A stretch of 64,000 nucleotides of DNA, taken from assembly GCF_963678245.1 (NCBI RefSeq), contig NZ_OY782770.1:434001-498000 (forward strand), written 5' to 3'. This DNA comes from an uncultured Sunxiuqinia sp. Its GTDB lineage: Bacteria > Bacteroidota > Bacteroidia > Bacteroidales > Prolixibacteraceae. The translations under genes and the position numbers were made by a program. The notes under the pieces were generated by a model. It was given only the letters and a program-made list of their open reading frames with translations, was not told the origin of the DNA and ran no database searches. Below, piece after piece: positions 1-64,000 of the stretch (positions within the stretch are counted from its first letter, which is position 1; each line of letters begins with the position of its first letter).

Positions 1-147
1 AAACGCTTTTTCAACAAAATATTTGAATTTAAGCGGGATAATCAAGGACTTTTGAGGAATTGTAATTTTTTGCCGCGTTAAAACATAATCTTCGGGAGAA
101 ATTGCTTCACTAGGATAATGATATCCGTCTCCGCCAGATCCGTATGG
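1..147 (-). other. Possible partial or decayed reading frame at the left edge
   Basis: On the minus strand a 49-codon open stretch runs off the left edge. It begins PYGSGGDGYHYPSEAI and contains LTRQKITIPQKS, so it looks protein-like. It is bounded upstream by an in-frame TAA at 150-148 and has no ATG. It may be the remnant of a gene whose upstream part was lost or frameshifted, or a gene starting at a non-standard codon further left. The family is not recognised. The plus strand also has a 26-codon open tail ending in TAA at 79-81, so the coding strand is not certain. Confidence 0.25.
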
Positions 148-242
148 TTAGATGTATATATCGAGAACAAAATGAAAACATACCCAAGATTTTCAAAGAC
201 AGGTATAGAATAGTTTAATCCAGGAACGTTCTTTACAAAACG

Positions 243-274
243 AAAAAACACCTCATTTTCATGAAGTGTTTTTT
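243..274 (-). terminator. Intrinsic terminator of the tRNA cluster
   Basis: Read on the minus strand, a 14-bp stem (AAAAAACACTTCAT pairing with ATGAGGTGTTTTTT, one G-T pair) closes a 4-base loop and ends in a T-run. It lies 7 bases past the end of the last tRNA, which is where the transcript should stop. Confidence 0.8.
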
Positions 275-281
275 CTGGGAG

Positions 282-354
<73 letters not shown>

Positions 355-376
355 AATAACAACGAACTTTAAAAAG

Positions 377-462
377 TACCCGGAGCGGGACTTGAACCCG
401 CACGACCGTTGATGGTCATTGGATTTTAAGTCCAACGTGTCTACCAATTCCACCATCCGGGC
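377..462 (-). tRNA. tRNA-Leu (anticodon TAA)
   Basis: An 86-base class II tRNA with a long variable arm. The anticodon stem TTGGA/TCCAA encloses loop CTTAAAA, giving anticodon TAA (reads TTA/TTG). The acceptor stem is GCCCGGA/TCCGGGT with a terminal G-T pair, and the discriminator is A as expected for leucine. CCA is not encoded. It sits between two tRNA-Gly copies and is probably co-transcribed with them. Confidence 0.95.
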
Positions 463-477
463 ATCCTACAAAAATGG

Positions 478-550
<73 letters not shown>

Positions 551-596
551 ATTTTTTTAAAGAACGTGCTGCTTTCAGCTCCCGAAAACAGCGATG

Positions 597-627
597 CAAA
601 TATATTGCTAATTTTTCTTTCTCCAAA
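597..627 (-). promoter_or_regulatory. Promoter of the tRNA-Gly/Leu/Gly cluster
   Basis: On the minus strand TTG(G) is followed after 19 bases by TATATTTG, matching the Bacteroidota sigma consensus (TTTG around -33, TAnnTTTG around -7, spacing 19-21). The predicted start lies about 40-45 bases upstream of the first tRNA. Confidence 0.75.
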
Positions 628-673
628 AATAATAAATAAAAAATCTGAGAAATTAAATTATCACTGTAAACCG

Positions 674-3292
674 CTATTTTAAACCCGAAAGCTTTTTAAT
701 TCCATGTAATTTGTTAAGTGCCTCTATAGGAGTTAGATTATCAATATCCAGCGTTTTAATCTCATCCCGAATCTGTTTCAAAACCGGGTCATCTAACTGG
801 AAAAAACTCATTTGAAATCCTTCACGATGCTCTGCCATTCCTTCCAAAGGCTTAGCTAAACTATCTTTTCGGTTCGTTTCCTCCAGTTGAGCCAGGATTT
901 CATCAGCACGACCGACCACAGAGGGTGGCATTCCGGCCATTTTAGCCACATGAATACCAAAACTATGGTTGCTGCCACCACGAACCAATTTACGCAAGAA
1001 AATCACCTTATTGGCCACTTCCTTTATCGTGACATTGTAGTTCTTTACCCGACCAAAGGATTTTTCCATTTCATTCAGCTCATGATAGTGCGTAGCAAAT
1101 AACGTTTTAGCTTTTGCCTTTGGATGTTCGTGCAAATATTCAACAATCGACCAGGCAATGGAAATTCCATCGTAGGTTGAAGTTCCACGTCCCAGCTCAT
1201 CCAGTAAAATCAAGCTTCTATCCGACACATTGTTTAAAATACTGGCAGCCTCATTCATTTCAACCATAAAGGTCGACTCGCCCAGCGAAATGTTGTCAGA
1301 TGCTCCAACACGAGTGAAAATTTTATCGACATAACCAATCTTTGCTTCCGTGGCAGGAACAAATGAACCAATTTGTGCCATCAACACAATCAGGGCAGTT
1401 TGTCGAAGCAAAGCGGATTTACCCGCCATATTTGGTCCCGTGATAATAATCACCTGTTGGTCTTCCTGATCTAAAACAACGTTGTTGCTGATGTATGTTT
1501 CGCCAATCGGCAGCTGTTGTTCAATTACCGGGTGTCGCCCTTCCTTGATATCGATTTTTGTTGAATCATTCATCTCGGGCTTGTAATAATCATATTCAAC
1601 CGCCGATGTGGCAAAAGAAAGCAAACAATCTAACTTAGCTATAACCACCGCGTTTAATTGAATGGATTGAATGTATTCAGACAAAGCCACAACCAACTCA
1701 TTAAACAATCGAACTTCCAATGCCAGAATTTTTTCCTCGGCTCCTAATATTTTACTCTCGTATTCTTTTAATTCTTCCGTGATGTATCGTTCTGCATTTA
1801 CTAACGTTTGCTTTCTGATCCATTCTTCGGGGACTTTATCTTTATGCGTATTACGCACTTCAATGTAATACCCAAAAACATTGTTAAACGCAATCTTCAG
1901 CGACGAAATACCTGTGCGTTTCGACTCCCGATCCTGCATTTGAACAAGGTAATCTTTTCCCGAATAAGCCAGTTTGCGAAGCTCATCCAGTTCCTCCGAA
2001 ATTCCATCCTGAATAACATTTCCCCGATTTACGAGTACTGGAGGATCATTGGTTATCTCTCGTTCCATGCGTTCGCGAATCGCCAAACAAGGATTTAGCT
2101 GCTCAGCCATTCGATTGACCACGTCCTGATCAACCCCTTCACTGTATTTTTTAATCGGCTCAATAGCACGAAGCGCATTTCGTAGCTGAACAACCTCACG
2201 CGGGTTAATCCGCCCAACAGCGACCTTCGAGATGATCCGTTCCAAATCTCCAATCTGACGAATGTGCTCACTCAACTCCTCTTTTTCAGCATCACGCTGG
2301 GTAAAATACTCAACGACTGACAGTCGATCGTTAATAGCCGATATTTCCTTTAAAGGGAGTGCAATCCAGCGTTTTAACATGCGTGACCCCATGGGCGAAA
2401 TTGTTTTATCCAAAACCTGAGAAAGTGTTTTCGCCCCCTCGTTAATCACCCCAAAAAGTTCCAGATTTCTGATTGTAAACCGATCCAGCCAAACGTATTT
2501 ATCTTCCTCAATTCGCGAAAGTGAAGTCACATGCTGAAGTTGGTGATGCTGAGTTAAATCCAGGTAGTGCAAGATAGCGCCGGAAGCCATGATTCCATAA
2601 TTCAAATCCTGCACACCGAAACCTTTCAATGATTTGGTTTCAAAATGTCGAAGTAAACGGTCGGTAGCAGCGTCCTCGTTATACACCCAGTCATCCATGG
2701 TGTAGGTATAAAACTTACCCCCAAACAAGGCAATAAAATCATTGCCCTTCCCACGTTGAAATAACACTTCTTTGGGTTTGAAAGAATTCAGCAATTTATC
2801 AATGTATTCGAAACTACCTTCCGCTGTTAAAAACTCCCCGGTTGAGATATCCAGAAACGCGACACCTGCCATCTTTTTATCGAAATGAACAGAGGCCAGA
2901 AAATTATTCTCGCGATGCTCCAAGATATTATCATTGATGGAAACTCCCGGTGTTACCAGCTCTGTAATTCCACGCTTCACGATTTTCTTAGTCATTTTCG
3001 GATCTTCCAATTGCTCACAAATAGCAACTCGTTGTCCGGCACGAACCAGTTTTGGCAAATAAGTATCTAACGCATGATGCGGAAACCCGGCCAATTCAAC
3101 GAAACTGGCAGCCCCGTTAGCTCGTTTGGTTAAAGTGATTCCCAGTATTTCGGCGGTCTTAATTGCATCTTCTCCAAACGTTTCGTAAAAATCACCCACA
3201 CGAAATAAGAGTACGGCATCCGGATGTTTGTCTTTGATATCATAATACTGCTTCATCAAAGGTGTTTCGACATATTTTTTTGATTTTGCCAA
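674..3292 (-). CDS. mutS: DNA mismatch repair protein MutS
   Basis: This 872-residue protein has the usual MutS length. It recognises mismatches and small loops and uses ATP to recruit the repair machinery. The mismatch-wedging F-x-E triad is at residues 35-37 (GDFYETF). The C-terminal ATPase carries Walker A GPNMAGKS near residue 619 and the Walker B/signature region [11 protein letters not shown] near 700, with the His-containing FATHYHEL downstream. The clamp and lever domains lie between. The start is TTG at 3292: an in-frame TGA lies shortly upstream, and the first ATG (codon 13) would remove the conserved [13 protein letters not shown] beginning. A TATCTTTG promoter box lies about 30 bases upstream. 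It appears to be a single-gene unit. Confidence 0.97.
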
Positions 3293-3323
3293 AGCGTGTT
3301 CAGATTTTAAATTGAATGATCAA

Positions 3324-3331
3324 CAAAGATA
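3324..3331 (-). promoter_or_regulatory. -7 promoter box of mutS
   Basis: The minus strand reads TATCTTTG, a full match to TAnnTTTG, about 32 bases upstream of the TTG start of mutS. No convincing TTG -33 box is seen at the right spacing. Confidence 0.5.
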
Positions 3332-3443
3332 TAAGAAGCACATACAAGAATGAAAAACAGCCTATATTTCTTCAGTGAAACTTTTCAACAAGTTATTACA
3401 AACGGTTTGTGTATTTGTAGCGCGGAATTATAAAAGTACAAAA

Positions 3444-3462
3444 CTTTCAAGCTCGCACAGAG
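3444..3462 (+). repeat. Direct repeat, copy left of the XRE gene
   Basis: CTTTCAAGCTCGCACAGAG matches 17 of 19 positions with CTTTCAAGCTTGCTCAGAG at 4321-4339, in the same orientation. The pair brackets the XRE gene and its AT-rich flanks, which suggests the 0.9-kb segment was inserted as a unit. Confidence 0.5.
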
Positions 3463-3544
3463 TCAATTCGTTTATTCAATATTCCACGTTTTCCATCAAG
3501 TCGTCAAAGACTAATTGGCGGTATTACAGCAGCGAGCCGCACCC

Positions 3545-3586
3545 GCCCAACCCCCTACGCATTAAACATGACACTTTGTTATGGGC
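3545..3586 (-). repeat. attC-like inverted boxes after the XRE gene
   Basis: Read on the minus strand, starting 7 bases after the XRE stop, GCCCATAAC is followed 26 bases later by GTTGGGC. The second box fits the integron attC core GTTRRRY, and the first is its near-complement with two extra bases. The spacing of about 42 bases is short for a full attC site, and the inner L boxes are not clear. It is a resemblance only, but it is in the position expected for a cassette end. Confidence 0.25.
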
Positions 3587-3593
3587 AGGCTTT

Positions 3594-4208
3594 TTATTTA
3601 TAATTCACAACACTCTTATCTTTAATTATGGCTGTGTCGGTTTTGCCAGTAATTGGATTTCTTTCAATTCTAGTTGTCACACCATTTATAATCGTATTTT
3701 GTACTGTTTTGAATGGAATGAACCATGAGACTATAAAAAAATATATTAAAATAGAAGTCAATGAAAACGTCAGATATTTAAAGCCACGTTTAAAACCTTG
3801 TTTCTTCAAATGATATACGGCTGACATCGAAAGTAAAACAAGAGATAAAAATCCGACCACCAAACCAAAAAATAAAAATCCTTCTAATCCAGATAATCCA
3901 ACTGAAATCAATAACAATGAAAAAATATTCAGAATTAGCAAATATTGATATTTTATCATCAATGTATTCAAGAAATCATCTTTCTCAATCATCTTAGGTT
4001 CAGATTCACTATTAAAATCTGCATCTGGGTATGATTTTAGAATTTTTAAAATCTTTCTTTTTGTATCTCCCAGAGGATTCGTTTCATTTCTTTCTATCCT
4101 TTGAATTGTCCTTAAACTTAATCCAGACAGATTGGCAAGTTCGTCTTGAGACAATCCTTTCTTTTCTCGAAGTTTTTTAATTCTAATATTGAAGTCTTTA
4201 TTGTCCAT
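3594..4208 (-). CDS. XRE-family HTH regulator with C-terminal membrane segments
   Basis: This 204-residue protein has an N-terminal Cro/C1-type helix-turn-helix at about residues 8-62, with LSQDELANLSGLSLRTIQRIE as its core. A short linker follows, then three hydrophobic segments (about 88-108, 111-132 and 145-165), and a polar tail. The architecture implies DNA binding tethered to the inner membrane. The signal sensed and the target genes are unknown. The gene is more AT-rich than its neighbours, has no operon partner, and sits between 19-bp imperfect direct repeats with an attC-like motif after its stop. These features suggest acquisition by transfer. The ATG at 4208 is the only reasonable start. 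Confidence 0.8.
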   Translation of the reverse strand: MDNKDFNIRIKKLREKKGLSQDELANLSGLSLRTIQRIERNETNPLGDTKRKILKILKSYPDADFNSESEPKMIEKDDFLNTLMIKYQYLLILNIFSLLLISVGLSGLEGFLFFGLVVGFLSLVLLSMSAVYHLKKQGFKRGFKYLTFSLTSILIYFFIVSWFIPFKTVQNTIINGVTTRIERNPITGKTDTAIIKDKSVVNYK

Positions 4209-4320
4209 ATATAATTTTTAAACTTGGGGGAGAGATACATCCATCAAATGTGTCTTCAAGTGCCATAATAACGTCAATATTGCGACATGAATATGTCAAT
4301 TTACTTTAATGCTACCTTAT

Positions 4321-4339
4321 CTTTCAAGCTTGCTCAGAG
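4321..4339 (+). repeat. Direct repeat, copy right of the XRE gene
   Basis: The partner of the repeat at 3444-3462 (17/19 identical). This copy extends into a hairpin, AAGCtTGCTC with GAGCAcGCTT, followed by four T on the plus strand. It could therefore also be a weak terminator between the DUF4105 gene and the XRE insert. Confidence 0.45.
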
Positions 4340-4357
4340 CACGCTTTTATCAATCGA

Positions 4358-5548
4358 TCAAACTTGCCGTTTTGCTCTCAAAAACAAAAAGCTATGCAAC
4401 AGCGCACGGCAAAGCATCATCAGAGTCAACAAATAAAAACCGACGTGGAACGTCTGCGGAATAAAAAAACTGAACAGACAAAATAAGATCAACCAAACAG
4501 CAAGTGCTTTCCAATACCACTTGAGTGACTGCCGCCACTTTTTGACCATCCATAAAAACAGAAATGGCAGATTAGCAGGGACAGCCCACCAAAGATTATA
4601 ATTGGGGTGCATGGCCGGATGCTCAGAATAAGTGACCAACCAAAGTGCAACCAAGCCCATGAGTCCGGTAACGAATAGCAAAACATAGTCGAGCAGGTAG
4701 TTTACTTTTTTTGTTTTATACTGACTACAGCTGATCCATAAAACCAGCAGTAGTGCTATTGAAAGCACTGGCACGGGAGACAACAAATTAAATCCTGTGG
4801 AGTTTTCGTTTTCGGAATCATAAATTATGCGAGTCTCTTTAACCAATGGCCGGCTAACCCCGTCTTGCTCAATTTGCGCTTGAGCAAAGTGTTTCATCAG
4901 GTAATCGGGCAAAAACATTTCCTCATACGCGGAAGCAGTTTTATCTGCAGGACTTCCCAAGGTCAGATGAATGCCAAAATTTGTCCATGGCAATACCTTT
5001 TGATATTCGTTAGCATGCTCACGAAAAGTCATTCCCATGCCCTTTTCATCCTGGAAAGCAACATTTGCGTCAATCTGATTTACGACAAGATCGCGAACCC
5101 GCGTTGCACAATTATCATAAAAAAAGTTGTACCGATATTCCCGATTTTCAGGCTTCGAATTCCAAATCAAAAAATCAAGCATTTGTTGCTTCTCTTTCTG
5201 CGTAAGATTTAAAACCTGTGCCTTGATGCTTCGCCCGTTTCGTTTATAGCCATGGTAAAAATCGGCGTATTTCTCGGGAGCCAGCATGTAATCGGTTCTC
5301 CCTTTTGCAAAACGATACACGAAGTTGGGCTGGCTAAAACTAAAAACCCCGTAATTGAACACAACATCAAACAGCCGTTGTGGATCTTGAACACGAACTG
5401 CTGTGTGACCATAAATAGCGTGAATCAAATCACTGGGGCCACAGGTCAGCACACTAATTTCTGCCTCATCACTCAATTCAAAAGCCTTACTTTTAAAAGG
5501 AGTTGCCACAACAAAAAGTAGAATTAAAACAAACAATAATCTTTTCAC
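4358..5548 (-). CDS. DUF4105 (Lnb N-terminal-like) membrane protein
   Basis: This 396-residue protein has a signal peptide or first membrane segment (residues 1-22) and a periplasmic domain of about 220 residues with the conserved YGHTAVRV and YDNCATRV motifs. Five hydrophobic segments follow in the last 150 residues. The His and Cys in these motifs are the expected catalytic residues of the NlpC/P60-like fold shared with the lipoprotein N-acyltransferase Lnb; substrate use here is not known. The start is GTG at 5548. No promoter box is visible in the 28 bases between this start and an intrinsic terminator, so transcription probably enters through the structured RNA region upstream. Confidence 0.85.
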   Translation of the reverse strand: MKRLLFVLILLFVVATPFKSKAFELSDEAEISVLTCGPSDLIHAIYGHTAVRVQDPQRLFDVVFNYGVFSFSQPNFVYRFAKGRTDYMLAPEKYADFYHGYKRNGRSIKAQVLNLTQKEKQQMLDFLIWNSKPENREYRYNFFYDNCATRVRDLVVNQIDANVAFQDEKGMGMTFREHANEYQKVLPWTNFGIHLTLGSPADKTASAYEEMFLPDYLMKHFAQAQIEQDGVSRPLVKETRIIYDSENENSTGFNLLSPVPVLSIALLLVLWISCSQYKTKKVNYLLDYVLLFVTGLMGLVALWLVTYSEHPAMHPNYNLWWAVPANLPFLFLWMVKKWRQSLKWYWKALAVWLILFCLFSFFIPQTFHVGFYLLTLMMLCRALLHSFLFLRAKRQV

Positions 5549-5569
5549 AACTTTTTTTTATTCAAAAAA

Positions 5570-5757
5570 AACAAAAAAGCGGGTCTAAACCCGCTTAATC
5601 CAATAAAATATTTTTAAAACATCAAATTACACGCAGCCGCCAACACATGAACCGCAACTCCAAAATCACCCCCAGCCGCCAACAATAGCCCCCCATAAAA
5701 GCATAACTCACAAGGTCATATCCGTCAAATAAACCTGGCGAACACCAAAGACTTCCG
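5570..5757 (-). ncRNA. Putative structured RNA (sRNA or attenuating leader) upstream of the DUF4105 gene
   Basis: About 190 bases on the minus strand lie between a TATATTTG promoter box (5769-5762) and a strong hairpin with T-run (5596-5573). The transcript is G-rich, unlike its AT-rich surroundings, and contains TGTTGGCGGCTG twice (5684-5673 and 5645-5634). Both copies can pair with the upstream TCGCCA. No convincing ORF explains it. Its size and layout suit a 6S-like or other stable small RNA, but no known family is recognised. The terminator ends about 25 bases before the GTG of the DUF4105 gene, so it could equally be that gene's regulated leader. Confidence 0.5.
5577..5596 (-). terminator. 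Intrinsic terminator between the structured RNA and the DUF4105 gene
   Basis: The minus strand reads AAGCGGGT-TTAG-ACCCGCTT followed by six T, one G and eight T. It is an 8-bp perfect stem in the correct orientation to end the RNA starting near 5757, or to attenuate read-through into the gene starting at 5548. Confidence 0.8.
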
Positions 5758-5761
5758 ACAA

Positions 5762-5769
5762 CAAATATA
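5762..5769 (-). promoter_or_regulatory. -7 promoter box of the structured RNA
   Basis: The minus strand reads TATATTTG, a full TAnnTTTG match. The nearest TTTG-like element upstream (minus-strand TTTTGAG at 5798-5792) is about 24 bases away, slightly far for a -33 box. Confidence 0.5.
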
Positions 5770-5942
5770 GTGAGCGCAGCCACTAAAATGGCTCAAAATC
5801 CAATTTTAGACTACGCCCCATAAGTCCTTGAATTTCAGCTTAATTTCACAATCTGTCGCTGTTATGCAAACACCGAAATCACTGGAATAATTCCTTATTT
5901 AGACTTATTTAAAATAGCAATTGCGCTTAATTTTAGATATTT

Positions 5943-7088
5943 TTGTCTGAATTAAAAAATTTTAAGCACATGGGATGTAGTGGATGTAGTATGAATACTG
6001 ATGGTGATCGCCCCGAAATGTTAGGCACCTACGATTGGTTAAAAGATCTACCAGACACAACACATTTATCAGATATTGTTGAAGTTCGATTTAAAGGAAC
6101 TCACAAAGAATTTTATAAAAATGAAGATGGACTCCAACTAAAGATTGGTGAACAGGTGGTTGTTGCCACAACACCAGGCCATGATGTTGGGACAATTTCA
6201 TTGGTTGGAAGGTTAGCTGAAAAGCAATTTGAACGAAAAATTCGGAAACCTGAACGATACCAATGGAACAAAGTCTATCGGAAAGCAACAAGTGCTGATA
6301 AAGAAAAGTTTGAGACAGCAAAAGGCAGAGAATATGCCGTGATGGTTCGTTCGAGGCAAATTGCCAACGAGCTGGGACTGGAAATGAAAATTGGCGATGT
6401 GGAGTTTCGTGGAGATAATGCCAAGGCGATTTTCTATTATATTGCTGAAGGACGCGTCGATTTTCGGGAATTAATCCGAAGATATGCCCGGGAGTTTCAT
6501 ATTAAAGTTGAAATGAAACAAATTGGAGCACGTCAGGAAGCAGGTCGTGTAGGAGGAATTGGATCGTGCGGTCGCGAATTGTGTTGCTCTTCCTGGAGAA
6601 CTGATTTCGACAGTGTAACTTCGGATGCGGCACATCAGCAAGGCCTATCGCCCAATGCCGAAAAGATGGCCGGTAAATGCGGCAAACTAAAATGTTGCCT
6701 CATGTATGAGCTGGATACTTACCTGGAGGCTCAAGAGGACTTTCCAAATGAGTTATTGACTCTGGAAACCGAAAAAGGCTTGGCTCGTCATTTTAAAACA
6801 GAGATTCTAAATAAGAAGATTTGGTATACCATGCATGAAACTCATAGCACCAAGCCGATTGTTTTAGATCTGGAAGATGTTAAGAAAATTATTCAACTGA
6901 ATAAGCGTGGAAAAAAACCGCCAATTGAAAAATACCTCGCTATTGAAGAAAAAGTTGAGAATGAAATGAGTGTTGGTTCGGTAAATCCCGATTTAATGGA
7001 TGAATCGAAAAACAGGAAAAGACGTAAAAAGAAATTTTCAAAACGTCCTCATCAGAATCGACGCAAAAATGCAAATACAAAATCTTAA
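5943..7088 (+). CDS. ricT: PSP1-domain protein RicT (YaaT-like)
   Basis: The 381-residue PSP1 C-terminal-domain protein corresponds to RicT/YaaT, which in Firmicutes forms a Fe-S complex acting on mRNA maturation; the Bacteroidota role is less clear. The PSP1 core (about residues 50-275) contains the cysteine-rich GIGSCGRELCCSSW and KCGKLKCCLMYE, and an extra GCSGCS lies at the N-terminus. The last 40 residues are very rich in Lys and Arg and may bind nucleic acid. The start is uncertain: TTG at 5943 or ATG at 5970 (beginning MGCSGCSMN). The gene is followed by a terminator shared with the convergent mevalonate kinase gene. Confidence 0.85.
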   Translation: MSELKNFKHMGCSGCSMNTDGDRPEMLGTYDWLKDLPDTTHLSDIVEVRFKGTHKEFYKNEDGLQLKIGEQVVVATTPGHDVGTISLVGRLAEKQFERKIRKPERYQWNKVYRKATSADKEKFETAKGREYAVMVRSRQIANELGLEMKIGDVEFRGDNAKAIFYYIAEGRVDFRELIRRYAREFHIKVEMKQIGARQEAGRVGGIGSCGRELCCSSWRTDFDSVTSDAAHQQGLSPNAEKMAGKCGKLKCCLMYELDTYLEAQEDFPNELLTLETEKGLARHFKTEILNKKIWYTMHETHSTKPIVLDLEDVKKIIQLNKRGKKPPIEKYLAIEEKVENEMSVGSVNPDLMDESKNRKRRKKKFSKRPHQNRRKNANTKS

Positions 7089-7091
7089 ACT

Positions 7092-7125
7092 AAAAGCCTC
7101 GAGGTTAAAAAACCTGGAGGCTTTT
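7092..7125. terminator. Bidirectional terminator between ricT and the mevalonate operon
   Basis: AAAGCCTCGAGGTT and AACCTGGAGGCTTT pair with one mismatch across a short A-rich loop, with T-runs on both strands. It serves the convergent ricT (plus) and mevalonate kinase (minus) genes. The stop codon of the latter at 7105-7107 lies inside the stem. Confidence 0.75.
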
Positions 7126-8007
7126 TAATTCTACTGGCAATTTTTTACGATCGGTAACAAAAGCCAATAAGTATCCACCACCGCCAGAGCCTAAAAGCTT
7201 TAGAAATATCCCTTCATCCTGCATTTGCCTCCAAACAGTTTGAAATTCCGCCGGAATCATCTCCCTCATATTTTCAATCTGAAAATTGGAAATGAGTTTC
7301 AATTGCTCAAACAGCTTCTGAAAATTACCGGATAAAAAAGCATTGATAGCTAATTTATTTGCCGGTATAAAAACGTTGTTAAATTGCTTTTTAAATTGAG
7401 GGTTCTTCATTTTTTCCATGAAAAGGCGAACCAAAGGTGACGTTGAACTTTGAATAGCCGTATCAATCAGAAAAACGGAATAGCCGGCTTCTGGGGATGA
7501 GAATGTTGGTAAAGTTATGGCACTGCCCGAAAGCATTACCGGACGGTTGATAAAAGAAGCCAACGGATCGAAGCCCGAGCTTTTTCCATGAAAATAAGAT
7601 TCCATCACCGAAAAATCCTTTTTCAAAACCGATAAAATATTTTTCTTCTTTTTAAGCACATCAAAACTGGCCCGGTACTTTCCATAATGCTCGTAAATGG
7701 CTGCACACAAAGCACCCGAACTGCCAACACCATATTGAAGAGGAATATCTGAATCGAAAAACAATCCTTTTTCTACATCTCGTTGCAGCTCTTCCAGATT
7801 GAGCGGATAGTTCATTTGAAGGTTCAGCTCATGATGAATAAAGTAAGATACAAATTGCTCAAGTTCAGCCTGACTGGCACTGATATCTGCGCCTTCAGAA
7901 AATTCGAGACTCCCTGTAAAATAAGGTAAGGGAACTGCCAATGCTTCTGCACCAAGCATCACCCCATATTCTCCAAATAACATCAATTTGGCATTAAACT
8001 TCTTCAT
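7105..8007 (-). CDS. mvk: Mevalonate kinase (GHMP family)
   Basis: A GHMP kinase of 300 residues that should phosphorylate mevalonate to 5-phosphomevalonate. Visible family motifs are the N-terminal FGEYGVMLGAEALAVPL, the phosphate loop PLQYGVGSSGALCAA near residue 95, FHGKSSGFDPLAS near 150 (substrate and catalytic Asp region), and the C-terminal LLGSGGGGYLLAF. Starts are ATG at 8007 or GTG at 8010; ATG is chosen. The start overlaps the end of the diphosphomevalonate decarboxylase gene by 14 bases, so translation is probably coupled. It is the last gene of the nine-gene operon. The exact substrate among GHMP kinases is inferred from the operon. Confidence 0.87.
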   Translation of the reverse strand: MKKFNAKLMLFGEYGVMLGAEALAVPLPYFTGSLEFSEGADISASQAELEQFVSYFIHHELNLQMNYPLNLEELQRDVEKGLFFDSDIPLQYGVGSSGALCAAIYEHYGKYRASFDVLKKKKNILSVLKKDFSVMESYFHGKSSGFDPLASFINRPVMLSGSAITLPTFSSPEAGYSVFLIDTAIQSSTSPLVRLFMEKMKNPQFKKQFNNVFIPANKLAINAFLSGNFQKLFEQLKLISNFQIENMREMIPAEFQTVWRQMQDEGIFLKLLGSGGGGYLLAFVTDRKKLPVELKSLQVF

Positions 8008-9046
8008 CACTCAGCTTTATTGGTCCATCGCCAATGCAGTCGTCCAGCCAATTTTTATTTTGAGTATGAACCAACAACTCACTATTGATAAAATCATGAA
8101 CTGCTTGCTTATCCTTTTCAAAATAAATCAAATGGATGTTTGGACCTGCATCAATGGTAAAACCAACAGATAAGCCTCTTTGTTGCCGAAATTGACGTAT
8201 TTTTCTGATGATCTCCAAGCTGTTTGGATGCAATAAAATAAACGACGGATCGGAAGTCATCATCATGGCATGCAAACTGAGTGCTTCCTTCTCAATCAAT
8301 TCGAAAAACCGTTTATGATCTCCAATTTTCATTACCTGCAATAACTCCTTCAGGTTTTTGTTCGCCTGAACAATCCGGGCATCTTTAAAATCATGCTGAT
8401 TCATCAGTTCATGCCCGGCCGAACTCGATACTTCCTTTGCTGAAGAGTCAACCAACAAAACTGCATCGCGCAAACTACGATAGTCTCTATGAAATCGATT
8501 TTGAACGGCAACCGCATTGCAATCAGTAGAATCGGCGAATCCGGCAAAACGTCCCCAAAGCGCAAACGATGGAAAAACAGACCGACAAGCACTTCCGCTT
8601 CCTAACCGAGCCCAACGCGATGCCTTTTGAAAAAACTGTTGCTCGGTAAAATTCCTTTGATTGGCCTGCTGTTTCAAATCAACTAGGCAAAGTGCCAATG
8701 CTCCAAATGCAGATGCCGAGGAGGCTATTCCGGTTGAATGCGGAAACGTATTCTTGCTTTCAATATAAAATGAAAAATTATTTAGCCATTCGTGCTCCAA
8801 CGACATACTGGCGAGGTATTTTTCAACCCGCTCGGCAAATGACGAAGGTTGCCCTTCAAATAAAAACTCTACTTTTCGACGAGCAGCAGACTCCATGCGA
8901 ACACTCGTTTTCGTTCGGGCATTTTTCAGGCTAAAGCTCAACGATGGGTTCACCGGCAGTTGAGCCGGCTTTTTTCCCCAGTATTTCACCAATGCTATAT
9001 TTGACGGACATTCCCAAGATGCTCGATAAACCTCTTTTTCTTCCAT
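7994..9046 (-). CDS. mvaD: Diphosphomevalonate decarboxylase
   Basis: The 350-residue enzyme converts 5-diphosphomevalonate to isopentenyl diphosphate with ATP hydrolysis, release of phosphate and decarboxylation. Diagnostic sequences are CPSNIALVKYWGKK near residue 13, FPHSTGIASSASAFGAL near 105 (phosphate loop), ARLGSGSACRS near 150, and TIDAGPNIHLIYF near 300 with the catalytic Asp. ATG at 9046 is chosen over TTG at 9052. It is the penultimate gene of the operon and overlaps the mevalonate kinase start. Confidence 0.95.
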   Translation of the reverse strand: MEEKEVYRASWECPSNIALVKYWGKKPAQLPVNPSLSFSLKNARTKTSVRMESAARRKVEFLFEGQPSSFAERVEKYLASMSLEHEWLNNFSFYIESKNTFPHSTGIASSASAFGALALCLVDLKQQANQRNFTEQQFFQKASRWARLGSGSACRSVFPSFALWGRFAGFADSTDCNAVAVQNRFHRDYRSLRDAVLLVDSSAKEVSSSAGHELMNQHDFKDARIVQANKNLKELLQVMKIGDHKRFFELIEKEALSLHAMMMTSDPSFILLHPNSLEIIRKIRQFRQQRGLSVGFTIDAGPNIHLIYFEKDKQAVHDFINSELLVHTQNKNWLDDCIGDGPIKLSDEEV

Positions 9047-9052
9047 AATCAA

Positions 9053-9976
9053 TTAACGATTATTCAACACCAATTCCTTCCACGGAAAAATTACATGCAA
9101 TCCTTTTGCTTTGAAATACTGAAACACACTGGACTCATTCATTGTTGTAGCAACCAGGTAAAAATCTCCACCCCAAGCTCCGAGCGATTTAATCTCGCCT
9201 TCAAAATCAGCAAAATCAGTTGACTTTACGGTTGGTATATCCAACAGGCCGGAAACCAATTGCTCATGATCAACCATCAGTTGTTGAAATTCATCCAGAT
9301 TTTTGGCCTGTGCCATTTGTTGCGAGATCTCATTGATCATTTCAATTTCAGCTGATGACACCGCTCGTTTATTCATAAAACAACGGACTTCAGCGCGCGT
9401 ACTTTTTTTAGAACCTGAATAAACAAAATAAAGATTGTCTTTAAAGAGATAATCTAGCTTTACCGATTCAACCGCTTCGCCTTTTGTATACAAAATAGGA
9501 CCATCAGCCGACGCGCAGGCGATATCGAAACCAGAACCATTAAATATTTTTTCATTTAGCTGAAAAGGATCAACATCTGCCCACGAAGCCAGATTCGCAA
9601 TTAAAGTGCTGCTGCTGCCTAATCCCCATTGGCTATCAAAATCAATCCTTGTCTGAATTTCCAGCCCACCACGGAGTTGAAAATTTGGATTCATTTGTTG
9701 CATTATTTGTAAGGTATCGCGCAAAATATCGGCTTTTTTGGCATCAGAGCTTTGAATGATTTCCAAATCCGGAAGTCGTAAATCGCAGGAAAACCACAAA
9801 CCATCTGGTGTAAAAGCCTTCCAGTTTAATTCATTTTTTCTGTCGCTGGAACCAACAGTCATGCGTTGACCGTATTTCACTGGCAAAGCGATGGCTTTTG
9901 CTCCCTGAAGCACAAAGTACTCCGCAGTCAGCAATAATTTTCCGTGAGCATAATATGATTCCTGATTATCCGGCAT
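9053..9976 (-). CDS. GYDIA-family GHMP kinase, candidate phosphomevalonate kinase
   Basis: A 307-residue GHMP kinase of the type found in Bacteroidota mevalonate clusters. Motifs: AHGKLLLTAEYFVLQGAKAIALP at the N-terminus, the phosphate loop WGLGSSSTLIANL near residue 115, and NGSGFDIACASADGP near 147. This last is the family's name-giving GYDIA segment, with Phe in place of Tyr. By position between HMG-CoA reductase and diphosphomevalonate decarboxylase it should supply the missing phosphomevalonate kinase step. That function is inferred from context; no orthodox phosphomevalonate kinase is in the window. It overlaps the reductase gene by 11 bases. Confidence 0.8.
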   Translation of the reverse strand: MPDNQESYYAHGKLLLTAEYFVLQGAKAIALPVKYGQRMTVGSSDRKNELNWKAFTPDGLWFSCDLRLPDLEIIQSSDAKKADILRDTLQIMQQMNPNFQLRGGLEIQTRIDFDSQWGLGSSSTLIANLASWADVDPFQLNEKIFNGSGFDIACASADGPILYTKGEAVESVKLDYLFKDNLYFVYSGSKKSTRAEVRCFMNKRAVSSAEIEMINEISQQMAQAKNLDEFQQLMVDHEQLVSGLLDIPTVKSTDFADFEGEIKSLGAWGGDFYLVATTMNESSVFQYFKAKGLHVIFPWKELVLNNR

Positions 9977-11282
9977 GTGTCTTTAAAAAATTCTGCACAT
10001 CGGAAAATGAAACTTCCCGACCTTCAAAATAAAGTCTGGCAGCCTGTTTTTGTTCATCAGAAACCTGCAAAGCATTCAATATATTACTTAAGTGCATCTT
10101 CATATGACCTTGTTGAATGCCTGTCGTCACCAAGGCCCGAACAGCAGACCAGTTAGATGCCAATCCTGAAATGGCAAGGTAAGACATGAGTTGTTTCGCT
10201 GATGGCTGCCCGAGAATTTGCATCGCCAGTTTAGCTAGCGGATGCAAACTGGTTACTCCACCAACAACTCCAACCGCCAATGGCAATTCCAAGCTAAACC
10301 AAAAGTTTCCGTCAGTTATTCCGGCATCGCTCAGCCCACGGTACTTCCCATATTTGGCAGCATAGGCATGACCTCCGGCTTCAATAGCGCGAAAATCATT
10401 TCCTGTAGCAATGGCAAGCGCATCAATGCCGTTAAAAATTCCTTTATTGTGAGTGACCGCTCTGGAAACATCATTCCGTGCAATGTGAACAGCCTGAACA
10501 AACTTCGAGGCAAATAATTGCGACTTTTCGGCATCCGCTTCCAACTTATTTACAGGACATTCAACCCAAACTTTCACACTGCTACCGGGAACGTAGTTCG
10601 ACAGAATGGCCATAATAATTTCCAGTTCTTTTTCTCCCTCGGCAAACGCATCATTTTCGGCAACCCACTTCTTCAATGTCTTTCCAAATTGCTCCAGACA
10701 CGAATTAATGAAGTTAGCCCCCATCGCATCACAGGTTTCAAACGAAACATCCAGCTGATAATAATTGGGAAGCACTTCCGGGAGATAGTTTAGCTCAACA
10801 TCGGAAATTCCTCCCCCGCGCTTGGTCATTTTCTCAGTTAGAGGAGCGGACTCGACGAGAAGCGCCTGTTTGATTTCAGGGAAGAATTTATTCAATTTTT
10901 CATGATCGCCTTTCCACGAAAAATGAACCTGCCCTTTCTTTTCAGTTCCAATAATCTCGGTTCGAAAACCACCTCGTTGCGCCCAATATCCAGCCGCCTT
11001 TGCCAAGGCAGCCACCACCGAGCTTTCTTCGGTTACCAGCGGAAATGTCCTTAATTTTCCATCAACTAAAAAATTTGGAGCAACTGTAAATGGGAGGTGG
11101 TAATTAGACAATTGATTTTCACTCAGGTCTGCAATAATCTCCTGTGTTTTCTCATCAGCTAACTGAAAGGCATCAAGAAATTCTATCGTTTCCTGATCTA
11201 AATGACATTGATCAACCAACCACTGAATTTTATGCTTTCGATCTAATTTCGAGAAACCGCTGATGATTTTACGATCCATCAT
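9966..11282 (-). CDS. mvaA: Hydroxymethylglutaryl-CoA reductase, class II
   Basis: The 438-residue enzyme interconverts HMG-CoA and mevalonate. The class II (bacterial) signatures are visible: VTEESSVVAAL near residue 84 with the catalytic Glu, HNKGIFNGIDALAIATGNDFRAIEAG near 275 with the catalytic Lys and Asp, and GIQQGHMKMHL near 390 with the catalytic His. Class II enzymes were first described in mevalonate degradation, but here the neighbours are kinases and a decarboxylase, so the biosynthetic direction is inferred. It overlaps the isomerase gene by 14 bases and the GHMP kinase gene by 11. HMG-CoA synthase is not in the window. Confidence 0.95.
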   Translation of the reverse strand: MMDRKIISGFSKLDRKHKIQWLVDQCHLDQETIEFLDAFQLADEKTQEIIADLSENQLSNYHLPFTVAPNFLVDGKLRTFPLVTEESSVVAALAKAAGYWAQRGGFRTEIIGTEKKGQVHFSWKGDHEKLNKFFPEIKQALLVESAPLTEKMTKRGGGISDVELNYLPEVLPNYYQLDVSFETCDAMGANFINSCLEQFGKTLKKWVAENDAFAEGEKELEIIMAILSNYVPGSSVKVWVECPVNKLEADAEKSQLFASKFVQAVHIARNDVSRAVTHNKGIFNGIDALAIATGNDFRAIEAGGHAYAAKYGKYRGLSDAGITDGNFWFSLELPLAVGVVGGVTSLHPLAKLAMQILGQPSAKQLMSYLAISGLASNWSAVRALVTTGIQQGHMKMHLSNILNALQVSDEQKQAARLYFEGREVSFSDVQNFLKTHAG

Positions 11283-12282
11283 AATCGGGGTTTAACTTCA
11301 GGTATTGTTTGGCCAGTCGAAATGCTTTCAACTGATTACCAATGTACGTTTTCAGTTCGGGATAATCACCGGTAGCATGCTTTAGTACCGCCGATGCCAT
11401 GCCATAAACAGCAGGTAGCTGACTTAAGGAAGTCAGGTGATAGCCATCCAGGTAATTTTTCAATCCACCTGAAATAATCAACTGACGGCAACCGGGCTCT
11501 CCAATTTCCTGCAACAAGCGATTGACGTCTTTTACCATTTGATGAGCTGACTGACCAACAAAGGCAAATGGCTGGAACATCTCCTGCTGTTCAGGATTCT
11601 CTCGCATCAATTCCAGGTTAGAAAAATTGGTGCCGCCATAAGCAGCAAATTCAATGGCAGCCAACGGAAGTTTCAATAGTCGTTTTAAACTTTCATCGCC
11701 CATCCCCTGCCCTACTTCTTTCACAATCAGTGGAATATAAATACGATCCATTAATCGTTCAATGGTTTCGATCGGAGCATGTTCAATCCGGTCTCCTTCG
11801 GGCTGAAACCACTCCTGCAACGGGTTTACATGAACAATTAAACCATCAGCACGAAGCTCTCCAACCAAGTCAACGATTGCTTTTTCGTTTTTATCTTTGA
11901 GCAATTTCTCGATTTGGGCAATTCCTAAATTGGCCCATAAAGGTTGATCAGGGCCAATGGTTTCGCGCATATCAAAATCGGCCCATTGTGTTTTATCAAA
12001 TAATATTTTTCGGCATGACCCCAGTCCCATTCCAAATCCAAATTCGCGACAGGCCTGCGCAATATTTTTATTAATTTTTTCGGCTACTCCGGTACCTCCT
12101 GTCATACTGGAAACCCAAAACGGAGCCCGAACCATTTTCCCCAAAAACAAAAACGAATCATCCTCTTCCTTCGGATGACCGGCTAGCATGGGTTCATAAA
12201 TAAATCGTTTGTCTTGCTCAGCAAAATCGGTTTGCGAGTCAAAAGCGAGTTGAATATGGTCTAGTTTGCGGTCTTTAGTCAT
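11269..12282 (-). CDS. fni: Type 2 isopentenyl-diphosphate delta-isomerase
   Basis: The 337-residue FMN- and NAD(P)H-dependent enzyme interconverts IPP and DMAPP. It has the TIM-barrel hallmarks of the type 2 family: SSMTGGTGVAEKIN near residue 58 (FMN site), GMGLGSCRKIL near 82, NLGIAQIEKL, IVHVNPLQEWFQPEGD near 150 (with the metal- and substrate-binding Asn and Gln), VKEVGQGM near 186, and AAYGGTNF near 213. Its gene lies 2 bases after the acyl-CoA dehydrogenase gene and overlaps mvaA. It marks the junction where the operon passes from acyl-CoA to isoprenoid enzymes. Confidence 0.95.
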   Translation of the reverse strand: MTKDRKLDHIQLAFDSQTDFAEQDKRFIYEPMLAGHPKEEDDSFLFLGKMVRAPFWVSSMTGGTGVAEKINKNIAQACREFGFGMGLGSCRKILFDKTQWADFDMRETIGPDQPLWANLGIAQIEKLLKDKNEKAIVDLVGELRADGLIVHVNPLQEWFQPEGDRIEHAPIETIERLMDRIYIPLIVKEVGQGMGDESLKRLLKLPLAAIEFAAYGGTNFSNLELMRENPEQQEMFQPFAFVGQSAHQMVKDVNRLLQEIGEPGCRQLIISGGLKNYLDGYHLTSLSQLPAVYGMASAVLKHATGDYPELKTYIGNQLKAFRLAKQYLKLNPDYDGS

Positions 12283-12284
12283 TT

Positions 12285-13442
12285 CTATTCCTTTAGTATT
12301 GAACGAGAAATAACCATGCGCAGTACTTCGGAAGTTCCCTCACCAATAGACAATAAGCGTTGGTCACGGAAAAAACGTTCAATTGGATATTCGTCATTTC
12401 GGAATAAACCAGCGCCACCAAAAATCTGCAAAGCCTCACTAGCAATATCGCTGGCTATCTGCGAACAGTATAACTTCGCCATAGCTGCCTGTATTCCATA
12501 ATCATGGCCATTATCTTTTAACCAACAAGCATTATAAAGTGTATTCCGCGCTGTTTCCAGTTTCATTGCCATGTCTGCTAATTTAAACGAAATTACCTGA
12601 AAATCAGATATACTTTTCCCAAACTGCTTACGTTTTTTCGCAAAACCCACCGCCATTTCGTATGCCCCCTGAGCCAAACCAAGTCCCATTGCAGCAATTG
12701 ACAAACGCCCCGAATCGATGGTTTTAAGCATAATTTTAATTCCCTGTCCGCGCGCTCCCAAACGATCACTATCCGGAATGTGCACATCTTTCAAATACAC
12801 CATGCCATTGTCTGCAGCACGCCACAACAGCTTTTGCTTCATAAATTCGCGCGTGTAACCTTCCGTTCCTTTGGAAACCAAAAAGGCTGTAAACTCTTTG
12901 CGTCCATCTTCCCGAGTTCCGGTTTTTGCCACAAAGCTAATTCCGGCTGACATTTCAGAAGCGCCATTGGTGATGTATTTTTTATGACCATTAACCACCC
13001 AGCCGTCTTCTTTTTCTTCGGAAATCGTTTCAACTCCCTGAGCATCCGATCCGGCATTTTCTTCAGTTAAACCAAAAGCCCAAAGATTTTCAGCAGTACA
13101 AAGCGAAGGGAGATATTTTGCTTTTTGTTCTTCAGTACCAAATTCCATAATTGGACCAACCCCCAACGAGTTATGAGCTGCCAATGTTGCTGCCACCGAG
13201 CTATCTACCCGGGCAAGCTCCTCAACGGCAATAATGTAGGATAAATAATCACTATCCTGCCCCCCGTATTTTTGGGGAGCGTGCATACCAAAAAGGTTCA
13301 AACTTTTCAGCGAACGGATTAGCTCAACAGGAAACTGTTCATTGGCCTCAAACTCCCCAATTACAGGCTTAATGTATTTCTCTGAAAAGTCTCTCACCTC
13401 CGATCGCAGAGTATGATGAGTCTCGTTTAAAAATGCGTTCAT
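12285..13442 (-). CDS. Acyl-CoA dehydrogenase (candidate branched/short-chain, LiuA position)
   Basis: The 385-residue flavoenzyme contains the usual N-terminal helical, middle beta and C-terminal helical domains. FAD-binding sequences LTEENAGSDAQG (near residue 130), KKYITNGA (155) and FGGAGLFRNDEYPIERFFRD (345) are present. The general base appears to be Glu in IGEGTSEVLRM near residue 368, as in short- and medium-chain enzymes. In isovaleryl-CoA dehydrogenases this place is Ala or Gly and the base Glu lies earlier, where this protein reads TIDSGRLSIAA. Operon context suggests isovaleryl-CoA to 3-methylcrotonyl-CoA, but the residue pattern fits butyryl- or 2-methylbutyryl-CoA as well. The gap to the carboxylase gene is 18 bases. 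Confidence 0.88.
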   Translation of the reverse strand: MNAFLNETHHTLRSEVRDFSEKYIKPVIGEFEANEQFPVELIRSLKSLNLFGMHAPQKYGGQDSDYLSYIIAVEELARVDSSVAATLAAHNSLGVGPIMEFGTEEQKAKYLPSLCTAENLWAFGLTEENAGSDAQGVETISEEKEDGWVVNGHKKYITNGASEMSAGISFVAKTGTREDGRKEFTAFLVSKGTEGYTREFMKQKLLWRAADNGMVYLKDVHIPDSDRLGARGQGIKIMLKTIDSGRLSIAAMGLGLAQGAYEMAVGFAKKRKQFGKSISDFQVISFKLADMAMKLETARNTLYNACWLKDNGHDYGIQAAMAKLYCSQIASDIASEALQIFGGAGLFRNDEYPIERFFRDQRLLSIGEGTSEVLRMVISRSILKE

Positions 13443-13460
13443 ATTGATTCTTCTGTTTTC

Positions 13461-15434
13461 TTATGATTCTAAATCAACCAATAACTCTTTATCTTGCACA
13501 ATATTACCTTTGGCAATATGTATATTTTTAACCACAGCATCGGACGGACTTTGTATGGTGAACTCTGATTTCATCGACTCAATAACGAGCATATTCTGTC
13601 CTTTATGCAACTGATCTCCCGGCTTCACAAATACGTCAATTACTTTACCAAACAAGTCTGCCACGACTTTATCTATCTTCACTTCTGAGGAAAAAGCTCC
13701 TGATTTATTCAATTGTACCTGATTCAATACCTGATTGCTTTGTAAGCGATATTTTCTATTTCTATAATGAACCAACGTAAACTCTTTCTCTTCGGAAATA
13801 AAGATAGCAATATCTACATCATTTATTCTAAAACAAATTTTTGGTCCAATAATTTGATAATGATTTAATTTACAAGTCGTTTCACCCCAAATTAATTGGA
13901 GTTCACTTGTTTTTTTAACGACTTTAATCCGATAACTTTCTTCTTCAATTTTGATATTAAAAAGCTGCAAAAGTCGCCAATAGCCTGTTCTTCTCCAAAC
14001 ATCTGCGTCAGTTTCTGGCCGATAAAAATGGTGCAGCAAAAATGCTGCAAGCAATTCAATAGCTGGCAACTGGCTGTCATCTTCTACGATGCTGCTAACA
14101 AGCTCGGGCAAATTGCCTTCAGCCCATCGCGTATGAATTTTATTTTCAATGAAATCAGTGGTCCGCAAAATTTGGTTTAAAAACTCTTGATTCGTAATAA
14201 TTCCTCCCAAATACAGTTGTTCCAACGCCCCACTCGTTTTCTCAATGGCCAATTGACGTGAATTGCCATGAATGATCAGTTTTCCCAAAAGCGAGTCGTA
14301 ATTGGGTGACAAGTGATTGCCTGTTTGCAAAAAGCTATCCCAACGAACATTTTCAGGAATGCACAGTCCACGCAAAGTACCCGAAGTTGGTCTGAAATTA
14401 TTCGATGGATCTTCAGCACAAATTCGCAATTCAATGGCATGTCCATTGGCTGAAATATCTGATTGCTCAAAAGTCAGTTCTTCACCTGCCGCAATTTTCA
14501 ACTGCCATTCTACCAAATCAACTCCGGTGATTACCTCCGTAACCGGATGCTCCACCTGTATCCTGGTATTCATTTCCAGAAAATAGAAACCTCCCTGATC
14601 ATCAACCAAGAACTCGATGGTTCCTGCACCACGGTAGTTAATTGCATAAGCAATTTTTAGAGCAGCCTCAAATAACTTCGCCCTTGTTTCTGACGAGATT
14701 GAAGTGGACGGAGCCTCTTCAATTAGTTTTTGGTAGCGGCGCTGAATACTGCATTCGCGCTCCAGTAGATGAATGGCTTTTCCTTTACCGTCTCCCAACA
14801 CTTGCACTTCGATGTGACGTACCTCTGGTAAATATTTCTCAACAAAGAGTTCATCGTTTCCAAAATACTGCTGCGCCTGACGCTGCGCCTGCTCCAAAAC
14901 CGCAGCGAATTGTTCCGGTTTGTGGACAACTTCCATCCCTTTTCCACCACCACCTCCTGATGCTTTTACCAATACTGGGAATTCAAGTTTATTGCGCTGG
15001 GTCAGAATTTCATCAACAGTTCCCTGCAAGCCGGAGATCACCGAAACACCAAGCTTCTTGACAAATTCAATCGCTTGTGTTTTTTCGCCCATCAGTCGAA
15101 TTTGATGCGGAGTAGCACCAACGAACGACAAGCCCGCTTTCTCAACTCGCTCAGCAAAAGATGCATTTTCTGATAAAAAACCATAGCCCGGATGAATGGC
15201 ATTAGCGCCGGTTTCGTTAGCAATTTGAATGAGCTTATCTTGATTTAGGTAAGTTTCGCATAACTGATTTCCAGGCAATAAAAATGCTTCATCGGCTTCT
15301 GAAACGTGCAATGAATTGGCATCATCGGCAGCATAAACCGCCACGGTCTTGATCCCAAGCTCTTTCGCAGTCCGAATAACCCGAACAGCAATTTCAGCCC
15401 GATTAGCAATTAATATTTTATGGAATCGCCTCAT
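13461..15434 (-). CDS. mccA: Acyl-CoA carboxylase alpha subunit (biotin carboxylase plus biotin carrier), probably 3-methylcrotonyl-CoA carboxylase
   Basis: The 657-residue protein combines an ATP-grasp biotin carboxylase (residues 1-450) and a C-terminal biotinyl domain (about 585-657). Seen: glycine-rich loop KASGGGGGKGMEVV, active-site FLEMNTRIQVEHPVTEVITG and the biotinylation site VIESMKSEF with Lys622. The usual Met after the Lys is Ser here. It carboxylates biotin and hands the carboxyl group to the beta subunit encoded at 16253. The poorly conserved stretch at 450-585 matches the BT (subunit-contact) region of MCC and PCC alpha chains. It overlaps the hydratase gene by 4 bases. Substrate assignment rests on the neighbouring genes. 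Confidence 0.9.
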   Translation of the reverse strand: MRRFHKILIANRAEIAVRVIRTAKELGIKTVAVYAADDANSLHVSEADEAFLLPGNQLCETYLNQDKLIQIANETGANAIHPGYGFLSENASFAERVEKAGLSFVGATPHQIRLMGEKTQAIEFVKKLGVSVISGLQGTVDEILTQRNKLEFPVLVKASGGGGGKGMEVVHKPEQFAAVLEQAQRQAQQYFGNDELFVEKYLPEVRHIEVQVLGDGKGKAIHLLERECSIQRRYQKLIEEAPSTSISSETRAKLFEAALKIAYAINYRGAGTIEFLVDDQGGFYFLEMNTRIQVEHPVTEVITGVDLVEWQLKIAAGEELTFEQSDISANGHAIELRICAEDPSNNFRPTSGTLRGLCIPENVRWDSFLQTGNHLSPNYDSLLGKLIIHGNSRQLAIEKTSGALEQLYLGGIITNQEFLNQILRTTDFIENKIHTRWAEGNLPELVSSIVEDDSQLPAIELLAAFLLHHFYRPETDADVWRRTGYWRLLQLFNIKIEEESYRIKVVKKTSELQLIWGETTCKLNHYQIIGPKICFRINDVDIAIFISEEKEFTLVHYRNRKYRLQSNQVLNQVQLNKSGAFSSEVKIDKVVADLFGKVIDVFVKPGDQLHKGQNMLVIESMKSEFTIQSPSDAVVKNIHIAKGNIVQDKELLVDLES

Positions 15435-16240
15435 GAATTTTCAATCACGTTTAAATTTTGCCAATCCGGCTTTCTTTTTTCCAGAAACGCTCTCAATCCC
15501 TCCTGACCTTCGTCCGACTGAATAAGATCGGCTAAAATTGCAGCAGTATGTTCACTGCTGTCTATGCCATATTCATTCGAATCTACTTTCAATAACAATT
15601 TTTTACAAGCTTTCAAGGCATTGGGAGACGATGACTTCAGCCTGCTAATTAATTCCGCAACCACTTGTTCCAACTTCCCATCGTCCGCCAAAAAATCAAC
15701 CAGACCAATCAGATGAGCCTCGGGAGCCCAAAATCGATCACCCGAAAACATCAGCTTTTTCATATTTTGAATTGAAACACGCTTGGCGACGAAAGGAGTA
15801 ATAGTTGCCGGAACGATACCTAACTTAATTTCGCCAAAAGCAAAAGCTGTTGAACGTTCAGACACCGCAAAGTCACAAGCAGCAACAAGTCCGTTTGCTC
15901 CACCCAACACATTTCGATGGGCGGCAGCAATCGTAATTTTTGGGAACTGATAAAGCTGTTTCAGCAGCTCTGCTATCCTTAAATACTCCTCCCAATTATC
16001 CGACTTTGCCTTATCGACCGCACTGGCAAACCAACTGATGTCGGCTCCGGCGGAAAACGATTTTCCTTCACCTGAGATAACCAAGAAATGGATATCATCT
16101 TGCAAAGCCAAGTCAGCCAAAGCGCGATGCATCTCTTCAATCATGTATGGATTCAGGGCATTATGAATCTCTGGACGGTTCAATATTAAATTAGCCCGAT
16201 GACCATCAACTTCTATTTTTATGTATTTTTTGTTTTCCAT
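15431..16240 (-). CDS. Enoyl-CoA hydratase/isomerase, candidate methylglutaconyl-CoA hydratase
   Basis: The 269-residue crotonase-fold protein carries the CoA oxyanion-hole segments ISGEGKSFSAGADISW near residue 57 and AHRNVLGGANGLVAACDFAVS near 110, followed by FGEIKLGIVPATITPFVAK. Placed between the two carboxylase subunit genes, it should hydrate 3-methylglutaconyl-CoA to HMG-CoA (LiuC/AUH role). The Glu expected in the first active-site position of classical crotonase is replaced within NVLGGANG, as is common in the methylglutaconyl-CoA hydratase group. Function is inferred mainly from context. It overlaps the downstream carboxylase gene by 4 bases and lies 12 bases after the upstream one. 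Confidence 0.82.
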   Translation of the reverse strand: MENKKYIKIEVDGHRANLILNRPEIHNALNPYMIEEMHRALADLALQDDIHFLVISGEGKSFSAGADISWFASAVDKAKSDNWEEYLRIAELLKQLYQFPKITIAAAHRNVLGGANGLVAACDFAVSERSTAFAFGEIKLGIVPATITPFVAKRVSIQNMKKLMFSGDRFWAPEAHLIGLVDFLADDGKLEQVVAELISRLKSSSPNALKACKKLLLKVDSNEYGIDSSEHTAAILADLIQSDEGQEGLRAFLEKRKPDWQNLNVIENS

Positions 16241-16252
16241 TATTTCCCTTTT

Positions 16253-17818
16253 TTACATTCTGAAAACGCCATAATGGGGATTTCGTTTAGGCTGATTAAG
16301 CGTAACCGTAAAAGCAAGTGCCAGGATATCACGAGTTTCAACAGGATCGATAATCCCATCGTCCCACAATCGTGATGAGCTATAATAAGCAGTGCTTTCA
16401 TTTTCAAACTGTTCAACTAAGCTATTCTCCCTTCCATTCTTTCCGATGGTTTGTATCACACCCGAAGCCTGTTCGCCACCCATTACCGCAATTCGCGAAT
16501 GGGGCCACATGAAAAGGAAATCGGGATCGTACGCGCGGCCGGCCATCGCATAATTACCTGCTCCGAAAGATCCGCCGATAACAAGCGTGATTTTGGGCAC
16601 CACAGAGTTAGCAACAGCATTGATTAATTTAGCGCCATCGCGGGCAATACCTTCGTGTTCGTATTTCTTGCCGACAATAAAGCCGGTAATATTCTGCAAA
16701 AACAACAATGGAATCTGACGTTGATTGCAAAGCTGGATAAAGTGAGCACCTTTTCGTGCGGCTTCAGCTGTCAAAAAGCTCTGATTTCCGACAATCCCGA
16801 TTGGCATACCTTTTAAACGGGCAAAACCAGTAATCAGTGTTTTTCCATAATTGACTTTAAATTCCTGAAAATCGCTGTTGTCAACCAGGTGGTCAATAAT
16901 TTTGTGCACCGGAATTGGCTTTTTCAAATCAGTCGTCAGATAACTATAAATATTTTCCGCTGGAAATCTGGGAGCTCGGGTGTTCTTAATTTCAACATCC
17001 TGCTTGGAGGCCATGGGTAACTTGTCGACAATTGACCGGCAAATTTTTACGGCATCTGCATCATCTTCAGCCAAATGGTCGGCCACTCCCGAAATTGATG
17101 TATGAACATCTCCGCCTCCCAGTTCTTCGGCTGAGACCTCTTCGCCCGTCGCTGCCTTCACCAAAGGTGGTCCTCCAATAAAAATAGCTCCTTGTCTTTT
17201 AACAATGATGGTTTCGTCACACATGGCCGGCACATAAGCACCTCCCGCTGTGCAGAATCCCATTACAATCGCTATTTGAGGAATCCCGTCAGCCGACAGT
17301 TTTGCCTGATTGTAAAACACCCGGCCAAAATCAAATCGATCGGGAAAAACGCTGGCTTGTTGCGGGAGAAATATCCCTCCTGAATCAGCCAAGTAAATGC
17401 AAGGAAGCTTGTTTTTCAATGCAATTTCCTGGGCTCGAACATGCTTTCGAATAGTTTCCTTAATGTATGTTCCACCTTTCACCGTCGCATCGTTCGCGAC
17501 AATCATGCACTCACGTCCATTTATAACTCCAAGGCCGGTTACAATGCCAGCCGATGGAAATGAATTATCGTATTGATCGTATGCGGCAAATGTGGAAAGT
17601 TCCAAAAAAGGGGTTCCCTGATCAACAAGGATATCGATACGCTCACGAGCCAATAATTTTCCTCGTTCACGATGTTTATGAACCGCCTTTTCTGATCCAT
17701 GATTACAAACTTGACTTAACCGTTGGTAAAAATCATCAACTACCAACTGATAACCAATAGGTTTATCTTCATGAACCTGCAAATGCGAATCTATTTTATC
17801 TTGTTGAGCTTTACCCAT
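16253..17818 (-). CDS. mccB: Acyl-CoA carboxylase beta subunit, probably 3-methylcrotonyl-CoA carboxylase
   Basis: The 521-residue carboxyltransferase has two crotonase-like halves. Segments typical of MCC beta are NDATVKGGTYIKETIRKHVRAQ, IYLADSGGIFLPQQ, GFCTAGGAYVPAM, GGPPLVKAATGEEVSAEELGGGDVH, and in the second half NITGFIVGKKYEHEG, GSFGAGNYAMAGRAYDP and WPHSRIAVMGGEQA. It transfers the carboxyl group from biotin to 3-methylcrotonyl-CoA. ATG at 17818 is chosen over TTG at 17833. This is the first gene of the nine-gene unit. A 213-base gap separates it from mtaB, and the promoter is not obvious: the best minus-strand box, GAATTTTG near 17870, matches only 7/8. Confidence 0.92.
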   Translation of the reverse strand: MGKAQQDKIDSHLQVHEDKPIGYQLVVDDFYQRLSQVCNHGSEKAVHKHRERGKLLARERIDILVDQGTPFLELSTFAAYDQYDNSFPSAGIVTGLGVINGRECMIVANDATVKGGTYIKETIRKHVRAQEIALKNKLPCIYLADSGGIFLPQQASVFPDRFDFGRVFYNQAKLSADGIPQIAIVMGFCTAGGAYVPAMCDETIIVKRQGAIFIGGPPLVKAATGEEVSAEELGGGDVHTSISGVADHLAEDDADAVKICRSIVDKLPMASKQDVEIKNTRAPRFPAENIYSYLTTDLKKPIPVHKIIDHLVDNSDFQEFKVNYGKTLITGFARLKGMPIGIVGNQSFLTAEAARKGAHFIQLCNQRQIPLLFLQNITGFIVGKKYEHEGIARDGAKLINAVANSVVPKITLVIGGSFGAGNYAMAGRAYDPDFLFMWPHSRIAVMGGEQASGVIQTIGKNGRENSLVEQFENESTAYYSSSRLWDDGIIDPVETRDILALAFTVTLNQPKRNPHYGVFRM

Positions 17819-18046
17819 GTTGTCGTTAAACAAATTAAAAAAGGAAAATCTCTTACTATGACAAAATTCTAGGCTATTGGTTCACATAAACCGCCACTTT
17901 TTGTTTTTTTGAAGATCGAATCCGAACCCTAATTTTTTCTTTACTTTCGTTCAAACTGAATATACTTTTGAGAAGAAATTAAGTTGTAGGCTTAAATTGG
18001 CTCAATAAATTAAACTCTGACAAAAGTATTAAAATTTCAATTCGGC

Positions 18047-19345
18047 CTAGATGAGTTCTGCAAGCAAGTCCGTTTGATCATCACTTCCCTGCAAACTTTT
18101 GATTCTTACTTTATGAAAGCTATTTCGCTGGATATCCTCCCCCCTGAATCGGATAGGAACATAGTGCTCTCCATAACCGGAAGCAAAACCATGGGAATCA
18201 ATTTTTTCAACCAAAACTGTTTGCTCGCGCCCAATAAAACGCTCCAGATAAATCTTACGCAGTTCTTCCGATTTTTCACGCAAAGTCGCTGACCGCGCTG
18301 TTTTTACTTTTTCGGGCACCTGCTCCTCCATCCGTTCGGCACGCGTTCCTTTTCGAACTGAATATTTAAAGGTGTGCACATGACTAAAATTCAATCGCTC
18401 CAATGCATCCAGGCTTTCCTGGAAGTCTTCTCCTGTCTCTCCGGGGAAACCAACAATCAAGTCGGTTGTAAAATTAAACTCGGGCCACTTTGCACGAAAA
18501 CCATCAATAACCGATGCAAAACGGTCAAAATCGTACATCCGTCGCATGCGCAGTAAAACTTTATCGGAACCACTCTGCAAGCACAAATGCAAGTGTGGCG
18601 CTAATTTCGGATGATCGAACAATTCGTAAAACTGCTCTCCAAAACCATCGGGTTCCAGCGAAGAAATACGAACCCTGAAATCACCGGGGACTTCAAGAAT
18701 GGCTTTTAGAACATCTTCAAAGCGTTTACCTTCCCATTCGTATCTGCCAATATTTACACCGGTAATCACCAGCTCCTTAAATCCATTGGCTAATGTGTCT
18801 TTTACATTTTCAATAATCTGAGGTAAGGGTCGGCTGACCGCTCGTCCACGAACTTTCGGGATGATACAAAAAGTGCAAAAATTATCGCAGCCATCTTGAA
18901 TTTTAATGGAGCTGCGGGTATGCAAACTCTTGTCAACCGTATTAAACTGAAAAACATCGCCTTCCAAATTTGAAGGATGTAGAATTTCGCCCTGAAAATG
19001 AGCATCGATCAACTGCCGGATACTTGCTTTACGTTTGTTGTCAACAACGTAAGTGATTTTCTCCTGGTCTTCCAGTTTCTCTTTATAGTTATTGGCCATG
19101 CAACCGGTTACCACAACCATCGACCCCTCATTGTGTCGTGCCGCCTGACTAATGGTATGCCGTGATTTTTGATCACTTTGATTAGTAACTGTACACGTAT
19201 TTACAACCACGACATCGGCTTGCTCTTTAAAATCAACAATTTCGTATCCGGCCTGATCAAAATCGGAAACCAAAGCATCCGTTTCATATTGATTCAGTCG
19301 ACAACCTAAAGTTTTAAATGCAATTCGCTTTTTTGTGGTGCTCAT
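18047..19345 (-). CDS. mtaB: tRNA t6A37 methylthiotransferase MtaB
   Basis: A 432-residue radical-SAM methylthiotransferase that should add a methylthio group to t6A37 of ANN-decoding tRNAs. The N-terminal UPF0004 domain has the three cluster-binding cysteines (TLGCRLNQYETD, VNTCTVTNQSD, VTGCMA). The radical-SAM motif is GCDNFCTFCIIPKVRGRAVSR near residue 155, and a TRAM-like domain ends the protein. The sequence CRLNQYETD is characteristic of MtaB rather than MiaB or RimO. It overlaps the miaB-like gene by 4 bases and is co-transcribed with it. Confidence 0.92.
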   Translation of the reverse strand: MSTTKKRIAFKTLGCRLNQYETDALVSDFDQAGYEIVDFKEQADVVVVNTCTVTNQSDQKSRHTISQAARHNEGSMVVVTGCMANNYKEKLEDQEKITYVVDNKRKASIRQLIDAHFQGEILHPSNLEGDVFQFNTVDKSLHTRSSIKIQDGCDNFCTFCIIPKVRGRAVSRPLPQIIENVKDTLANGFKELVITGVNIGRYEWEGKRFEDVLKAILEVPGDFRVRISSLEPDGFGEQFYELFDHPKLAPHLHLCLQSGSDKVLLRMRRMYDFDRFASVIDGFRAKWPEFNFTTDLIVGFPGETGEDFQESLDALERLNFSHVHTFKYSVRKGTRAERMEEQVPEKVKTARSATLREKSEELRKIYLERFIGREQTVLVEKIDSHGFASGYGEHYVPIRFRGEDIQRNSFHKVRIKSLQGSDDQTDLLAELI

Positions 19346-20694
19346 GATTCAATTTTTTCTTCCTGAAGTACCAACTCTCCACTCAACGAAAAGTCAGCAG
19401 CTGAGGTTATTTTCACATCTACAATCCGTCCTTTCAACTCAGGTGCTTTCCGATCCAAGCGAACATTCAATTTTCCTTCCGTCAGTCCTGTGCTAAATCC
19501 GGTTTTCCGATCGCTTCCGTTAACCAGCACACGAAAGGTTTTACCAACCAACTGACGATTATATTCGCTGGTATGAGTTCTCATTGTTTCTGAGAGCCGA
19601 TGATAGCGATCTTTCTTCACTTCTTGCGAAACTTCATCCTGCCAACGGTAACTGGCAGCTCCCGGACGTGGTGAATACATAGCAATGTAGGCCATGTTAA
19701 ACTTGAATTCGTTCATGGCAGCAACCGTGTTTTGAAACTCTGCTTCTCCTTCGGCCGTAAACCCGACAATAATATCGGTAAATAAAGTCGCTTCCGGAAT
19801 CAGCTCTCGAATATCGTTTACAATTCGGCGGTATTTTTCCATGGAATGCCGACGATTCATCTTAATCAATACTTTCTCATCACCACTCTGCATTGGAAGG
19901 TGAATCTGTTTGGCTAAACATTTATATTCAGCAATCACTTCAATTACATCACGGGTCATATCCTGTGGATGTGGAGATGTGAAATACACCCAAAATTCTT
20001 CACCCGAAAGCTTACCGTATTGACCAATCTGCTTCAACAGTTCCGCAAAAGTTATCTCTTCTCCATTTTTATCCAGCCCATACGAATTAACATTCTGCCC
20101 AAGCAAGGTAATCGATTTATAACCTTGTTGAACCAAGTGTTGAATCTCTTTTATTATTTCTTCGGATGGACGGGAAACCTCCCTGCCACGGGTGTACGGG
20201 ACGGCGCAAAACGCACAAAATTTATCACACCCATTTTGAATGGGCACAAACGCTTCGTAAGTCGATTCATATTTCGGTTTGATATGCCACAAATCAACGA
20301 TATGCTCATTTTGGGGCATTACCGGTTGGGGAGTTTGCAATGAAGCAGCATTGACAACCCCGTAATTTCGAATCATATCGGGCAGCTGACTTAACTCACT
20401 CATTGGAAAAATTAAATCAAAAAGCTTCAGAAACTTTTCCTTGTCAGCCGGCAAAACGCAACCTGAGATAAATGTGATCACGTTTCTTTTATTTTTCCAC
20501 TTGTTCCACTGAGCAATTTTGTTGTATACCTTGTCAATTGGCTTTTGCCTTACCGAACAGGCCAACATTCCCAGCAGCGTTGCCTCCTCTTCCTTTTCAG
20601 TCCGTTCGTACCCCATCTGTTCAAGCACCGCACTCACGCGTTCACTATCTGACAGGTTCATCTGGCATCCCAATGTAATTAAGTGATACTTCAT
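19342..20694 (-). CDS. MiaB-like tRNA methylthiotransferase
   Basis: The 450-residue radical-SAM methylthiotransferase has the first cluster's cysteines in TLGCQMNLSDSE (Cys10), MLACSVRQKP (about 46) and ISGCVLP (about 80), the radical-SAM motif GCDKFCAFCAVPYTRGREVSR near 156, and a C-terminal TRAM domain. MiaB methylthiolates i6A37. The segment around the second Cys reads LGMLACSVRQ instead of the usual NTCSVRE, so this may be a divergent MiaB rather than the standard Bacteroidota copy. The i6A substrate depends on DMAPP, which the adjacent mevalonate operon should supply. It leads the two-gene unit with mtaB. Confidence 0.82.
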   Translation of the reverse strand: MKYHLITLGCQMNLSDSERVSAVLEQMGYERTEKEEEATLLGMLACSVRQKPIDKVYNKIAQWNKWKNKRNVITFISGCVLPADKEKFLKLFDLIFPMSELSQLPDMIRNYGVVNAASLQTPQPVMPQNEHIVDLWHIKPKYESTYEAFVPIQNGCDKFCAFCAVPYTRGREVSRPSEEIIKEIQHLVQQGYKSITLLGQNVNSYGLDKNGEEITFAELLKQIGQYGKLSGEEFWVYFTSPHPQDMTRDVIEVIAEYKCLAKQIHLPMQSGDEKVLIKMNRRHSMEKYRRIVNDIRELIPEATLFTDIIVGFTAEGEAEFQNTVAAMNEFKFNMAYIAMYSPRPGAASYRWQDEVSQEVKKDRYHRLSETMRTHTSEYNRQLVGKTFRVLVNGSDRKTGFSTGLTEGKLNVRLDRKAPELKGRIVDVKITSAADFSLSGELVLQEEKIES

Positions 20695-20778
20695 CCTATG
20701 ACATTCAAATTCAAAAAAAAATCTATTTACGATCCTAAATCAAATATCTAATTCGGACTACAAAAATAGACAGTATTT

Positions 20779-21459
20779 TTAGAAATACACCTCGCAATGA
20801 ATATGATCGCGATCAAACCCTTTATTTTTCAGAATTTCAAGGGCATCAAAAATCATATTACTGTTTCCACACAAGTAAAAATGGGTGTTTTTTTCGAAGC
20901 TTGTGCGTTTAAGGTATTTGGTTAACCGACCATGAACCTGACCGTCCTTATCCCCCGTTGTACAAAGAATATGACGCTCCGGATCATACTCGTCTTTATC
21001 GTAAGCTTCGTGTCCATAACGCACTCCATGAATCAGTAAATAGTCCAATTCAGGATAGGTGCGCACCATACTGCGGAATGGCGCTATACCAGTTCCACTG
21101 GCAATAAATACAAATTTGTTGTCCGGAATATGCTTCTCTTCAATTTTAAACTTACCAAAAGGTCCGTTTACTTCCACCAAATCACCTTTTTTCAGATGAC
21201 TCAATTTAGGTGAAAAATAACCTTCTTTCACTTCTTTTACCAACACCTCTAAATTCTCATCATTTTCGCCACTGTAAATCGAATACTCCCGACTTTGATA
21301 ATCGCCTTGAATACCTAGTGAAATATGTTGCCCAGCTTTGAACTTAAATCGTCCTCCCGGCAATTTCAACGAAAATGTTTCATCTGTTAACCTTCTTATT
21401 TCTTTTACATTGTAGAAGGTTTCATCAATTCTTATTACTTGCATAACTTCTGTCGACAT
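20779..21459 (-). CDS. FNR-type FAD/NAD(P)H oxidoreductase
   Basis: The 226-residue protein has a ferredoxin-reductase fold. The FAD-binding motif SREYSIYSG lies near residue 56, LVEVNGPFGKF near 95, the NAD(P)-binding ASGTGIAPFRSMV near 121, and FYLCGNSNMI plus a C-terminal aromatic HCEVYF at the end. It should move electrons between NAD(P)H and a ferredoxin or flavodoxin. No Fe-S domain is attached. A flavodoxin gene stands divergently 157 bases away but is destroyed by mutations, so the original partner may be lost. A TATCTTTG box lies about 20 bases upstream of the ATG. Confidence 0.88.
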   Translation of the reverse strand: MSTEVMQVIRIDETFYNVKEIRRLTDETFSLKLPGGRFKFKAGQHISLGIQGDYQSREYSIYSGENDENLEVLVKEVKEGYFSPKLSHLKKGDLVEVNGPFGKFKIEEKHIPDNKFVFIASGTGIAPFRSMVRTYPELDYLLIHGVRYGHEAYDKDEYDPERHILCTTGDKDGQVHGRLTKYLKRTSFEKNTHFYLCGNSNMIFDALEILKNKGFDRDHIHCEVYF

Positions 21460-21478
21460 CGTATCTAATTTTGGGCTG

Positions 21479-21486
21479 CAAAGATA
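21479..21486 (-). promoter_or_regulatory. -7 promoter box of the FNR-type oxidoreductase
   Basis: The minus strand reads TATCTTTG (TAnnTTTG), giving a predicted leader of about 13-17 bases before the ATG at 21459. Confidence 0.5.
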
Positions 21487-21529
21487 ATTAAAATCAATAA
21501 AAAGACCTATGAATCCGAATTAATCTTTG

Positions 21530-21559
21530 TTAACCGATTATAAACCTTATTTAACCGAT
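21530..21559. promoter_or_regulatory. Candidate operator: TTAACCGAT repeated two helical turns apart
   Basis: TTAACCGAT occurs at 21530-21538 and again at 21551-21559, 21 bases apart, so both copies face the same side of the helix. It lies in the divergent region between the oxidoreductase gene and the decayed flavodoxin gene, upstream of the -7 box of the former. The binding protein is unknown. Confidence 0.35.
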
Positions 21560-21615
21560 AAAAAAGCGGTTTGTTTTAGACAATTGGCGTAATCTCGATA
21601 GAAAATCTCCATGCT

Positions 21616-22119
21616 ATGAAAACAATGTTTATTTATATGTCAAATCACGGGTGAACCGACCGTGTCGTTCATGAACTTTCCGAAGAGTTATCGGGTATGT
21701 TACTCTTAAAAATTTGAAAGAAGATAGAAATCCTTGTTTCGAGGACTACGACCTAGTCATAATTGGTGGTTCCATCCATGCCGGACAAATTCAACGAAGG
21801 GTGCGGGAATTTAGAGAAAATAACACAGAGAAGCTTGGACTAAAAGAAATTGGCTTATTTATTTGCTGTATGATGCAAGGCGAACAAGCTCAGGAACAAC
21901 TAAATAACGCCTTCCCTGAAAAACTCCACCAATATGCCAAATCGAAAGCTATTTTAGGTAGTGAGTACAATTTTGACAAAATACGTTTTTTTTGAAAGGC
22001 TAGCTGTGAAAAAGATTGCCAAGGTAGATCAAAGTGTAAGCAACATTAATCACAATGCTATCAAAGAGTTTGCCGATAAAATGGACAAGACATTTTCTAC
22101 TTTTTTAATGCTGATCTAA
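21616..22119 (+). pseudogene. Flavodoxin-family pseudogene (one nonsense and two frameshift lesions)
   Basis: Joined across three lesions, the frames give a flavodoxin-like protein of about 167 residues. It starts MKTMFIYMSNHG with the FMN phosphate loop and an in-frame TGA at 21652-21654. DRVVHELSEELSG follows, then a shift near 21700 into VTLKNLKEDRNPCFEDYD and LVIIGGSIHAGQIQRRV. A second shift in a T-run near 21988-21994 leads to FFERLAVKKIAKVD and DKMDKTFSTF, ending at TAA 22117-22119. Each residual block still aligns with the protoporphyrinogen-oxidase-like flavodoxin family (HemG type), so decay is recent. Sequencing error could explain one shift but hardly three lesions. Confidence 0.82.
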
Positions 22120-22826
22120 AAATTCCGATAAAAATCTTCTGTCAGCTTGCGATAAGCAGGCGAAAAATCATTTTCAACAGACTGTCGAATAAACAGTTCT
22201 CCTTCCTCGAACTTTCCGGCATTTGTAGATAGCTCAACCAGCAGGCGATGATTTTTTTTTGTTTCATCAGGAGCAACTTTCACAAATCTGGTGATTGTCA
22301 AACTCAGTTCTGATGCTAACTCTTTCAATCGTCTTTCTTTATCAACTGGCACAATCAGACTTATCCGGGCATCTTCCGAAAGTAAGCTTTTCGCTTTTGT
22401 CAGTAACTCCTGCAAACTCAATGAATCGGCATGTCGGGCTTGAGCGCGTTTATGATCACCCGATTTTGGCGAATTTTCGAAAAACGGAGGATTCGAAATA
22501 ATATGATCATATTTCTCTGTGGTTTGAAAACTCCGGAAATCGCCGATGGTTAGCCTTAACCTCTTTCCCCATTTTGAGTTTTGAAAATTAAACTGGGCTT
22601 CCTCCGCCGCGTCAGACTCCAACTCCACCGCGTCAATCAGCGCATTCGTTTTTTGAGCAGCCATTAATGCCAGCAACCCAGTTCCAGTCCCTACATCCAA
22701 AACCCGGGCAACACGATTAAACCGAACCCAGGAACCAAGCAAAACCCCGTCAATCCCCACTTTCATCGCAGCTTTTTCCTGACGAACCCCAAATTGTTTA
22801 AAGTAAAAAAAATTACCTCGCCCCAT
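22116..22826 (-). CDS. trmN6: tRNA1(Val) (adenine(37)-N6)-methyltransferase
   Basis: A class I SAM-dependent methyltransferase of 236 residues. Motif I is VLDVGTGTGLLALMAAQ near residue 43, motif II acidic AVELES, and the N6-adenine motif NPPFF near 113. FKQFGVRQEKAAMKVGIDGVLLGSW at the N-terminus is typical of TrmN6 (YfiC), which methylates A37 of tRNA1(Val). The ATG at 22826 is preferred: an upstream TTG at 22886 would add 20 residues rich in Phe and Tyr without family character. The stop overlaps the end of the flavodoxin pseudogene by 4 bases on the other strand. Confidence 0.88.
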   Translation of the reverse strand: MGRGNFFYFKQFGVRQEKAAMKVGIDGVLLGSWVRFNRVARVLDVGTGTGLLALMAAQKTNALIDAVELESDAAEEAQFNFQNSKWGKRLRLTIGDFRSFQTTEKYDHIISNPPFFENSPKSGDHKRAQARHADSLSLQELLTKAKSLLSEDARISLIVPVDKERRLKELASELSLTITRFVKVAPDETKKNHRLLVELSTNAGKFEEGELFIRQSVENDFSPAYRKLTEDFYRNF

Positions 22827-22968
22827 ACTGAAATTGATAATCTTGATTTTTGACAAGCGAAAGTAAAAGAAAGAATAGAATTTCAATTCTGAATATTATC
22901 TAATTATTAATAAAAGTGATTTATATTTTCATTTCACGAAGTTATCTGTCGCAGTTAGTTGTAATTTC

Positions 22969-22976
22969 TAGATTTG
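22969..22976 (+). promoter_or_regulatory. -7 promoter box of the small membrane protein
   Basis: TAGATTTG matches TAnnTTTG, 42 bases upstream of the ATG at 23019. It rules out the longer reading from TTG at 22974, which overlaps the box. Confidence 0.5.
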
Positions 22977-23018
22977 CACGCGCTAAAAAATAAAGTGAGT
23001 ACAAAGACTAAAATTGAC

Positions 23019-23219
23019 ATGAAGAAGAGAGATTATTACATTTTAGGATTATTGATTTGCATTGTAATATATGCAGCTTCTCACCGAAAACTCAATCAAA
23101 AGGAGAATCGAAGCGAAAAAAAGAGCATCATTGAATCTCATGTAAAAACAGACTTGCGTGCTATAGAAAACGATTCACTCGGCACGTTGATTAGACAAAC
23201 TCTTAAGGCCGAAGCTTGA
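23019..23219 (+). CDS. Small single-span membrane protein, function unknown
   Basis: A 66-residue protein begins MKKRDYYILGLLICIVIYAA, a basic start followed by one membrane segment, and continues into a charged tail ending in LKAEA. The family is not recognised. The ATG at 23019 is supported by a promoter box 42 bases upstream. The gene is alone, between the divergent trmN6 and convergent nhaA genes. A partial inverted repeat (CCACCT...AGGTGTGG, 23229-23257) follows but has no T-run. Confidence 0.55.
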   Translation: MKKRDYYILGLLICIVIYAASHRKLNQKENRSEKKSIIESHVKTDLRAIENDSLGTLIRQTLKAEA

Positions 23220-23357
23220 TATTCATTACCACCTGATTATTTTACATAAAGGTGTGGTGAGCATGATAAAAGTTCGTTCTCACAGAGCTTGATTTTGCAT
23301 TCATAATCTCAGGGTTGCAGCAATTGATTGGATCAATGTAATGTTAAAGAGAAAAGT

Positions 23358-24665
23358 TTAGATTTCCGTTTTTTTGCTTTTACTTACAAAATACAAAACA
23401 GCATATCCCAGAATTCCCGCGATCAACGAGCCACACAAAATTCCGACTTTAGCCGAATCAGAATAACCTGAGCCAACAAATGCCAAATTCGAGATAAAGA
23501 TTGACATGGTAAAACCGACTCCTGCCAGCAAAGCTACACCAATAATATTTTTATAATTCACACCTGCGGGAAATGCTGCAATTTTCAATTTAACAGCTCC
23601 AAGAGAAAACAGACTCACTCCGATTCCCTTACCAACAATCAAGCCAACTGAGATATTAAAAACTAATGATAAATCTAAACTCATATCGGAACCTAAAGCA
23701 ATACCGGCGTTAGCCAGTGCAAAAATAGGCATCACCAAATAAGCCACCCAATTGTGCAAACGGTGTTCTAAATGTTGTAAAGGTGACTGCACCAAACCAG
23801 TCCAATCTTCCAAATCATCAAGTTGTTCAATTTGTCGATGAGAAAGGATAGGTTCCTTTTTGTTGGGAGAAAGCTTAATGTCTTCCAAAATACCACTTAC
23901 CTTTCGAGTATAGGTACTGACTCCAATTCGTTGACGAATAGGAATCGTGAGTGCCATTAATACTCCAGCGATTGTTGGATGAATTCCGGCTTTCAAAAAT
24001 AAAAACCAAACAACCAGCCCGGCAATTGCAAATATGTACTTCGAGTAAATTCGCCAATAAGAGAGTGTAAACAAAAACGCTAATATACCCATGGCATAAG
24101 CTAACAACATCCACTTAATTCCGCCACTATAAAAAAGTGCAATAACCAAAACTGCTCCCAAATCATCAACAATCGCAAATGCGGTTAAAAAAACCTTCAG
24201 ACTAAGGGGAACACGTTTCCCGAGTACGTTTAGAATCGCCAACGAAAATGCAATATCCGTAGCCATCGGAATACCCCATCCATCCAGAGTTTCAGGATTA
24301 TTATTCAAAAGAACAAAGAGTCCAACCGGAATAAGCATTCCTCCAATTGCAGCAAAAAACGGGAAAGCTGCTTTTTTTATCGAATTTAGCTCACCGATAA
24401 CTAGTTCGCGCTTGATTTCTAATCCGATGAGAAAAAAGAAGATTGTCATCAAACCATCATTCACCCAAAGTATTAGCGGTTTATTCAACGAGATGTGCTC
24501 AGTTTGAAATCCGAGTTTGTAATCCCAAAGGTTCTGATACAAATAATCAAACGGCGAATTAGCCCAAATTAAAGCAAATATGGTTGCCCCAAAAAGAAGA
24601 ATCCCACTAAAACTTTCAATCTTAACAAACTTCTGAAATGGCGTGACTAACATTTTTTCAATCAT
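23358..24665 (-). CDS. nhaA: Na+/H+ antiporter NhaA
   Basis: The 435-residue inner-membrane protein with about 12 membrane segments exchanges protons for sodium. It holds the family hallmarks FFFLIGLEIKRELVIGEL near residue 77, PMATDIAFSLAIL near 133 (TDIAF with the assembly Asp) and FAIVDDLGAVLVI near 163 (the two cation-binding Asp residues). A cytoplasmic insert of about 45 residues separates the halves. It is a single gene with a TAAATTTG box about 65 bases upstream of the ATG. Confidence 0.96.
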   Translation of the reverse strand: MIEKMLVTPFQKFVKIESFSGILLFGATIFALIWANSPFDYLYQNLWDYKLGFQTEHISLNKPLILWVNDGLMTIFFFLIGLEIKRELVIGELNSIKKAAFPFFAAIGGMLIPVGLFVLLNNNPETLDGWGIPMATDIAFSLAILNVLGKRVPLSLKVFLTAFAIVDDLGAVLVIALFYSGGIKWMLLAYAMGILAFLFTLSYWRIYSKYIFAIAGLVVWFLFLKAGIHPTIAGVLMALTIPIRQRIGVSTYTRKVSGILEDIKLSPNKKEPILSHRQIEQLDDLEDWTGLVQSPLQHLEHRLHNWVAYLVMPIFALANAGIALGSDMSLDLSLVFNISVGLIVGKGIGVSLFSLGAVKLKIAAFPAGVNYKNIIGVALLAGVGFTMSIFISNLAFVGSGYSDSAKVGILCGSLIAGILGYAVLYFVSKSKKTEI

Positions 24666-24729
24666 TGTCGTATATTTTGTGCTCGATCAATAGCGAACAT
24701 CCCTTTCGGTGTATCGAGGATTTGTTTTG

Positions 24730-24737
24730 CAAATTTA
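24730..24737 (-). promoter_or_regulatory. -7 promoter box of nhaA
   Basis: The minus strand reads TAAATTTG (TAnnTTTG), leaving a leader of about 60 bases. No -33 TTG was found at standard spacing. Confidence 0.4.
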
Positions 24738-24916
24738 ACCGTTTGAGCTAATATTAAATAGCATGCACGAATACTTTCCGGCTCTGGTGATTATTTCTAT
24801 AACTAGATATCAATCAAAACGGCAAAAAGTTCAATACAAACAATAGAAATAACAATCTACTAACACTTGTACAAGTTCGGAAACAATAACCAAACATAAG
24901 ACTCAAAAAGACGAAA

Positions 24917-25678
24917 TTATTCAAATGCTCCCATGCCAAACAGAGCAAAGTCGTATTTTACAGGATCATCAGCATCCAATTGGAGTAATTTTTCAGTGAG
25001 TTCGATGACAGCTTTCCAATCATCCTGCTTTCGTTTAAGTAAGCCAAGCTGTCGCGCCTGTCGACCGGTATGAACATCAAGTGGCAAAAGCAGATCACTC
25101 ATAGGTATGTCGGTCCACAACCCAAAATCGACACCACGATCATCCTTTCTGACCATCCATCGCAAGTACATGTTTAGGCGTTTTGCTGAAGCTCCTTTGT
25201 CGATATTCGAAACATGCTTCTGCGAACGGCTTTCATGCTCCACTTCAAAAAATATTTGTCGAAAATACTGCAATGCTGAAGCAACAGAATGTTTAAGCTG
25301 ATAACCGTATGTAAAGACAGCCTCCAGCCCTCCGTGATGCTGATAGATATTTTTCAATGACCGAAGAAAAAACAGGCAATCGATACCTTTAAATGTACGA
25401 TGCTTAAAATCCAAGAAATGACCCCACTCCGCCTCATCTGTACTTAATAAAAATTCGAGCGGCTTGTCATCCATCATTTTCATCAGCCGAAAGGCATTTT
25501 TTATAATGGTTGGTCGCTGCCCCCAAGCAATAGTGGCTGCTAAAAAACCAGCTATCTCAATATTTTCTTTTTGTGCAAACTGCCGGGGAATTTGAATCGG
25601 GTCGCTTTCAATAAAAGCGGGGTGATTGTATTGAGCAGCTTTTTGGTCCAGTATTTCTTTTAGTTCCTGAAAATGCAT
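24917..25678 (-). CDS. TIGR02757/DUF2400 family protein
   Basis: The 253-residue protein has the conserved features of this uncharacterised family: IPRQFAQKENIEIAGFLAATIAWGQR near residue 30, FKHRTFKGIDCLFF near 90, NMYLRWMVRKD near 165 and LLPLDVHTGRQARQLGL near 190. The helical pattern resembles the HhH-GPD DNA-glycosylase fold, but no activity is established. ATG at 25678 is preferred to ATG at 25702, which would overlap lolD; with the later start the genes are separated by 4 bases. It is co-transcribed with lolD. Confidence 0.8.
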   Translation of the reverse strand: MHFQELKEILDQKAAQYNHPAFIESDPIQIPRQFAQKENIEIAGFLAATIAWGQRPTIIKNAFRLMKMMDDKPLEFLLSTDEAEWGHFLDFKHRTFKGIDCLFFLRSLKNIYQHHGGLEAVFTYGYQLKHSVASALQYFRQIFFEVEHESRSQKHVSNIDKGASAKRLNMYLRWMVRKDDRGVDFGLWTDIPMSDLLLPLDVHTGRQARQLGLLKRKQDDWKAVIELTEKLLQLDADDPVKYDFALFGMGAFE

Positions 25679-25682
25679 GTTT

Positions 25683-26336
25683 TTAACTTTCAATCCACCC
25701 ATCGCGCATTCTAACTATTTGATCAGACTGGCGAGCAAAATTTTCATCGTGCGTTACAATCACCAGGGTCTGATTAAATTCATCGCGCAATTTAAAAAAC
25801 AGGTCATGCAAGTCCTCTCGGTTTTTCGTGTCGAGATTGCCTGATGGTTCGTCGGCAAAAATAACCGCCGGATCATTAATTAATGCTCGTGCAACAGCAA
25901 CTCGCTGACGTTCACCACCCGATAATTCGGCTGGTTTATGGGTCATTCGTTCTTCCAGACCCAAAAATTGAAGTAAATCTGAGGCTTTCTTTTCAGCTTC
26001 CTTTTTCGATTTCTTGCCAATAAATGCCGGTATACAAACATTTTCCAGCGCAGTAAATTCGGGCAATAAATAATGAAACTGAAACACAAACCCAATCTCC
26101 TGATTTCGGAAAGCAGCTAATCGTCTTTCTCCGAGTTTAAAAACGGATTGACCGTGAATCTCCAAGTGCCCCGAATCAGGTTTACTTAGCGTTCCCATAA
26201 TCTGAAGCAAAGTGGTCTTTCCAGCACCGCTAGGGCCGACAATGCTATATAATTTTCCTTGAGGAATATGCAGTTCGATACCTTTCAGTACCTGAAGTTT
26301 TCCGAACGATTTTGTAATATTTTGAACTTTAATCAA
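25683..26336 (-). CDS. lolD: Lipoprotein-releasing ABC transporter ATP-binding protein LolD
   Basis: The 217-residue ATPase has Walker [10 protein letters not shown] near residue 35, Q-loop [18 protein letters not shown] near 85 (the LolD/MacB type), signature [15 protein letters not shown] near 138, Walker [13 protein letters not shown] and the H-loop His in VTHD. With LolC/E partners it would extract lipoproteins from the inner membrane; those permease genes are not next to it. The start is TTG at 26336, since no ATG lies near. It could alternatively power the ATPase-less exporter encoded at 33324-38853, but that is only a possibility. Confidence 0.88.
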
Positions 26337-26367
26337 GCTTCTTAATTTTTAATGAGCCTAAATATAA

Positions 26368-27405
26368 TTAAAGTAAGACGATTTCACGAGCTACATAAAA
26401 GATATATAACCCAAGTAGAATGGCACCGGTTACCCAATTAATTTTCCAACGATTGAAAATAAGCAACACCGCAAACGCCACGAGCGAAGCAAATAAAATG
26501 ACAGACGAAGCCAATAAGTTCTGGCCTTTGGCCTCAATCGTTCCTCCATAAATCAGCATTGCAATCATGAAGGGGAACCCAAGTCCAACCAGAATATCGA
26601 AGATATTGGAGCCGATAGCATTGCTAATAGCCATATCGCCACGCCCCTGTTTCGCCACAATCAAAGATGAAATCATATCGGGCACCGAAGTTCCAACAGC
26701 CAATACCGTCAATGCAATAATAGCTTCTGGTATATTTAAGATGACAGAGATTTGTATCGCAGTTTCAACCAGCACCCAGCTCAATCCTGCAATTAACAGA
26801 ATAGATACAAAAAAAATAAGGTAGTACCTTTCCGCTTTGGGGAAAAGCAGACATAACGTTTTGTCTACAAAGTTCGCTTTGCCATCTTCATTGCAATCGG
26901 CAGGTTCTTCTTCCGGTGTAAATTCCATATCTTCATAAGGGAATATTTTTCTCCATTTAATCACCGCCCACACATAAACAACATAAAGCCCCAGAAAAGC
27001 AACGGCATTCCACATACTAAAATCGCCATCAAAAACGCCCCAAAGCAATAAACCTACTGCGACAAAATAAAACAGGATATCGCGCAACACAGGCTGCCAC
27101 GTCAGTTTCGTTTTTTTCACCAAAGCAACCATTCCTCCAATGGCCAGCAAATTAAATAACGCACTTCCAACGATACTTCCGATTCCGATAGCTTCATGAT
27201 CGCCGGGCTTTAATACCGAGAACAAAGCCACAAAAAGCTCGGGGGCGCTTGACCCCACAGCCATTAATGTCGCACCAGCTGCGTCCGAAGATAATTTCAG
27301 ATCATTGGAAATACGGTCAAGTGAAGCAACAAAAAACTTGTCGACAATGCGTGCCAGTAAAATAAAACACAGCAACATTGCCAAACTGTACAATATAATT
27401 GGCAT
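26368..27405 (-). CDS. Calcium/sodium antiporter (CaCA family, YrbG-like)
   Basis: The 345-residue protein with about ten membrane segments contains the two inverted alpha repeats of the CaCA superfamily: ATLMAVGSSAPELFVALF near residue 46 and LTVLAVGTSVPDMISSLIVA near 232, with matching GSIVGSALFNL and SNAIGSNIFDI. It exchanges calcium for sodium or protons. The central cytoplasmic loop holds EDGKANFVDK, resembling a dockerin/EF-hand-like acidic loop, a possible cation sensor. It precedes lolD by 31 bases and follows tatA by 17, suggesting one unit. Confidence 0.92.
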   Translation of the reverse strand: MPIILYSLAMLLCFILLARIVDKFFVASLDRISNDLKLSSDAAGATLMAVGSSAPELFVALFSVLKPGDHEAIGIGSIVGSALFNLLAIGGMVALVKKTKLTWQPVLRDILFYFVAVGLLLWGVFDGDFSMWNAVAFLGLYVVYVWAVIKWRKIFPYEDMEFTPEEEPADCNEDGKANFVDKTLCLLFPKAERYYLIFFVSILLIAGLSWVLVETAIQISVILNIPEAIIALTVLAVGTSVPDMISSLIVAKQGRGDMAISNAIGSNIFDILVGLGFPFMIAMLIYGGTIEAKGQNLLASSVILFASLVAFAVLLIFNRWKINWVTGAILLGLYIFYVAREIVLL

Positions 27406-27422
27406 AGCCTTTATTTAAAGGG

Positions 27423-27854
27423 TTACTCCTTAAAATCGGTTAATCTATCCGCTGAAGGTTTATTGGTCTTCGATTCTGACTTCGGTGAAAGCTCGCTCAC
27501 TTCTTGTGAAATTTCGGATGTTTTTTCCTCAACCTCGTTTGAAACCTGTTCCACTTCCTTGGTTAGCTTATTGGTTTCTGATTTCACCTTTAACGAGACC
27601 TGATCGATATCTTGACTTATTTTTCGGGTTTCATTTCTTACAGTCGACTTTATTTCATTAATATCTCGCTTAAAATCGCCGGTATTATCTTCAAACTCGC
27701 GCTTTATTTCGTTGGTCGCCTTTTTAAATTCGCGCATCCCCTTCCCCATGGTTCTTGCAATATCAGGGATAGCCTTTGACCCGAAAAACAGCAATGCCAA
27801 AAGCATTACCAACACAATTTCGCCACCGCTTATGAATAGTATGTTCAGGTTCAT
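27423..27854 (-). CDS. tatA: Twin-arginine translocase subunit TatA/TatB family
   Basis: The 143-residue protein has one N-terminal membrane helix (residues 6-24, GGEIVLVMLLALLFFG), the FG hinge, and the amphipathic helix SKAIPDIARTMGKGMREFKKA typical of TatA. The long tail (about 50-143) is a highly charged, repetitive helix-prone region with recurring 11-residue-like units, longer than usual for TatA. It forms the Tat pore for folded proteins; tatC is not nearby. A TATATTTG box lies 17-24 bases upstream of the ATG. Confidence 0.88.
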   Translation of the reverse strand: MNLNILFISGGEIVLVMLLALLFFGSKAIPDIARTMGKGMREFKKATNEIKREFEDNTGDFKRDINEIKSTVRNETRKISQDIDQVSLKVKSETNKLTKEVEQVSNEVEEKTSEISQEVSELSPKSESKTNKPSADRLTDFKE

Positions 27855-27870
27855 TTTGAAAAATTTTCAA

Positions 27871-27878
27871 CAAATATA
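27871..27878 (-). promoter_or_regulatory. -7 promoter box of the tatA unit
   Basis: The minus strand reads TATATTTG (TAnnTTTG) just upstream of tatA, predicting a leader of about 12-14 bases. It sits downstream of the secDF terminator and so isolates the two units. Confidence 0.55.
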
Positions 27879-27928
27879 CAAACAACTTTAGTACATCTGT
27901 AATCAAATAATTGTTCAATATAAAAAAA

Positions 27929-27957
27929 GAAGCCCCGACCACTCAGGTCGGGGCTTC
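27929..27957 (-). terminator. Intrinsic terminator of secDF
   Basis: A 12-bp perfect stem GAAGCCCCGACC/GGTCGGGGCTTC with a 5-base loop, followed on the minus strand by seven T. It lies 22 bases past the secDF stop. Confidence 0.9.
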
Positions 27958-27978
27958 CAGTAAGTATTTTGTTTTACG

Positions 27979-30975
27979 CTATTTCTTTCTAGCAACTACT
28001 TTGGCTACTCTCTTTTGAGTATCGAAAGCAACGGGTGTCGCGATAAACAAGGAAGAATAAGTACCAACAACCACACCTACCAACAAGGCAAATGTAAATC
28101 CTTGAATTGAAGTTCCTCCAAACAAGAAGATAGCCAATAATACTACGAATGTACTCAAAGATGTACTGAATGTACGACGTAAGGTTGAGTTCAACGCGCT
28201 ATCCACATTTTCATCACGATCGCGTTTCGGATGTAAGCCCAGATACTCACGAATACGGTCGAATACAACCACGGTATCGTTAATTGAGTATCCTAACACG
28301 GTCAAAATCGCCGCAATAAATGCCTGATCAATTTCTAATGAAAATGGCAGGAATCCGTAAAATAGGGAGAAGATACCCAACACAATTATGGAATCATGCG
28401 CCAAGGCCGCTATCGCTCCCAATCCATACTGCCAGTTTCGGAAACGGATTAAAATATAAAGGAAAATGATGATAAGTGAAAACATGACCGCAATCAATGC
28501 ATCCTTTTTGATATCATCGGAGATGGTTGGCCCAACTTTTTGTGAACTCATCCGATGATCTTTAATGAAGGTATCCATATCTTCGCTTGCAATATAACCG
28601 GCATCAGCCAATCCTTTAACCATCAATTGTTCAACTTCATTGTCAACATCTTCAGTCAACTCATCAATTTTATACTCCGTAGTAATTTTCACCTGGTTGC
28701 TTCCTCCAAAAGTTTTTACTTCAGGAGCTTCGCCATAAACGGCAGCCAATGCTTCACCTACTTTTTCAACTTTCACATTCTCATCAAAACGCACCACATA
28801 AGTACGCCCTCCTTTAAAGTCGATTCCATAGTTAAAACCACGAACAGCGAAAGACAGAATTGAAAGAACAATTAAAGTTCCTGAAATCATATATGCAATT
28901 TTACGTTTCTCCAGGAATTTAATATGAGTGTTTCTCAACCAGTTGTCTGTCATTTTTGATGAAAATGTAATCTTCGCATCTTTACCCAATTGACGTTCGA
29001 AAATCAAACGAGTTAGGAAAATAGCTGAGAACAAGGAAGTAAAAATACCAATGATCAAAGTGGTTGCGAAACCCTTAATAGGACCAGAACCGAACATATA
29101 AAGAACGATACCAGTTAACAAGGTTGTCACCTGCCCATCGATAATTGCTGAATAAGCATTCCTGTAACCATCGGTGATAGCTAGTTTCAATCCTTTTCCG
29201 GCTTTACGTTCTTCCTGTATCCGCTCATATATCAGCACGTTCGCATCAACCGACATACCAATTGTCAGCACTATACCAGCGATACCCGGCAGTGTTAATA
29301 CTGCACCAATCGAAGCAAGCACTCCGATAACAAAGAACAAGTTGGCTAACAAAGCCATGTTGGCTGTTAAACCGGCATTCTTGCTATAAAAGAACAACAT
29401 ATAAGCCAACACCAAGATAAAAGCGATTACAAACGACCACATACCGCTGTTAATGGCTTCCTGACCTAACGAAGGCCCAACAATCTCTTCTTGCAGAATT
29501 CGAGCTGGAGCAGGCATTTTCCCGGACTTAAGGATATTTGCTAAATCCTTTGCTTCCTCAACAGTCTCCAATCCCGAAATACTAGAACGTCCTCCGGTAA
29601 TTTCACCATTTACAGTAGGAAATGAACGGACATATCCGTCGAGTACAATAGCGATTGATTTTCCAATATTTTCTTTTGTCAAACGAGCCCAAGCCTTAGC
29701 GCCTTCAGAGTTCATTGTCATAGAAACCTCCGGACGGCTACCAAACTGTTCGTAATCTTGACGAGCATCAACAATAACATCACCATCCAATGGAGCTTGT
29801 CCATCGCGGCTGGTTACTTTAATGGCGATTAACCGGAAATAGTTTCCACCTTCATCTATAGCTTTTGAAGTCCATTTAAATTGAACGCTGCGTGGAAGAA
29901 TTGATTTTACCTGAGGCATATTCAGGTATGTATTTACTTTAGAAGTATCCTTTGCATGAGCAGTACCAACAACTGGTCCGGGGAACAATTGCCCATCTGT
30001 AGATGTACTCGGGTTGAGAACAGCAAATAGAGGGTAATTTTTTCTAAATTCAGCCATATTATCCATAGCGGCCGTACTATCAGCGTCTTCAGTTTGAAGT
30101 TCGCCTAACAACGAGTCATCGTCTCCATCAGCCGTTGCTGTTGCAGAATCACCAGCTACTTCCACTGAATCTCCTTCAGCTTTTGAAGATTCCAGTTCCA
30201 ATACATCTTTCAGTTGTACATTCACTTGCTGTAGGTATGGAAAAACCTCGCTATTCTCCCAGGTCTCCCAAAACTCAAGCTTAGCAGTTCCTTGCAACAA
30301 CTTACGCACACGCTCCGGGTTATCAACTCCTGGAAGTTCGACCAAAATACGGCCTGCTGTTTGCAACATCTGTACATTAGGCTGTGCAACACCAAAGCGG
30401 TCAATACGCGTACGAATAATATTGAATGAATTTTCAATTGCTGCATTCGTTTCCTGACGAATTACATCCAATACTTCGGCATTGGTTGAATTGTATTTCA
30501 CTTTATCTTTCAACTCAAGCGTGTTGAAAATCGCTGCTAAACGAGCATTTGGATCCGTTTCGTCGAACGCGCGACCAAATAATGTCACGAAATCTTCCTG
30601 ACTATCGCGTTGCAATTCCTGTGCGCGTTTAATTGCTGCATTAAATGTGGTATCGGTACTGTAGTTCGAGAGAGACTTGATTAAGTCAACAACAGAAACT
30701 TCAAGCGTTACGTTCATACCACCTTTAAGGTCAAGCCCCAGGTTCATCTCTAGCGCTTTTACATCCTTATAGGTATAGCTTTTTAACCCTAACAGGTTGT
30801 AAACCTCTTCACCTGAAATTGAATCCAGATAATTACGTTCTTTTACGGGGTCGCCCTGTGCGAACTCCTCAGCATTACGTTCTACCTGCCGAGCTTTATA
30901 AGTAAAAGTGAGCTGGTAAACACAAACCAAAGCCAATAAAATGGCAAAAGTTCTGATTAATCCTTTGTTTTGCAT
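27979..30975 (-). CDS. secDF: Fused protein translocase subunit SecDF
   Basis: The 998-residue protein joins SecD and SecF, as is usual in Bacteroidota. It has an N-terminal membrane helix (8-25), the SecD D1 region with LGLDLKGGMNVTLEV near residue 80, and a large periplasmic domain. This domain contains an acidic low-complexity insert (about 265-300) rich in Asp, Glu and Ser. SecD membrane segments follow with GMSVDANVLIYERI near 580. The SecF half carries GINFKGG-type GIDFKGGRTYVVRF near 725 and DTVVVFDRIRE near 910. It uses the proton gradient to drive late steps of Sec export. The single gene is ended by a strong terminator. Confidence 0.97.
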   Translation of the reverse strand: MQNKGLIRTFAILLALVCVYQLTFTYKARQVERNAEEFAQGDPVKERNYLDSISGEEVYNLLGLKSYTYKDVKALEMNLGLDLKGGMNVTLEVSVVDLIKSLSNYSTDTTFNAAIKRAQELQRDSQEDFVTLFGRAFDETDPNARLAAIFNTLELKDKVKYNSTNAEVLDVIRQETNAAIENSFNIIRTRIDRFGVAQPNVQMLQTAGRILVELPGVDNPERVRKLLQGTAKLEFWETWENSEVFPYLQQVNVQLKDVLELESSKAEGDSVEVAGDSATATADGDDDSLLGELQTEDADSTAAMDNMAEFRKNYPLFAVLNPSTSTDGQLFPGPVVGTAHAKDTSKVNTYLNMPQVKSILPRSVQFKWTSKAIDEGGNYFRLIAIKVTSRDGQAPLDGDVIVDARQDYEQFGSRPEVSMTMNSEGAKAWARLTKENIGKSIAIVLDGYVRSFPTVNGEITGGRSSISGLETVEEAKDLANILKSGKMPAPARILQEEIVGPSLGQEAINSGMWSFVIAFILVLAYMLFFYSKNAGLTANMALLANLFFVIGVLASIGAVLTLPGIAGIVLTIGMSVDANVLIYERIQEERKAGKGLKLAITDGYRNAYSAIIDGQVTTLLTGIVLYMFGSGPIKGFATTLIIGIFTSLFSAIFLTRLIFERQLGKDAKITFSSKMTDNWLRNTHIKFLEKRKIAYMISGTLIVLSILSFAVRGFNYGIDFKGGRTYVVRFDENVKVEKVGEALAAVYGEAPEVKTFGGSNQVKITTEYKIDELTEDVDNEVEQLMVKGLADAGYIASEDMDTFIKDHRMSSQKVGPTISDDIKKDALIAVMFSLIIIFLYILIRFRNWQYGLGAIAALAHDSIIVLGIFSLFYGFLPFSLEIDQAFIAAILTVLGYSINDTVVVFDRIREYLGLHPKRDRDENVDSALNSTLRRTFSTSLSTFVVLLAIFLFGGTSIQGFTFALLVGVVVGTYSSLFIATPVAFDTQKRVAKVVARKK

Positions 30976-31095
30976 TTGTCTAAAATTTAGATTTTATGTA
31001 TCTATTTAATCTTTAAAATGAATTCGAAAACGGAGCCGAAAAACGGCCAATTGAAAATAGAATGAGTTAATAGAAAGAGACTTGACTAACAGAAA

Positions 31096-31515
31096 TTAGG
31101 CAATATAAGGGGTATCGTCGGAACTGAAATGATGACAAATCATGAATTTCCGAAAGTGAACCATCAGGTTTTGCGGCGAACGTTCTTTTAACGATTCGGC
31201 CTTTAAAACATGAAAAGTTTTGCGATTGTGAAAAGCAGCCAAAAACTTATCGTTACCGATAGTGAATAATATTTTTGAAACTAAGCAGTTATTTCCTGAA
31301 CGAATTTTATAGCTACTCACCGAGTTGTAAACGAACATCTGAGACATGTTCACATGATGCTTAGATGCATCTTGCTGTTGATCGGCATGCTGTTCAGGGA
31401 GCTGATCATGACAACGATCAAAAATATACGCACCACCAATTACTAAAACAAAGAGCAATAGGCGAACAATAAATCTTCGTGATATGTCAAATTTAGCTTT
31501 CAAAATTTTCTTCAA
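31096..31515 (-). CDS. Hypothetical protein with one N-terminal membrane segment
   Basis: The 139-residue protein has a basic N-terminus, one membrane helix (about 17-33, FIVRLLLFVLVIGGAYIF), a His/Gln-rich stretch (HDQLPEQHADQQQDASKHH) and a C-terminal domain of about 80 residues. No family is recognised. The start is TTG at 31515, only 7 bases after a TATATTTG box, so its mRNA would be almost leaderless; no ATG is available in the first 50 codons. It lies between secDF and the aspartic protease gene on the same strand. Confidence 0.55.
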   Translation of the reverse strand: MKKILKAKFDISRRFIVRLLLFVLVIGGAYIFDRCHDQLPEQHADQQQDASKHHVNMSQMFVYNSVSSYKIRSGNNCLVSKILFTIGNDKFLAAFHNRKTFHVLKAESLKERSPQNLMVHFRKFMICHHFSSDDTPYIA

Positions 31516-31522
31516 CAGGTCG

Positions 31523-31530
31523 CAAATATA
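31523..31530 (-). promoter_or_regulatory. -7 promoter box of the hypothetical gene
   Basis: The minus strand reads TATATTTG (TAnnTTTG) with the start codon only 7 bases downstream, predicting a leader of a few bases at most. Confidence 0.45.
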
Positions 31531-31674
31531 TTCATTTTTATGAAACGATTGCGAATAATCCGGTGCAAATTTAAACTGAAATGCGACTAAGCTCCATCAT
31601 CATATCGTGCTCACGAACAGTACAATCCAAATCAGTCTACCGGTATTAGAGAAGGTGTTTTAAAACAATTACGG

Positions 31675-32109
31675 TTATTTTCGGGGTCTTGAAAATGAGA
31701 TTGTCTCATATTTATAGTCGATCACACACTGAAACTTTTTCAAAAGATCACTTCCCAGCAGTCCACAAATGCGAACATCGCGGTATTTTTGATAGATTTC
31801 ATTTACATGGTCTAAATCAATCAAAGCCACTTTCTGATCTTTTACTTTCAGTTTGCCAAAAGCCATGTAGCGTAATTCTCCTACTGATGTTTCAACCATG
31901 CCTTCGCTAATTCCAGCACTCTGGTATTCCTCATTATGGGCAGGTTCAACCTGAGTACAGTATTGCGATAGACTTTTATCAAACACTGTTTTCGAGGCTC
32001 CCGTATCTATGATCCAGTATGCCTCTTCTCCATCTTCAAATTTCCCTTGCACCAACAAGTGGTAATTATGATACTCTAACTCGACTAACTCAATGGATAT
32101 TTTTGCCAT
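31675..32109 (-). CDS. Retropepsin-like aspartic protease
   Basis: The 144-residue single-domain protein carries the clan AA active-site motif WIIDTGASKTVFD with catalytic Asp35 and the C-terminal CGLLGSDLLKKF typical of the family's flap-to-core region. It would act as a homodimer, each monomer giving one Asp. There is no signal peptide, so it is probably cytoplasmic. Its target is unknown. It follows the mdh terminator by 12 bases and must use its own promoter (a 7/8 box TATATTTA lies near 32150-32157) or read-through. Confidence 0.8.
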   Translation of the reverse strand: MAKISIELVELEYHNYHLLVQGKFEDGEEAYWIIDTGASKTVFDKSLSQYCTQVEPAHNEEYQSAGISEGMVETSVGELRYMAFGKLKVKDQKVALIDLDHVNEIYQKYRDVRICGLLGSDLLKKFQCVIDYKYETISFSRPRK

Positions 32110-32121
32110 AAATCTAAAAAA

Positions 32122-32148
32122 AATGCCTCTACAAAGTGCAGAGGCATT
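32122..32148 (-). terminator. Intrinsic terminator of mdh
   Basis: The minus strand reads AATGCCTCT, a 9-base loop and AGAGGCATT, then a run of T. It lies 27 bases after the mdh stop codon. Confidence 0.85.
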
Positions 32149-32175
32149 AAATATAGTGTAATTAAATTCGATTTT

Positions 32176-33102
32176 CTAAGCTTCGAGCAAAGCATTTACT
32201 TTGCGAACTCCTTCGGCACTGGAAGCCAGTTTTTCTTTTTCAGCGTCGGTAAGTGAAATCTCAACGATTTTTTCAATTCCGTTTTTACCTAAAATACAAG
32301 GAACTCCTAACGAAATGTCGTTTAATCCAAATTCACCTTCCAATAAAGCAGAACATGGGAATAATTTCTTCGAATCAAGAGCAATTGCTTTGACCAACTC
32401 TGAAACTGCAGCTCCCGGTGCATACCATGCACTCGTTCCTAATAATTTAGTCAATGTAGCACCACCAACTTTAGTCGCTTCAACAACTTCGCTCATTTGC
32501 TCTTCAGAAAGGAATTCAGAAACAGGAACACTGTTGCGTACCGCTTTATCGATTAATGGAACCATTCCGGTGTCAGAATGACCACCGATTACCATTCCTT
32601 CAACATCAGACTGAGGACAAGCCAAGGCTTCGGCCAACCGGTATTTGAAACGAGCGCTATCCAATGCTCCCCCCATTCCGATAATGCGGTTTTTAGGTAA
32701 TCCTGTTGCTTTGTGTGCCAGGTAAGCCATCGTATCCATTGGGTTACTAACAACAATTAAAATAACGTCCGGAGAATGTTTGATTAAATTCTCAGCAACT
32801 GTCTTAACAATTCCTGCATTAATGCCAATCAATTCTTCCCTTGTCATTCCTGGTTTACGAGGAATACCACTGGTAATAACAGCGACATCGCTACCTGCTG
32901 TTTTGGAATAATCGCCTGTTGTTCCTGTAATAGCAGAATCAAATCCATTTAATGACGCAGTTTGCATCAAATCCATTGCTTTACCTTCGGCAAAACCTTC
33001 TTTGATGTCAATCAAGACAATCTCATCAGCGAAATCTTTAATTGCGATATATTCAGCACAACTGGCACCTACTGCACCTGCACCTACAACTGTAACTTTC
33101 AT
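32176..33102 (-). CDS. mdh: Malate dehydrogenase
   Basis: The 308-residue NAD-dependent enzyme of the lactate/malate dehydrogenase family oxidises malate to oxaloacetate in the TCA cycle. It shows GAGAVGASCAEYI (Rossmann loop) near residue 7, the Arg-rich substrate loop GIPRKPGMTREEL near 80 (Arg in place of the lactate dehydrogenase Gln), VSNPMDTMAYLA near 118 and the catalytic pair Asp/His region MVIGGHSDTGMVPL near 171. A TATCTTTG box is about 43-50 bases upstream of the start, and a strong terminator follows. Confidence 0.95.
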   Translation of the reverse strand: MKVTVVGAGAVGASCAEYIAIKDFADEIVLIDIKEGFAEGKAMDLMQTASLNGFDSAITGTTGDYSKTAGSDVAVITSGIPRKPGMTREELIGINAGIVKTVAENLIKHSPDVILIVVSNPMDTMAYLAHKATGLPKNRIIGMGGALDSARFKYRLAEALACPQSDVEGMVIGGHSDTGMVPLIDKAVRNSVPVSEFLSEEQMSEVVEATKVGGATLTKLLGTSAWYAPGAAVSELVKAIALDSKKLFPCSALLEGEFGLNDISLGVPCILGKNGIEKIVEISLTDAEKEKLASSAEGVRKVNALLEA

Positions 33103-33144
33103 AATGGTAGTTTTTTAATTTTTGATAATATATTAAACGGCAGA

Positions 33145-33152
33145 CAAAGATA
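33145..33152 (-). promoter_or_regulatory. -7 promoter box of mdh
   Basis: The minus strand reads TATCTTTG (TAnnTTTG), giving a leader of about 40 bases before the mdh ATG at 33102. No clear -33 box. Confidence 0.5.
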
Positions 33153-33323
33153 AAAGGTATTTCTAAAATCCCTAGAAAAACGGCTGCGCATTAACAATTT
33201 AATAACCATTCAATGAAGCATTTCTGTGAATATAAGTTGGGACTGAGTAATGCTCAAACTGAAAGAGATAAAACATAAGAATACAACGATAAAAATCCCT
33301 TATCACATTGATTATTTCACTCT

Positions 33324-34559
33324 TTATCTTAGTTTTTTTTCCGGAGCAGATAGCAAAATTCGATCCCCTTCGTTCAAACCATTCAGGATAGCAACCATTC
33401 CATCATTTTCGGCTCCCACTTCCACGGGTTGTCGGATTACCGCACCTCCCTGCTTCAGGAAAACAGCCGACTGCACACTGTCTGAAAACACTGCCTGACT
33501 TGGAATTAGTATCTGATTTTCATAATGATCAAAAACAATATGATTCATACAGGTCATTCCAGGCTTTAAATCTTCATCGTTATTTTCAAACCGAACAATC
33601 ACTTTAAACACCTTCATATCAACCCCTTGATGATCCTCCCCAATTGAAGCGATATAGATGACTTCCCCGTAATATGATTTTTCAGAGAGCGCATCAATTG
33701 TTATTGAAACACTATCCCCTTTCTGAATCTTAGAAATATCAATCTCCTTTACATAGGTTTCTGAAATAACTGACGACATATCCGGCAACGTGGCAATCAG
33801 AGGGCGCCAAGTGCTAATTTCATCATCTTTTGAGTACTTGGATCCATCCCAATTGGTACCCAGCATCACAATTCCATCTTGTGGCGTTGTAATTCTGGTT
33901 GAACTCAATGCTTTTTGATAACGGGCAATAAAATCATCCAGTTCCTTTACTCTTCTTTCCAACCTAAAAACCCTCATTTTCAGTCGGTTTTGTTCCAAAA
34001 GGTAATCTCTCCTCTTTTTCTCTAAAGCAATTTCCGCTTTTTGGTAGGCCATCTGAGTTTTACGTTGATAGGCTCCTGACTCATATTTCGACTGCTCCAG
34101 ATCAATTTTATTATATTCAAGATCGAGCAAAGCATTTGTTATCTCCTGCCGCTTTTGCGTTAAGGTAACCGTGCTGTCAATTCGAACATTTTTAAGGTCA
34201 GCATCTGCTCTTTCTTTATCCTGCATCCGATCCCGCATCCGATTAGAGAGTTCAGTTTGATCGAGTTGTGCAATGTAATCACCTTTTTTAACAATCTTTC
34301 CTTCCTCAACCATATCCACAATCTTTATCTGCCAAATCCGAAGGTCACGATCTCGAATGACCAGTGGAATATTGATTTCAGTCGCTTTCTCTCCTTTCAC
34401 CTCCCCAACAGTTTCAACTACAGCGTCCAAGTTCCCTCGCTTAACGACAAATGTTTTCCCTTGCGCCCCCAGATCTCCATCAAACACCCAAAAGACGATG
34501 ATGGCGAGTAACAGGACAGCTGGAACTCCCCAAACTATTATCTTTTTATTCTTTTTCAT
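33324..34559 (-). CDS. Membrane-fusion (HlyD/MacA-type) protein, second copy of the efflux operon
   Basis: The 411-residue periplasmic adaptor has an N-terminal membrane anchor (residues 7-27), a lipoyl/barrel-sandwich domain, a long coiled-coil hairpin (about 105-215, rich in Lys, Arg and Glu), then beta-barrel and membrane-proximal domains (ITTPQDGIVMLG near 222, VKEIDISKIQKGD near 265). It would bridge the inner-membrane permease and TolC. It resembles the adaptor encoded at 37462 in length and layout, so the operon carries two adaptors. It begins 5 bases after the tolC-like gene. Confidence 0.88.
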   Translation of the reverse strand: MKKNKKIIVWGVPAVLLLAIIVFWVFDGDLGAQGKTFVVKRGNLDAVVETVGEVKGEKATEINIPLVIRDRDLRIWQIKIVDMVEEGKIVKKGDYIAQLDQTELSNRMRDRMQDKERADADLKNVRIDSTVTLTQKRQEITNALLDLEYNKIDLEQSKYESGAYQRKTQMAYQKAEIALEKKRRDYLLEQNRLKMRVFRLERRVKELDDFIARYQKALSSTRITTPQDGIVMLGTNWDGSKYSKDDEISTWRPLIATLPDMSSVISETYVKEIDISKIQKGDSVSITIDALSEKSYYGEVIYIASIGEDHQGVDMKVFKVIVRFENNDEDLKPGMTCMNHIVFDHYENQILIPSQAVFSDSVQSAVFLKQGGAVIRQPVEVGAENDGMVAILNGLNEGDRILLSAPEKKLR

Positions 34560-34564
34560 GCCTT

Positions 34565-36052
34565 CTAATTTTTCAGAATCTCATCATATTCTTCAGTCAA
34601 CGGTTCATCGTTCGCAAAATCATAAAGCGTTAACCTCCGAATAGAATAATAATAATCCCAATAAGCATTGAGTGCTAAAACATAGTCCTTCCGGGCTTGC
34701 TCCAAGTCATTGCGAGCCTGATTTAGATTAATAACATCCACTTTCCCGATCAGAAACCGCTGAAAGGTTACCTCAAATCCTTTTTGTGCTACCGTATCGG
34801 CCAAAGCTGCATTTCGGACCTGATCTCCCTGCAAATTGAACTCCATGACGGTTTGTACAATATCCTGTTCAAAATCAATTCGAGCCTGCCTCACTGTTGC
34901 CTTTACAACCTCCCGACTATATTCAGCCATTTGATACCGTCCTTTCCGTCGTCCCCAATCAACAATAGGAATATTTACCCCGAGCCTAAAACGCTGACTA
35001 CGATCCGGATCATCATATACATTCTCAAGTTCTTTCGCTGACTGATCCAATCCATATAGTGCATAAATACTCGTATTCAAGCCAATTTCTGACTTTGCTT
35101 CGGCCACCTGTCGATCTTCTTGCAGCAATTGCTGTTGTTGATTTAAAATCTCCGGATTATTATCCAAAGCTTGTGCAATTGCTTCGCCTGCCTTTACTTC
35201 CAATTTTGGTATCTCGCTAGGTACAATGCAAGAAACCTTCGTGTTTTTATCCAACCCTAAAAATGAATTGAGCTCAGCCTGTGCACGCAACAATCCCAAC
35301 TTTGTCGTATTTAGAGCCTGCTCAGCTCTTAGTTGACTCAATTGCAAGTTCAGCAACTCGTCCTGGGTAACAGTTCCTACCTGAAATCGTCCCTGACCAA
35401 TTTTATAAAGTGTATCAGCACTCGCCTTATTATTTTCTGCAATCGATAAATTAATTTCCGCTGATACTAAGTTAAAAAATCGTCGAGTGGCTTTTATCGA
35501 AAGATTTTCCCTCGACTCAATAAACACTTTTTTAGCTTTCTCATACTTCAAAGGTTCAATTTTTGCTTCCCAACGCAAGCGGTTGTAACCGTTCAATTCC
35601 TGCTGATATCCAATACTAATTGGAGTTGACTGGTACGAATTATTCTTATCACCATTCAGGTTTTTCACCATCCCCAATTCTGAGCGCAAAAACAATCTCC
35701 CACCGGTTAAAGCCACATTCTGATTCAATGACAAACCAAAATCCGCATTCAGATATTCACGTTGTACATATTCTTCTTCATTGGTCTGAAAATTATATTC
35801 TCTGTTACGATACCGATTAAAATCAAGAGGAGTTGCCTCTAAACTTAAACTTGGCAACCTGTCGGCCTTGAAATATCGAAATTCCCAATAACTGGCGCGA
35901 AACATGTTTTCATTACGAAAAGCATCCAACGATTGAGAAGAGGCCAGTTCAATAACATCTTCCAGCGACAATTTTAACTGCTTGTCTTGTCCTTTTGTTG
36001 ACTGACCAATTAGAACCGTAAATAATATTGAAAGTAAATATTTTGATTTCAT
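34565..36052 (-). CDS. TolC-family outer-membrane efflux protein
   Basis: The 495-residue protein has a signal peptide (about 1-20, ending STKG) and two repeats of the outer membrane efflux protein domain, with long alpha-helical stretches and periodic Gln/Ala/Leu (for example LQLSQLRAEQALNTTKLGLLRAQAELN near 230). It forms the trimeric exit duct for the efflux complex encoded around it. Spacing to the permease gene upstream is 16 bases and to the second adaptor gene downstream 5 bases. Confidence 0.9.
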   Translation of the reverse strand: MKSKYLLSILFTVLIGQSTKGQDKQLKLSLEDVIELASSQSLDAFRNENMFRASYWEFRYFKADRLPSLSLEATPLDFNRYRNREYNFQTNEEEYVQREYLNADFGLSLNQNVALTGGRLFLRSELGMVKNLNGDKNNSYQSTPISIGYQQELNGYNRLRWEAKIEPLKYEKAKKVFIESRENLSIKATRRFFNLVSAEINLSIAENNKASADTLYKIGQGRFQVGTVTQDELLNLQLSQLRAEQALNTTKLGLLRAQAELNSFLGLDKNTKVSCIVPSEIPKLEVKAGEAIAQALDNNPEILNQQQQLLQEDRQVAEAKSEIGLNTSIYALYGLDQSAKELENVYDDPDRSQRFRLGVNIPIVDWGRRKGRYQMAEYSREVVKATVRQARIDFEQDIVQTVMEFNLQGDQVRNAALADTVAQKGFEVTFQRFLIGKVDVINLNQARNDLEQARKDYVLALNAYWDYYYSIRRLTLYDFANDEPLTEEYDEILKN

Positions 36053-36068
36053 GATTCTTGTTTTCGGG

Positions 36069-37448
36069 TTAATAACGGAGTGATTCTACCGGATCTTTTT
36101 CAGCTGCCTGTTTCGCAGGAAGGTAACCAAATATGATACCAACGGCGGCAGATACCCCAAAGGCAATAACAATGCTGAAAAGCGAAACAATGGTTTTGAT
36201 ATCGAAAATAGCGGTGATCATTTGGGAGAGGATAACTCCCAGAATGATTCCAATAATTCCTCCAAAAACGCTGATTAAAGTAGATTCGGATAAAAATTGA
36301 ACAATGATGTCTTTTTGAGATGCACCAATAGCCTGTCGGGTGCCAATCTCGCGTATTCGTTCCATTACCGAAGCCAGCATAATATTCATAATTCCAATTC
36401 CACCCACAATCAGAGAAATACCGGCAATTGCACCAAGCACCACATTAAAAATATTTTTAGTCCGTTGTTGTTGCTTCAGCAGTAACTCAGGGATCGTCAC
36501 CTCAAAATCATACATATCGGAGTGACGCCGATACAACATTCGTTTAACAATATTGGCAGTTTCACTTAATTGTTCAGTCTCTTTGACCTGAAGGATAATC
36601 TTGCTTAACTGATTTAAATTTCCATCATTATCATTGCTCGAACCTCCATCGCTTCCCGATCCCATTCCAACTATCACCATACCACCACCATCTTGCTTCG
36701 AATTGGCTTTTTCAACCTCATCAGCACGAATAAGCGATCGGTTTTTAAATCGCAATAATACGGTTTGAACGGGCACGAAAATTTTATTGTCAGAGCTACT
36801 AATCCCCATTTCATCGGAAGCAGAAGTTGTAAAATCCCTCTTTTCAACCACCCCAATAACTTTCAACCAAATTTTCCCACACTTAATACTCTTTCCAACA
36901 GGGTTTTCTTGTTTAAAAAAGACGCTTTTGATATTATCTCCGATAAGACAAACGGGCTGTCCCATTTCGCTTTGTGTTTGGCTAAATATTTCTCCCGCCT
37001 GTAAACCGATACTAAACAGTTCGAAATAACTTTCATCCACTCCCTCTAACACAACCGGATTGCTCTTACCATTGAGAATAGCCGAGTAATTAAACGATAT
37101 AACCGGGCTTACTTTATCTACAGAAGGAATCACTTCCGAAATTGCTTGCGCATCAAGCAAACTCAAACCTTTACTGAACTTCGACCGACGTGCCCCGGAA
37201 TCATCGCCCGATTTTGATCCACTGCCTTCAACACTAACTGAAGTTGGAGTAACAACAATATTATTTACACCAACCATCTTTATTTGTTCCAGAATCTCTT
37301 GCTCTGCTCCCTTACCAATGGCCATCATACTAATGACGGCTGCCACACCAAAAATAATTCCCAGGGCAGTTAGCATTGACTTTAAACGATTATCGAAAAT
37401 TGCTTCAATTCCGATGATAATATCATGAAAGTAACGTTCTATCCACAT
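36069..37448 (-). CDS. MacB-like ABC transporter permease (no ATPase domain)
   Basis: The 459-residue protein has an N-terminal membrane helix within LKSMLTALGIIFGVAAVISMMAIG (residues 22-45) and a periplasmic core domain of about 280 residues. This domain contains a Gly/Ser/Asp-rich low-complexity insert near residues 258-276. Three C-terminal helices of the FtsX type follow, with GIGIMNIMLASVMERIREIGTRQAIGAS near 350. It is the mechanotransmission permease of an exporter but lacks the fused ATPase of true MacB. No ATP-binding gene lies in this operon. Confidence 0.9.
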   Translation of the reverse strand: MWIERYFHDIIIGIEAIFDNRLKSMLTALGIIFGVAAVISMMAIGKGAEQEILEQIKMVGVNNIVVTPTSVSVEGSGSKSGDDSGARRSKFSKGLSLLDAQAISEVIPSVDKVSPVISFNYSAILNGKSNPVVLEGVDESYFELFSIGLQAGEIFSQTQSEMGQPVCLIGDNIKSVFFKQENPVGKSIKCGKIWLKVIGVVEKRDFTTSASDEMGISSSDNKIFVPVQTVLLRFKNRSLIRADEVEKANSKQDGGGMVIVGMGSGSDGGSSNDNDGNLNQLSKIILQVKETEQLSETANIVKRMLYRRHSDMYDFEVTIPELLLKQQQRTKNIFNVVLGAIAGISLIVGGIGIMNIMLASVMERIREIGTRQAIGASQKDIIVQFLSESTLISVFGGIIGIILGVILSQMITAIFDIKTIVSLFSIVIAFGVSAAVGIIFGYLPAKQAAEKDPVESLRY

Positions 37449-37461
37449 AATTCAAATCGAT

Positions 37462-38853
37462 TTAGTTTACTTTCATATTCTTCATCATCCCCGGAGTCGC
37501 ACCCATTGGTTGTTGAGGATCTTTCGAGTTCTTTTCAAATTCAGCTTTTGCTTGATCTTCTGCAGCTTTTTGTGCTTCCCTCTCCTTCAATATTTTAGCA
37601 TAAACATCAAGTCCATCATAGTCCAACTGCTCCGCGTTTTCCGGAGTTGAAAGATAAACATGATCATTTTCATTCAACCCATCGCGAATTAAAATGGAGT
37701 TCGCGTTGGCATCGCCCAGCGAAACAATCTGCTTAACCGGATCGCCTCGCTTTTCTTTAAATACATATTGAAGGCTGTCATTTGAATGAACCGATTCCTG
37801 TGGTATAAACAAGGTGTCTTTTATGGTTTTAGCCCGAATAACATTGCTGGTGGTCATGGCTGGTCGCAAATCCGGATCTTCATCAAATATTTTAATTTTT
37901 ACTTCAAATACCTTGGCATCACTGTTTAGCATATTCTGACCAATATTCGCCATCGATATTACTTCGCCTGCTAGTTGCTTTTCAGGGAAAGCATCAACCC
38001 CAACCTTTACCGGCAATCCTACTTTTACTTGCGAAATATCAATCTCGTTGATGTAGGTTCGTGAAATTAAATTGGTCATGTCTGGAATTGTGGCAATAAC
38101 TGGATCCCACATCGTAACGCGCGATCCCACTTTAGTAACTCCTCCAAATCCTTGCTTAAAATAAGTGAGTAAGCCTTTTTTTGGTGAATAAATATCTAAC
38201 GAATTATATAAAACATCCAGCTCCTTCAACCGATCATTAATTTGGCGGTAATTAATAAACCTTCGGGTTACCTTATTTTCTTCTTGTTCTCGCTTTAACT
38301 TATAGGCATTTTTTTCTTGCTCGTATTTGCGCGATGCCTTGTCGTGATCCATTTTGGCCTTTTTTTGAACAGAGGGAGACTCATAGATTGACTCATCCAT
38401 AACAATGCGCTTTTCTTCTAAATCAAGTTCTGCATTAATAATTGCATCTCGCTGATTACTTAGGTTTAGATTCGAATCAATTTTGGCATCCTGAAGTTCT
38501 GTCAGTGCTTTATCTAATTCGTCTTGAGCTGCTTTAATCTGTTCCTCAACCGCCTTGTGGTCGAGCGTACCGACGTAGTCACCTGAATCGACATAAGTTC
38601 CCTCTTCAACAAGGTCGGTAATTGTCAATTCATAAATCCGCAGACTACGATCTTTCATTTTTTCCGGAATGGTAATATTCTCAGAGTTTTCAGATTCTAA
38701 TTCTCCTGATGAGTAAATTTTCACTTCAAATGAGCCGCGTTCTACTGGAACAATAATGTCATTGTCAACCTTGTCGCTACTCTGAAAAATAAAAAATAGA
38801 ATGATTAGTAAAACAGGAATAAGAGTAATCAGAATGATTTTTCTGTTTTTCAT
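37462..38853 (-). CDS. Membrane-fusion (HlyD/MacA-type) protein, first gene of the efflux operon
   Basis: The 463-residue adaptor has an N-terminal membrane segment (6-24), a barrel-sandwich domain (YVDSGDYVGTLDH near 87), a coiled-coil hairpin (about 95-210) and beta-barrel segments (YINEIDISQVKVGLPVKVGVDAFP near 270). A charged, Ala-rich C-terminal tail ends in a Met/Gly/Pro-rich stretch, GATPGMMKNMKVN. It leads the four-gene unit, 13 bases before the permease. Its similarity to the protein at 33324 suggests duplication followed by divergence. Confidence 0.88.
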   Translation of the reverse strand: MKNRKIILITLIPVLLIILFFIFQSSDKVDNDIIVPVERGSFEVKIYSSGELESENSENITIPEKMKDRSLRIYELTITDLVEEGTYVDSGDYVGTLDHKAVEEQIKAAQDELDKALTELQDAKIDSNLNLSNQRDAIINAELDLEEKRIVMDESIYESPSVQKKAKMDHDKASRKYEQEKNAYKLKREQEENKVTRRFINYRQINDRLKELDVLYNSLDIYSPKKGLLTYFKQGFGGVTKVGSRVTMWDPVIATIPDMTNLISRTYINEIDISQVKVGLPVKVGVDAFPEKQLAGEVISMANIGQNMLNSDAKVFEVKIKIFDEDPDLRPAMTTSNVIRAKTIKDTLFIPQESVHSNDSLQYVFKEKRGDPVKQIVSLGDANANSILIRDGLNENDHVYLSTPENAEQLDYDGLDVYAKILKEREAQKAAEDQAKAEFEKNSKDPQQPMGATPGMMKNMKVN

Positions 38854-39110
38854 GGTTTTTTGCTGTTAGTAGTATTGGAATTTGTATGATTAACATGTTA
38901 GAAAACGTTGCTGATTTGCAAAAGACCATTTTGAAATTATTTTTTTCGATAAGCTCCTCAATCAATAACTGCTCAATTTCATTTTATGATCTGGGTTCCA
39001 ATTTAAAACAATATTTATGCCAATTAAGCAAAACGAACATAAATTTCCTTAAAAAAATATAAAAGCACCGCCGAATGATACTTTTATAAAATTCTAGTTC
39101 CGTTAAACCC

Positions 39111-40499
39111 CTATTTCGATATCAGGTCTTTTATTTCATTAATGATTCGTTCAGCCAATTCAACCGAAGACTGCTGATTGATTGATTCAGCATAAATCCG
39201 AATAATTGGTTCGGTGTTTGATTTACGCAAGTGAACCCATTCTTGTTCAAAATCAATCTTTACCCCATCAATATCGTTTACTTGCTCGTTCCGGTATTTT
39301 TCTTTCATTTTTACTAAAATCGCATCAACATCAATTTCAGGAGTCAATTCAATTTTATTTTTAGAAATGAAATAATTCGGATAGGTTTTACGCAGTTCAG
39401 TACATGTTTTACCAGACTTAGCCAAATGAGTCAAAAACAAGGCAATTCCAACCAAGGCATCGCGCCCATAATGCGAGGCAGGATAGATAACCCCTCCATT
39501 TCCTTCGCCGCCAATAACAGCATTTGCTGCCTTCATCTCTGTAACCACATTCACCTCTCCAACTGCCGATGCTGTATAAGTGCCTCCGTGTTTCTCCGTA
39601 ATATCGCGCAATGCACGTGTTGAGGACAAGTTGGAAACTGTATTTCCCGGTCCTTTTGACAGAACATAGTCGGCAACTGCTACCAAAGTATATTCTTCAT
39701 TAAACATGCTTCCATCTTCGCTGATAATCGACAAGCGATCAACATCAGGATCAACCACAAAGCATACATCAACATTTTGTTCCCGAACCAGTTTGCAGGT
39801 GTCAATCAGATTCTCAGGCAAAGGTTCAGGCACATGCGCAAAATGGCCGGTTGGCTGCTCGTTTATCGAGACGATGTTTTGCACTCCCATAGCTTTCAAA
39901 AGTGCGGGAATTGCGATTCCCCCAACCGAGTTAACGGCGTCAAAGGCGACGGTGAAATTGGCTTTTGCAATGGCATCAACATCCACTAATCCCAACTCCA
40001 AAACATGATCAATGTGGGATTGCAGATAATCCTTTTCACGGACCACCCCAAGGTCATAAACGTCTGCAAACTCAAAATCTTCAGCCTCAGCAAAGTCTAA
40101 AATTTTAGCTCCTTCAACAGCCGACAAGAACTCGCCATTGCTATTGAGCAACTTCAAGGCATTCCATTGTGCTGGGTTATGACTGGCTGTTAAAATAATA
40201 CCGCCATCGGCCTTTTCTTTCACAACAGCTAACTCGGTTGTTGGCGTGGTTGCCAATCCAATATTAACTACGTTGCAGCCCATACCACTGAGAGAAGCGC
40301 AAACAAGCGATTCAAACATTGCACCTGAGATCCGCGCATCGCGACCAACAACAATTGTCGGCTTCGATTTTCCGGTCGTGTCTTTTGCCCACCGGGCATA
40401 AGCAGAACTATATTTTACCACATCAAGCGGACTTAAACCATCGCCGGGCTTTCCTCCAATTGTCCCTCTTATTCCTGAAATTGATTTTATAAGTGTCAT
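39111..40499 (-). CDS. glmM: Phosphoglucosamine mutase
   Basis: The 462-residue alpha-D-phosphohexomutase interconverts glucosamine-6- and -1-phosphate for peptidoglycan and LPS precursors. The active-site serine loop is GGIILTASHNPAQWNALK near residue 100, the metal-binding loop VVDPDVDRLSII near 245, the sugar-specificity loop GGEGNGGVIYP near 333, and the phosphate loop RKSNTEPIIRIYAE near 430. The loops fit GlmM, but a dual phosphomannomutase role cannot be excluded. The gene precedes no operon partner; glnA lies 42 bases upstream on the same strand. Confidence 0.87.
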   Translation of the reverse strand: MTLIKSISGIRGTIGGKPGDGLSPLDVVKYSSAYARWAKDTTGKSKPTIVVGRDARISGAMFESLVCASLSGMGCNVVNIGLATTPTTELAVVKEKADGGIILTASHNPAQWNALKLLNSNGEFLSAVEGAKILDFAEAEDFEFADVYDLGVVREKDYLQSHIDHVLELGLVDVDAIAKANFTVAFDAVNSVGGIAIPALLKAMGVQNIVSINEQPTGHFAHVPEPLPENLIDTCKLVREQNVDVCFVVDPDVDRLSIISEDGSMFNEEYTLVAVADYVLSKGPGNTVSNLSSTRALRDITEKHGGTYTASAVGEVNVVTEMKAANAVIGGEGNGGVIYPASHYGRDALVGIALFLTHLAKSGKTCTELRKTYPNYFISKNKIELTPEIDVDAILVKMKEKYRNEQVNDIDGVKIDFEQEWVHLRKSNTEPIIRIYAESINQQSSVELAERIINEIKDLISK

Positions 40500-40541
40500 T
40501 TGTAAAATTCTTATTTATCGGGTAGTTATCGTATTATTTAA

Positions 40542-42047
40542 TTACATGTAATGCAGGTACTCTTTGATCAATTCTTTCAAATCCTGATTTTCTCCATAGG
40601 TTTTGAAATTCTCACTAAGTTCTTTATCGTTAAACGAACGCAATTGTAAAATGGTATGATTGATAATTGATTTTGGAAATATCTGATCTGCCTCGAAAAA
40701 TTGACGAAAGTTTTCCAGCTTTTCAGCAGCTTCGTAGCATGACATCGGTAAAAGAGTATATTTATTTTCGTCTTCAGCTTCCTCTGATTTGCTTGTGAAA
40801 AGGTTCTTGCTACAAAAATACTCGTCTGATTTCTTTATAGATTTCGTATCTGATAAGCCTTTCATAAATCCTATAATCAGCGCAGCACAAAAAAGGTATG
40901 GATTGGCCGAACCGTCTGACCCGCGATATTCAACGGTTTGCCGAAAAGCATAATCCACTTTTTCTTGTTCCTGCTGGTTTAAAATGGCTCCCAAAGGTGT
41001 ATTGGTATTCCATCCCAATGGCACCCGAATTAAGGTTGAACGGTTTTGTTTTCCCCAACAGATACTGTTTGGAACTTTCTGTCCCGGCATAATTCGCAAG
41101 TATGAAACAGGAGTTGAATTGGCAAAAGCCGTTAGAGCCGGAGAAATTTCCAAAACTCCAGCAATCATTTTCAAACTGGTAGGTGTGAGTTCTCCATTTT
41201 CAATCATCATATTTTTACCTGCCTGCTCCGCCATAAAATGCACGTGCATGCCACTGCCGGGCTGGCTCAACGATATTTTTGGTATAAAAGTCACATTCAC
41301 GTTGTATCTCACCCCTAACATGCGTAAAATCCACTTAGCGACCACCAACTGGTCTGACGCATCTTCCGGATTCACAGGCGCAAATTCAATCTCGTGCTGC
41401 TCGTAATGTTTTCCTTGATGTGTGAACCGTCCATTTTCGGCATGTCCAAAGCGAACCATGCCGCCACATTGAGCAATCAGTTTAATCGCCTCCGTCCGCA
41501 GTTCTTCATACATCGTAAAAGGCTCGGCACAGTGGTAACCATCCGCCGACCTTTCTACTTCTTCTTCGGCATCACCAAAGATGTAAAACTCCAGTTCGCC
41601 CATCATCTTGAGCTTCATGTTGGTTTCTTTAAAAAACTGCTTTTGTGCTTTTTTCAAGATATTTTCCGGCGAGCTTTCCAAGGGCTCGCCCTGGGCATTG
41701 TAAAACGAACACAAGACATCAACAGATGGAATCTTTGAAAACGGATTCAAAAAAGCCGTTTTATAACGAGGCACAATATAAAGGTCGCTAGTGTTTACCT
41801 CTAGAAATGAAAAAATACTGCTTCCATCAACCCGCTCACCCGATGATAAAACCATGTCCAACTCGTCGCGCGTGGTAACCATGAAATTTATGGTCTTCAG
41901 CTTCCCGTCTTCGGCAACATAACGAAAATTCAGCATTTCAATTTCGCGTTCTTCAATATACCGGATCAAGTCTTCTTTTGTAAAATCGGAAGCTGGTTTT
42001 TGAAGGTACTGAACCAGTAAGTTTGGGTTATTTTGAATTGATGGCAT
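40542..42047 (-). CDS. glnA: Glutamine synthetase
   Basis: The 501-residue enzyme makes glutamine from glutamate, ammonia and ATP. The N-terminal beta-grasp domain spans roughly 20-105. The catalytic domain shows MGELEFYIFG (metal-binding Glu) near 150, HYEQHEIEFAP near 213, SGMHVHFM near 265 (His of the metal and ATP sites), NSTPVSYLRIMPG near 308 (glutamate site) and EYRGSDGSANPYL near 375. The adenylylation-site Tyr segment of proteobacterial enzymes is not seen. The long C-terminal helical part (about 410-501) is a group feature. Family type I is likely. Confidence 0.93.
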   Translation of the reverse strand: MPSIQNNPNLLVQYLQKPASDFTKEDLIRYIEEREIEMLNFRYVAEDGKLKTINFMVTTRDELDMVLSSGERVDGSSIFSFLEVNTSDLYIVPRYKTAFLNPFSKIPSVDVLCSFYNAQGEPLESSPENILKKAQKQFFKETNMKLKMMGELEFYIFGDAEEEVERSADGYHCAEPFTMYEELRTEAIKLIAQCGGMVRFGHAENGRFTHQGKHYEQHEIEFAPVNPEDASDQLVVAKWILRMLGVRYNVNVTFIPKISLSQPGSGMHVHFMAEQAGKNMMIENGELTPTSLKMIAGVLEISPALTAFANSTPVSYLRIMPGQKVPNSICWGKQNRSTLIRVPLGWNTNTPLGAILNQQEQEKVDYAFRQTVEYRGSDGSANPYLFCAALIIGFMKGLSDTKSIKKSDEYFCSKNLFTSKSEEAEDENKYTLLPMSCYEAAEKLENFRQFFEADQIFPKSIINHTILQLRSFNDKELSENFKTYGENQDLKELIKEYLHYM

Positions 42048-42112
42048 ATCCTTTTTATTTAGACCCTAAAATTAGTTATGTGAGTTGAGAATAAAAAACA
42101 TCCGATCACACA

Positions 42113-42139
42113 AAAGGCCGGTCATGAAAACCAGCCTTT
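42113..42139 (-). terminator. Probable intrinsic terminator of valS
   Basis: The minus strand reads AAAGGCTGGT, a 7-base loop and ACCGGCCTTT, followed by T, with one mismatch in a 10-bp stem. It lies 142 bases past the valS stop, rather far, but before glnA begins. Confidence 0.5.
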
Positions 42140-42280
42140 CTAGCTCTTTTCTATTACAAGAGCAAAGTAAAATTTATGAAAAAAGAAAATCGTGTTTTAT
42201 AATAAAAACAGTTCAGCATCAAAAAAAACCTTAATCTGATTTCTAAAAAATGTTTTTTATTTTAATTGCACGATTTCAAT

Positions 42281-44908
42281 TTATTTCAAATTCGAAATTT
42301 GCTCCTCCAACACTTTTATTTTGGCTTCCGCATCCGCCTGTTTTGCTTTTTCCTTAGCAACCACAGCTTCCGGGGCACCACTGACGAAACGTTCGTTACT
42401 CAACTTTTTCACAACCGAACTTAGAAAGCCTTGTGTGTACTTTAATTCCTCTTCGAGTTTTTTCAGTTCTTCTTCCACATCAATCAAGTCACCCAAATCG
42501 ATAAAAAAGCTGGATGAAAATACGCGGAACGAAGCAGCTCCTTTTACCTCTTCTGTCACTAATTCGATACTAGAGAGGTTACCCATTTTAACAAGTACCG
42601 AATCGAACTGATCATTATATCCTTTATCGCCTTTTTGGATTTTCAACTCCAATGTGTCTCTCATTGGCAGATTGTTGTTTTTCCGCACATTGCGGATTCC
42701 TGCAATAGCTTCTTTCACCGATTCAAAATCGGTCAATAAGGTCTGATCGATTGTGTTGACCTCTGGCCATCGGCTAACCATGATACTTTCGCCATAATGG
42801 CGGTCGCGTAACAACTGCCAAATTTCTTCAGAGATAAATGGCATAAACGGATGCAGCACTCGCAATACTTTATCCAATGCATCAATCACTTCTTCGTAAG
42901 TTTTACGATCGATTGGCTGCTGGTAAGCCGGTTTCACGACCTCCAACAACCACGATGAAAATTCATCGCGAATGGTGGTATAAATCGTCATCAACGCATC
43001 TGAAATTCGAAACTTATCAAAGTGATCGTTCATGATAGCTACTTGCTCGCTCAGTTTTTGGTTAAACCATTCGATAGCCAGCTTTGAATGTTCCGGCTGT
43101 TGCAATTCATCAGCCACCTCCCAACCACGAACTAAGCGGAAGGAATTCCATATCTTTGCTGAAAAGTTCCGGCCTTGCTCCGGCAAACTTTCGTCAAACA
43201 ACAGATCGCCTCCGGCAGGAGAACATAGCAACATACCAACGCGAACACCATCTGCGCCATATTTCTCAATCAGCTCAATCGGATCAGGAGAATTACCCAA
43301 TGACTTCGACATCTTACGGCCTTGCTTGTCGCGCACCATACCTGTAAAATAGACGTTTTTAAACGGGTATTGATCTCGCTCTGAATATCCGGCCATAATC
43401 ATCCGTGCTACCCAAAAGAAAATAATATCGTGTCCGGTTACCAAATCGCTGGTCGGGTAATAATAGTTTATTTCGTCATTGTCAGGTTTGGCTACACCAT
43501 CAAATACAGAGATCGGCCACAACCACGACGACGCCCAGGTGTCAAGCACATCTTCGTCCTGAGTCAAATTATCCATAGTTAGATTTGGATTACCTGTCTT
43601 TTCTTTTGCAACAGCCAGTGCTTTTTCTTCAGTTTCTGCTACCACAAAGCTGCCATCTTCCAAATAGTAAACGGGTATTTGATGCCCCCACCACAACTGA
43701 CGACTGATACACCAGTCTTTTACATTCCCCATCCAGTGGCGGTATAAGTTTTTAAATTTCTTTGGGTGAAACTCTACCTCATCAGACTCCACCGCGTCTA
43801 GTGCAGGCGTGGCCAATTTCTCCATGGATAAAAACCATTGCGCCGAAAGCTTGGGTTCGATAACCACATCGGTACGTTCCGAATAGCCCACCTTGTTTTT
43901 ATAGTCCTCAACCTTAACCATGTTCCCCGATTTTTCCAGCATCGGAACAATTTGCTTTCGGGCTTCAAAACGATCCACCCCAACGAGTATTCGAGCTTTT
44001 TCGCTTAGCGTACCATCATCATTAAAGGTATCGATGGTTTCCAGGTTGTGGCGCATGCCAATTTCGTAATCGTTAATATCATGCGCCGGTGTTATTTTCA
44101 AACAGCCGGTTCCAAACTCCATATCAACGTATTCGTCCATAATTACAGGAACACTGCGTTCGACCAGTGGCACTAAAACCCGCTTCCCTTTCAGGTGCTC
44201 AAAACGTTCATCATTCGGATTCACACAAACAGCTGTGTCACCCAAAATAGTTTCCGGACGGGTAGTTGCAATGGTTACATAGTCGTCTTCGCCTTCAATT
44301 TGATAGCGAACGTAATATAATTTCGATTGCTCTTCTTTATGGATTACTTCTTCGTCCGAAACGGCAGTTTTAGCCGCTGGATCCCAATTAACCATACGCA
44401 CACCGCGATACACTAATCCTTTGTTGTACAAATCAACAAACACCTTGATAACCGATTCGGAACGGATCTTATCCATAGTAAAACTCGTGCGTTCCCAATC
44501 GCAGGAAGCACCTAGTTTTTTAAGTTGCTCAAGAATAATTCCACCGTGCTTATCGGTCCAATCCCAGGCATGTTTCAGGAATTCATCACGGGTCAGATCC
44601 TTCTTACCTACGCCTTCACTTTTCAGTTTGGCAACCACTTTGGCCTCAGTTGCAATCGAAGCATGGTCGGTTCCGGGAACCCAGCAAGCATTTTTTCCCA
44701 GCAAACGTGCGCGGCGAACTAAAATATCCTGTATCGTATTATTCAGCATGTGCCCCATGTGCAACACACCAGTGACATTGGGTGGTGGAATGACAATAGT
44801 GTAAGGCTCACGGTCGTCAGGTTCGGAGTGAAAATAGTTTTGCTCCAGCCAATATTTATACCACTTATCTTCTATTTCAACAGGATTATACTTGCTTGGA
44901 ATTTCCAT
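42281..44908 (-). CDS. valS: Valine--tRNA ligase
   Basis: The 875-residue class I aminoacyl-tRNA synthetase charges tRNA-Val. The HIGH-type motif is in [14 protein letters not shown] (His50 to His53) and the KMSKS motif is at residues 532-536 in [14 protein letters not shown]. The editing domain (about 200-350) contains [16 protein letters not shown] and [17 protein letters not shown]. The anticodon-binding domain and a C-terminal coiled coil (about 810-875, rich in Glu, Lys and Leu) follow. The length is normal. A TATTTTTG box lies about 40 bases upstream. Confidence 0.97.
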
Positions 44909-44945
44909 TATTTGTGTGATTTTTAACGTATTCTGAATTAAGTCA

Positions 44946-44953
44946 CAAAAATA
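44946..44953 (-). promoter_or_regulatory. -7 promoter box of valS
   Basis: The minus strand reads TATTTTTG (TAnnTTTG), 38-45 bases upstream of the valS ATG. No -33 TTG at standard spacing. Confidence 0.4.
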
Positions 44954-45146
44954 TAAAAATTCCGCTATCGCTCGTTGGTTTTCGTGTGGTTTGTAGTTTA
45001 CTTGTTTAATAAGATTAATTCCTGCACTTTCGAAACTTAAATTCGGGCGCCAAGTTTTTAAATTAATTACTTGATCGTTTAAAAAATTGTTTAGTTATTC
45101 GCACAAGTCTAAAGAATAATCAAGATTAATAATATAAAACACTATC

Positions 45147-45749
45147 ATGTTGTCATCAATCGTTGAGTTTCTGGTCATGTTGAATCCTTTCGCCCTGTTT
45201 CTTTATCTCGATCCTATTCGGAAAGATTTGTCGCATCGCGATTTCATGATGGTTATTTTTAAAGCAAGCTTGATTTCATTTTTTGTTTGCCTTGTTTTTT
45301 TCTTCTCCGGAGATCTGTTTTTTCGTCTGATTTTTAAAATTGACTTTGAATCTTTTCGTATTTTCGGTGGAATAATCATTTTCTCATATGCTTACTTTTA
45401 TATTGTAAAGGGGCAGAAAGCACTAATTATTATTAAAGAAAACCTAGACGACTTAGCTTCAGAAATAGCTCTGCCTTTCATGGTTGGCGCCGGAACAATC
45501 TCTTTAACTATTTTATTGGCTCACGACCATTCCTTGCTGATTGGAGGCGGATCGCTAACTATCATCTTCCTCGTTAATTTTCTGGTTATTTTTGCACTCA
45601 AAAAATTTAGAGACTCGATTGAAACAAAGAAATTTAAAACTGCCTTTGATAAAAACATGGAGGTTTTGTTGCGTCTGAATGGATTTTTCATTGGTGCCAT
45701 TGGCATAAATATGGTACTTCTGGGTATCAAAAACTTATTCGGGATCTAA
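45147..45749 (+). CDS. MarC-family integral membrane protein
   Basis: The 200-residue protein has six hydrophobic segments and the MarC-family pattern: a first helix with LVMLNPFALFLYLDPI and a third with FRIFGGIIIFSYAY. The second half contains ALPFMVGAGTISLTILL and ends RLNGFFIGAIGINMVLLGIKNL. MarC proteins were once linked to multiple antibiotic resistance; their actual substrate is not established. The gene stands alone on the plus strand, 238 bases from the divergent valS. Confidence 0.85.
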   Translation: MLSSIVEFLVMLNPFALFLYLDPIRKDLSHRDFMMVIFKASLISFFVCLVFFFSGDLFFRLIFKIDFESFRIFGGIIIFSYAYFYIVKGQKALIIIKENLDDLASEIALPFMVGAGTISLTILLAHDHSLLIGGGSLTIIFLVNFLVIFALKKFRDSIETKKFKTAFDKNMEVLLRLNGFFIGAIGINMVLLGIKNLFGI

Positions 45750-45937
45750 TAAAAGTAGATGTTTGCTACGATTTGGCATTGACTTTTTATAACTCTGCAC
45801 ACTCAATCAGCTTGCCACAATAAAGCAAATACCCGAATTCACTAACCTTTCAGGGCACTATTGAACTCAGTGCTGGGAACCCGAAATGCCGTCGTGTTAA
45901 ATTATCACTAACAAACTGTATGACTGACCATTGCTTA

Positions 45938-45968
45938 TTGCGCTTCATCAATTCATCGTTTAAATTTG
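45938..45968 (+). promoter_or_regulatory. Promoter of the CBM48 gene
   Basis: TTG at 45938-45940 and TAAATTTG at 45961-45968, separated by 20 bases, form a complete Bacteroidota promoter. The predicted leader is about 44 bases. Confidence 0.75.
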
Positions 45969-46015
45969 AAATAAGTTAGATCCATAGTTTAGTTAGTTAG
46001 AAAAAAGTTTTAAGT

Positions 46016-46321
46016 ATGAGTTTAAAGAAACAAGTTTTAAAATCGAAGCCGGTTTGTAAAGTTACTTTCCGGTTGTCAAAAGATGAAGTTAAAGGTGCTG
46101 AATCAGTTGTACTAGCAGGTGATTTCAATAACTGGGATACAACCTCCAGCATGAAACAATTAAAAACAGGTGATTTCACGACCCTTCTGGAGCTTGAAAA
46201 AGGAAAATCTTATGAGTTCCGTTACCTGGTTGATGGCGAAAAATGGATCAATGATCCTGAAGCTGACCGTTTCGCAACCAATGAGTTTGGTGAAGAAAAC
46301 TCAGTAGTCGAAGCCATTTAA
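46016..46321 (+). CDS. Stand-alone CBM48 (isoamylase N-terminal / AMPK-beta-like) domain protein
   Basis: The 101-residue protein is a single early-set Ig-like domain related to CBM48: VTFRLSKDEVKGAESVVLAGDFNNWD, then a core ending YEFRYLVDGEKWINDPEADRF. The Trp in FNNWD and the Trp near the end are the usual glycogen/starch contact residues. No catalytic domain is attached or nearby. It may bind glycogen or act as a regulatory module for a partner enzyme; this is inference. It has its own promoter and strong terminator, so it is a separate, probably well-expressed transcript. Confidence 0.87.
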   Translation: MSLKKQVLKSKPVCKVTFRLSKDEVKGAESVVLAGDFNNWDTTSSMKQLKTGDFTTLLELEKGKSYEFRYLVDGEKWINDPEADRFATNEFGEENSVVEAI

Positions 46322-46358
46322 AAAAAAAGGTCTGAACTCAATTTCAGACCTTTTTTTT
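46321..46358 (+). terminator. Intrinsic terminator of the CBM48 gene
   Basis: GGTCTGAA/TTCAGACC stem flanked by eight A and eight T with a 6-base loop. It starts at the stop codon of the CBM48 gene and could also work in reverse. Confidence 0.9.
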
Positions 46359-46466
46359 CTTTCATATTCTCCCAAACTCAGCTAAGCTTCTTCAAACAGC
46401 TTTTAATAAACCTTCGATCCGCGTAAATTAGTAAAGCTAAATTAACTCAATTTGATAGAGAAAAGT

Positions 46467-46474
46467 TAATTTTG
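46467..46474 (+). promoter_or_regulatory. -7 promoter box of the MFS transporter gene
   Basis: TAATTTTG (TAnnTTTG) lies 22 bases before the ATG at 46496, and GAGGAGGTC, an unusually strong ribosome-binding sequence for this phylum, lies between (46484-46492). This decides for ATG 46496 over TTG 46472, which overlaps the box. Confidence 0.65.
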
Positions 46475-46495
46475 CCGGATACTCGAGGAGGTCTT

Positions 46496-47674
46496 ATGCA
46501 GCAAAACAACGCAGCTTTTAAAAACAACAATATTTACATCATTTTTAGTGTTACACTAATTGCGATGATGGGGGTTGCCAGCATCACCCCGGCATTTCCC
46601 GATATTATTGCTCACTTCAAAATTAATCCTCAACAAGTTGGTGGACTTATTGTAGCCTTTACCCTGCCCGGCATTTTTTTAACCCCTGTTACCGGAACGC
46701 TGGCCGACCGCTACGGACGAAAACTAATCCTTGTCCCATCGCTGTTCCTATTTGGGATTGCTGGCATAAGCTGCATGTTTGCCCCTAGTTTCTTCTGGCT
46801 TCTAGTTTTACGATTCATTCAGGGAATTGGAGCAAGTTCACTTTCAAGCCTGAATATCACGTTAGTTGGCGATTTATTTTCGGGCGAAACCAGAACCAAG
46901 GTGATGGGTTACAATGCGAGTGTATTGAGTATCGGAACGGCGACCTATCCTGCAGTTGGTGGTGCAATAGCTGTATTCGGCTGGCAATTCATTTTTATAC
47001 TACCAATTCTTGCGATCCCGCTGGGTATATGGATTATTAAAGGACTCAATAACCCGGAACCCAAAAACAAAACCAAACTAAAAGACTACTTTTCACGAGT
47101 ATGGAAAACTATTAACCAGAAAAATGTTTGGGTTATTTTGATGCTCAGCATAATTCTTTTCATCATTCTTTATGGTACCTATCTCACCTATTTCCCATTA
47201 ATGATGAAAACCCGCTTTGGATCGGAATCATATACGATCGGTTTAATGATGTCCTTAATGTCGGTTACGACAGCCATTGTTTCATCCAGACTAAGTTGGA
47301 TAAGTAAAAAAATAACCATCAAGCAACAGCTAATTGTTGGAAGTTTGAGCTACTTTTTTTCGACATTATTAATGATGATTGCGCAAAACTATGGAATGCT
47401 GATCGTTTCGGTAATGATATTCGGAGTTGGACATGGAGTAATTATCCCATCAGTTCAAAACCTATTGGTTGGATATGCTTCTATTCAGGAGCGTGGAGCT
47501 TTCATGTCGGTTAACTCGATGGTTCTTCGCATGGGGCAAACTTTAGGTCCCTTGATCGTTGGTATTTTCTACTCACTAAAAGGGTTAAACGCAGCGTTTG
47601 GAGCCGGATCCGGACTTGCACTTTTAATGTTTTTAATCATCCAGTTTGTATTTTCCGCATCATCCCATAAATAG
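46496..47674 (+). CDS. Major facilitator superfamily transporter
   Basis: The 392-residue protein has twelve predicted membrane segments. The MFS signature between helices 2 and 3 reads GTLADRYGRKLILV (near residue 70). The helix 1 start TLIAMMGVASITPAFPDI and helix 5 motif-C-like GTATYPAVGGAIAVFGWQF suggest the drug:proton antiporter (DHA1) branch. The substrate is unknown; multidrug or metabolite export is likely. ATG at 46496 is supported by a GAGGAGG ribosome-binding site and an upstream promoter box. The CDF gene follows after 87 bases with its own promoter box. Confidence 0.9.
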   Translation: MQQNNAAFKNNNIYIIFSVTLIAMMGVASITPAFPDIIAHFKINPQQVGGLIVAFTLPGIFLTPVTGTLADRYGRKLILVPSLFLFGIAGISCMFAPSFFWLLVLRFIQGIGASSLSSLNITLVGDLFSGETRTKVMGYNASVLSIGTATYPAVGGAIAVFGWQFIFILPILAIPLGIWIIKGLNNPEPKNKTKLKDYFSRVWKTINQKNVWVILMLSIILFIILYGTYLTYFPLMMKTRFGSESYTIGLMMSLMSVTTAIVSSRLSWISKKITIKQQLIVGSLSYFFSTLLMMIAQNYGMLIVSVMIFGVGHGVIIPSVQNLLVGYASIQERGAFMSVNSMVLRMGQTLGPLIVGIFYSLKGLNAAFGAGSGLALLMFLIIQFVFSASSHK

Positions 47675-47736
47675 TTGGCTTTGTCCTAAAAACGAAAAAC
47701 AACAACTATTCAATCAACTATTTTAATAGAATTGGC

Positions 47737-47744
47737 TAGTTTTG
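47737..47744 (+). promoter_or_regulatory. -7 promoter box of the CDF transporter gene
   Basis: TAGTTTTG (TAnnTTTG) lies 18 bases before ATG 47762. It overlaps the extended reading frame from TTG 47732, so the shorter start is preferred. Confidence 0.5.
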
Positions 47745-47761
47745 TAGCGATAATTTTAGAC

Positions 47762-48631
47762 ATGATTGATAGTAATAAAAAATATGTCGCTTTTGAGGGT
47801 TGGATTTCCATCTTCATGAACCTGCTGCTTTTTACCCTGAAATACTGGGCCGGAATCGTATCCGGATCGATCGCTCTAATTGCCGATGCCTGGCACACCT
47901 TAACCGATTCCGTTTCTTCGGTTATCGTACTACTTGGCGGACGACTTTCGCGCAAGCCAGCTGACGAGGAACACCCTTTCGGGCATGGACGAGCCGAACA
48001 CATTGCGGCAATTATTATTGGTGTTCTGTTAGCCATTGTCGCTTTTGACTTTGTGATTAATTCCATCGAACGATTCAACAGCCGGGAGTCAGGCACATTT
48101 GGAACCATCGCTATTATTGTCACCGTTATTTCAATTATTGGTAAAGAAGTGCTTGCTCAATATGCTTTCTGGGGGTATCGGAAAACAAAATCGTCTATCT
48201 TAAAAGCTGATGCCTGGCATCATCGAACCGATTCGCTTTCATCGATCATCATTCTGATTGGTATTTTGGTTGGCAAGTATTTTTGGTGGATCGACTCCCT
48301 ACTAGCTTTAATTGTTGCTATTATGATTGGCTATGCAAGCTACGAGATACTTTCGAAAGAAATACAAAGTTTACTAGGTGAGCGAATTGAACCTAAGCTA
48401 ATTGGGGATATCAAAACCGAGGTTGATAAACTTCTTGAATTAGAAGTGTTCATCCACCATTTTCACTTGCATCAATACGGTCATCATAACGAATTAAGTT
48501 GCCACATCAAACTTCCAGCCGACATGCCATTAAACGAAGTGCATGAAATTTGCACCCGGATTGAAAATCATATCAAACAGAAATTCAACTTGGTTACTAC
48601 GATTCACCCGGAACCCTATGAAGATTCTTAA
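47762..48631 (+). CDS. Cation diffusion facilitator (CDF) family metal exporter
   Basis: The 289-residue protein has six membrane segments. The metal-binding Asp/His motifs are ADAWHTLTDSVSSV near residue 42 (helix 2) and ADAWHHRTDSLSSI near 152 (helix 5). The GHGRAEHIAA loop follows helix 2. The cytoplasmic C-terminal ferredoxin-like domain (from about 205) is rich in His (FIHHFHLHQYGHHNELSCHI). It exports divalent metal such as zinc, iron or manganese in exchange for protons; the metal cannot be told from sequence alone. The preferred start is ATG 47762. Confidence 0.93.
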   Translation: MIDSNKKYVAFEGWISIFMNLLLFTLKYWAGIVSGSIALIADAWHTLTDSVSSVIVLLGGRLSRKPADEEHPFGHGRAEHIAAIIIGVLLAIVAFDFVINSIERFNSRESGTFGTIAIIVTVISIIGKEVLAQYAFWGYRKTKSSILKADAWHHRTDSLSSIIILIGILVGKYFWWIDSLLALIVAIMIGYASYEILSKEIQSLLGERIEPKLIGDIKTEVDKLLELEVFIHHFHLHQYGHHNELSCHIKLPADMPLNEVHEICTRIENHIKQKFNLVTTIHPEPYEDS

Positions 48632-48744
48632 GCATCTCTATAAACACATTCTGAATTTCGATCTCACTACTTTTTAAAAAACTTATTGTCTTTTAACTTC
48701 AAATCATACTTAATATCCTTATTTTAGCGTTTTTGAATTTTAAG

Positions 48745-49203
48745 ATGAAAAATACATTGTTATATATTCTCATTTTGGTGGGATTCGCTATTTCTTGCGA
48801 TGAAGTTTATGAATCGCCACCACACGCTTTCCTGGAAGTGTCTTTAGAAAATATTGATTCGTTAGATGCTTCGAAGCCCAAGGTTACAGTTTATGGCATT
48901 GGAAGGGAAGATACTATTTACAATGAAACTACAGATTTGTTTCTGCTTCCACTCAGTATGGAAGAAACAACCAGCTTTGTTTTGTTGCTTGATTCAATTG
49001 CTGACACACTGATAATCACCCATGAGAATGAACTAATTTTTGAATCGGCAGAAACCGGATTTTACAACGAATTTAAAATACTTGATGTCGACCACACTTT
49101 CAATCGCATTGATAGTTATGACGTGACTGATAGTTTGGTGACAAAAAATTGGCATGAAAATATTAAGTTTTACATTAATCCTCTTCCTAATAACGCTAAT
49201 TAG
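48745..49203 (+). CDS. DUF6452 family lipoprotein
   Basis: The 152-residue protein has a lipoprotein signal peptide, MKNTLLYILILVGFAISCDE, with a lipobox Cys at residue 18. A beta-rich domain of about 130 residues follows. It matches the pattern of the DUF6452 proteins that lie next to DUF6048 proteins in Bacteroidota. Function is unknown; an envelope role is likely from its location. ATG 48745 is preferred to TTG 48733. It overlaps the following gene by 50 bases, so the two are translated from one mRNA. Confidence 0.75.
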   Translation: MKNTLLYILILVGFAISCDEVYESPPHAFLEVSLENIDSLDASKPKVTVYGIGREDTIYNETTDLFLLPLSMEETTSFVLLLDSIADTLIITHENELIFESAETGFYNEFKILDVDHTFNRIDSYDVTDSLVTKNWHENIKFYINPLPNNAN

Positions 49204-49843
49204 TTTTGGGCAAGAGCGAGAACAAAAGTTAAAACCCAAACGAACAGACAACTATATTCATATGGATGGTTTGCGCGTTGGAATGGATATTTCGCGCTCA
49301 CTCCAACACTTTTGGAATAAAGGAAACCGATATGGGACAGAATTCAGCCTTGACATGGAATTGATCCCAAACTTATACCCGACGCTCGAAACCGGCTGGG
49401 AGAAACTTCGATTAACGCAAGACTATCTTGATTATTCTTCATCTGGATCGTATACAAAAATTGGCTTCGACTATAATATTCTGGTCGCTGAAAACCGTCA
49501 GGACATGGACATGGTATATGTTGGCTTGAGATACGGCTTTACACTAGCCAACCAGCAAGTTAAATCATTTTACGTATCAAACTACTGGGGCGACTACAGC
49601 GGTAGCTTTAACAAACAAGATTACAGCGCGCAATGGACAGAGTTTGTATTTGGAATGAAAGGGGAAGTATTGAGAAACTTTTTCATCGGCTGGAGCATTC
49701 GTGGCAAACTGAAACTTGGACAAAAAGAATTTGATCTACCCCATGTTTATTTTAATCCTGGCTATGGCCCTGCTGAAAAAAAATTCAATTTCGATTTTTC
49801 TTACTCAATTTATTACAACTTCCCATTTAACTTTAGAAAATAG
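49154..49843 (+). CDS. DUF6048 family outer-membrane-type protein
   Basis: The 229-residue protein has a signal peptide (about 1-19, ending ISFGQ) and alternating hydrophobic/polar strands with many Tyr, Trp and Phe (for example VYVGLRYGFTLANQQ and a final aromatic YYNFPFNFRK), consistent with an eight-stranded outer-membrane barrel. It is assigned to DUF6048 by its pairing with a DUF6452 lipoprotein. Function is unknown. The 50-base overlap with the lipoprotein gene is unusually long and suggests coupled synthesis of a two-part envelope complex. Confidence 0.75.
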   Translation: MKILSFTLILFLITLISFGQEREQKLKPKRTDNYIHMDGLRVGMDISRSLQHFWNKGNRYGTEFSLDMELIPNLYPTLETGWEKLRLTQDYLDYSSSGSYTKIGFDYNILVAENRQDMDMVYVGLRYGFTLANQQVKSFYVSNYWGDYSGSFNKQDYSAQWTEFVFGMKGEVLRNFFIGWSIRGKLKLGQKEFDLPHVYFNPGYGPAEKKFNFDFSYSIYYNFPFNFRK

Positions 49844-50035
49844 ACTTTGGAACACGTTGTTCTGAATTTTAGGTTTTATTTTCATGTTAATCATTTTGTG
49901 AATGATATTATTCGAAGACTGTGCGATAGTCAAGGGGAAACAGGTATTAGCAATGCTTTATTCATAAAAAACATCAATATAGTATTTCAACGCGATTAGT
50001 GTCGTCACAGCCAATTGATTTACGACCTCACCTTT

Positions 50036-51202
50036 TTATTTTTTAGGGAAAAACAGTCGAACCATGGCACCTCCATCAACACTATTCAGAATCTCAATCT
50101 TTCCATTGTGTGCTTTCATAATCAAATTTACCAAAGCCAAACTCAAGCCTTTTTGCTCATCAATATATTCGCGTCCAAACGTAAAAAACTTAAAATGGTC
50201 AACTAAAATTCTTTCACTAAACCCTTTCCCTTTATCTTCGACTTCACAAACAACTTTATTCGCTATTTCATAACTTGAAATGCGAATGGCTCCATTTTCA
50301 GGCGAATAGCGCAAAGCGTTATCCAAAATACACTCAACACATTTTGCTGCCAAAAATTGATCAGCCCACAATGTGTCAACCTTAAAATCTATATCAAATG
50401 AAATATTCTTTTGCTGGATTGATTCTTGCAGAGCAGCTATTTGAACGTCAAACAAGCCTGAAATATGACAGTCTTTAAACCGTAAGGTCTTGCGATTTGT
50501 ACGAAGTTCTGTAATTAAGAGACTTAAATCAGCGAACTTCTCTAAGCGCTTCGCCGATAGATCCAAAAAATGAATCATCTCGTAAACTTCATCATTCTTC
50601 AACTCTTCTTTTAAAATATTGATAAAACCAATAACTCCGTTTAAAGGAGTATTAATTTCATGACTAATAATTCTTAAAAAGTCATCTTTTGCCTCGTCCA
50701 ACAGTTGAAGTTCCTGATTAACCTTTTTTAGTTTTTCATTGGATTTCTTCAGGGCCATGGTTCTCTCCATCACCTTTTCTTCCAGCCTAAGATTACTCTC
50801 TCTTAACTCTTCTTTCCTTCTCTTAAGTTCGATATGTGTTTCTACACGAGCTAATAATTCCCGACTATTAAACGGTTTCTCAACATAGTCTTGCGCTCCC
50901 GAATCAAACCCTTCTACCACATTATCAATTTCACTCAAAGCTGTCAGGAATATAATGGGAATCTCATTCAGCTTTGGATTTCTTCTTATTTGAATACAGG
51001 TTTCATACCCACTCATCTTCGGCATATTTACATCGAGTAAGACCAGATCATAGTCATTCGACGCCTTCAACAAATCCAGAGCCTGCTGCCCGTCAAAAGC
51101 AAAACCGACCTGATAATTTGCTTTTCGAAGGATTGAACCAATCACTTTAATATTTTGGTGATTATCATCGACAGCTAGAATTTTAGATTGTTTTTGTTCC
51201 AT
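50036..51202 (-). CDS. Response regulator-histidine kinase hybrid (REC-HisKA-HATPase)
   Basis: The 388-residue cytoplasmic protein has a receiver domain at 7-122 with phosphoacceptor Asp57 (LLLDVNMPKMSG) and Lys in EKPFN. A coiled coil lies near 125-165, then HisKA with His181 in ISHEINTPLNG and an HATPase_c domain (NALRYSPENGAI, DKGKGFSERI). The G2 box reads QKGLSLAL instead of GxGLGL, so ATP binding may be weakened. A receiver before a kinase suits signal input from another kinase. The neighbouring 1373-residue hybrid, encoded 8 bases upstream, is the obvious partner. Confidence 0.9.
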   Translation of the reverse strand: MEQKQSKILAVDDNHQNIKVIGSILRKANYQVGFAFDGQQALDLLKASNDYDLVLLDVNMPKMSGYETCIQIRRNPKLNEIPIIFLTALSEIDNVVEGFDSGAQDYVEKPFNSRELLARVETHIELKRRKEELRESNLRLEEKVMERTMALKKSNEKLKKVNQELQLLDEAKDDFLRIISHEINTPLNGVIGFINILKEELKNDEVYEMIHFLDLSAKRLEKFADLSLLITELRTNRKTLRFKDCHISGLFDVQIAALQESIQQKNISFDIDFKVDTLWADQFLAAKCVECILDNALRYSPENGAIRISSYEIANKVVCEVEDKGKGFSERILVDHFKFFTFGREYIDEQKGLSLALVNLIMKAHNGKIEILNSVDGGAMVRLFFPKK

Positions 51203-51210
51203 CGCGGTCT

Positions 51211-54200
51211 CTATTTTTCTGTTATTAATCGTTTCAAGTTTGCAACTAGCTCAGGAAAGCTTTTTAACTTTTTCATCAATCTATCAATTTCAAAATTATC
51301 AGAAAACATACAGATTTCTTCTCCAAAATCGACTAAAAAATTAGCAGAATTAGCAAGTCCTACGATTACTAAATCCCGACCAAAGCTCTCCATTTCATCA
51401 ATCACCTGCTTTTCCAGCACTTTCTTATATTTAGGAATAAATTTAGCTTCTAACAATTCGACAAGCGTTGGCAGTTGACTTTGTTGTTTTTCTGAAAGAT
51501 CATTTTTCAGATCTAAAAAATGATCCCTTTTAATCTCGGGTTCAATAACTTCATATTTCAAATATTTTTTTAATGTTTCGGTCAACTCATGCAAGTCAAT
51601 CGGCTTAAGCAAAAATCCATTAAAAACACTCAATTGCAACTGCTCTTGAACTACAATTTTTGATGAAGCAGATACAGCAATGACTGGAATATGTCTGGTC
51701 GTATCATTGTTTTTAATGATTGAAGTAGCCTCAATCCCATTCATTTCGGGCATGCGTAAATCCATTAAAATCAAATCAGGAATATGTTTCAATGCAAATT
51801 CAACAGCCTGTTTTCCATTAGCCGCTTCAGTTATTTGCAGTTTTGAGAAAGCGAAAAAATCATGCAAAAGATTACGGTTTTCTTTGTTATCATCAGCAAT
51901 CAGAATATGTACGTTTTTAAATCTCAAAGCTTTCGGGTCAAAACTTGGTATCTCCACGTGCTCATTTGTATCTTTCTCAATTTTAATTTCGGTTAGAACG
52001 GTTTTAAAAATACTACCTTCTCCCACACGACTTTCTACTGTGATCGAGCCTCCCATGGTTTCAACCAACCGCCGCGTGATTGACAATCCCAGACCAGTTC
52101 CTCCATATTGTGTTTCCAACTGTCCTTCCTGCTGGGTAAAAGGTTCAAAAATACGCTCTAACTGATCTTCCGGAATACCAATTCCGGAATCTTCCACCGT
52201 CATCTCTAAATCGACTTCCCCTTTTTCCCGTTGTATAACATTCACCGATAGAATTACATGCCCTTTTGGGGTAAATTTTATAGCATTGCCAAGTAAATTA
52301 AATAGGATTTGTCTTATCCGGGTTTCGTCCATTCGCAAAACAGCTGGTATCTTATTTTCAATTTCGATAAAAAAAGAAATATCCTTTTCTTGCGCCCGCT
52401 GTTTAAACATGACATCCAATTCTTCGATCAACTTCCCGAAACGCACCGGTTCTGGTTGAAGTTCCATCTTCCCAGCTTCAATTTTTGAAAGATCAAGGAT
52501 ATCATTGATTATACGCAACAGGTTACGACCGCTGCTACGGATCGAATCAACCTGTGATTTTACTTTCCCTCCTTCAAAAGAGGAATACAACATGTCAGAG
52601 AATCCAATAATTGAATTCAGAGGTGTCCGAATCTCATGCGACATGTTTGCCAAAAAGATACTTTTTGTTTTATTTGCTTCTTCGGCAGCCTGCCGGGCAA
52701 TACGCTCCGACTCGACTTGTTTCTTTTCCGAAACATCTTCGACCGTTCCATCATAAAAGTGTTCCCCCGTATTTTTATCGATGATTAATCTTGCACTTTC
52801 CCTTACATAAATGCGTGTCCCGTCCTTCCTGACCCAAACAGCTTCAATATCCGTTACCTTTCCATCTTCTTCTATCTTTTTCACAAACTCTGCCCTCGAA
52901 AGATCGCCTTCATAACCTTCAAATTCGAGATTGCGTTCTTCTAATTCCTCAAACGTTTCAAAGCCCAATAACTTTATCAAAGCAGGGTTAGCCAAAACAA
53001 TTTGTCCATCTTTAGCTGTCCTATATATTCCGAAAGTAGAGTTTTCATATAATTCGCGAAACCGTTCTTCACTTAAATGCAAAGCCTCCTCTGCCAGTTT
53101 GCGCTCGGTAATGTTTCTTACCACAGCGACAACTACCTTGTTCTCTTCTGCCAACTTCGCCGTTTGAAAAATAATTTCCACCTGAATTTTTTGTCCATTC
53201 TTGTGTCGATGAACTGTTTCGATGGTTATCGAACTTCGCTCTCCGGCAACCAATGGATTTAACAACTCACGAAAACTCTCTCTGGAGTATTCTATTTTGA
53301 AATCAAGCGGAGTCATTTGAAGCAATTCTTCCTCAGTATAACCAATCTGCTGTGTTGCTCCAAAATTGACGTAAATATGTTGAAGCGAAGTGTATTCAAA
53401 CATGAAAATCCCATCAGTAGTCACATTAAGCGCAGCTAAAATACGTCTTCTTTCGACATCGGCTCTTTGTCGTTCGGATACATCCCGAATAATTGCGACT
53501 ACTAATTGTTCGCCATCTGACACCATTTTGCTCAGTGCTATTTCAACCGGAATTTGCTCATTATTAAGATTAAAGGCATACAAATCCAAAGTCATCCCAT
53601 TGATACACTTCTCTTGATTCATTCTCACCCTTTCATCCATTTTTTCATTTAATGTTGAAATGAAATTAGGGATGAAACGTTCAATCGATTTACCAATCAT
53701 TTGATTGGTGTCAGAACCAAACAATTGCTCCGATCGATTATTTGCCATAATAATATTCTTGTTTCTTTCAAGCATCACAATGCTATCAGGCGAAGAGCTA
53801 AATAATCCTTCGAAGCGATCTTCTGCCTGTTTCCGTTTTGAGATATCCGTTAAATATCCAAGCATACGCACCAGCGAGTTGTTTTCGTCGAACTGCGCCT
53901 GCCCAGATGCTGCAACCCAGATATATTCACCATTCTTTTTCTTCATCTGAAACTCAATCTGGAAAGTCTCATTCGTCAAAAGGTGCTTTCGAATGTCGCG
54001 TTTCACCTGCGCTAAATGGGCTGGATTTATTCGTTGAAATATTTTTGTCAAATCCAGCTCTAACTCCTCACTTTCAAACCCCAGTATTTCATAAAATTTA
54101 GCAGAAACAAAAGATTTTCCTGTTAGTCTATTCCATTCCCAGATTCCCATTCCGGTTCCGGACACAGCCAGTCGAAAACGCTCTTCACTTTCAATTAAAG

Positions 54201-55332
54201 CTTGCTGAGTAACCTTCCACTCACTAATATCTTCAATTTGAGAAATAAAATAAAGTGGTTTCTTTTCTTTGGAACGAACAAGTGAAACGCTCAGCAAAAC
54301 CCAAACGATTCGGCCTGTTTTATGAAAGTATCGCTTTTCAATTCTATACGTCTGAATCTCACTATCTAACATTTTATGTAAGTATTCCAAATCTATATCC
54401 AAATCTTCAGGGTGAGTAATATCCTGAAACGTCATATTCATCAGTTCGTCTTTAGGGTAGCCAACAATATTACATACCGACTGATTTACTTTTAGCCATT
54501 TCCCCTCGGTTGAAACCAAAGCCATTCCAATCGCAGCATACTCGAATGCACTTGAAAACCTCTCGCGACTTTCGCGTAATCGTTCCTCAGCCTTTTTGCT
54601 TTCTGTGATATCCCTAATGCCTGTCAAAATATAAATCTCTTCCCCAATATTCTGATAATTCAAACTAATTTCGACAGGAAACTCTGTTTGATTTTTTCTT
54701 CTTCCTAAAAGCTCAATAGCAGCACCCATTTGACGTGGATGAGGATTTTTCACGTAACCGTTTCTTAAACCTACATGCTGCCGATGAAAACGTGTCGGAA
54801 TTAAAATCTCAATATTTTGCCCCAACAGCTCGTCTACGGTATAACCAAAATAGCGAACTGTCTGATTATTAGCATGAATAATTTCACCCTTGGAATCAAC
54901 AACAACCATCGCATCGGGAGTAGATTCGAGTAAACCACGAAATTTCAGCTCAGTTGATTTCAGCTCATCATTCACCTGTTTTTGCTCTGTGAAATCAACA
55001 AAAGTGCAATTAATTTGTCTTCCATCGTGATTCACAACACCATTGGCTCGCAAAAAAAGTAGTTGCCCTGATTTTGATGTAAACTGAATATCAATTCCCG
55101 AAAAAGCTCCGCTGTTCACACCCCGTTCAATCCATTGCTTCAATTTATTCAAATCCGAAATTGCAACAAACTTCGTTATCAATTGCCCTACGAATTCGTT
55201 ATAGGAATACGACAGGAGTTTAAGACAATTCGAATTCACCTCTGCAATAGTTCCTTCATAGTCTATTACCACATATGGAATGGGTATATTTTCATAATTT
55301 TTCTCCATCCCTGCTACCGACACAAACTTCAT
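51211..55332 (-). CDS. Hybrid sensor kinase with seven PAS domains and a C-terminal receiver
   Basis: The 1373-residue protein has no membrane segment, so it senses cytoplasmic signals. Seven PAS repeats can be counted between about residues 5 and 870, most followed by PAC segments (for example IRDITESKKAEERL, IEDISEWKVTQQAL, VRNITERKLAEEAL). HisKA follows, with His899 in NMSHEIRTPLNSIIG, then HATPase_c with GNAIKFTP, DSGIGIPEDQ and GGTGLGLSI. The receiver has Asp1191 (LILMDLRMPEMNG). The last 110 residues are helical like an Hpt domain but hold no candidate phosphoryl His. It is co-transcribed with the REC-kinase gene 8 bases downstream. Confidence 0.93.
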   Translation of the reverse strand: MKFVSVAGMEKNYENIPIPYVVIDYEGTIAEVNSNCLKLLSYSYNEFVGQLITKFVAISDLNKLKQWIERGVNSGAFSGIDIQFTSKSGQLLFLRANGVVNHDGRQINCTFVDFTEQKQVNDELKSTELKFRGLLESTPDAMVVVDSKGEIIHANNQTVRYFGYTVDELLGQNIEILIPTRFHRQHVGLRNGYVKNPHPRQMGAAIELLGRRKNQTEFPVEISLNYQNIGEEIYILTGIRDITESKKAEERLRESRERFSSAFEYAAIGMALVSTEGKWLKVNQSVCNIVGYPKDELMNMTFQDITHPEDLDIDLEYLHKMLDSEIQTYRIEKRYFHKTGRIVWVLLSVSLVRSKEKKPLYFISQIEDISEWKVTQQALIESEERFRLAVSGTGMGIWEWNRLTGKSFVSAKFYEILGFESEELELDLTKIFQRINPAHLAQVKRDIRKHLLTNETFQIEFQMKKKNGEYIWVAASGQAQFDENNSLVRMLGYLTDISKRKQAEDRFEGLFSSSPDSIVMLERNKNIIMANNRSEQLFGSDTNQMIGKSIERFIPNFISTLNEKMDERVRMNQEKCINGMTLDLYAFNLNNEQIPVEIALSKMVSDGEQLVVAIIRDVSERQRADVERRRILAALNVTTDGIFMFEYTSLQHIYVNFGATQQIGYTEEELLQMTPLDFKIEYSRESFRELLNPLVAGERSSITIETVHRHKNGQKIQVEIIFQTAKLAEENKVVVAVVRNITERKLAEEALHLSEERFRELYENSTFGIYRTAKDGQIVLANPALIKLLGFETFEELEERNLEFEGYEGDLSRAEFVKKIEEDGKVTDIEAVWVRKDGTRIYVRESARLIIDKNTGEHFYDGTVEDVSEKKQVESERIARQAAEEANKTKSIFLANMSHEIRTPLNSIIGFSDMLYSSFEGGKVKSQVDSIRSSGRNLLRIINDILDLSKIEAGKMELQPEPVRFGKLIEELDVMFKQRAQEKDISFFIEIENKIPAVLRMDETRIRQILFNLLGNAIKFTPKGHVILSVNVIQREKGEVDLEMTVEDSGIGIPEDQLERIFEPFTQQEGQLETQYGGTGLGLSITRRLVETMGGSITVESRVGEGSIFKTVLTEIKIEKDTNEHVEIPSFDPKALRFKNVHILIADDNKENRNLLHDFFAFSKLQITEAANGKQAVEFALKHIPDLILMDLRMPEMNGIEATSIIKNNDTTRHIPVIAVSASSKIVVQEQLQLSVFNGFLLKPIDLHELTETLKKYLKYEVIEPEIKRDHFLDLKNDLSEKQQSQLPTLVELLEAKFIPKYKKVLEKQVIDEMESFGRDLVIVGLANSANFLVDFGEEICMFSDNFEIDRLMKKLKSFPELVANLKRLITEK

Positions 55333-55639
55333 AACGACCTATATAATTTAGGTTTAACAAAAAAAAACACAAAAAAGCTGCATTTTTACTTTAATATTAG
55401 CATAATAAGTTAAATAAAAAAAGCAAGCATGTTGAAAAACTATTCCCTTCTCGAATTGGGGTCATGTTTCGAAACAAATCAGTCATTAAAAAACACACTC
55501 TTATTTCCTTGACAATTCTTCAAACAGTGACTTTTACCCATTTTTTCGTCGAACTAAAAAGCATTCTTTTGCAGCCGATTCGGTTGCCTAAAGGCAGCAC
55601 GAATTTTAACGAGCTTGAACCGGATAAAAAGAGTGAAAA
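55333..55639. other. Intergenic region between the hybrid kinase and yitT
   Basis: These 307 bases separate divergent genes. It is AT-rich. No TAnnTTTG box matches fully on either strand. The closest on the plus strand is ATTCTTTTG near 55563-55571. The TTGACA at 55512 has no matching -10. No ORF, tRNA or strong hairpin is seen. Confidence 0.5.
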
Positions 55640-56509
55640 ATGACAGAAACACAAAAAATAAATTTAAAGACAACACTGACGGACTATTTGGTTATTGCAT
55701 TTGGCATGTCGCTATACGTTCTTTCATGGACTGTATTCTTAATTCCTGCAGAAATCACTGGAGGAGGAATCAGTGGTCTATCGGCAGTTATTTTTTATAG
55801 TACCCAGATACCCGTTGCTATTAGTTACTTTATAATTAATTCGTTTCTCATTTTAATAGCCATAAAAATTTTAGGGGCAAGCTTCGGCATAAAAACGATC
55901 TTCAGCATGGGAATCGCAACCCTACTCTTTTGGCTTACTCCAAACCTAATCAGCGAACCGCTTATTGACGATACTTTTTTGTCGGCTGTTTTGGGAGCCA
56001 TGATGGGTGGAATTGGAATTGGACTGGTTTTTACTCGTGGAGGCAGCACCGGAGGAACCGACATTATTGCTATGATAATCAACCAATACCGGAACATTAG
56101 CCCCGGCCGGATAATTATGTATTGCGATGTGATTATCATTGCATCGAGCTACTTTGTTTTTCAATCACCCAGCAAACTTGTTTACGGCTATGTCTCCATG
56201 TGGGTAATTGCATATACAATTGATGCTTTTTTAAATGGATCGAATGCATCTGCTCAAATTTTTATATTTTCGAAAAAATTTGAAGAAATTGCCGACTATG
56301 TCAATAAAAATGCCAGTAGAGGCGTTACTGTAATTGACGGAACTGGCTGGTACACCAAAGAGTCGGTAAAAATAATCATGACAGTTGTCCGAAAAAGAGA
56401 AACCAGTCTCATTTTTAGAAAGTTAAAAGAAATCGATCCAGATGCATTTATTTCCATGGGGAGCGTGATGGGGGTTTATGGGCAAGGTTTTGACAAAATG
56501 AAAATATGA
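55640..56509 (+). CDS. YitT family membrane protein
   Basis: The 289-residue protein has five to six membrane segments in the first 200 residues (family motifs PAEITGGGISGLSAVIFY near 38 and FTRGGSTGGTDIIAMIIN near 135) and a cytoplasmic C-terminal DUF2179 domain of about 80 residues (GVTVIDGTGWYTKESVKIIMTVV). Its transport or signalling role is not established. It overlaps the M23 peptidase gene by 4 bases (ATGA), so the two are translationally coupled. Confidence 0.9.
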   Translation: MTETQKINLKTTLTDYLVIAFGMSLYVLSWTVFLIPAEITGGGISGLSAVIFYSTQIPVAISYFIINSFLILIAIKILGASFGIKTIFSMGIATLLFWLTPNLISEPLIDDTFLSAVLGAMMGGIGIGLVFTRGGSTGGTDIIAMIINQYRNISPGRIIMYCDVIIIASSYFVFQSPSKLVYGYVSMWVIAYTIDAFLNGSNASAQIFIFSKKFEEIADYVNKNASRGVTVIDGTGWYTKESVKIIMTVVRKRETSLIFRKLKEIDPDAFISMGSVMGVYGQGFDKMKI

Positions 56510-57753
56510 AAAAATATATTGCCGAAGTTGCTTTAGCACTGATTGCCTTAAGTTTATTAGTTTTTTTTCTGGCTAACCCACCAGTTGGAAATCCAGCTCC
56601 TGTTCCCGAACCGGAACCAATTCCGATACCCGATCCTATTCTTCTGTTTGGACTTCCGGTGGATTCATTCACGATTGAAGATGCCGATATTAGGCGTAAC
56701 CAAAATTTATCTGATATTTTGGTTAAAAAGAATATTTCGTATCAAAAGATTGATGAGCTGGCTCGAAAATCGAAACCTATTTTTGATGTTCGCAAATTAA
56801 AGCACAAGAACCACTATCATTTTTTCCTGAAGAAAGACAGTGCTCAAACACCTGCCTATTTCGTTTACGAAATAGACAATACCGATTATGTGGTCTACAA
56901 CCTAAATGATTCCATTCAGATTTATAAAGGCCAAAAGCCGATCCGAACGAAGCTAAGATCTGCATCGGGGACAATTAAAACCTCTCTTTGGAATGCGATG
57001 ACTGATAACAATATCAATCCGGTACTGGCCATTGAGCTTTCCGATATTTATCAGTGGTCAATCGACTTTTACGGCATTCAAAAAAACGATAAGTTCAAGG
57101 TTATTTACGAAGAGAAATATGTTGACTCCACATCAATTGGGATTGGCGAAATTCACGCCTGCCAGTTTCATCATATGGGTGAAGACTTTTACGCATTTCA
57201 TTTTGAGCAGGACAGTAGCCTAAGCTATTTCGATAAAGAAGGGAATAGCCTGAAAAAGGCTTTCCTGAAAGCACCATTGAAATTTTCGAGAATCAGCTCG
57301 CGATTCTCAAATAGTCGTTTCCATCCGGTACTTAAAATCAGACGTCCACATCATGGCATTGATTATGCTGCTCCAACCGGGACTCCTGTTCAATCGATTG
57401 GTGATGGGGTTGTAACGCGAAAGGGCTATCAAAAGCATGGAGGTGGAAACTATGTATACATTAAGCACAACTCAGTTTATACAACGTGCTACATGCACCT
57501 AAATGGCTTTGCAAAAGGAATTGCTTCCGGTGTACGGATTAAGCAAGGACAAGTTATTGGCTATGTTGGTTCAACAGGACTAGCAACCGGCCCTCACCTC
57601 GATTTTAGGGTATTTAGAAACGGGTCGGCTATGGATCCACTGAAAGTAAAAGCACCACCCGTGGAACCGATTCACAATGAAAATTTAGCTGTATACAACC
57701 AAGTGAAGGATTCGCTGACCGCACAGCTTAATCTAATTCCTTTTCAAGAATAG
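56506..57753 (+). CDS. M23 family metallopeptidase (cell-wall hydrolase)
   Basis: The 415-residue protein has an N-terminal membrane anchor (about 5-24), a Pro/Glu-rich spacer (PAPVPEPEPIPIPDPI) and an intermediate domain resembling the OapA/LysM-like region of envelope endopeptidases (about 50-260). The C-terminal M23 catalytic domain carries HHGIDYAAPTGTPV near residue 282 (zinc-binding His and Asp) and GPHLDFRVF near 365 (H-x-H-type site with Asp in the middle: HLDF in place of HLHF). That substitution of the second His of the HxH pair by Asp may reduce or abolish activity. It is the second gene of the yitT unit. Confidence 0.88.
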   Translation: MKKYIAEVALALIALSLLVFFLANPPVGNPAPVPEPEPIPIPDPILLFGLPVDSFTIEDADIRRNQNLSDILVKKNISYQKIDELARKSKPIFDVRKLKHKNHYHFFLKKDSAQTPAYFVYEIDNTDYVVYNLNDSIQIYKGQKPIRTKLRSASGTIKTSLWNAMTDNNINPVLAIELSDIYQWSIDFYGIQKNDKFKVIYEEKYVDSTSIGIGEIHACQFHHMGEDFYAFHFEQDSSLSYFDKEGNSLKKAFLKAPLKFSRISSRFSNSRFHPVLKIRRPHHGIDYAAPTGTPVQSIGDGVVTRKGYQKHGGGNYVYIKHNSVYTTCYMHLNGFAKGIASGVRIKQGQVIGYVGSTGLATGPHLDFRVFRNGSAMDPLKVKAPPVEPIHNENLAVYNQVKDSLTAQLNLIPFQE

Positions 57754-57773
57754 GACTACACATATAAATAAGT

Positions 57774-57817
57774 AAAAAAGCGCAAATAGCAAAGAATAGG
57801 CTGTTTGCGCTTTTTTT
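57774..57817. terminator. Bidirectional terminator between the M23 peptidase gene and purN
   Basis: AAAAAGCGCAAATAGC pairs with GCTGTTTGCGCTTTTT (one mismatch) around a 9-base loop, with A-run and T-run on either side. It serves two convergent genes. Confidence 0.88.
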
Positions 57818-57826
57818 ATACCTATT

Positions 57827-58396
57827 CTAATCCTGACCTTGATAAAGCACCTCTTCTATCACCCGGGGAAAATGTTCATGCTCTAGCAAATGTACCTTCT
57901 GAGCAACATCGTCCGGAGTATCCGATTGCTCCACATCGCAGTTCGCTTGAAAAATAATATCCCCTTCGTCATATTTTTCATTCACATAATGAATGGTAAT
58001 ACCCGATGACTTTTCTTTATTCTTTACAACAGCTTCATGTACAAAATGACCGTACATTCCTTTTCCTCCATACTTAGGCAATAAAGCCGGATGTATATTT
58101 ATGATTGGAAACTCTTCGGTGAGGTACCTCGGCACCAACCAAAGAAAGCCTGCCAAGACAATCATGTCTATTTTTCGGTCAGTCAATTCATCAAGGATGT
58201 CAATGCTGTGATAAAACTCGTCTCTTGAAAAAGTAAAAGTCTCAACACCAAGCTTTTCAGCTCGTATTAAAGCATACGCATTTTCGTTATTCGACCACAA
58301 AGAATCAACAATAACGTTTCTGTTTCCTTCAAAATACTCAATAATATTCTGTGCGTTACTACCTGATCCTGAGGCAAAAATAGCAATCTTCTTCAT
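57827..58396 (-). CDS. purN: Phosphoribosylglycinamide formyltransferase
   Basis: The 189-residue enzyme transfers a formyl group from 10-formyltetrahydrofolate to GAR in purine synthesis. Visible: FASGSGSNAQNIIEY (phosphate loop, residue 8 on), VLAGFLWLVP near 80, catalytic NIHPALLPKYGGKGMYG near 100 with Asn and His, and ITIHYVNEKYDEGDII near 133 with the catalytic Asp. The length is normal. The gene is monocistronic, with a TATATTTG box 48-55 bases upstream of the ATG and a shared terminator. Confidence 0.95.
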   Translation of the reverse strand: MKKIAIFASGSGSNAQNIIEYFEGNRNVIVDSLWSNNENAYALIRAEKLGVETFTFSRDEFYHSIDILDELTDRKIDMIVLAGFLWLVPRYLTEEFPIINIHPALLPKYGGKGMYGHFVHEAVVKNKEKSSGITIHYVNEKYDEGDIIFQANCDVEQSDTPDDVAQKVHLLEHEHFPRVIEEVLYQGQD

Positions 58397-58443
58397 CTCA
58401 AATTTAGTTCTATTATATTTTTAGAATAATGGACTCACATGTT

Positions 58444-58451
58444 CAAATATA
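58444..58451 (-). promoter_or_regulatory. -7 promoter box of purN
   Basis: The minus strand reads TATATTTG (TAnnTTTG), predicting a leader of about 44 bases. No -33 TTG at standard spacing. Confidence 0.5.
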
Positions 58452-58505
58452 GTCTAGACAATCAATAACTTACAGCCTAAAATAGCTATTTATTTAAGTT
58501 TTTCT

Positions 58506-58536
58506 TTGATATATTTTGGGTAAATTTATTACTTTG
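58506..58536 (+). promoter_or_regulatory. Promoter of the acpP-fabF-rnc operon
   Basis: TTG at 58506-58508 is followed after 20 bases by TTACTTTG (7/8 match to TAnnTTTG). The predicted leader is about 46 bases. The position just before acpP and the spacing support it. Confidence 0.6.
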
Positions 58537-58585
58537 CAGCGGATTTTTTAAAAACAAAATTGAATATTAACTTAAAATTAGAACT

Positions 58586-58822
58586 ATGTCTGACATTGCA
58601 GGTAAAGTTAAAGCAATTATCGTTGATAAATTGGGAGTTGACGAAAGCGAAGTAACAAATGAAGCTTCTTTTACAAATGACTTAGGTGCAGATTCTTTGG
58701 ATACAGTAGAATTAATCATGGAATTTGAAAAAGAATTTGATTTGGCTATCCCAGACGATCAGGCTGAAAAGATTTCAACTGTAGGTGAAGCTGTTTCTCA
58801 CATCGAAGCAAACGTTAAGTAA
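58586..58822 (+). CDS. acpP: Acyl carrier protein
   Basis: The 78-residue acidic four-helix protein has the phosphopantetheine attachment Ser37 in [15 protein letters not shown]. It carries growing acyl chains in fatty-acid synthesis. It is followed after 20 bases by fabF and then rnc, the gene order common in Bacteroidota. Confidence 0.98.
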
Positions 58823-58842
58823 TAAATTTGAATTAAACATTT

Positions 58843-60084
58843 ATGGAATTTAAACGGGTAGTTATAACCGGACTTGGAACCGTAAACCCGCTTGGTAATT
58901 CTGTACAGGAATTTTGGGAAGGGCTTAAAAACGGCGTTAGTGGAGCTGCACCTGTCTCTCGGATGGATGTAGAACTTCATAAAACCCGATTTGCATGTGA
59001 GTTAAAAAACTTTGATCCGACGGATTACGTTGAGAAAAAAGAGGTTCGCAAACACGATCCATATACACTTTATGCATTTGCATCATCTCAGCAAGCAATT
59101 GACGATTCAGGTCTTGACCTGGAAACACTCAATAAAGATCGCGCTGGCGTGATTTGGGGAGCAGGAATTGGTGGTTTGCAAACTTTTTATGAAGAAGTTA
59201 GAGCATACAACCTTGAGCGCCCTAAGTTTAATCCTTTCTTTATTCCGAAAATGATTGCTAACATCGCGGGTGGATTAGTATCTATCCGCTTTGGATTTCG
59301 CGGTCCCAATTTTACAACTGTATCAGCATGTGCATCAGCATCACACGCCATGATCGAAGCATTTAACTTCATTCGCATGGGTAAAGCTGATTTGTTTATT
59401 ACAGGGGGATCCGAAGCAGCAATCAACGACGCAGGATTATGTGGTTTCAATTCGATGCGTGCACTTTCAACACGTAATGACGATCCGACAACTGCATCCC
59501 GACCTTTTGATAAAGACCGGGATGGATTTGTAATGGGCGAAGGATCTGGTGCTCTTATTTTTGAAGAGTACGAGCATGCTAAAGCCCGCGGAGCAAAAAT
59601 TTACGGAGAAATTGTAGGCGGGGGAATGTCGGCAGACGCTTACCATATGACTGCCCCTGATCCGGAAGGAAGAGGTGCTTCACTGGTTATGAACTGGGCC
59701 TTGGAAGATGCCGGAATAAAACCTGAAAACATTGATTACATCAATGTTCATGGAACCTCTACTCCACTAGGAGATATTGCAGAGCCAAAAGCAATTCAAA
59801 AATGTTTTGGCGACCATGCTTATAAATTAAGTATTAGTTCTACCAAATCAATGACAGGTCACTTGTTAGGTGCTGCCGGAGCTATCGAAGGCATTGCTTC
59901 AATTCTGGCATTGAGAGATGGAATTGTTCCTCCAACAATAAATCACTTTACTGACGATCCGGAGATTGACAGCAGACTTGATTTTACATTTAACAAAGCA
60001 AAAGAACGCGAAATGACTTATGCATTGAGCAATACATTTGGCTTTGGAGGGCATAATGCTACAGTAATTTTTAAGAAATACTGA
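58843..60084 (+). CDS. fabF: 3-oxoacyl-[acyl-carrier-protein] synthase II
   Basis: The 413-residue condensing enzyme extends acyl-ACP with malonyl-ACP. The catalytic triad is visible as Cys in TVSACASASHAM near residue 164, His in YINVHGTSTPLGD near 304 and His in SMTGHLLGAAGAIEG near 341. The first residues MEFKRVVITGLGTVNPLG and last NTFGFGGHNATVIFK are typical of FabF. It lies between acpP (20 bases) and rnc (4 bases). Confidence 0.97.
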   Translation: MEFKRVVITGLGTVNPLGNSVQEFWEGLKNGVSGAAPVSRMDVELHKTRFACELKNFDPTDYVEKKEVRKHDPYTLYAFASSQQAIDDSGLDLETLNKDRAGVIWGAGIGGLQTFYEEVRAYNLERPKFNPFFIPKMIANIAGGLVSIRFGFRGPNFTTVSACASASHAMIEAFNFIRMGKADLFITGGSEAAINDAGLCGFNSMRALSTRNDDPTTASRPFDKDRDGFVMGEGSGALIFEEYEHAKARGAKIYGEIVGGGMSADAYHMTAPDPEGRGASLVMNWALEDAGIKPENIDYINVHGTSTPLGDIAEPKAIQKCFGDHAYKLSISSTKSMTGHLLGAAGAIEGIASILALRDGIVPPTINHFTDDPEIDSRLDFTFNKAKEREMTYALSNTFGFGGHNATVIFKKY

Positions 60085-60088
60085 TAAG

Positions 60089-60835
60089 GTGATAAGAAAT
60101 ATCGCACAACAAATAAAACTCTTTTCTTCTCCGAGAAAAGAGTTTTATTTGTTTTTAAGATCATTATTCAATTGCTCGCCGATCAATATTAAACTTTATG
60201 AAAAGGCCCTAACTCATCGGTCAGCTTCAAAAACTGATTCGCAAGGGAATTGGGTTAATAATGAACGGCTGGAATATTTGGGCGATGCGATACTTGGTGC
60301 AGTTATCGCTGAGTTTCTGTATAACCGTTTCCCAAATATGGATGAAGGCTTTCTCACTCAGATGCGATCGAAACTAGTGAACCGAAGCTTTCTAACAGAG
60401 TTGACTTTTCAGATCGGGCTGAACTACTACATTGAATCGAATACAAACAACACCGACGAGAATAGCCATATCTATGGTGACGCTTTAGAAGCGATTATTG
60501 GGGCCTTGTACCTTGACAAAGGATACCAAGTCACCCGGAATTTCATTATTCGGAAATTACTTCTTCAACAAGTAGACCTGGATGTCATTCAAAAAACAAA
60601 TACCAATTACAAAAGTCAGCTGATTGAATGGAGCCAGAAAAATAAAAAAGAAGTTGACTTTTCAACTGTAGAGAATACAGTGGGAGAAAATAAGCAGCCT
60701 CACTTCGTTTCAACGGTAACGATTGATAATCGTGTAATTGGGAAAGGTGAAGGTGGATCAAAAAAAGAAGCTCATCAGAAGGCATCAAAAGTGGCGCTCG
60801 GCAAGCTAAACGAACTTGACGGTCAGGAGAATTAA
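60089..60835 (+). CDS. rnc: Ribonuclease III
   Basis: The 248-residue double-strand-specific endonuclease processes rRNA and structured mRNA. The signature is NNERLEYLGDAILGAVIAEFLY near residue 52, with a second acidic pair in HIYGDALEAIIGALYLDKG near 127. The C-terminal double-stranded RNA-binding domain (about 170-240) has KSQLIEWSQKN and GEGGSKKEAHQKASKVAL. The start is GTG at 60089, 4 bases after the fabF stop; the first ATG codon is far inside the catalytic domain. Confidence 0.95.
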   Translation: MIRNIAQQIKLFSSPRKEFYLFLRSLFNCSPINIKLYEKALTHRSASKTDSQGNWVNNERLEYLGDAILGAVIAEFLYNRFPNMDEGFLTQMRSKLVNRSFLTELTFQIGLNYYIESNTNNTDENSHIYGDALEAIIGALYLDKGYQVTRNFIIRKLLLQQVDLDVIQKTNTNYKSQLIEWSQKNKKEVDFSTVENTVGENKQPHFVSTVTIDNRVIGKGEGGSKKEAHQKASKVALGKLNELDGQEN

Positions 60836-60862
60836 AAGCGAGTGTTAGGACTCCGAAATAAA

Positions 60863-60888
60863 AAAGCGGAGCCTCTCAACTCCGCTTT
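60863..60888 (+). terminator. Probable terminator of acpP-fabF-rnc
   Basis: A 9-bp perfect stem AAAGCGGAG/CTCCGCTTT with an 8-base loop lies 28 bases past the rnc stop. Only three T follow on the plus strand, so termination may be partial. Confidence 0.6.
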
Positions 60889-61011
60889 AAAAACCAAAAC
60901 CTAAATTCACCTTTAAAAAAAAACTCAGTTAAACCCCATTTGTGCAAATGCGGTTTTATACATTTGCTCTTACAAAGATATAGAGATTATACATGCTGCG
61001 ATGCTAACAAA

Positions 61012-61089
61012 TGTTAAAGCCTGTTAAGAATTTGTTTGCACCAAAACCGTTTAAAATCAATATCTACAGCCAATGTTAAATATTGTTAA
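61012..61089 (+). promoter_or_regulatory. Candidate operator: two pairs of TGTTAA direct repeats upstream of rprX
   Basis: TGTTAA occurs at 61012, 61022, 61074 and 61084, forming two pairs each with a 10-base repeat period: AATGTTAAAGCCTGTTAAG and AATGTTAAATATTGTTAAG. Tandem half-sites one helical turn apart are what OmpR-family regulators bind. RprY, encoded just downstream, is the natural candidate, giving autoregulation. The second pair ends 29 bases before the -7 box, overlapping the -33 region. Confidence 0.5.
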
Positions 61090-61118
61090 GCAACTGATTA
61101 CCCTGTTTTTTTAAAGAT

Positions 61119-61126
61119 TATATTTG
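61119..61126 (+). promoter_or_regulatory. -7 promoter box of rprXY
   Basis: TATATTTG (TAnnTTTG) ends 5 bases before the ATG at 61132, predicting an mRNA with almost no leader. No TTG -33 box at standard spacing, in line with an activator-dependent promoter. Confidence 0.6.
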
Positions 61127-61131
61127 TAGTT

Positions 61132-62772
61132 ATGAGTAGACGAGTTATCATTTTTTTGATTGTGATCATGGCCATCGTAATGACTAGCTTGATTCTAGTG
61201 CAAACAAATTCCATTCAAAAAGCTTTTCAAATAAAAGAAGAACAGTTTGACCAAATGGTGAACCGATCTATTCGCCAAGTTGTCAGAAAATTAGAACTGG
61301 AAGAAGCCTCTTTACTTGCTGCGCAAAGTAATCTTCAAACATATCGCAACTCATTATTTTCAAAAAAAAACCAACAACAACGTATTTTTCCGGGGAACTC
61401 GAATAATAAAGCAACGGGCAAGAATGGAGATGTTAATATTTCATTTCGCTTTTCTCAACGCAATAATTCATCGACCTATCGCGAGGAACTATCGATTACA
61501 TATAACGATTCCACTTCAACCTATCGAAATGAACGTGGAATGCCCGGCGACTTCCGTTCAGCATTTGATGAAATACATGATTACGACGGTTATATTCGTC
61601 AGCAATACGAAAAGCGAAGAAATGAACAAGCTAACTATTACCGAATCATTCAAAATCAATTTATCTTCTCTCAACTACCAATAAGCGAACGAATAAATCA
61701 AAAAGCACTAGAGAGAGCCTTAAAGGAAGAGTTTAACAACGCAAATATAAACCTGGATTATAAATACGCCATCTACTCATTTCCGCAAGGACAGGAGCAA
61801 AAAATATACGAAAACGAGGGTTTCAATCCAGACAATAAAATCCCCTATAAAAGTCTCCTTTTCCCAAACGATGTGATTGATCCAAAACCAAATTACCTGT
61901 TTGTATATTTCCCGAAGCGACAAAGTTACCTCCTTAAAGAAGCTGGATTAATGGTTATTCCGACTGCTATTTTAACAGCTTTGCTTATCGGAATATTCGT
62001 TTATACGATATTGATTATCTTGAAACAAAAGAAACTATCGAATATAAAAAACGACTTTATCAACAATATGACACACGAGCTTAAGACTCCTATTTCGACC
62101 ATCTCGCTCGCAAGCCAAATGTTGCACGACAATAGTATAAGCAACACGCCACGTACAATCGAGCATGTGTCAAATGTTATTTTGCAAGAGAGCAAACGAC
62201 TAGGCTTTCAGGTTGAAAAAGTATTACAAATGGCGGTATTTAACGAAGGTCGTTTAAAGCTAAAATTCAAAGATGTTCATTTGAATGAACTAATTAACAA
62301 TGTAATTCTTAACTTTGAAATACGGGTAAAAAGCAAAGATGGCACCCTAACATCAACAATAGCAGCCGAGAACGACCTGATTAAAGGAGACGAAGTACAT
62401 ATTACCAATGTGATATTCAATTTGCTGGACAATGCCATGAAATACGGCAAAGATGTTCCGGCTATTGAAGTAAACACCGAAAACAAAAAAGACTTTGTAG
62501 TCGTTTCGGTAAAAGACAATGGTATTGGAATCGCGAAAGAACATCAAGCGCAAATCTTTGAGCGCTTTTACCGTGTGCCAACTGGTAATGTACATGATGT
62601 AAAAGGTTTTGGGCTTGGCTTAAGCTATGTGAAGAAAATTATTGACTCGCACCAGGGAAAAATAAAGGTGGAAAGTGCTTTAAATAAAGGAACAAAATTC
62701 ATGATATACCTCCCACTAAATGTGAAAGTAAATGGAAACAAAAACAAAACTTTTATTAGCCGAAGACGATGA
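61132..62772 (+). CDS. rprX: Sensor histidine kinase RprX
   Basis: The 546-residue inner-membrane kinase has its first membrane segment at about 5-22 and a periplasmic sensor domain of about 245 residues, rich in Asn, Gln and Tyr. A second membrane segment lies near 272-298. HisKA has His315 (NNMTHELKTPIS). HATPase_c carries NLLDNAMKYG, VKDNGIGIAKEH, FERFYR and GFGLGLSYVKKI. Orthologous to Bacteroides RprX by architecture and pairing. The stimulus is unknown. The gene overlaps rprY by 41 bases, which implies tight coupling. The ATG is almost at the predicted transcription start. Confidence 0.9.
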   Translation: MSRRVIIFLIVIMAIVMTSLILVQTNSIQKAFQIKEEQFDQMVNRSIRQVVRKLELEEASLLAAQSNLQTYRNSLFSKKNQQQRIFPGNSNNKATGKNGDVNISFRFSQRNNSSTYREELSITYNDSTSTYRNERGMPGDFRSAFDEIHDYDGYIRQQYEKRRNEQANYYRIIQNQFIFSQLPISERINQKALERALKEEFNNANINLDYKYAIYSFPQGQEQKIYENEGFNPDNKIPYKSLLFPNDVIDPKPNYLFVYFPKRQSYLLKEAGLMVIPTAILTALLIGIFVYTILIILKQKKLSNIKNDFINNMTHELKTPISTISLASQMLHDNSISNTPRTIEHVSNVILQESKRLGFQVEKVLQMAVFNEGRLKLKFKDVHLNELINNVILNFEIRVKSKDGTLTSTIAAENDLIKGDEVHITNVIFNLLDNAMKYGKDVPAIEVNTENKKDFVVVSVKDNGIGIAKEHQAQIFERFYRVPTGNVHDVKGFGLGLSYVKKIIDSHQGKIKVESALNKGTKFMIYLPLNVKVNGNKNKTFISRRR

Positions 62773-63418
62773 AAACTTAGGTCTTCTGCTTAAAGAATAC
62801 CTGATAGCCAAAGGATATGATACGGACCTGTATGGTGATGGAGAAGTTGCATACGAAGGATTTAAAAAAAATCAGTACGGATTGTGCATTCTGGATATTA
62901 TGATGCCGAAAAAAGACGGTATGACATTGGCCAGAGACATTCGGTTAATCAACTCTGACATCCCTATTATTTTTCTTACAGCCAAAAATCTGAAGGAAGA
63001 CGTATTGGAAGGATTTAAAATGGGAGCAGACGACTACATTACCAAGCCATTTAGCATGGAAGAGCTGATATTCCGTATCGAGGCTATTCTACGACGCACC
63101 AGCGATAGCAAAGGTGGAGAGCAGTCGACTTATCAATTGGGGAAATTTACATTTGACCATCGGAAACAAACGCTTGCAACAGATGAAGAAACGGTCAAGC
63201 TAACAACTAAAGAATCAGAGCTCTTACGATTGCTTTGCAACAATGCCAATGATGTTTTGGAACGTAATTTTGCACTGAAAACCATTTGGATTGATGACAA
63301 TTATTTCAATGCACGAAGCATGGATGTTTACATCACCAAATTGCGAAAACACTTAAAAGAAGAACCTACAGTTGAAATTATTAATGTACACGGAAAAGGC
63401 TACAAGCTTATCGTTTGA
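62732..63418 (+). CDS. rprY: OmpR-family response regulator RprY
   Basis: The 228-residue regulator has a receiver domain (5-118) with acidic pocket AEDDEN, phosphoacceptor Asp55 in ILDIMMPKKDG, Thr in FLTAKN and Lys in TKPFS. The winged-helix DNA-binding domain (about 132-228) has LTTKESELLRLLCNN and RSMDVYITKLRKHL as its recognition region. It should receive phosphate from RprX. Tandem TGTTAA repeats upstream of rprX are candidate binding sites. The overlap of 41 bases with rprX is long for this pair. Confidence 0.92.
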   Translation: METKTKLLLAEDDENLGLLLKEYLIAKGYDTDLYGDGEVAYEGFKKNQYGLCILDIMMPKKDGMTLARDIRLINSDIPIIFLTAKNLKEDVLEGFKMGADDYITKPFSMEELIFRIEAILRRTSDSKGGEQSTYQLGKFTFDHRKQTLATDEETVKLTTKESELLRLLCNNANDVLERNFALKTIWIDDNYFNARSMDVYITKLRKHLKEEPTVEIINVHGKGYKLIV

Positions 63419-63447
63419 TCTTTCTGTCGCATAAATATGATGATACC

Positions 63448-63480
63448 AAAATCCCTGTCAATAGCCGACCGGGATTTTTT
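63448..63480. terminator. Terminator between rprY and the cation antiporter gene
   Basis: AAAATCCC pairs with GGGATTTT around a 15-base loop, with a T-run on the plus strand and A on the other. It ends rprXY and may also serve the convergent antiporter gene, whose stop is at 63479-63481. Confidence 0.65.
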
Positions 63481-64000
63481 AACTTGATTCGGCAGGGTCG
63501 TCTTTTCCGAAAAGCTCAAATGCGCTTGCGATCTGCTCCGATCTTCCCATGATATAAACAACATCATGTTTCTCAAGGACCGAATGTACGTCCGGATGCT
63601 CGATTAGCTTATCGTCCCGAAGTATGGCGACCAAGGTAACCCCAAACACCTTCCGGAAACGAATCTCGCTGATGCTTTTGCCTACCACAAATGATCCCTC
63701 ACGAACTTTCAATGCCATGATTTCGAGGTTCGGCAACTCCTGAAAAAGTTGATCTGACTTGCTGGTTTCTTCCCTGAAGATCCCATAATGATCACCTCTG
63801 ATTTTCGCAATAATCATATTTATTTCGCGCTGTGGAATTAGCCTTTTTCTCAATATCCGCTCAAACAAATCAATTGCTGTTTCAAATTCTTCAGGAATCA
63901 CCTGATTGGCTCCCAATCGGTATAATTCTTGAATATCATTAACCTTTTTGGTTCGCACAATAATAAAAGCATGCGGGGTCAAATGACGAATACGATCAAT
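63479..64000 (-). CDS. C-terminal part of a monovalent cation:proton antiporter with RCK domains (KefB-like), cut by the window edge
   Basis: The open frame continues past 64000; 173 codons are visible, beginning IDRIRHLTPHAFIIVRTKKV. The first part is the end of an RCK_N (Rossmann) domain with LYRLGANQVIPEEFETAI. A linker and an RCK_C (TrkA-C) domain follow, with MALKVREGSFVVGKSISEIRFRKVFGVTLVAI and HDVVYIMGRSEQIASAFELFG. This pattern is typical of CPA2 antiporters such as KefB/KefC. A Trk-type or channel protein is less likely because of the antiporter-like FETAIDLFERIL segment. The membrane domain lies outside the window. Confidence 0.78.
   Translation of the reverse strand: MDRIRHLTPHAFIIVRTKKVNDIQELYRLGANQVIPEEFETAIDLFERILRKRLIPQREINMIIAKIRGDHYGIFREETSKSDQLFQELPNLEIMALKVREGSFVVGKSISEIRFRKVFGVTLVAILRDDKLIEHPDVHSVLEKHDVVYIMGRSEQIASAFELFGKDDPAESS

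Follow-up and report, generated by a model that had tools for sequence, protein, structure and literature searches.

The mevalonate pathway, as given in textbooks, starts from acetyl-CoA via HMG-CoA synthase. It has been stated to be therefore independent of branched-chain amino-acid degradation (PMC9636800, in the excerpt available). In the window, i.e., the 64-kb stretch of DNA from an uncultured Sunxiuqinia species (Prolixibacteraceae) that was analysed here, mevalonate genes share an operon with genes for an acyl-CoA carboxylase, a crotonase and an acyl-CoA dehydrogenase. Where, then, does the HMG-CoA of this organism's mevalonate genes come from? We suggest, with good confidence, that the operon encodes one continuous pathway from leucine-derived isovaleryl-CoA to IPP and DMAPP.

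The operon occupies positions 7105-17833 of the minus strand and consists of nine co-directional open reading frames (Table 1). With the longest starts, the intergenic gaps are 12, -4, 18, 2, -14, -11, 0 and -17 bases, and the last becomes -14 if the kinase uses the ATG adjoining its GTG start. The original prediction of nine co-directional genes with gaps from -14 to +18 is thus confirmed, the value of -17 belonging to the longest kinase start. Its upper end at 17818 is the ATG start of 3-methylcrotonyl-CoA carboxylase (MCC) beta, for which TTG 17833 is the longest start. A promoter and terminator scan of the operon gave counts under the shuffle means (18 vs 22.5; 10 vs 11.5), and the promoter type it covers is the wrong one for Bacteroidota.

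Table 1. Genes of the operon, in the order of transcription, with the models that support them
Product	Position	Strand	Support
MCC-type acyl-CoA carboxylase beta (3-methylcrotonyl-CoA carboxylase, carboxyltransferase)	16253..17833	-	PF01039 478 bits
Crotonase, predicted 3-methylglutaconyl-CoA hydratase	15431..16240	-	PF00378 145 bits
Carboxylase alpha: biotin carboxylase + biotin carrier	13461..15434	-	PF00289/PF02786/PF02785/PF00364
Short-chain-type acyl-CoA dehydrogenase, predicted to act on isovaleryl-CoA	12285..13442	-	PF00441/PF02771/PF02770
Type 2 isopentenyl-diphosphate isomerase	11269..12282	-	TIGR02151 196 bits, cut-off 281
Class II HMG-CoA reductase	9966..11282	-	PF00368 269 bits
GYDIA-family GHMP kinase, predicted phosphomevalonate kinase	9053..9976	-	NF040656 329 bits, cut-off 225
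Diphosphomevalonate decarboxylase	7994..9052	-	TIGR01240 180.6 bits, cut-off 171.35
GHMP kinase, predicted mevalonate kinase	7105..8010	-	TIGR00549 65 bits, cut-off 163

In the proposed route, the dehydrogenase would convert isovaleryl-CoA to 3-methylcrotonyl-CoA, MCC alpha/beta would carboxylate its gamma carbon to give 3-methylglutaconyl-CoA, and the crotonase would hydrate this to HMG-CoA. HMG-CoA reductase (HMGR) would then form mevalonate, which mevalonate kinase, the GYDIA kinase (as phosphomevalonate kinase) and the decarboxylase would take to IPP, and the isomerase would supply DMAPP. A catabolic module would be turned to biosynthesis. By the known chemistry of these steps, the carboxyl added by MCC is the same carboxyl that is lost at the decarboxylase. 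Isovaleryl-CoA would therefore pass all five of its carbons on to IPP, with nothing left of the carboxylation. The substrates, the flux and the physiological role of the operon are inferred.

Enzymes on the two sides of HMG-CoA

Judged from its sequence, the carboxylase belongs to the MCC class, and its beta subunit carries the MCC-type Phe. The best solved-structure match of the beta subunit is human MCC beta (645 bits), against 430 bits for geranyl-CoA carboxylase and at most 274 bits for propionyl-CoA carboxylases, except for two 624-bit entries named propionyl or acetyl/propionyl. For the alpha subunit it is human MCC alpha (457 bits). F169 of the beta subunit is equivalent to Phe191, the MCC-diagnostic position, and this Phe is present in 51 of 51 Prolixibacteraceae rows (all residue counts come from a single non-duplicated set with no genome entered twice). 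The rule that Phe marks MCC and Gly marks geranyl-CoA carboxylase is taken from an excerpt of PMC4673880. With Phe rather than Gly at this place and 430 vs 645 bits, we reject geranyl-CoA carboxylase as the identity of this enzyme.

The crotonase is less clearly assigned. Its best solved-structure matches are 3i47 and 4kpk, and it scores 125 bits against isohexenylglutaconyl-CoA hydratase (4zu2). It is under the NCBIfam cut-offs, including that of the gamma-carboxygeranoyl-CoA hydratase model (198/426 bits). Glu137 is found in 55 of 56 Prolixibacteraceae rows, the remaining row reading X, and its position in the operon fits 3-methylglutaconyl-CoA hydratase. The match to the gamma-carboxygeranoyl-CoA hydratase model, together with an AtuA-family gene in the Ancylomarina cluster, could be taken to mean that the carboxylase branch acts on acyclic terpene or other branched acyl-CoA of the geranyl-CoA type and recycles prenyl chains. 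We consider this the least credible of the alternatives, since the diagnostic Phe and the scores of the carboxylase speak against it and no AtuA relative is present in the window or at the other Prolixibacteraceae loci examined, a statement that concerns the loci only.

The top match of the dehydrogenase is an acyl-CoA dehydrogenase (309 bits) and its nearest kin are short-chain enzymes, whereas entries named isovaleryl-CoA dehydrogenase give 213-237 bits. The canonical isovaleryl-CoA dehydrogenase type is therefore unsupported. The enzyme has Glu at the canonical base position in 60 of 60 Prolixibacteraceae rows, and isovaleryl-CoA dehydrogenases place their catalytic base at another position. 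An isovaleryl-CoA dehydrogenase remains our prediction, with the specificity inferred from context. The non-canonical type of the dehydrogenase could not be foreseen in the original proposal of a module from isovaleryl-CoA to HMG-CoA.

A relative (G141) has MCC beta, the crotonase and the dehydrogenase in the same order, the last being an ortholog of the window enzyme with 57% identity. Its operon continues with an aminotransferase, an acetoacetate-CoA ligase and HMG-CoA lyase, and by these sequences it would degrade leucine and finish in the usual way. Where MCC alpha would be expected, it encodes another biotin protein, one that lacks biotin-carboxylase domains, so it parallels only three of the four leucine-side genes.

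Four members of the classical mevalonate set are present, i.e., reductase, mevalonate kinase, decarboxylase and isomerase, though the reductase, kinase and isomerase are below NCBIfam cut-offs. HMGR scores 243 bits against a cut-off of 260, the degradative NAD model being its best match, and 434 bits against the solved structure 7n7s. E85/E86, K280, D296 and H393, which we take to be the catalytic positions, are identical in 62 Prolixibacteraceae rows, where a single gap at H393 is the only exception, and also in 67 rows from outside the family. Each of the four solved matches that the predicted mevalonate kinase has at E <=0.01 is itself a mevalonate kinase, with 2x7i at the top (E 6e-11), the solved relatives of the IDI2-type isomerase are isopentenyl-diphosphate isomerases (1vcf, 110 bits), and the decarboxylase matches 3lto at 136 bits. 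Among solved structures, the GYDIA kinase sequence had chance matches only, so its structure was modelled (pLDDT 92.9). Mevalonate and phosphomevalonate kinases are among the closest folds of the model, on which the predicted phosphomevalonate kinase rests; the activity is inferred. The family assignments of HMGR, the GYDIA kinase and the decarboxylase, as far as sequence can tell, are firm.

The preference of HMGR for the degradative NAD model raises the possibility of flow in reverse, in which exogenous mevalonate would be oxidised by HMGR to HMG-CoA, and dehydration and decarboxylation of the latter would yield isovaleryl-CoA primer for iso-branched fatty acids, as in myxobacteria. Iso-C15:0 was one of the major fatty acids in five Carboxylicivirga strains, which are of the same order but are not Sunxiuqinia (PMC12325347, in part). 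However, the kinase, decarboxylase and isomerase genes of the operon commit mevalonate to IPP, and MCC is normally driven by ATP toward carboxylation. For the decarboxylation, myxobacteria have a separate decarboxylase, AibAB, which is not in the operon. Furthermore, in one genus (g16) a 2-oxo-acid dehydrogenase E1 gene heads the operon; it adjoins the upstream end at 13 of 14 loci and favours the leucine route as well. Its weight is limited, as it scores alike against pyruvate and branched-chain types and is missing from all 34 loci of other genera for which 1200 or more upstream bases are available. We regard reverse flow as quite improbable, and continue with the route from leucine to isoprenoids.

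HMG-CoA synthase, HMG-CoA lyase and IspG

The original prediction noted that the window holds neither HMG-CoA synthase nor HMG-CoA lyase. This is correct and, within the sensitivity of the profiles, holds also for the whole genome and for the family as sampled. The synthase domain PF08540 is found in none of 120 Prolixibacteraceae genomes, own genome included (97.8% complete), nor in any of the 92 good ones (at least 90% complete, at most 5% contamination). The second domain, PF01154, is missing from all 76 genomes searched, including 59 Prolixibacteraceae, of which 49 carry the operon-type reductase. As a positive control, of 395 Bacteroidota genomes, 38 match PF01154 and 28 do so over the cut-off, and four such proteins that were scanned all have both synthase Pfam domains. 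With two domains negative and a control positive within the phylum, a divergent synthase missed by the profiles is rejected, though a different fold is not excluded.

For the lyase, none of the 120 Prolixibacteraceae genomes, again including the organism's own, has a match over the cut-off of NF004283. The best score is 61.6 vs a cut-off of 246 bits and comes from a 532-aa frame. This cut-off alone is not decisive, because the lyase-like proteins of six Flavobacteriaceae score 184-204 bits, below it, and all 120 Prolixibacteraceae genomes match the model weakly. Both facts leave some room for plain co-location, by chance or shared regulation, with a missed lyase removing HMG-CoA. We give this little credence: the top score in the family is far under those of the Flavobacteriaceae proteins, and the gene order is kept in 58 of 58 loci across divergent sequences (see below). 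With synthase and lyase undetected, HMG-CoA has one recognisable source and one recognisable outlet. Thus, of three findings that would have refuted the original prediction, two were looked for, namely a synthase and lyase elsewhere in the genome and a carboxylase for another substrate, and neither was met. The leucine reading is supported at this level, with the flux inferred.

The possibility that HMG-CoA comes from an unrecognised non-homologous synthase, with the MCC genes merely adding adjacent leucine degradation, deserves the most attention among the alternatives, even if we hold it to be unlikely. A synthase of another fold would escape the profiles. In addition, 17 HMGR-bearing genomes outside Prolixibacteraceae have neither synthase domain, and IspG is missing in 15 of them; all 17 have an MCC-beta homologue (45-61% identity). 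Either the leucine route is far more general or there is an unseen maker of HMG-CoA. However, an unseen synthase leaves unexplained both the missing lyase and the joint gain or loss of MCC beta and HMGR in one operon. A leucine origin of HMG-CoA is therefore still preferred for Prolixibacteraceae.

IspG of the MEP pathway is present in the own genome; isoprenoids are thus unlikely to come from leucine alone. The MEP pathway is probably present beside the operon, and the need for the operon is therefore not obvious. It is probably a second isoprenoid supply. We infer that this would be useful under an ample supply of amino acids, or if the MEP pathway is held back by impaired iron-sulphur enzymes.

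Conservation of the operon in Prolixibacteraceae

The operon-type reductase is present in 68 of 120 Prolixibacteraceae genomes (not counting G041, whose only copy is another reductase type). The operon is thus dispensable, as 52 genomes are without this reductase. Where it occurs, its gene order is conserved, as can be seen in 58 loci from 58 of the 68 genomes: 44 have all nine genes, 2 have all but the isomerase, 12 are partial and 0 are out of order. This order is kept at identities down to about 32%. The count leaves out the window's own genome, G106, G109, G111, G112, the fragmentary G079, G084, G091, G117 and G119, and two loci with another reductase type (L038, L054). Operons are split or partial in one genus (g17), the mevalonate kinase was not detected at locus L035, and the crotonase was not detected at locus L065.

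Reductase and carboxylase are, with few exceptions, either both present or both absent. Among the 120 genomes, 62 have the operon-type HMGR and an MCC-beta ortholog, 6 only the former, 3 only the latter and 49 neither. Orthologs were taken at identities of at least 59%, and paralogs among the matches listed have at most 35%. In the 92 good genomes the counts are 50/2/1/39 (Fisher p 2e-22, uncorrected for relatedness), and contig ends account for all three exceptions. When loci are compared in pairs, the identities of MCC beta correlate with those of HMGR with an r of 0.94 (46 loci). Gene content, most enzyme classes, order, conservation, co-occurrence and the lack of a detectable synthase or lyase are all direct observations.

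Known systems and implications

Trypanosomatids (Leishmaniinae, Blastocrithidia nonstop, T. brucei) take leucine through isovaleryl-CoA dehydrogenase, MCC and hydratase to HMG-CoA and mevalonate, as we propose for the window operon, and the pattern of HMGR without synthase and lyase is found in the Prolixibacteraceae operon carriers too. The differences are that these are eukaryotes with a mitochondrial route and genes outside an operon, and that T. brucei retains a synthase gene. To our knowledge, they have no MEP pathway alongside. In the excerpts available, B. nonstop is reported, like Leishmaniinae, to be without synthase and lyase genes (PMC10874023), and knock-out of isovaleryl-CoA dehydrogenase in T. 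brucei abolishes the incorporation of leucine into sterols (PMC5993337).

The myxobacterial link between leucine and mevalonate is bacterial, like the Prolixibacteraceae operon, but the alternative isovaleryl-CoA pathway there uses a synthase, which feeds a reversed, decarboxylating route, and none is detected in Prolixibacteraceae. We know of no fused leucine/mevalonate operon in myxobacteria. According to titles cited in PMC9636800, an HMG-CoA synthase, MvaS, is present in Myxococcus and is linked to the formation of isovaleryl-CoA. For a sesquiterpene of Vitiosangium, incorporation of d6-dimethylacrylic acid gives shifts of +5, +10 and +14 Da, and 13C-acetate gives no significant shift, in the portion of PMC7321100 that was available.

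Among bacterial operons, that for leucine/isovalerate utilisation (Liu) has dehydrogenase, MCC and hydratase, the set predicted for the window operon, but ends with HMG-CoA lyase, where the window operon has mevalonate genes and no detected lyase. In acyclic terpene utilisation (Atu), geranyl-CoA carboxylase has Gly where the window carboxylase has Phe. The mevalonate pathway of Flavobacteriaceae has the same HMGR type with an adjoining GYDIA kinase. Elizabethkingia and Flavobacterium branchiophilum are described, in an excerpt of PMC4026382, as having all known mevalonate enzymes but phosphomevalonate kinase, and no MEP enzymes. In contrast to that description, the window operon joins MCC genes to the mevalonate genes, no synthase is detected and IspG is present in the genome; synthase domains were absent from the six Flavobacteriaceae genomes searched as well. 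Thus, there are precedents in trypanosomatids and myxobacteria, though we found no bacterial operon of this kind without synthase and lyase in open-licence papers.

More tentatively, and with less than even confidence, we suggest from the 17 genomes outside Prolixibacteraceae described above that Bacteroidota and Bacteriovorax-like predators with this HMGR and without synthase or IspG make all their isoprenoids from leucine or its keto acid via MCC. If so, the Prolixibacteraceae operon would be the case where gene order reveals the leucine route. Mevalonate genes have been linked to bacterial predation (Pasternak and others, as cited in an excerpt of PMC4451040), and this link would reflect the use of prey leucine, not prey acetoacetyl-CoA. 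The route is a possible answer to the origin of HMG-CoA in HMGR-bearing bacteria without a recognisable synthase, and the operon offers a ready gene set from leucine or isovalerate to terpenoids. If our reading is true, leucine would be a third natural bacterial entry to isoprenoids, beside acetyl-CoA and pyruvate/glyceraldehyde phosphate, with all five carbons retained and no lyase to waste them.

A conserved nine-gene operon in the Prolixibacteraceae

The original prediction placed leucine-type acyl-CoA genes and mevalonate-pathway genes in nine co-directional, tightly packed genes. This is borne out; the intergenic distances range from -17 to +18 bases. In the direction of transcription, the operon encodes a 3-methylcrotonyl-CoA carboxylase (MCC)-type beta subunit, a crotonase, the carboxylase alpha subunit, an acyl-CoA dehydrogenase, a type 2 IPP isomerase, a class II HMG-CoA reductase (HMGR), a GYDIA-family GHMP kinase, diphosphomevalonate decarboxylase (MDD) and mevalonate kinase (MK). 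The flanking genes look ordinary and differ from genome to genome: upstream, on the strand of the operon, are mtaB and a MiaB-like radical-SAM gene, and downstream, on the opposite strand, is a PSP1-domain gene. The source genome has 4.87 Mb in 11 contigs and is 97.8% complete. Sunxiuqinia is a genus within the Prolixibacteraceae (Marinilabiliales, Bacteroidota), and the closest named relative of the HMGR is from Sunxiuqinia indica (92% identity; records of the source genome were possibly excluded).

Coordinates of the operon and of related genes in other genomes
Feature	Sequence	Position	Strand	Length
Nine-gene operon	window	7105-17833	minus	
Biotin protein of G141	L191	9395-11581		728 aa
Fused E1 alpha/beta gene of genus g16 (example)	L046	17260-19680		806 aa
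AtuA-family gene of Ancylomarina euxinus (G133)	L190	14525-16321		

The HMG-CoA reductase profile PF00368 matches 69 of the 120 family genomes, including one (G041) with a different type only. Of 68 genomes with the operon-type reductase, we examined the surroundings of this gene, up to 20 kb, in 58. Gene order in related genomes, proposed earlier as a check, agrees with the prediction: all nine genes are in order in 44 of 58 loci, spread over 11 genera by their assigned labels, two loci lack the isomerase only, 12 are partial and none is out of order. The order persists even at identities to the window as low as about 32-66%, a value that varies with the gene. Tangfeifania (L077) is among the carriers of the operon. 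The partial loci are mostly interrupted by contig ends. Contig ends are not the cause where MK (L035) or the crotonase (L065) was not detected even at E 0.001, nor where the upper genes lie away from the reductase in genus g17 (L026, L051). No isomerase was detected between the dehydrogenase and HMGR in L023, L034, L036, L047 and L056; L034, L047 and L056 belong to g17 and are not explained by contig ends either.

MCC-beta orthologs were defined by 59% identity or more, paralogs being at 35% or less among the matches listed. Across the 120 genomes, the operon-type reductase and the MCC-beta ortholog occur together in 62, the reductase alone in 6, MCC beta alone in 3 and neither in 49 (Fisher p 2e-22, relatedness ignored). 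The corresponding counts for the 92 good genomes (90% complete or more, 5% contamination or less) are 50, 2, 1 and 39, and the three exceptions (G048, G094, G060) are due to contig ends. Pairwise identities of MCC beta and the reductase correlate over 46 loci (r 0.94), with 0.87-0.93 for the other pairs among the four proteins compared. The two halves of the operon are one unit. As judged from sequence, its gene content, order, conservation and co-occurrence are established, and the identities, which were not set against those of a flanking gene, show that the halves are inherited jointly, vertically or otherwise.

A different HMG-CoA reductase, with 388-405 bits to PF00368, is found in L001, L002 and L003 (genomes G041, G071 and G099). 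No operon genes are found around it in L038 (G041) and L054 (G071).

HMG-CoA synthase, lyase and the MEP pathway

Neither HMG-CoA synthase nor HMG-CoA lyase had been seen in the window, and this absence extends to the source genome and the family, in which neither is detectable by profile search. The C-terminal synthase domain PF08540 has no match in the 120 family genomes, or in the 92 good ones, the source genome among them. The N-terminal domain PF01154 has none in 76 genomes, of which 59 are in the family and 49 of these have the operon-type reductase. The synthase profiles are functional in this phylum: of 395 Bacteroidota genomes, 38 have a PF01154 match (28 above cut-off, one of those barely), and all four such proteins that were scanned carry both domains. 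These four score 255-271 bits against the prokaryotic HMG-CoA synthase model TIGR01835, below its cut-off of 360. The lyase model NF004283 has no match above its cut-off of 246 bits in the 120 family genomes. Weak matches occur in all 120, with a top score of 61.6 bits in a 532-aa frame; among the matches listed, the frames are mostly about 500-560 aa, some 350-420 aa and one 273 aa (G040, 46 bits). By eye, two of the top three weak loci look like 2-isopropylmalate-synthase-type proteins.

IspG, the only gene searched of the MEP pathway, the other isoprenoid route, is present in 114 of 120 family genomes, including the source genome. In most genomes among the matches listed, the PF04551 match to IspG is split in two inside a single frame of about 620-640 aa, that is, with a long insertion. 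In G003, G022 and G025 it matches over the whole length in one piece.

Assignment of the operon enzymes

The top match of MCC beta is its human counterpart, at 645 bits. The next four entries, at 624-631 bits, are bacterial or unspecified; two carry the name propionyl or acetyl/propionyl carboxylase, and one is called a Pseudomonas-type MCC. Other MCCs (about 544 bits), geranyl-CoA carboxylase (430 bits) and the remaining propionyl-CoA carboxylases (274 bits or less) are further down. Because such carboxylases are frequently misannotated, as stated in the available excerpt of Jurado and others (PMC4673880), the database names carry little weight. The same excerpt gives a diagnostic position, which is Phe in MCC beta and Gly in geranyl-CoA carboxylase; in MCC beta, three inserted residues precede it (PMC4673880). 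This Phe is F169 in the window protein and is found in 51 of 51 family rows of the alignment; of 24 distinct rows from outside the family, 23 have Phe and one, L197, has Gly. A carboxylase of geranyl-CoA type would have refuted the original prediction. This reading was rejected because of the residue and the scores (430 versus 645 bits to MCC), and the enzyme is by these criteria an MCC. One crotonase glutamate is present in 55 of 56 family rows and falls on an unread residue in the remaining one. The crotonase scores 125 bits against the AtuE-type entry 4zu2 and presumably groups with Pseudomonas-type LiuC/AtuE proteins.

Assignment is weakest for the dehydrogenase, which is closest to short-chain enzymes (best 309 bits); entries named isovaleryl-CoA dehydrogenase score 213-237 bits. 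Isovaleryl-CoA dehydrogenases use a position other than that of the canonical Glu, and Glu is at the canonical position in 60 of 60 family rows. Isovaleryl-CoA as its substrate is inferred, with support from two other gene arrangements. In G141, the genome of locus L112, one operon runs from MCC beta (59%) through a crotonase (38%) and a biotin protein to this dehydrogenase (57%). Next come an aminotransferase, an acetoacetate-CoA ligase (above cut-off) and, at 190 of 246 bits, an HMG-CoA lyase. Thus, one set of beta subunit, hydratase and dehydrogenase leads into the usual catabolic ending in G141 and into a mevalonate ending in the Prolixibacteraceae. The second arrangement is in genus g16: in 13 of 14 loci (the example in the table and 12 others), MCC beta is directly preceded by a fused E1 alpha/beta 2-oxo-acid dehydrogenase gene, which brings the operon to ten genes. 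The spacing is 12 to 101 bases between aligned pieces, and the E1 of L025 aligns in two pieces. The gene is absent from all 34 loci of other genera with at least 1200 bases upstream. Sequence does not resolve whether this E1 prefers pyruvate or branched-chain keto acids; from its adjacency to MCC, a role on keto-isocaproate is the natural reading.

The G141 biotin protein combines PYC_OADA and biotin domains with an HMGL-like stretch. It was rejected as MCC alpha because it has no biotin-carboxylase domain. From its domains, G141 looks to have a putative transcarboxylase-type MCC, which would draw its carboxyl group from a keto acid (oxaloacetate, for example) and not rely on ATP and bicarbonate.

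The predicted structure of the GYDIA kinase (pLDDT 92.9) has mevalonate kinases as its nearest folds, and the first thirteen folds also hold phosphomevalonate kinases and a galactokinase. Since these neighbours are mixed, its substrate rests on context, and a role as phosphomevalonate kinase is inferred.

Reach beyond the family and the proposed carbon route

Outside the family, named genomes with this type of reductase share some of these features. Ancylomarina euxinus has IspG, lacks the synthase domains and gives no lyase match at E 1e-30. One cluster is dehydrogenase-isomerase-HMGR-GYDIA-MDD-MK, and a separate one is MCCbeta-crotonase-MCCalpha-AtuA-dehydrogenase. The AtuA-family gene has 458 bits to PF07287 and a ferredoxin-like domain. 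As no HMG-CoA lyase is recognisable in this genome, it might be a missing lyase-like enzyme. Six genomes titled Halobacteriovoraceae, Oligoflexia, Bacteriovoracaceae or Bacteriovorax combine isomerase-HMGR-GYDIA-MDD-MK with MCC beta (55-59%) and a lyase; the lyase passes its cut-off in five of them and is truncated in the other. In six Flavobacteriaceae, HMGR-GYDIA is accompanied by an MCC-beta homologue (46-47%) and by a lyase-like protein that stays under the cut-off. Neither synthase domain was found in any of 17 HMGR genomes outside the family (completeness unstated, L087 not included). Fifteen of these also lack IspG (G127-G132, G134-G140, G142 and G143; Bacteriovorax-like, Flavobacteriaceae and others). 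With seven further genomes searched for MCC beta and IspG alone, MCC beta is present in 24 of 24 and IspG absent in 22 of 24.

Since HMGR bacteria without a synthase must obtain HMG-CoA somehow, a bolder reading is that those also lacking IspG take all isoprenoids from leucine or its keto acid via MCC. However, a synthase is present in part of the Bacteroidota, and a lyase or lyase-like protein is found in 15 of the 24 genomes searched for it, a set that includes seven Prolixibacteraceae, all without one. In addition, Elizabethkingia and Flavobacterium branchiophilum are described, in the accessible part of PMC4026382, with all mevalonate enzymes but one.

The chemistry from leucine through HMG-CoA to isoprenoids is already known; our search of the open-access literature gave no bacterial operon fusing both modules in genomes without synthase and lyase. 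Leucine reaches the sterols of trypanosomatids by way of HMG-CoA (PMC5993337), and both Blastocrithidia nonstop and Leishmaniinae are reported without synthase and lyase genes (PMC10874023). Work on a myxobacterium showed incorporation of labelled dimethylacrylate into a sesquiterpene, with no significant shift from acetate (PMC7321100). An association of mevalonate genes with predatory bacteria has been reported and was put down to the availability of prey acetoacetyl-CoA, as related in PMC4451040. As a suggestion only, this association could be re-read as access to prey leucine.

For the Prolixibacteraceae, the direction of flow and the role of the operon beside the MEP pathway are inferred, without flux or expression data. 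By established chemistry, MCC attaches a carboxyl to a methyl carbon of 3-methylcrotonyl-CoA; once the product is hydrated, that carboxyl forms the free acid of HMG-CoA. In mevalonate it is C1, and the thioester carbon is C5. The decarboxylase then takes off C1. Since this is the carboxyl that MCC added, the five carbons of isovaleryl-CoA would all be kept as the five carbons of IPP. Leucine carbons 2-6 would enter as an intact M+5 unit, for which there is no measurement. Each IPP would cost four ATP and two NAD(P)H, with a gain of one reduced flavin.
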